12,701 nt of DNA from Hyphomicrobiales bacterium (GTDB lineage: Bacteria; Pseudomonadota; Alphaproteobacteria; Rhizobiales; Aestuariivirgaceae): assembly GCA_026987255.1 (NCBI GenBank), contig JALSNA010000216.1, forward strand, positions 1 to 12,701. The letters run 5' to 3'. The position numbers and the translations under genes were made by a program. Numbering within the stretch: the first letter of the stretch is position 1; each line of letters opens with the position of its first letter. Under the pieces are notes generated by a model. That model was not told where the DNA came from and did not search any database. It saw only the letters and a program-made list of their open reading frames with translations. Shown one piece after another: positions 1 to 12,701 of this stretch.

Positions 1-528
1 CGCTGCGTCCTCTTCACCATCCGTCAGCGCCGGGGCGGCCGGCGCGGCCAGAAATCCCGGTTGCGGCCCACCCCAGGCATCCGAAATCACCGGGGCGGCA
101 TCCTCGGCCTTTTCCGCCTCGGCCGGCGCCTCCTTGGGTGCCTGCCCGGGCTGATCAGGAGCAGCCTCCCCTTGCACCGCCGCCTTGTCGCGGCCATTGC
201 CGCGGCTGCGCGTCTCGCGCTGTTCGCGCGGCTGCTGGCGGGCCGCCTCGCGCTGCTCCATCTGCTGCTGGCGGCGCAACTGCGCCTGCTCCTGGGCCGC
301 CGCGACGATGCGCAGATAATGCTCGGCATACTGAAAATAGCCTTCCGCCTTCACCGTATCGCCAGAGGACAGCGCATCGCGCCCCAGGGCCGTATATTTG
401 TCGGCGATATGCTGGGCCGTGCCGCGCACCTTCACGTCCGGCCCATTGCTTTCATAGACCTTGTTGGCATTGTTGGGCTGCCGCCGGTTGCGCGAGCGCG
501 ATCTGTTCTTGTGCTGGCTTTGTCTCAT
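1..528 (-). CDS. DUF4167 domain protein, C-terminal part cut by window edge
   Basis: The minus-strand frame opens with MRQSQHKNRSRSRN and stays open for 176 codons to the window edge, so the C-terminus is missing. Residues 1-20 are very basic (R/K/N/Q-rich). Residues about 20-85 hold the DUF4167 core, with PNNANKVYESNGPDVKVRGTA, then IADKYTALGRDA and AEGYFQYAEHYLRI. After about residue 85 comes a Q/R-rich, coiled-coil-like stretch, then a low-complexity acidic tail rich in E, A, P and K. DUF4167 proteins are small alphaproteobacterial proteins of unknown function that usually sit next to prmC and clpB; the basic N-terminus suggests nucleic-acid or ribosome binding, but that is inference. It follows prmC on the same strand after a 341-bp gap, so it probably has its own promoter. 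The start at 528 is the ATG just before the conserved MRQ..N..R opening. Confidence 0.88.
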   Translation of the reverse strand, partial: MRQSQHKNRSRSRNRRQPNNANKVYESNGPDVKVRGTAQHIADKYTALGRDALSSGDTVKAEGYFQYAEHYLRIVAAAQEQAQLRRQQQMEQREAARQQPREQRETRSRGNGRDKAAVQGEAAPDQPGQAPKEAPAEAEKAEDAAPVISDAWGGPQPGFLAAPAAPALTDGEEDAA

Positions 529-869
529 CTGTCCATGTTCTCTGATGGTGCATGCGCGCCACGCCGCCATACAAGCGAAGTGCCCGCATCTTTCCTTGTG
601 AGCCCAGAAAGGCTCAAGTGATGTAACAGGTTGGCTGCTTTCGTATAATCCTGTGCCAGTCCTGGCTTGTGACTATCCGTCTGATCCGTATTCCGGTCCA
701 GCTTCCGGCGCGCCGCTTCGCCGGTCTGTGCGGCTTGTCTGTGTCATGCCCCTGAGTAATGACCTGAATCACGACTGATCGTGATGCCGCAGATGCTTCT
801 CTTTAGCGCGCTCAAGCGGGCTTTCCAACCCCTTAAAGGCCGCAAGGCCCGCATTATCGCGCCTTATCG
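529..869. other. Non-coding gap between prmC and the DUF4167 gene
   Basis: This 341-bp stretch contains no gene I can support; open frames in it are short and have no recognisable protein. On the minus strand it would hold the prmC 3' end and the promoter and leader of the DUF4167 gene. Visible structure: a perfect 7-bp hairpin at 768-785 and a weaker 6-bp stem (gcgggc at 816-821 with gcccgc at 847-852, 25-nt loop) about 20 bases after the prmC stop. Neither is followed by a T-run. A plus-strand TATAAT near 644 has no -35 partner at normal spacing. Confidence 0.6.
768..785. repeat. Perfect 7-bp inverted repeat, possible hairpin
   Basis: ATCACGA (768-774) and TCGTGAT (779-785) are exact reverse complements around a 4-base loop. 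It lies about 240 bases upstream of the DUF4167 start and 85 bases downstream of the prmC stop. It could be an operator, an attenuator or the stem of a transcript end. No T-run follows on either strand, so an intrinsic terminator is not well supported. A 7-bp perfect repeat can arise by chance. Confidence 0.35.
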
Positions 870-1760
870 TCATTTTTTTCTTAAAACCACGGCCCGCTCC
901 ACCCCGCCCAGATCGCGCCACAGAACCGGCAGGGCCGCATCGGGCGCAAAACCGGCCTCTTGGCAAATCGCCACAATGTCCTGCGCCTGCCCCTGCCCGG
1001 CCTCCCAGATGGCAAAACCGCCCGGCCTGAGCAAACCGGCCGCCTGCCCGGCCAGGATGCGATAGGGATCAAGACCATCTGGCCCGCCATCGAGCGCCAA
1101 CCCGGGATCGTGCTCGCGCACCTCCCGCGCCAGTCCGGCGATTTCTCCCGCCGCGACATAGGGCGGATTGGCCACCATCAGGCTAAACGGCCCACCGGCC
1201 GCCGCCAGCCACTGCGATTGCGCCAGCACAAGACGCCCGGAGACGCCAAGCCGGCGCGCATTCTCCCGCGCCACCTTCAGCGCCGCAAACGATATGTCCA
1301 CACCCAGCCCCACGGCCGCGGGCAGCTCCGCCAGCAGGGTGATGATGAGCGCCCCGCTGCCGGTGCCCGCATCGGCGATGCGCAGGGCGCGGCCGCAAAA
1401 CTCCTCCAGCCGGGCCACCGCGAGAGCCGCCTCGATCAGGGTTTCGCTATCCGGGCGCGGATCGAGCACATCGGGCGTGATGAGAAAATCGCGCCCAAAG
1501 AAGGCCCGCCGTCCGATGATGCGCGACACCGGCTCCCCGGCCAGCCGCCGCGCCGCGCAGGCGGCAAGACGCTGTGCCTCGTTCTTGGCAAGCGGCCGCT
1601 CCGGGGAAGAAACCAGGGCGGCATGGGAAAGCCCGGTGACATGCAGCACCAAAAGGCGCGCATCCAGCCCCGGCGTTTCAATCCCGGCGCCCCTGAAATC
1701 CGCCATCAGCCGCCGCAGCGCCGCATCCACGGGCATTCCGGCCAGGGAGGCGCGCCTCAC
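870..1760 (-). CDS. prmC: Peptide chain release factor N5-glutamine methyltransferase PrmC (HemK)
   Basis: PrmC methylates the glutamine of the GGQ motif of RF1 and RF2 using S-adenosylmethionine, which raises peptide-release efficiency in the cytoplasm. The 296-residue length is usual. Residues 1-75 form the helical substrate-binding domain; [17 protein letters not shown] (about 76-92) and [12 protein letters not shown] (99-110) are the family linker. The SAM loop is ADAGTGSGA (129-137), followed by VDIS (154-157). The catalytic NPPY is at 198-201. The GTG start at 1760 overlaps the prfA stop as GTGA and has AAGGGG 7 bases upstream, so enzyme and substrate are translationally coupled. The protein ends in ..LRKK. 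An ATG at codon 9 is a less likely start. Identification is secure from the motif set and the prfA neighbour. Confidence 0.96.
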
Positions 1761-2848
1761 GCCGCATCCCCTTGCCCGTCCCCGGCCGCCTGGGCGGCCA
1801 GCTTGGCGGCCTGATCCTCGGTGGTCAGCGCCCGCACCAGCTCGTCCAGCCCGTCTCCGGCCATGATCTGATCGAGCTTGTGGAGCGTCAGCCCGATGCG
1901 GTGATCGGTGACCCGTCCTTGCGGGAAATTGTAGGTGCGGATGCGCTCGGAGCGGTCGCCGGAGCCGATCTGGCCGCGCCTTTCGCTGGCCCGCGCCTCG
2001 TCCAGCTTGCGCCGCTCCATTTCGTAGATGCGCGCCCGCAGCACCTTCATGGCCTTGGCCTTGTTCTTGTGCTGGGATTTCTCATCCTGCTGCGAGACCA
2101 CGATGCCGGTGGGCAGATGGGTGATGCGCACCGCCGAATCGGTGGTATTGACGCATTGCCCGCCCGGCCCGGAGGCGCGGAACACGTCGATGCGCAGATC
2201 CTTGTCCTCGATCCTGACATCCACCTCCTCGGCCTCCGGCAGCACCGCCACGGTGGCCGCCGAGGTGTGGATGCGCCCCTGGGTCTCGGTCTGCGGCACC
2301 CTTTGCACCCGGTGCACGCCGGATTCGTATTTCAACGCCGCGTAGGCCCCCGCCCCCTTGATGGAAGCGACGATCTCCTTGTAACCGCCGCGCTCCGATT
2401 CGGAGGCCGACAGGATCTCCACCGTCCAGCCGCGGCCTTGCGCGAACCTTTGATACATGCGGAACAGATCGCCGGCGAACAAGGCCGCCTCGTCGCCGCC
2501 GGTTCCGGCCCGCACCTCCAGGATGACATTGCGCTCATCCGCCGCATCCTTGGGCAAAAGCTGCAGTTGCAGCTCCTTTTCCAGCCCGGCGATGCGCGGC
2601 TCCAGCGCCGCCAGCTCCTCGCGCGCCATCTCGCCCATTTCCGGATCGTCCCGCATGGCGCGCAGATCCGCAGCCTCCGACAGCGCCGCGCGCAACGCCC
2701 TGGCCACTTTCGCCACCGGCTCAAGCTGGGCATATTCGCGCGACAGGCGCACGAATTCCTCGCCCGAGGGGCCCGCCGCCAGGTCCTTCTCCACCGAGTC
2801 CAGGCGCGCCAGCACCTGATCGATTTTCGCCGAATGCGCAATGGACAT
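1757..2848 (-). CDS. prfA: Peptide chain release factor 1 (RF1)
   Basis: RF1 recognises UAA and UAG in the ribosomal A site and triggers release of the finished peptide. From the chosen ATG at 2848 the protein has 363 residues, close to the usual 360. It starts [17 protein letters not shown]. The codon-recognition region is [19 protein letters not shown], with the PxT motif as PQT (185-187). The peptidyl-transferase loop GPGGQCVN has GGQ at 229-231, followed by the conserved [13 protein letters not shown] stretch (255-267). The PxT motif and the context identify RF1 rather than RF2. The frame extends upstream to 2902 but the extra 18 residues ([10 protein letters not shown]...) do not match the family. 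It is followed by prmC with a 4-base overlap, and preceded by the rodZ-like gene after 93 bases. Confidence 0.97.
1768..1773 (-). promoter_or_regulatory. Shine-Dalgarno site of prmC inside prfA
   Basis: On the minus strand AAGGGG lies 7 bases before the GTG at 1760, inside the last codons of prfA. It supports the GTG start over the internal ATG at codon 9, and with the 4-base stop/start overlap it suggests translational coupling of prfA and prmC. Confidence 0.6.
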
Positions 2849-2919
2849 GGAAAAACTCTCGTTCCCAACAGAGAAGGGGACGGATCCTCCGCCCCCGTTC
2901 ATCCATGCTTGTAATATAT

Positions 2920-2936
2920 TTTCCCGCGCCGGGAAA
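2920..2936 (-). terminator. Short hairpin after the rodZ-like gene, before prfA
   Basis: On the minus strand TTTCCCG, a 3-base loop, and CGGGAAA form a perfect 7-bp stem starting 5 bases after the rodZ-like stop. It is followed by AT-rich sequence (ATATATTAC), not a clean T-run. It may be a weak intrinsic terminator or an mRNA-stabilising 3' end that separates rodZ from prfA. Confidence 0.4.
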
Positions 2937-2941
2937 GCGCC

Positions 2942-4018
2942 TCAGCCATGCTGCTTGCGCAGGGCCTGCGGGCTCAAGGGCTCGCCGACCAGGACCGTGC
3001 CCGGCCTGGTCAATGTGCCCATGACCTTGCCGTTTTCCATCCACTCCAGAAGGCCGCCATCGCGGGCGATGATGGTCAGGCCCCGCGCCTGCGGCACCGT
3101 GTAGGTCTCGCCCTTCTTGAGCATGCCCGAATAGACGCTGTTGCCATCCTTGTCCTCGATGCGCACCCAGATGTCATCCACCGCGCGCAGCACGAACCCC
3201 TTGCCCGGCGCGGCTGCCGCCGGGGCGCTGGCCATGGCCGGATCGCTGGCCGCCAGACCGCGCGTGCGGCCCACCGCGGCGGCTGGCGGGGCAATGCCGC
3301 TGTGCGATTGCGGCTTGATGGCCTCCGGCGCGGCAATGTCGCCGGTGGCGGTGCGCCTGATCAGCGCCTCCATGCTGTCGATGCCGCCCGCCGGGCTGTC
3401 ATCGCCCAGCGCCTTTTCCGCCAGTTGCGAGATGGAAGAAACCGTGCGCACGCCATCGGAGGATGTTTGCGCAGGCTTGGCCGGAGCCGCCTCTTGCTGC
3501 GCGGCCACACTCACCCAGTTCCCGTCGTCGGACGATCTGCCCGAGGCAATGATCCAGACCGTGCCGCCGAACAGCAGGACGGCGGCCAGCACCGAGGCCA
3601 CGACCCCGCCCGCGCCGGAGGTCATGGAGCGCAGCCGCTCGATCAGCGGAAAGGAGATCACCTTGGCGGAGGAAAAGGCGCGCATCCTGCCGCCCGGTTT
3701 GAGCGGCCGCGGCATGAGACGGGCGAAATGCGCCACCAGCGGCTGCGGATCGAACCCCAGATAGCGCGCATAGGCGCCGATCATCTGCAGGGCCTGGGAG
3801 CGCTCCGGCAATCCTTCCAGATTGCCCATCTCGATGGCTTCCAGGTGATGCGGATGCACCCCGGTGTCCTGCCCCACCTTTTCCAGCGACAGGCCGCGCA
3901 TCTCGCGCTCGCGCTGCAGATACCAGCCCGCCTCGCCCGCCGGATCCTTGGCCCCGTCGGGCTTGGGGCGGAAATGGGCCTGCGCCTGCGTCATGGAAGA
4001 AGTCTGATGGAGTGTCAT
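2942..4018 (-). CDS. RodZ-like helix-turn-helix membrane protein (HTH_25 and DUF4115)
   Basis: This is a single-pass membrane protein of the RodZ type. In rod-shaped bacteria RodZ links MreB filaments to the wall-elongation machinery; a role in cell shape here is inferred from domain layout only. From ATG 4018 it has 358 residues. A cytoplasmic HTH lies at about 31-98 (GWYLQREREMRGLSLEKV... through GAYARYLGFD). One membrane segment lies at about 139-159 (VVASVLAAVLLFGGTVWIIAS). A low-complexity A/P/S-rich linker follows. The C-terminal DUF4115 domain is at about 274-345 (FVLRAVDDIWVRIEDKDGNS... GTVLVGEPLSP). The open frame extends to 4168, but those 50 residues do not look like the family; 3994 is another possible ATG. 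Position between ptsP and prfA is a known alphaproteobacterial arrangement. I give no symbol because orthology to RodZ is not proven. Confidence 0.85.
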   Translation of the reverse strand: MTLHQTSSMTQAQAHFRPKPDGAKDPAGEAGWYLQREREMRGLSLEKVGQDTGVHPHHLEAIEMGNLEGLPERSQALQMIGAYARYLGFDPQPLVAHFARLMPRPLKPGGRMRAFSSAKVISFPLIERLRSMTSGAGGVVASVLAAVLLFGGTVWIIASGRSSDDGNWVSVAAQQEAAPAKPAQTSSDGVRTVSSISQLAEKALGDDSPAGGIDSMEALIRRTATGDIAAPEAIKPQSHSGIAPPAAAVGRTRGLAASDPAMASAPAAAAPGKGFVLRAVDDIWVRIEDKDGNSVYSGMLKKGETYTVPQARGLTIIARDGGLLEWMENGKVMGTLTRPGTVLVGEPLSPQALRKQHG

Positions 4019-4213
4019 GTCCAAAACCCCGATTGCTGCAAGACCGCAAGCCCGAAAGCCCGGCCCTTTCTGATGGCGCCGCGAAGGAAGCCGTGCGCCC
4101 TGGTTGTCAGCAATCATGAACGAAAATGGTAAGCGCTTTATGAACAAAAGCGGCCATTCCCGGCGCAATTTCCGGGCAGAAAGGCATCAGGAGGCGAAAA
4201 TGCCGTAATCACA

Positions 4214-6481
4214 CTATCGCGAATAGAGTTTCACGCCGTTGTCGCGTGCGAAGACGGCCGCCTTTTCGCGCAAGGATGTGCCGCCATTGTCCAGCCATGA
4301 GCGCAGGGCGCGCGCCAGCTTGCCACGATCCAGGGTGCGCGTCATGGCCTTCACCGGGCCGACGGCGGCCGGGGCCATGGAAAGGGATGTATAGCCCAGG
4401 CCGATCAGGATCATGGCATCCAGCGGGCTGCCCGCCATCTCGCCGCACAGCGACACCGGCGTTGCCGCATCCCGGCAGGCGCGGGCGATGGTGTCCAGGG
4501 CGCGCACCATGGCCGGATGCAAAGGATCAAAGCGGTGCGCCAGGCGCGGATTGCTCCGGTCGGCGGCGAACAGGAACTGCATCAGGTCATTGGAGCCCAC
4601 GGAAAGAAAATCCACGTGCCGGACCAGGCCTTCGAGCTGAAAGATCAGGGCCGGCACCTCCACCATGGCCCCGGTCTTGACCCGCCTTGGCACCGGCTTG
4701 CCCATCAGCCGCATGACCTCGAGCTGTGATTCCACCATCTTGCGCGCCTGCAGGAACTCGTCCACGTCCGTCACCATGGGGAACATGACATGCAGCACCT
4801 CTCCGGCGGCGGCCGACAGAAGGGCGCGCACCTGGGCCTTCAGCAGGGCGGGGCGGTCCAGCCCCATGCGGATGGCCCGCCAGCCCATGGCCGGGTTTTC
4901 CTCCCGCTCGGTCTTGAAATAGGGCACCACCTTGTCCGAGCCGACATCGAGAGTGCGAAAGACCACCGGCTTGTCCCCGGCCGCCTTCATCACCGCGCGG
5001 TAATGCCGCTCCTGCTCCTCGCGCATGGGCAGGGCGCGGGTCATCATGAATTGCAGCTCGGTGCGGTACAGCCCGATGCCATCGGCGCCCGAATCCTCCA
5101 GGTGCGGCAGATCCACCAGCAGCCCGGCGTTGATGTTGAGCGAGACGCGCACTCCATCGCGGGTGATGGCCGGCTGGCCGCGCAAGCGGGTGAACCGCGC
5201 CTGGCGGCGGGCATAGAGGCGCACCTTTTCCGCATAGGCCTGGCGGATGTCCGGATTGGGCCGCACATGAACATCGCCCGTGCGCCCGTCGAGGATGATG
5301 GCATCGCCATTTTCCACCTGATCGGTAATGTAGTCCACCTGCCCGATCACCGGGATTTCCAGCGCCCGCGCGACAATGGCCACGTGCGAGCCCGCGCCCG
5401 CCGCCTCCAGCACCAGCCCGCGCAGTTTCGCCCGCTCGTAATCGAGCAGTTCCGCCGGGCCCATGGAGCGCGCCACGACAATGGAATCGCGCGGCAGGTC
5501 GCCTTGCGCGGCGGTGCCTGTCTGGCCGGTGAGAATGCGCAACAGGCGGTTGGCCAGATCGTCCAGGTCGTGCATGCGCTCGCGCAGGTAGGGATCCGGC
5601 TGGCGCAGCATGCGCGCCCGGTTGTCCGACTGCACGCGCTCCACCGCGGCTTCCGCCGACAGGCCGTGGCGGATCGCATCCTCGATCTTGCGCACCCAGC
5701 CGCGGTCATTGGCGAACATGCGCACCGTCTCGAAGATTTCCGCATGCTCCCCCTGATTGGACAGGCCGGTGGTGGAGATCAGCTCGTCCACATGGGCGCG
5801 CAGATCCTCCAGGGCGGCGTTCAGCCGCGCGATCTCCGCTTCGATGTCATCGGCGACGAAATTGCGGATGACCACCTTGGGCTGATGCAGCACCACCTGG
5901 CCCAGCGCCACGCCCGCGTTCAGCCCCTCGCCGCGCAGATGCAGGCGGCGGCTCTTCTTCTCGCCATGGGCGGCCAGCTCGGAGAGAAACTCCGGCGAGG
6001 CCAGAAACTCCGCCAGCACCATGGCGGTGGTTTGCAGGGCCTCTTCCTCCTCCTCGGAATAATGGCGCGGACGGCGGTTTTGCACCACCAGCACGCCGGT
6101 GACGCGGCCCGAGCGCAGGATCGGCACGCCAAGGAAGGAGGAATAGATCTCCTCGCCGGTCTCCGGCAGATAGCGAAAGGCCGGATGCGCCTGGGCATCG
6201 GAAAGATTGAGCACTTCCGCGCTGCGCGCGATGGTGCCCACCAGCCCCTCGCCCACCTTCAGCCGCGCCCGGTGCACCGCCTCGCGCCTGAGCCCCTCGG
6301 TGGCGAAAAGCTGCAATTCGTCCCTGTCGTCGCGCACATAGATGGAGCACACCTCGGCCACCACGTTGGAGGCCACGAGGGCGGCGATGCGATCGAGTTT
6401 TTCCTGCGCCGTTTCCTGCTCCGCCATGACCTCGCGCAATCGCCGGAGCAGGACGCGCGGGCCAACAGCGGGGTAAGGCAT
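4214..6481 (-). CDS. ptsP: Nitrogen-PTS enzyme I, PEP-protein phosphotransferase PtsP (EI-Ntr)
   Basis: PtsP takes phosphate from phosphoenolpyruvate and passes it to the HPr-like NPr, starting the nitrogen-PTS regulatory relay. From ATG 6481 it has 755 residues. An N-terminal GAF sensor domain (about 26-161, with LPETGEEIYSSFLGVPIL) marks it as EI-Ntr rather than the sugar enzyme I. The NPr-binding helical domain is at about 186-311. The mobile phosphohistidine domain has SHVAIVARALEIPVIG, with active His366. The PEP barrel (about 440-730) has GIGLYRTEL, RTLDVGSDK, GSNDLMQF and the catalytic Cys679 in SLCGEMAG. The residues before SH read AAGAG instead of the usual GGxT. The start at 6481 was chosen for the AGGGAGG 10 bases upstream and because family members begin close to GPRVLLRRL; an in-frame ATG at 6523 lacks a ribosome site. 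No ptsO or ptsN is in view. Confidence 0.96.
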   Translation of the reverse strand: MPYPAVGPRVLLRRLREVMAEQETAQEKLDRIAALVASNVVAEVCSIYVRDDRDELQLFATEGLRREAVHRARLKVGEGLVGTIARSAEVLNLSDAQAHPAFRYLPETGEEIYSSFLGVPILRSGRVTGVLVVQNRRPRHYSEEEEEALQTTAMVLAEFLASPEFLSELAAHGEKKSRRLHLRGEGLNAGVALGQVVLHQPKVVIRNFVADDIEAEIARLNAALEDLRAHVDELISTTGLSNQGEHAEIFETVRMFANDRGWVRKIEDAIRHGLSAEAAVERVQSDNRARMLRQPDPYLRERMHDLDDLANRLLRILTGQTGTAAQGDLPRDSIVVARSMGPAELLDYERAKLRGLVLEAAGAGSHVAIVARALEIPVIGQVDYITDQVENGDAIILDGRTGDVHVRPNPDIRQAYAEKVRLYARRQARFTRLRGQPAITRDGVRVSLNINAGLLVDLPHLEDSGADGIGLYRTELQFMMTRALPMREEQERHYRAVMKAAGDKPVVFRTLDVGSDKVVPYFKTEREENPAMGWRAIRMGLDRPALLKAQVRALLSAAAGEVLHVMFPMVTDVDEFLQARKMVESQLEVMRLMGKPVPRRVKTGAMVEVPALIFQLEGLVRHVDFLSVGSNDLMQFLFAADRSNPRLAHRFDPLHPAMVRALDTIARACRDAATPVSLCGEMAGSPLDAMILIGLGYTSLSMAPAAVGPVKAMTRTLDRGKLARALRSWLDNGGTSLREKAAVFARDNGVKLYSR

Positions 6482-6491
6482 CAGCCGGCGT

Positions 6492-6498
6492 CCTCCCT
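6492..6498 (-). promoter_or_regulatory. Shine-Dalgarno site that decides the ptsP start
   Basis: AGGGAGG on the minus strand sits 10 bases before the ATG at 6481. The two in-frame ATGs further upstream (6523 and 6517) have no comparable sequence, so translation most likely begins at 6481. Confidence 0.55.
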
Positions 6499-6626
6499 GA
6501 TGGGGGATTTTCGCCATGCGCATACGGCCGCAAGATTATGCGCGGCGGCAATCATCTGGCAATGAAGCGGCATGGCAACCATGATCCCTCTCTCCCCGGC
6601 GGCTTGTGATGCGCGATCATAAGCCC

Positions 6627-7880
6627 TCAGGCGCCATCCAGTCCATAGGCCGAATGCAAGGCGCGGATGGCCAGCTCCAGATAGGCCTCGTCGATGAGCA
6701 CCGAGACCTTGATTTCGGAAGTCGTGATGGCCTCGATGTTGATGCCCTTTTCCGACAGGACGCGGAACATCTTCGAGGCCACGCCCGCATGGGAGCGCAT
6801 GCCGATGCCGACGACGGAAATCTTCGCCACCTCGTCGGAAGAGGCCAGTTCCCCAAAGCCGATATTGTCCTTTTCGCGCGCCAGCACGTCCAGCGCCTTT
6901 TTCAGATCGCCGCGCGCCACGGTGAAGGTCAGGTTGGCGAACTCGCCGTCGGCGGAGACGTTCTGCACGATCATGTCCACCGAGATCCCGGCATCGGCCA
7001 GGGGGCCGAAGATGGAGGCCGAGACGCCGGGCTTGTCCTTGACCTTGCGAATGGCCACCTGGGCCTCGTCGCGGGAATAGGCGATTCCGCTGACAACCTG
7101 CTGTTCCACGATTTCATCCTCTTCGCAAACAAGTGTTCCCGGCCCCCGGCCGTCTTCGGTGACCTGAAAGGGCCCATCCGGATCGTCGAAGCTGGAGCGC
7201 ACCCGCAAGGGCACATTGTATGTCATGGCCAGCTCCACCGAGCGCGTCTGCAGCACCTTGGCCCCCAGGGAGGCCAGTTCCAGCATTTCCTCGTAGGAGA
7301 TCCTCTCCAGCCTGCGCGCCTTGGCCTCGATGCGCGGATCGGTGGTATAGACGCCGTCCACGTCCGTGTAGATATCACACCTGGCCCCCAGCGCGGCCGC
7401 CACCGCCACCGCCGAGGTGTCCGAGCCGCCCCGCCCCAAGGTGGTGATGCGGCCATCCGGCCCGATGCCCTGGAAGCCGGCAATGACATTGACCTTGCCT
7501 TCATCGAGCGCCGCAACGAGATTGTCCGGCGGGATATCCATGATCCGCGCCTTGCCGTGAAAGCCGTCCGTCTGCACCGGGATCTGCCAGCCCGCCCAGG
7601 AACGCGCCGCGATCCCCATGTCCTGCAGGGTCAGCGCCAGCAGGCCCGCCGTCACCTGCTCGCCGGAGGCCACGACGGCATCATATTCGCTGGCGTCGTA
7701 GTCATCGCAGGCCTGCTCGCACCAGTCCACCAGTTCGTTGGTCTTGCCGGCCATGGCCGAGACGATCACCGACACCTCGTGGCCCGCCGTCACCTCGCGG
7801 CGCACATGCCTTGCCACATTGCGGATCTTCTCCAGATCGGCCACGGAGGTGCCGCCAAATTTCATCACCAGCCGGCTCAT
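6627..7880 (-). CDS. lysC: Aspartate kinase (LysC)
   Basis: The enzyme phosphorylates L-aspartate with ATP, the first step towards lysine (and diaminopimelate for the cell wall), threonine, methionine and isoleucine. From ATG 7880 it has 417 residues, normal for a monofunctional enzyme. Kinase motifs: KFGGTS (7-12), ASGEQ (71-75), GRGGSDTSA (149-157), DVDGVYTTDPR (173-183). Two ACT domains follow at about 265-335 and 353-413, the second with NIEAITTSEIKVSVL, typical of lysine/threonine feedback-controlled enzymes. The open frame extends to 8051 but the extra 57 residues are not family-like, and MSRLVMKFGGTS is the expected start. The gene diverges from ubiG across a 174-bp region. ptsP follows 145 bases downstream on the same strand. 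Confidence 0.97.
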   Translation of the reverse strand: MSRLVMKFGGTSVADLEKIRNVARHVRREVTAGHEVSVIVSAMAGKTNELVDWCEQACDDYDASEYDAVVASGEQVTAGLLALTLQDMGIAARSWAGWQIPVQTDGFHGKARIMDIPPDNLVAALDEGKVNVIAGFQGIGPDGRITTLGRGGSDTSAVAVAAALGARCDIYTDVDGVYTTDPRIEAKARRLERISYEEMLELASLGAKVLQTRSVELAMTYNVPLRVRSSFDDPDGPFQVTEDGRGPGTLVCEEDEIVEQQVVSGIAYSRDEAQVAIRKVKDKPGVSASIFGPLADAGISVDMIVQNVSADGEFANLTFTVARGDLKKALDVLAREKDNIGFGELASSDEVAKISVVGIGMRSHAGVASKMFRVLSEKGINIEAITTSEIKVSVLIDEAYLELAIRALHSAYGLDGA

Positions 7881-7969
7881 CAGCCTTGCAGCCCTCTTGC
7901 AAGATTCGTGAAACCGCCCCGCGCCGGGGGCGAAAGACGCGCTACTCTTAACCGCGCTGAGGCCGCGAT

Positions 7970-7996
7970 GCAATATCCGGGCGCGACGGATATTGC
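7970..7996. promoter_or_regulatory. Perfect 10-bp inverted repeat in the lysC/ubiG control region
   Basis: GCAATATCCG (7970-7979) and CGGATATTGC (7987-7996) are exact reverse complements around a 7-base spacer. The centre lies about 100 bases from the lysC start and about 70 from the ubiG start. The AT-rich arms stand out from the GC-rich surroundings. Arm length and a centre-to-centre distance near 17 bases fit a dimeric regulator operator, and it could also form a hairpin in either leader. No regulator is identified and no clear -35/-10 pair was found on either strand. Confidence 0.5.
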
Positions 7997-8054
7997 CGCA
8001 GCCGCCCGCAGGGGCTATGCAAGGAGCAATCATTCGCCGCATCCGGAACACGTC

Positions 8055-8807
8055 ATGACCAGCACCACCAGATCAGCCCCTTCCCTCGATGAGGCGGAAA
8101 TTGCCAAGTTTTCCGCCATGGCCGCCGAATGGTGGGAGCCGAAGGGCAAGTTCGCCGTCCTGCATGCCTTCAATCCGGTGCGGCTGGAGTTCATCCGCCT
8201 GCACGCCACGGCCGCCTTCGATCGCGATCCGGCGGCCAGATCGCCCCTTTCAGGCCTGCGCATTCTCGATATCGGTTGCGGCGGCGGGCTGATCTCCGAG
8301 CCCTTGGCGAAAATGGGCGCAAAGGTCACCGCCATCGATCCGTCGCAGAAGAACATCAAGACGGCCTCGGTTCACGCCGGGGAACAGGGGCTGGACATCG
8401 ATTACCGCGTGGCCACCGCCGAGGAGCTGGCCGAAAAAGGCGAGAGCTTCGATATCGTGCTCAACATGGAGGTGCTGGAGCATGTCGCCGATCCGGCCGC
8501 CTTCATCACCACCTGCGCCGCATTGGCGCGCCCGCGGGGGCTGATGTTCTGCGCCACCCTCAACCGCACCATGAAGTCCTTCGCCCTGGCCATCGTCGGG
8601 GCCGAATACATTCTCGGCTGGCTGCCCAGGGGCACCCACCACTGGGAGAAGTTCATCACCCCGGATGAGCTCAAAGGCTGGCTCAAGAGCGCCGGGATGG
8701 ACATCCTGGAGGAAACCGGCGTGGCCTACTCGCCCCTGACCGGCAAATGGGTCAAGGCGCCGCGCGACATGGATGTCAACTACATGCTGGTGGCGCAAAG
8801 AGGCTGA
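8055..8807 (+). CDS. ubiG: Ubiquinone biosynthesis O-methyltransferase UbiG
   Basis: UbiG performs both O-methylations in ubiquinone synthesis (the polyprenyl-dihydroxybenzoate step and the final demethylubiquinol step) using SAM. The 250-residue protein carries the family opening FSAMAAEWWEPKGKFAVLHAFN (about 19-40), split here over PVRLEFIRLH. The SAM loop is LDIGCGGG (71-78), with acidic D95 in AIDPS. VLEHV and the region LNRTMKSFALAIVGAEYILG and GTHHWEKFI, which is characteristic of UbiG and probably contacts membrane, follow. ATG 8055 is the first residue of the family-like part; the frame is open far upstream because it is antisense to lysC. It is the only plus-strand gene in the central region, divergent from lysC and convergent with the DUF1178 gene. 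Confidence 0.96.
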   Translation: MTSTTRSAPSLDEAEIAKFSAMAAEWWEPKGKFAVLHAFNPVRLEFIRLHATAAFDRDPAARSPLSGLRILDIGCGGGLISEPLAKMGAKVTAIDPSQKNIKTASVHAGEQGLDIDYRVATAEELAEKGESFDIVLNMEVLEHVADPAAFITTCAALARPRGLMFCATLNRTMKSFALAIVGAEYILGWLPRGTHHWEKFITPDELKGWLKSAGMDILEETGVAYSPLTGKWVKAPRDMDVNYMLVAQRG

Positions 8808-8894
8808 TATTCAGTTTGGGGCCGTTCTGGACAATTGAATGATGCGCCCCATGACCGTTTGTTGCCTCATTGCCTTTTGATCCATTGGTCAAGA

Positions 8895-8930
8895 GAAGCG
8901 CCAATGGCGGTTTTTCGCCATCGGCGCTTC
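8895..8930. terminator. 15-bp-stem hairpin between convergent ubiG and DUF1178 genes
   Basis: GAAGCGCCAATGGCG (8895-8909) pairs with CGCCATCGGCGCTTC (8916-8930) with one mismatch and a 6-base loop (GTTTTT). It sits 87 bases after the ubiG stop and 43 bases past the DUF1178 stop, where a two-way transcript end is expected. Neither side has a clear T-run, so it may be a Rho-assisted terminator or a 3'-end stabilising structure. Confidence 0.6.
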
Positions 8931-8973
8931 CCGGCCATCCTTGCGGCAAACCGTTCCATGTGCGGCAGCCCCT

Positions 8974-9420
8974 TCAGTTTTTCTCGTCGGGCAAGGGCGG
9001 CAGGGGCATGATGCCGATGCCTTCCTTCGTCAGCTCTCCGGCCTCCTTCGGCGAGGCCTCGCCCCAGATGGGCTTGTCCGTCCTGCCCGCCTTGTGGCGC
9101 TTGCGCGCCTCGGTGGCGAAACGGTCTCCGACATATTCCGCCCGTTCGCGCACCAGGGCATGCATCTCGCGCGCCATCTGGCGCATCATGGCCGCATCAC
9201 CCTTTGACAAGGCAGGCTTGTCCGCCGCTTGCGGCTTGTCCTCGCGGGCATTGCCCCGGGCCGGAATGGCCGGGCGCATGAGCTGCTTTTCAATCCGCGC
9301 ATCGCCACAGACGGGACAGGCGATCAGCCCCTTCTTCACCTGCTCCTCGAAGGAATCCGAGGAGGAGAACCAGGCATCGAAGCCATGGCCATGGGCGCAT
9401 ATGAGATCGTATCTGATCAT
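8974..9420 (-). CDS. DUF1178 family protein, possible zinc-binding
   Basis: The 148-residue protein starts MIRYDLICAHGHGFDAWFSS, the standard DUF1178 opening. Cys8 with nearby His10 and His12, and CPVCGD (Cys35, Cys38) resemble a small zinc ribbon. The middle (about 50-70) is a low-complexity linker. A helical stretch MMRQMAREMHALVRERAEYVG then leads to FATEARKRH and the family ending with GEASPKEAGELTKEGI and PLPPLP. Function is not established for the family. Its ATG overlaps the stop of the upstream amidase gene as ATGA, so it is probably translated with it. A role tied to the amidase or to glutaredoxin would be guesswork. Confidence 0.93.
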   Translation of the reverse strand: MIRYDLICAHGHGFDAWFSSSDSFEEQVKKGLIACPVCGDARIEKQLMRPAIPARGNAREDKPQAADKPALSKGDAAMMRQMAREMHALVRERAEYVGDRFATEARKRHKAGRTDKPIWGEASPKEAGELTKEGIGIMPLPPLPDEKN

Positions 9421-10283
9421 GCGGTCTGCTCTGATGCCCTTTGCGGCGGGATGAAGTCCCGGGCATTGTCCAGCACCGGGATCCTCTTGCGCATGTCCGT
9501 TACCCGCGCCATCTCCAGCTCCGCACTTATCACGGCGGGCTCATCTGCCGCCTCGGCGAGAATCTCGCCCCAGGGCGAGATGATCAGGCTGTGGCCATAG
9601 GTGGCCCGGCCGTTTTCATGCGCGCCGCCCTGGCCGGCGGCGAGCACGAAGGATTCCGTCTCGATGGCGCGCGCCCGCAGCAGAACATGCCAGTGCGCCT
9701 GCCCGGTGGGCACGGTAAAGGCGGCCGGAACCGTCATCACCTGCGCTCCGGCCCGCGCCAGGGCCTGATAAAGAGCCGGAAAGCGCAAGTCATAGCAGAT
9801 GGAAAAGCCGATCCGCACCCCTGCCGCATCGGCCACCACGGCGCGGTTGCCGGGGCGAATCACCGCCGATTCGCGATAATCCTTCTCGCCATCTCCCAAG
9901 GTTACGTCGAAAAGGTGAATCTTGTCATACCAGGCGGCAATCTTTCCATCCGGGGCAAAGAGAATGGAACGGTTGGCCAGCCGCTCGTCCGCGTCATCGT
10001 CCGGCCGCACGGGCGTTGAGCCGATATGCAGCCAGATTCCCAGCTCCGCGGCCAGTCCGGCAAAGGCGCGCACCGCCTCATCATCACCCATGTGGCCCAC
10101 CAGGGCGCGCACCCGCGCCTTGTCCTCGTCCATGATGGAGGTATTTTCCGGCGTCAGCACATAGCGCGCGCCCCCATCCGCCGCCTCGCGGATCAGTTCG
10201 CTGGCCGCCGCCACGCTGGCCCCGATCTGCAGTCCGGAGCGCAATTGCACGCAGGCCGCCTTGAGGATCGTTTCAGATGTCAT
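9417..10283 (-). CDS. Carbon-nitrogen hydrolase, nitrilase family, Nit1-like amidase
   Basis: This 288-residue nitrilase-superfamily enzyme has the complete catalytic triad: Glu46 in LTPENTS, Lys121 in YDKIHLFDV and Cys163 in ICYDLRFP. These sequences, with KIHLFDV and the RPGN segment, fit the Nit1-type branch, whose characterised members hydrolyse deaminated glutathione, a damaged metabolite, to alpha-ketoglutarate and cysteinylglycine. That substrate is inferred from family resemblance, and the glutaredoxin gene directly upstream fits a glutathione link. ATG 10283 has AAGGGA 7 bases upstream. The gene's first 11 bases overlap the end of the glutaredoxin gene, and its stop overlaps the DUF1178 start by 4 bases, so the three form a tight operon. 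A general omega-amidase is the alternative. Confidence 0.92.
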   Translation of the reverse strand: MTSETILKAACVQLRSGLQIGASVAAASELIREAADGGARYVLTPENTSIMDEDKARVRALVGHMGDDEAVRAFAGLAAELGIWLHIGSTPVRPDDDADERLANRSILFAPDGKIAAWYDKIHLFDVTLGDGEKDYRESAVIRPGNRAVVADAAGVRIGFSICYDLRFPALYQALARAGAQVMTVPAAFTVPTGQAHWHVLLRARAIETESFVLAAGQGGAHENGRATYGHSLIISPWGEILAEAADEPAVISAELEMARVTDMRKRIPVLDNARDFIPPQRASEQTA

Positions 10284-10545
10284 CGGCCTGTCCCTTCAGC
10301 AAAGGATCGAGCTTGCCTGCCGCATCGAGGGCGGCCATGTCGTCATAGCCGCCGATGGGCACGCCATCGATGAAGATTTGCGGCACCGTATGCCCGCCGC
10401 CGGATTTCTCGGTCATTTCCCGGCGCTTGCGCGGATTGAAGGTCACATCGATCTCGGTGAAATCCACGCCCTTCTGCTTCAGCAGCTTGCGCGCCGCGTG
10501 GCAATAGGGGCACATCTTCGTGGCATAGACGACAACTTCCACCAT
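10273..10545 (-). CDS. grxC: Glutaredoxin 3 (GrxC family)
   Basis: This is a 90-residue dithiol glutaredoxin that reduces disulfides and glutathione mixed disulfides in the cytoplasm using glutathione. It starts MVEVVVYATKMCPYCHAARKL, with active-site CPYC at 12-15. TVPQIFIDG, with the cis-proline that helps bind glutathione, and GGYDDMAALDAAG follow. ATG 10545 has AGGA 9 bases upstream; the longer open frame to 10710 is antisense-like sequence overlapping comF and is not used. It lies 40 bases downstream of comF on the same strand, and its 3' end overlaps the amidase start by 11 bases. Confidence 0.95.
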   Translation of the reverse strand: MVEVVVYATKMCPYCHAARKLLKQKGVDFTEIDVTFNPRKRREMTEKSGGGHTVPQIFIDGVPIGGYDDMAALDAAGKLDPLLKGQADDI

Positions 10546-10585
10546 CTGGCTCGTTCCTGTTCCTGCGGCCGCAACGCCCATCCCC

Positions 10586-11431
10586 TTATTTATGAAGTGA
10601 TGCGCTCTCTCCCGCAAGAGCGAAAACGGCCACCTCCACCCGCCCCGCCCCGGCCCGCGCCAGGGCCTGGCAACAGGCCGCCGCCGTCGCCCCGGTGGTG
10701 AGCACGTCATCGATCACCACCACATGACGGCCCGCGACCATGGAGCGCGCCCGCTGCGCCACGGCAAAGGCCCCGCGCACATTTGTGCGCCGGGCTGTCC
10801 CGGAGAGCCGGACCTGCGGCGTGGTGGCGCGCAACCGCACCAGGGCTTCGGGCGCAAAGATGGCTCCCGCCTGGCGCGCCACATCCCTTGCCAGCAGGGC
10901 CGACTGGTTGAAGCGCCTGCGCCACAGCCGCCGCCGGTGCAGGGGCACCGGGATGACCACGGTTTGCGCCGTGAGCACACCGGCCAGCCTGCGCCCCAAA
11001 AGCCGCGCCATGAGCCGCGCCGCCTCGTGCCGGTCATGATATTTCAGCCCCCGCACGAGCTGGCGCGCCACCCCCTCATAGGCCACCGCGGCGCGCAACC
11101 GCGCCCAGGGCCGCCGCGCCATCAGGGCCGGAACGCTTTGCAAATCCGTTTCCGCTCCGGCAAAGGCCAAGGGCCGCCCGGTCAGCGGACAGGAGGGCTC
11201 CTCGATGAAAACCAGCTCGTGCCAGCACGAGGCGCACAACCCTCCGGCCGCGCCCGTGGGTTCACGGCAGACCAGGCAGCCCGGTGGCGCGATGACATCC
11301 ACCCCGGCCGCCAGAACACGCCTGGCCATTCGCCCCCCTTCAGCCGCAAACCGCGCCACCACCAGCCGCCAGCCGTCCCGATCCATCATCTCGTCATCTT
11401 CGGGAAGCAAGTTGGGCCTCATGTCTCGCAT
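10586..11431 (-). CDS. comF: ComF family protein, phosphoribosyltransferase-like
   Basis: ComF proteins are needed for uptake of single-stranded DNA during natural transformation in several bacteria, but they are also common where competence is not known. The 281-residue protein has an N-terminal zinc-finger region (CLVC at 52-55, CASC at 66-69, then CPLTGRPL from 81), then AVAYEGVARQLVRGLKYHDR (115-134). IPVPLHRRRLWRRRFNQS (160-177) follows. The C-terminal phosphoribosyl-diphosphate loop VVVIDDVLTTGAT (237-249) is intact. The start is uncertain: ATG 11431 gives the longest form, and ATGs at 11422 and 11389 are possible. Position 11431 is only 20 bases from the palindromic element, which therefore sits in its promoter or leader. 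Confidence 0.93.
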   Translation of the reverse strand: MRDMRPNLLPEDDEMMDRDGWRLVVARFAAEGGRMARRVLAAGVDVIAPPGCLVCREPTGAAGGLCASCWHELVFIEEPSCPLTGRPLAFAGAETDLQSVPALMARRPWARLRAAVAYEGVARQLVRGLKYHDRHEAARLMARLLGRRLAGVLTAQTVVIPVPLHRRRLWRRRFNQSALLARDVARQAGAIFAPEALVRLRATTPQVRLSGTARRTNVRGAFAVAQRARSMVAGRHVVVIDDVLTTGATAAACCQALARAGAGRVEVAVFALAGESASLHK

Positions 11432-11449
11432 TGCATTCCAAAGCCATGT

Positions 11450-11614
11450 TAGGGTCAGGACTCATAAAGAGGGATGACATATGCAGGATTTAGGCAAAAT
11501 ATCAGCTTTCTTTCGTCCGCGGGCAATACCTGAAGGTATTGTCGAGGGCGAAAGGACGCTGATATGCAGCATAAATCCTGCAGTAGCCGTGCAAATTTAT
11601 GGGTCCTGACCCTA
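11450..11614. mobile_element. MITE-like 161-bp palindromic element with TA flanks
   Basis: Positions 11452-11612 form one imperfect palindrome centred on 11532-11533. The outer 17 bases match with one difference: GGGTCAGGACTCATAAA on the left and GGGTCAGGACCCATAAA read inwards on the right. Further exact paired blocks are TGCAGGATTTA (11482-11492 with 11572-11582), TATCAGC (11500-11506 with 11558-11564) and a central CAATACCT, GA, AGGTATTG (11524-11541). By hand about three quarters of the arm positions pair. Each end is followed by TA (11450-11451 and 11613-11614), as expected for a 2-bp TA target duplication (IS630/Tc1-mariner and some IS5 members). No transposase is encoded, so it would be non-autonomous. 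The transcript would fold into a long hairpin. It lies in the divergent comF/methyltransferase promoter region. Confidence 0.75.
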
Positions 11615-11664
11615 GCATGCGCCACCCGCCATGACACGCCAGGGTCTTTCACAGCAGGCGAAAC

Positions 11665-12600
11665 ATGATCCGAACACCCCGGAACGGCCCCTTCGACGAA
11701 CCCCTCATGAGCAGGCGCATGGCCCGCCTTGCGGCGCCCGAAAGCGCCCCCATGCCGGATTTTCTCCACCGCCACGCACTGCAGGAGCTGACCCAGCGTC
11801 TGGCCGCCATCAATCGCCATTTTGCCAGAGCCGTCATCTGCACCGCAGCACCTGCCGATGCGTCGCGCATTGTCGAATCTTCCGGCAAGGTGGAAGAAAT
11901 CCGCCACGTCAAGCCCTGGAGCATGTCCGGAGAGCATGATGACCCAGCCGCGGCCGTGATCCTGCCGCCGCAAGCCCTTGCCGTGGCGCCGCAAAGCATC
12001 GATCTTTTCATCTCCATCCTGGATCTGGCCCTTGTCAACGACCTGCCCGGGGCACTGTCGAGCATCCGCCGCGCCTTGAGGCCCGATGGGCTTTTCCTCG
12101 CCGTGTTGCCCGGAGAAAACACCTTGCACGAATTGCGCGCCGCCTGGGCCATGGCCGACAGCGCCCGCTTCGGCGAACCACAGCTTCGGGTGGCCCCCTT
12201 TTGCTCCTTGCAGCAAGTGGGAAGCCTCATGCAGATGGCCCGGTTCGCCCTGCCGGTGATCGATCTGGAACGGCTCACCGTTCGCTACCCGGATGCCCTG
12301 GCATTGATCAGCGAACTGAAGGCCTTGGGCTGGGCCAACCCGCTGGCCGCGCGCCCGCGCAGGCCGGTCACGCGGGGCCTCGTGGCCCATGCGGCGGCCC
12401 TCTATGAAACCGCCCACGCCGATGCGGATGGACGCATTCCCGCCACCTTCGAACTGCTCAGCCTGTCTGGCTGGGCCCCCCATGAAAGCCAGCAAAAGCC
12501 CCTCAAGCCGGGAACCGCCTGCATGCCCCTGGGCAAGGCCCTCTCAGGCGGCGATATGGTCCCGCCCGAACCCGTCAATCCTCGAAGGGATCCTTCATGA
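11665..12600 (+). CDS. NDUFAF5-type methyltransferase-fold protein with degenerate SAM site
   Basis: The 311-residue protein matches the alphaproteobacterial homologues of NDUFAF5, the mitochondrial complex I assembly factor, which are also BioC-like. Family features: [16 protein letters not shown] (9-24), [21 protein letters not shown] (33-53), the region [20 protein letters not shown] (123-142), and [19 protein letters not shown] (143-161). Further on are [22 protein letters not shown] (194-215) and [20 protein letters not shown] (258-277). At the first SAM motif, where active enzymes have LDLG or DxGxG, this protein reads [15 protein letters not shown] (53-67) with no glycines. Human NDUFAF5 hydroxylates an arginine of a complex I subunit, so methyl transfer need not be its job. 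Start ATG 11665 keeps the family N-terminus. The 3' end overlaps convergent purA by 26 bases. Confidence 0.85.
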
Positions 12601-12701
12601 GGATGGTGTCCTCGCGCTCCGGCGAGGTGGAGAGCAGCGCCACGGGGCATTCGATGAGCTCCTCGATGTGGCGCACGTATTTCACCGCCTGGGCGGGCAG
12701 A
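12575..12701 (-). CDS. purA: Adenylosuccinate synthetase PurA, C-terminal 41 residues plus stop
   Basis: Only the 3' end is in the window. It reads [20 protein letters not shown], then [21 protein letters not shown] and a TGA stop at 12575-12577. This is the standard PurA C-terminus: the IEEL..P segment, STxPxRxxT (which lies near the IMP/GTP site in the fold) and the DPF ending. PurA makes adenylosuccinate from IMP, aspartate and GTP, the committed step to AMP; the gene continues beyond the right edge. It converges on the methyltransferase-like gene and shares 26 bases with it, leaving no room for a separate intergenic terminator. Confidence 0.93.

Follow-up and report, generated by a model that had tools for sequence, protein, structure and literature searches.

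A 161-bp palindromic MITE between ComF-like and methyltransferase-like genes and the hairpin it has in common with elements bearing different ends

The DNA analysed here, which we call the window, is a stretch of 12,701 nucleotides. It carries a ComF-like gene with a double zinc ribbon and a phosphoribosyltransferase domain on the minus strand (10586..11431; NCBIfam comF, 96.9 bits, below the cut-off) and a methyltransferase-like gene on the plus strand (11665..12600; two hits, both below curated cut-offs). The two genes flank, and lie outside, an imperfect palindrome of 161 bp at positions 11452 to 11612, bordered by TA at 11450..11451 and 11613..11614. A preliminary description of this DNA had placed a long imperfect inverted repeat with TA on both sides about 20 bases from the ComF-like start and about 50 from the methyltransferase-like start, and both the repeat and the distances (ATG at 11431, minus strand, about 20 bp; ATG at 11665, plus strand, 50 bp) were borne out. 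The plus strand of the palindrome folds at -97.9 kcal/mol compared to -43.2 (sd 3.8) for shuffled sequences (z = -14.5), with none of 200 shuffles as good. The repeat had also been described as non-coding, and the open reading frames that run across it, such as 11455-12495 on the minus strand (346 aa) and 11205-11477 on the plus strand (90 aa), are mechanical and show no gene signs. Its 18-base centre CAATACCTGAAGGTATTG, previously called perfect, is not a perfect palindrome and consists of two 7-base arms around TGAA.

We define the whole element (11452..11612) as a P-type MITE whose core strand is the plus strand. Its left terminal inverted repeat GGGTCAGGACTCATAAA (11452..11468, plus strand) holds GACTC, a GANTC site, and its right terminal inverted repeat GGGTCAGGACCCATAAA (11596..11612, minus strand) is without GANTC. 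The flanking TA dinucleotides presumably represent the left and right copies of a 2-bp target duplication at a TTAG target. Inside lies a conserved core hairpin of about 101 bases (11482..11582, plus strand; 107.7 bits with our covariance model R1), interrupted by two internal loops, all read on the plus strand. Loop 1 places AAA (11496..11498) opposite GCA (11566..11568), and loop 2 places GCG (11519..11521; GCA is commonest elsewhere) opposite GA (11544..11545; AA is commonest elsewhere). A direct repeat ATATGCAG, read from the sequence, is present at 11479..11486 and 11562..11569 (plus strand).

Copies, ends and target sites

The organism's own draft genome (2.5 Mb in 529 contigs) matches the element in at least 41 places at 81 to 100% identity (DNA search, better strand), a lower bound given that 40 of 62 candidates were scored. 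Several of these matches are cut by contig ends, and many contigs start or stop about 110-127 bases into an element. So many contig ends inside elements suggest that the repeats broke the assembly and that copy number is underestimated. A pattern of the ends occurs 99 times in the same genome at up to two mismatches, 11 of these being ends of the Q family described below, compared to 0 for the reversed control. Among 40 genomes searched, 11 gave matches: the own genome, 9 of 10 congeners and one other via 26 end bases only. The same 11 came up when 69 family genomes were scanned. The further copies in this genome and its relatives that a MITE should have are therefore present, and the palindrome, being short, non-coding, with terminal inverted repeats and many dispersed copies, is a MITE.

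The comF-upstream region of relatives had been named as the place to look for an empty site with a single TA. We found both genes at only one (L227, in the congener G005) of nine congener loci compared. There the comF-like gene is a near neighbour of the methyltransferase-like gene and the gap holds no element, which bears out the absence of the element in a relative; none of the nine loci offered an exact empty site, with the same flanks around one TA, and at L227 the two genomes are too diverged (57% protein identity) for exact flanks to be compared. The same sequence at this position in all relatives would have spoken for a fixed structure, and G005 lacks it. A fixed riboswitch or leader at the locus is ruled out by this element-free orthologous gap and by the at least 40 other places where the element occurs.

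The 17-bp ends (GGGTCAGGACYCATAAA) are those of IS5-family elements of about 842 bp in named bacteria. Among the matches listed, the exact end is present in 80 contigs of named organisms, mostly but not solely Alphaproteobacteria, and 9 of the 11 IS-sized end pairs in these contigs are spaced by 840-878 bp. Frames within the IS-sized pairs contain the Pfam domains DUF4096 and DDE_Tnp_1; they also match NF033580, the IS5 model of NCBIfam, whose cut-off was passed by both second frames tested, the three first frames falling just short. In the congener G007 an IS5-type frame above the cut-off adjoins an end TAGGCTCAGGACCCATAAAA, a near-match to the P ends. As a mobile element, the palindrome is a new member of the IS5-type MITEs. 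DUF4096 gave no match in the own draft of 529 contigs, and neither did an ORFA query; it is present in 5 of 11 genomes of the genus, in 4 of them above the cut-off. DDE_Tnp_1 is found at two places in the own genome, one of IS4 type and the other weak and unclassified. The partner transposase may thus be absent only from the draft, have been lost, or reside elsewhere.

Reading the complete own P copies in both orientations gave 55 rows, which were merged by eye to 28 copies. TA is present on both sides in 22 of these 28, and the target conforms to YTAR in 19 of the 22. In 10 of the 28 the copy directly adjoins an end of a second element, and at 9 of these 10 junctions just one TA separates the two, which speaks more for duplication of TA on insertion than for a TA carried by the element itself. 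Head-to-tail arrangements of elements from different families, one dinucleotide apart, are seen at L005, L007, L012, L013, L041, L077 and others, so that the ends of elements seem to attract insertions. In the flanks of L015, L049 and L058, P insertions are accompanied by yet another repeat (GTGTCCCATGACC next to TA), probably a further MITE family of this genome. In a Puniceicoccales MAG, outside Proteobacteria, a 304-bp pair of P-type ends (L187, 3170-3473) has an interior that resembles a transposase remnant by eye and looks like an IS deletion derivative without the core.

Exactly one end holds GANTC in 10 of the 11 IS-sized pairs (L120-L199), in 25 of the 28 own P copies and in 11 of 12 own Q copies. 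This rule is weaker elsewhere (16 of 24 P elements of G007 and G005, 7 of 12 branched elements), and the single GANTC arises via different base differences in P and Q. We take GANTC to be a CcrM-type site; a single one might tie transposition to the adenine methylation that follows replication.

The core hairpin across element families

In addition to P elements, the own genome holds Q elements with ends TAGGGTCTGGWCTCAATAAA (68, 136-137 and 254 bp) and one element of 267 bp with R ends TAGGGCGTAGACCCATAAA. The long forms fold into an outer stem with three hairpins, one long, one small and a further one. The long one can be recognised as the same in P, Q and R, three MITE families with different ends, and in congeners: 25 of 26 congener and family loci hold it, the other having an end only. 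Larger branched elements in other bacterial families also carry the core hairpin. Shorter forms look like the product of hairpin losses between short direct repeats, possible deletion sites being ATATGCAG in P and GCCAGCGGCA and GCCAG in Q, and the short P copy L053 would fit a deletion between two ATATGCAG repeats.

A search with model R1 of the core found matches in 11 genomes out of 397 from the order and in 3 out of 385 from the class, the own genome being included in both counts. We accepted a core or tip in G115, G039, G399 and G695, and left out G193, G220, G186 and G260 as relatives (loop 2 was not found in the rows of G193 and G186; G220 and G260 gave low scores only), together with G455 at 30.3 bits. 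The weak G455 match (L281), whose tip reads by eye as GCC opposite AA, is possibly a distant relative. In L254 (G039) and L246 (G399) the ends are quite different (TAGAGCATGTTTTGGCTAGATAG and GAGCGCCTAACARAACCAGAGA, respectively), and the hairpin shows the same GCA/AA loop and tip. G695, from another family, has two copies, at 75.5 and 50.9 bits, whose stem sequences differ. Both have GCA/AA as loop 2; loop 1 is intact in the first copy and changed in the second. The first lies within a 266-bp branched element with P-type ends. Among the matches listed, 4 of the 6 end pairs shorter than 690 bp in named contigs hold core-type elements (L126, L151 from a Rhodobacteraceae MAG, L157 and L198), which were found by their ends alone and three of which are called by model R1. 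In L198 loop 2 is GCC/AA.

We looked at covariation in two alignments, A1 with 42 cores (16 own and 26 from congeners) and A3 with 16 cores, in which each lineage or family is represented roughly once. In A1, 94.3% of cells pair, compared to 80.9% in shuffled alignments and 36-51% with slid partners; in A3 the corresponding figures are 94.7%, 74.5% and 36-51%. Both sides change in 24 of 38 pairs in each alignment. Such compensatory changes had been listed in advance as evidence against a MITE, and they are abundant; copy number, IS-type ends, TA flanks and the element-free G005 locus speak for one. Abundant compensation together with dispersed copies suggests that the element is both mobile and structurally constrained.

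The internal loops are conserved as well. In A3, 14 of 16 rows have RAA opposite GMA in loop 1 and 13 of 16 have GCN opposite AA in loop 2, with the window copy carrying the variant GCG/GA. For some rows this conservation is partly due to how they were selected, since a finder requiring the loop-1 motifs listed the own A1 rows, and in A3 the rows of G115 and G695 were supplied by a model that includes the loops. The 25 congener loci came from DNA similarity, and L151, L157 and L198 were picked up only through their ends. An automatic search placed loop 2 in 17 of 24 rows, in L151 at the wrong place (the alignment has GCA/CAA in place). The rows where it was not found are own Q, G001, G115, G039, G193 and G186. 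Of these, G115 reads ACA/AA in A3 and G039 reads GCA/AA by eye; the own Q family is without loop 2, having a fully paired arm, and G001 is without the tip.

The fold is that of one strand. G-U cells outnumber A-C cells by 151 to 24 in A1 (20 vs 4 pair positions) and by 58 to 10 in A3 (15 vs 4 pair positions, p = 0.02). An A-C here is a G-U on the other strand, and the excess of G-U therefore indicates that the fold of the core strand was kept. The core strand also folds better than its complement in 16 of 17 elements with RNA energies and in 14 of 17 with DNA energies; some of the 17 are near-identical, and the G008 element was dropped, its ends being unmatched by the finder. We take this covariation as showing, at the level of sequence comparison, a hairpin under selection for one strand's fold rather than IS debris.

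It is conceivable that the element is an ordinary IS5-type MITE whose arms are homogenised at the DNA level by hairpin or cruciform repair and whose interior has no selected function. All families are long palindromes whose arms match, and the own Q family has a loop-less, fully paired arm, which would fit this. However, homogenisation should erase mismatched internal loops, and these are kept at fixed positions with largely fixed letters; nor should it favour G-U over A-C. We consider it unlikely.

Orientation and neighbouring genes

The idea that insertion is oriented came from 23 core sites (G002, G003, G115 and G695), of which 19 have the core on the C-rich strand; own and G007 sites then served as a test. 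For own copies the core is on the C-rich strand at 18 of 22 sites, and at 12 of 12 with a skew of at least 0.04. For G007 the count is 30 of 40 (21 of 29 at a skew of 0.02 and 18 of 24 at 0.04). Pooling 60 sites, one per region with the exception of two in L310 and leaving out extra G007, G002 and G003 sites and those of G115 and G695, gives 48 on the C-rich strand compared to 12; p-values for orientation treat sites as independent, which they are not fully. With GC3 skew balanced between gene strands the lean is 39 vs 9 at the 48 computable sites.

Q copies lean the same way in 9 of 11 cases, including five core-less 68-bp forms. We therefore attribute the orientation to the ends or the insertion reaction, which probably set it, and not to the hairpin. 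One GANTC per element is unsupported as its cause: P and Q share the lean although their sites lie to different sides of the core, and the incomplete hold of the rule in relatives' elements weakens the idea further. GC skew serves here as a proxy, and on the assumption that the C-rich strand is the lagging strand, orientation would be coupled to the replication fork. Strand-biased deamination was set aside as the origin of the G-U excess, since on a C-rich strand it would be expected to give A-C instead.

The transcript of the MITE could alternatively be a processing or stability element in host mRNAs, in the manner of ERIC, NEMIS or BOX. The strand-specific, RNA-like fold and the position of copies close to genes are compatible with such a role; by simple codon-usage gene calling, no copy lies inside a called gene at 27 own and 41 other core sites. 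Neighbours of own copies are co-oriented in 9 cases and anti-oriented in 3 in our reading, which is what a host-mRNA role would predict and counts against the explanation we prefer below. But elsewhere no such bias is seen: other core sites with tandem neighbours are 10 co compared to 12 anti, one-sided sites are 4 to 3, and orientation relative to the regional gene majority is 30:30 at the 60 sites. A promoter scan showed no promoter, and Rfam 15 at gathering thresholds gave no family in the window and only two tRNAs over eight core-element loci. In the absence of a consistent sense bias, promoter or Rfam match we prefer, with moderate confidence, an element-level role of the folded strand over host gene control, to which we give a small chance.

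Were the element to move at the fork as a DNA single strand recognised through its core hairpin, a one-strand fold with replication-linked orientation would follow by the logic described for IS200/IS605 in the available text of PMC5371812, but we regard such movement as very improbable, as ends and TA targets are of IS5 type with clear terminal inverted repeats, which IS200/IS605 elements lack, core-less 68-bp Q copies lean alike and, assuming a G-rich leading strand, the well-folding strand is not the lagging-strand template.

Proposed explanation and related repeats

We lean towards the explanation that the palindrome is a non-autonomous MITE mobilised by an IS5 element, inserted in an oriented manner, with an interior hairpin selected for one strand's fold and acting in the element's own spread. 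Judging from ends and targets, an IS5-family transposase would recognise the 17-bp ends in trans and insert the element at YTAR sites with duplication of TA. Insertion would be oriented relative to replication; the orientation to GC skew is observed, and coupling to the fork is what we infer from it. The hairpin with its two conserved loops would be kept by selection on one strand's fold, across different ends and bacterial families. The folded strand, a transcript or single-stranded DNA, would most likely be bound by something during the spread of the element and not act for the genes next to its insertion sites, and shorter copies would arise from hairpin loss between short direct repeats. 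Against this explanation, the own assembly is without such a transposase, so that any present-day movement is presumed. The promoter scan that showed no promoter, the smaller majority (14 of 17) with DNA energies, the loss of loop 2 in the own Q family and of the tip in G001, and the variant loop of the window copy also count against it.

More tentatively, and with the balance rather against it, these elements may belong to a class of mobile structured nucleic acids of Alphaproteobacteria. Its members would consist of a hairpin of about 100 bases, often within a branched element of 235-274 bases, swapped between transposon ends, selected for one strand's fold with fixed loops and oriented by replication. 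The fold, as RNA or single-stranded DNA, would be a handle or cofactor of mobility.

The usual view of bacterial MITEs is that of passive remnants of ISs. In the present elements it is the interior that is conserved: it is found between differing ends, retains its two loops while its stems show compensatory change, and was maintained as the fold of one strand. In the open-access literature that we searched we found no description of a strand-specific conserved interior common to elements with different ends. Whether the interior of a MITE works for its own spread becomes directly testable, and any finished genome that carries such elements allows a second check, on the replication-linked orientation.

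Compared to known systems, the element resembles IS5-family MITEs in being short, non-coding and present in many copies with IS5-type ends and TA flanks; unlike in those, the interior is a conserved fold common to families with different ends and not a trimmed IS. Orientation that follows replication is described for Tn7/TnsE, IS200/IS605 and several IS families in the available text of PMC5371812, for transposons where here it concerns a MITE.

The closest published kinds are the BOX, ERIC/NEMIS and CIR repeats. BOX elements of pneumococcus are, in the available text of PMC3049150, likewise intergenic repeats of modular build, with ends resembling those of ISs and a fold predicted for their RNA. 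They differ in phylum and sequence, and BOX has tandem boxB modules (PMC3049150) where the present elements swap ends around a single core hairpin whose internal loops are fixed. ERIC/RU-1 and NEMIS/Correia are palindromes of 100-200 bp with TA ends and a stable stem-loop, and the effects of ERIC on mRNA depend on its orientation, as far as described in the available text of PMC2229807. Compared by description, they are unlike the present elements, which show no consistent sense bias to genes. CIR elements of Caulobacter and Brucella are also alphaproteobacterial intergenic palindromes with TA ends, GANTC and a conserved predicted RNA structure (available text of PMC2229807). We set them apart by description only: that text lists CIR without terminal inverted repeats, with two linked arms and with GANTC near a loop, whereas the elements described here have a closed outer stem, clear terminal inverted repeats and GANTC within a terminal inverted repeat.
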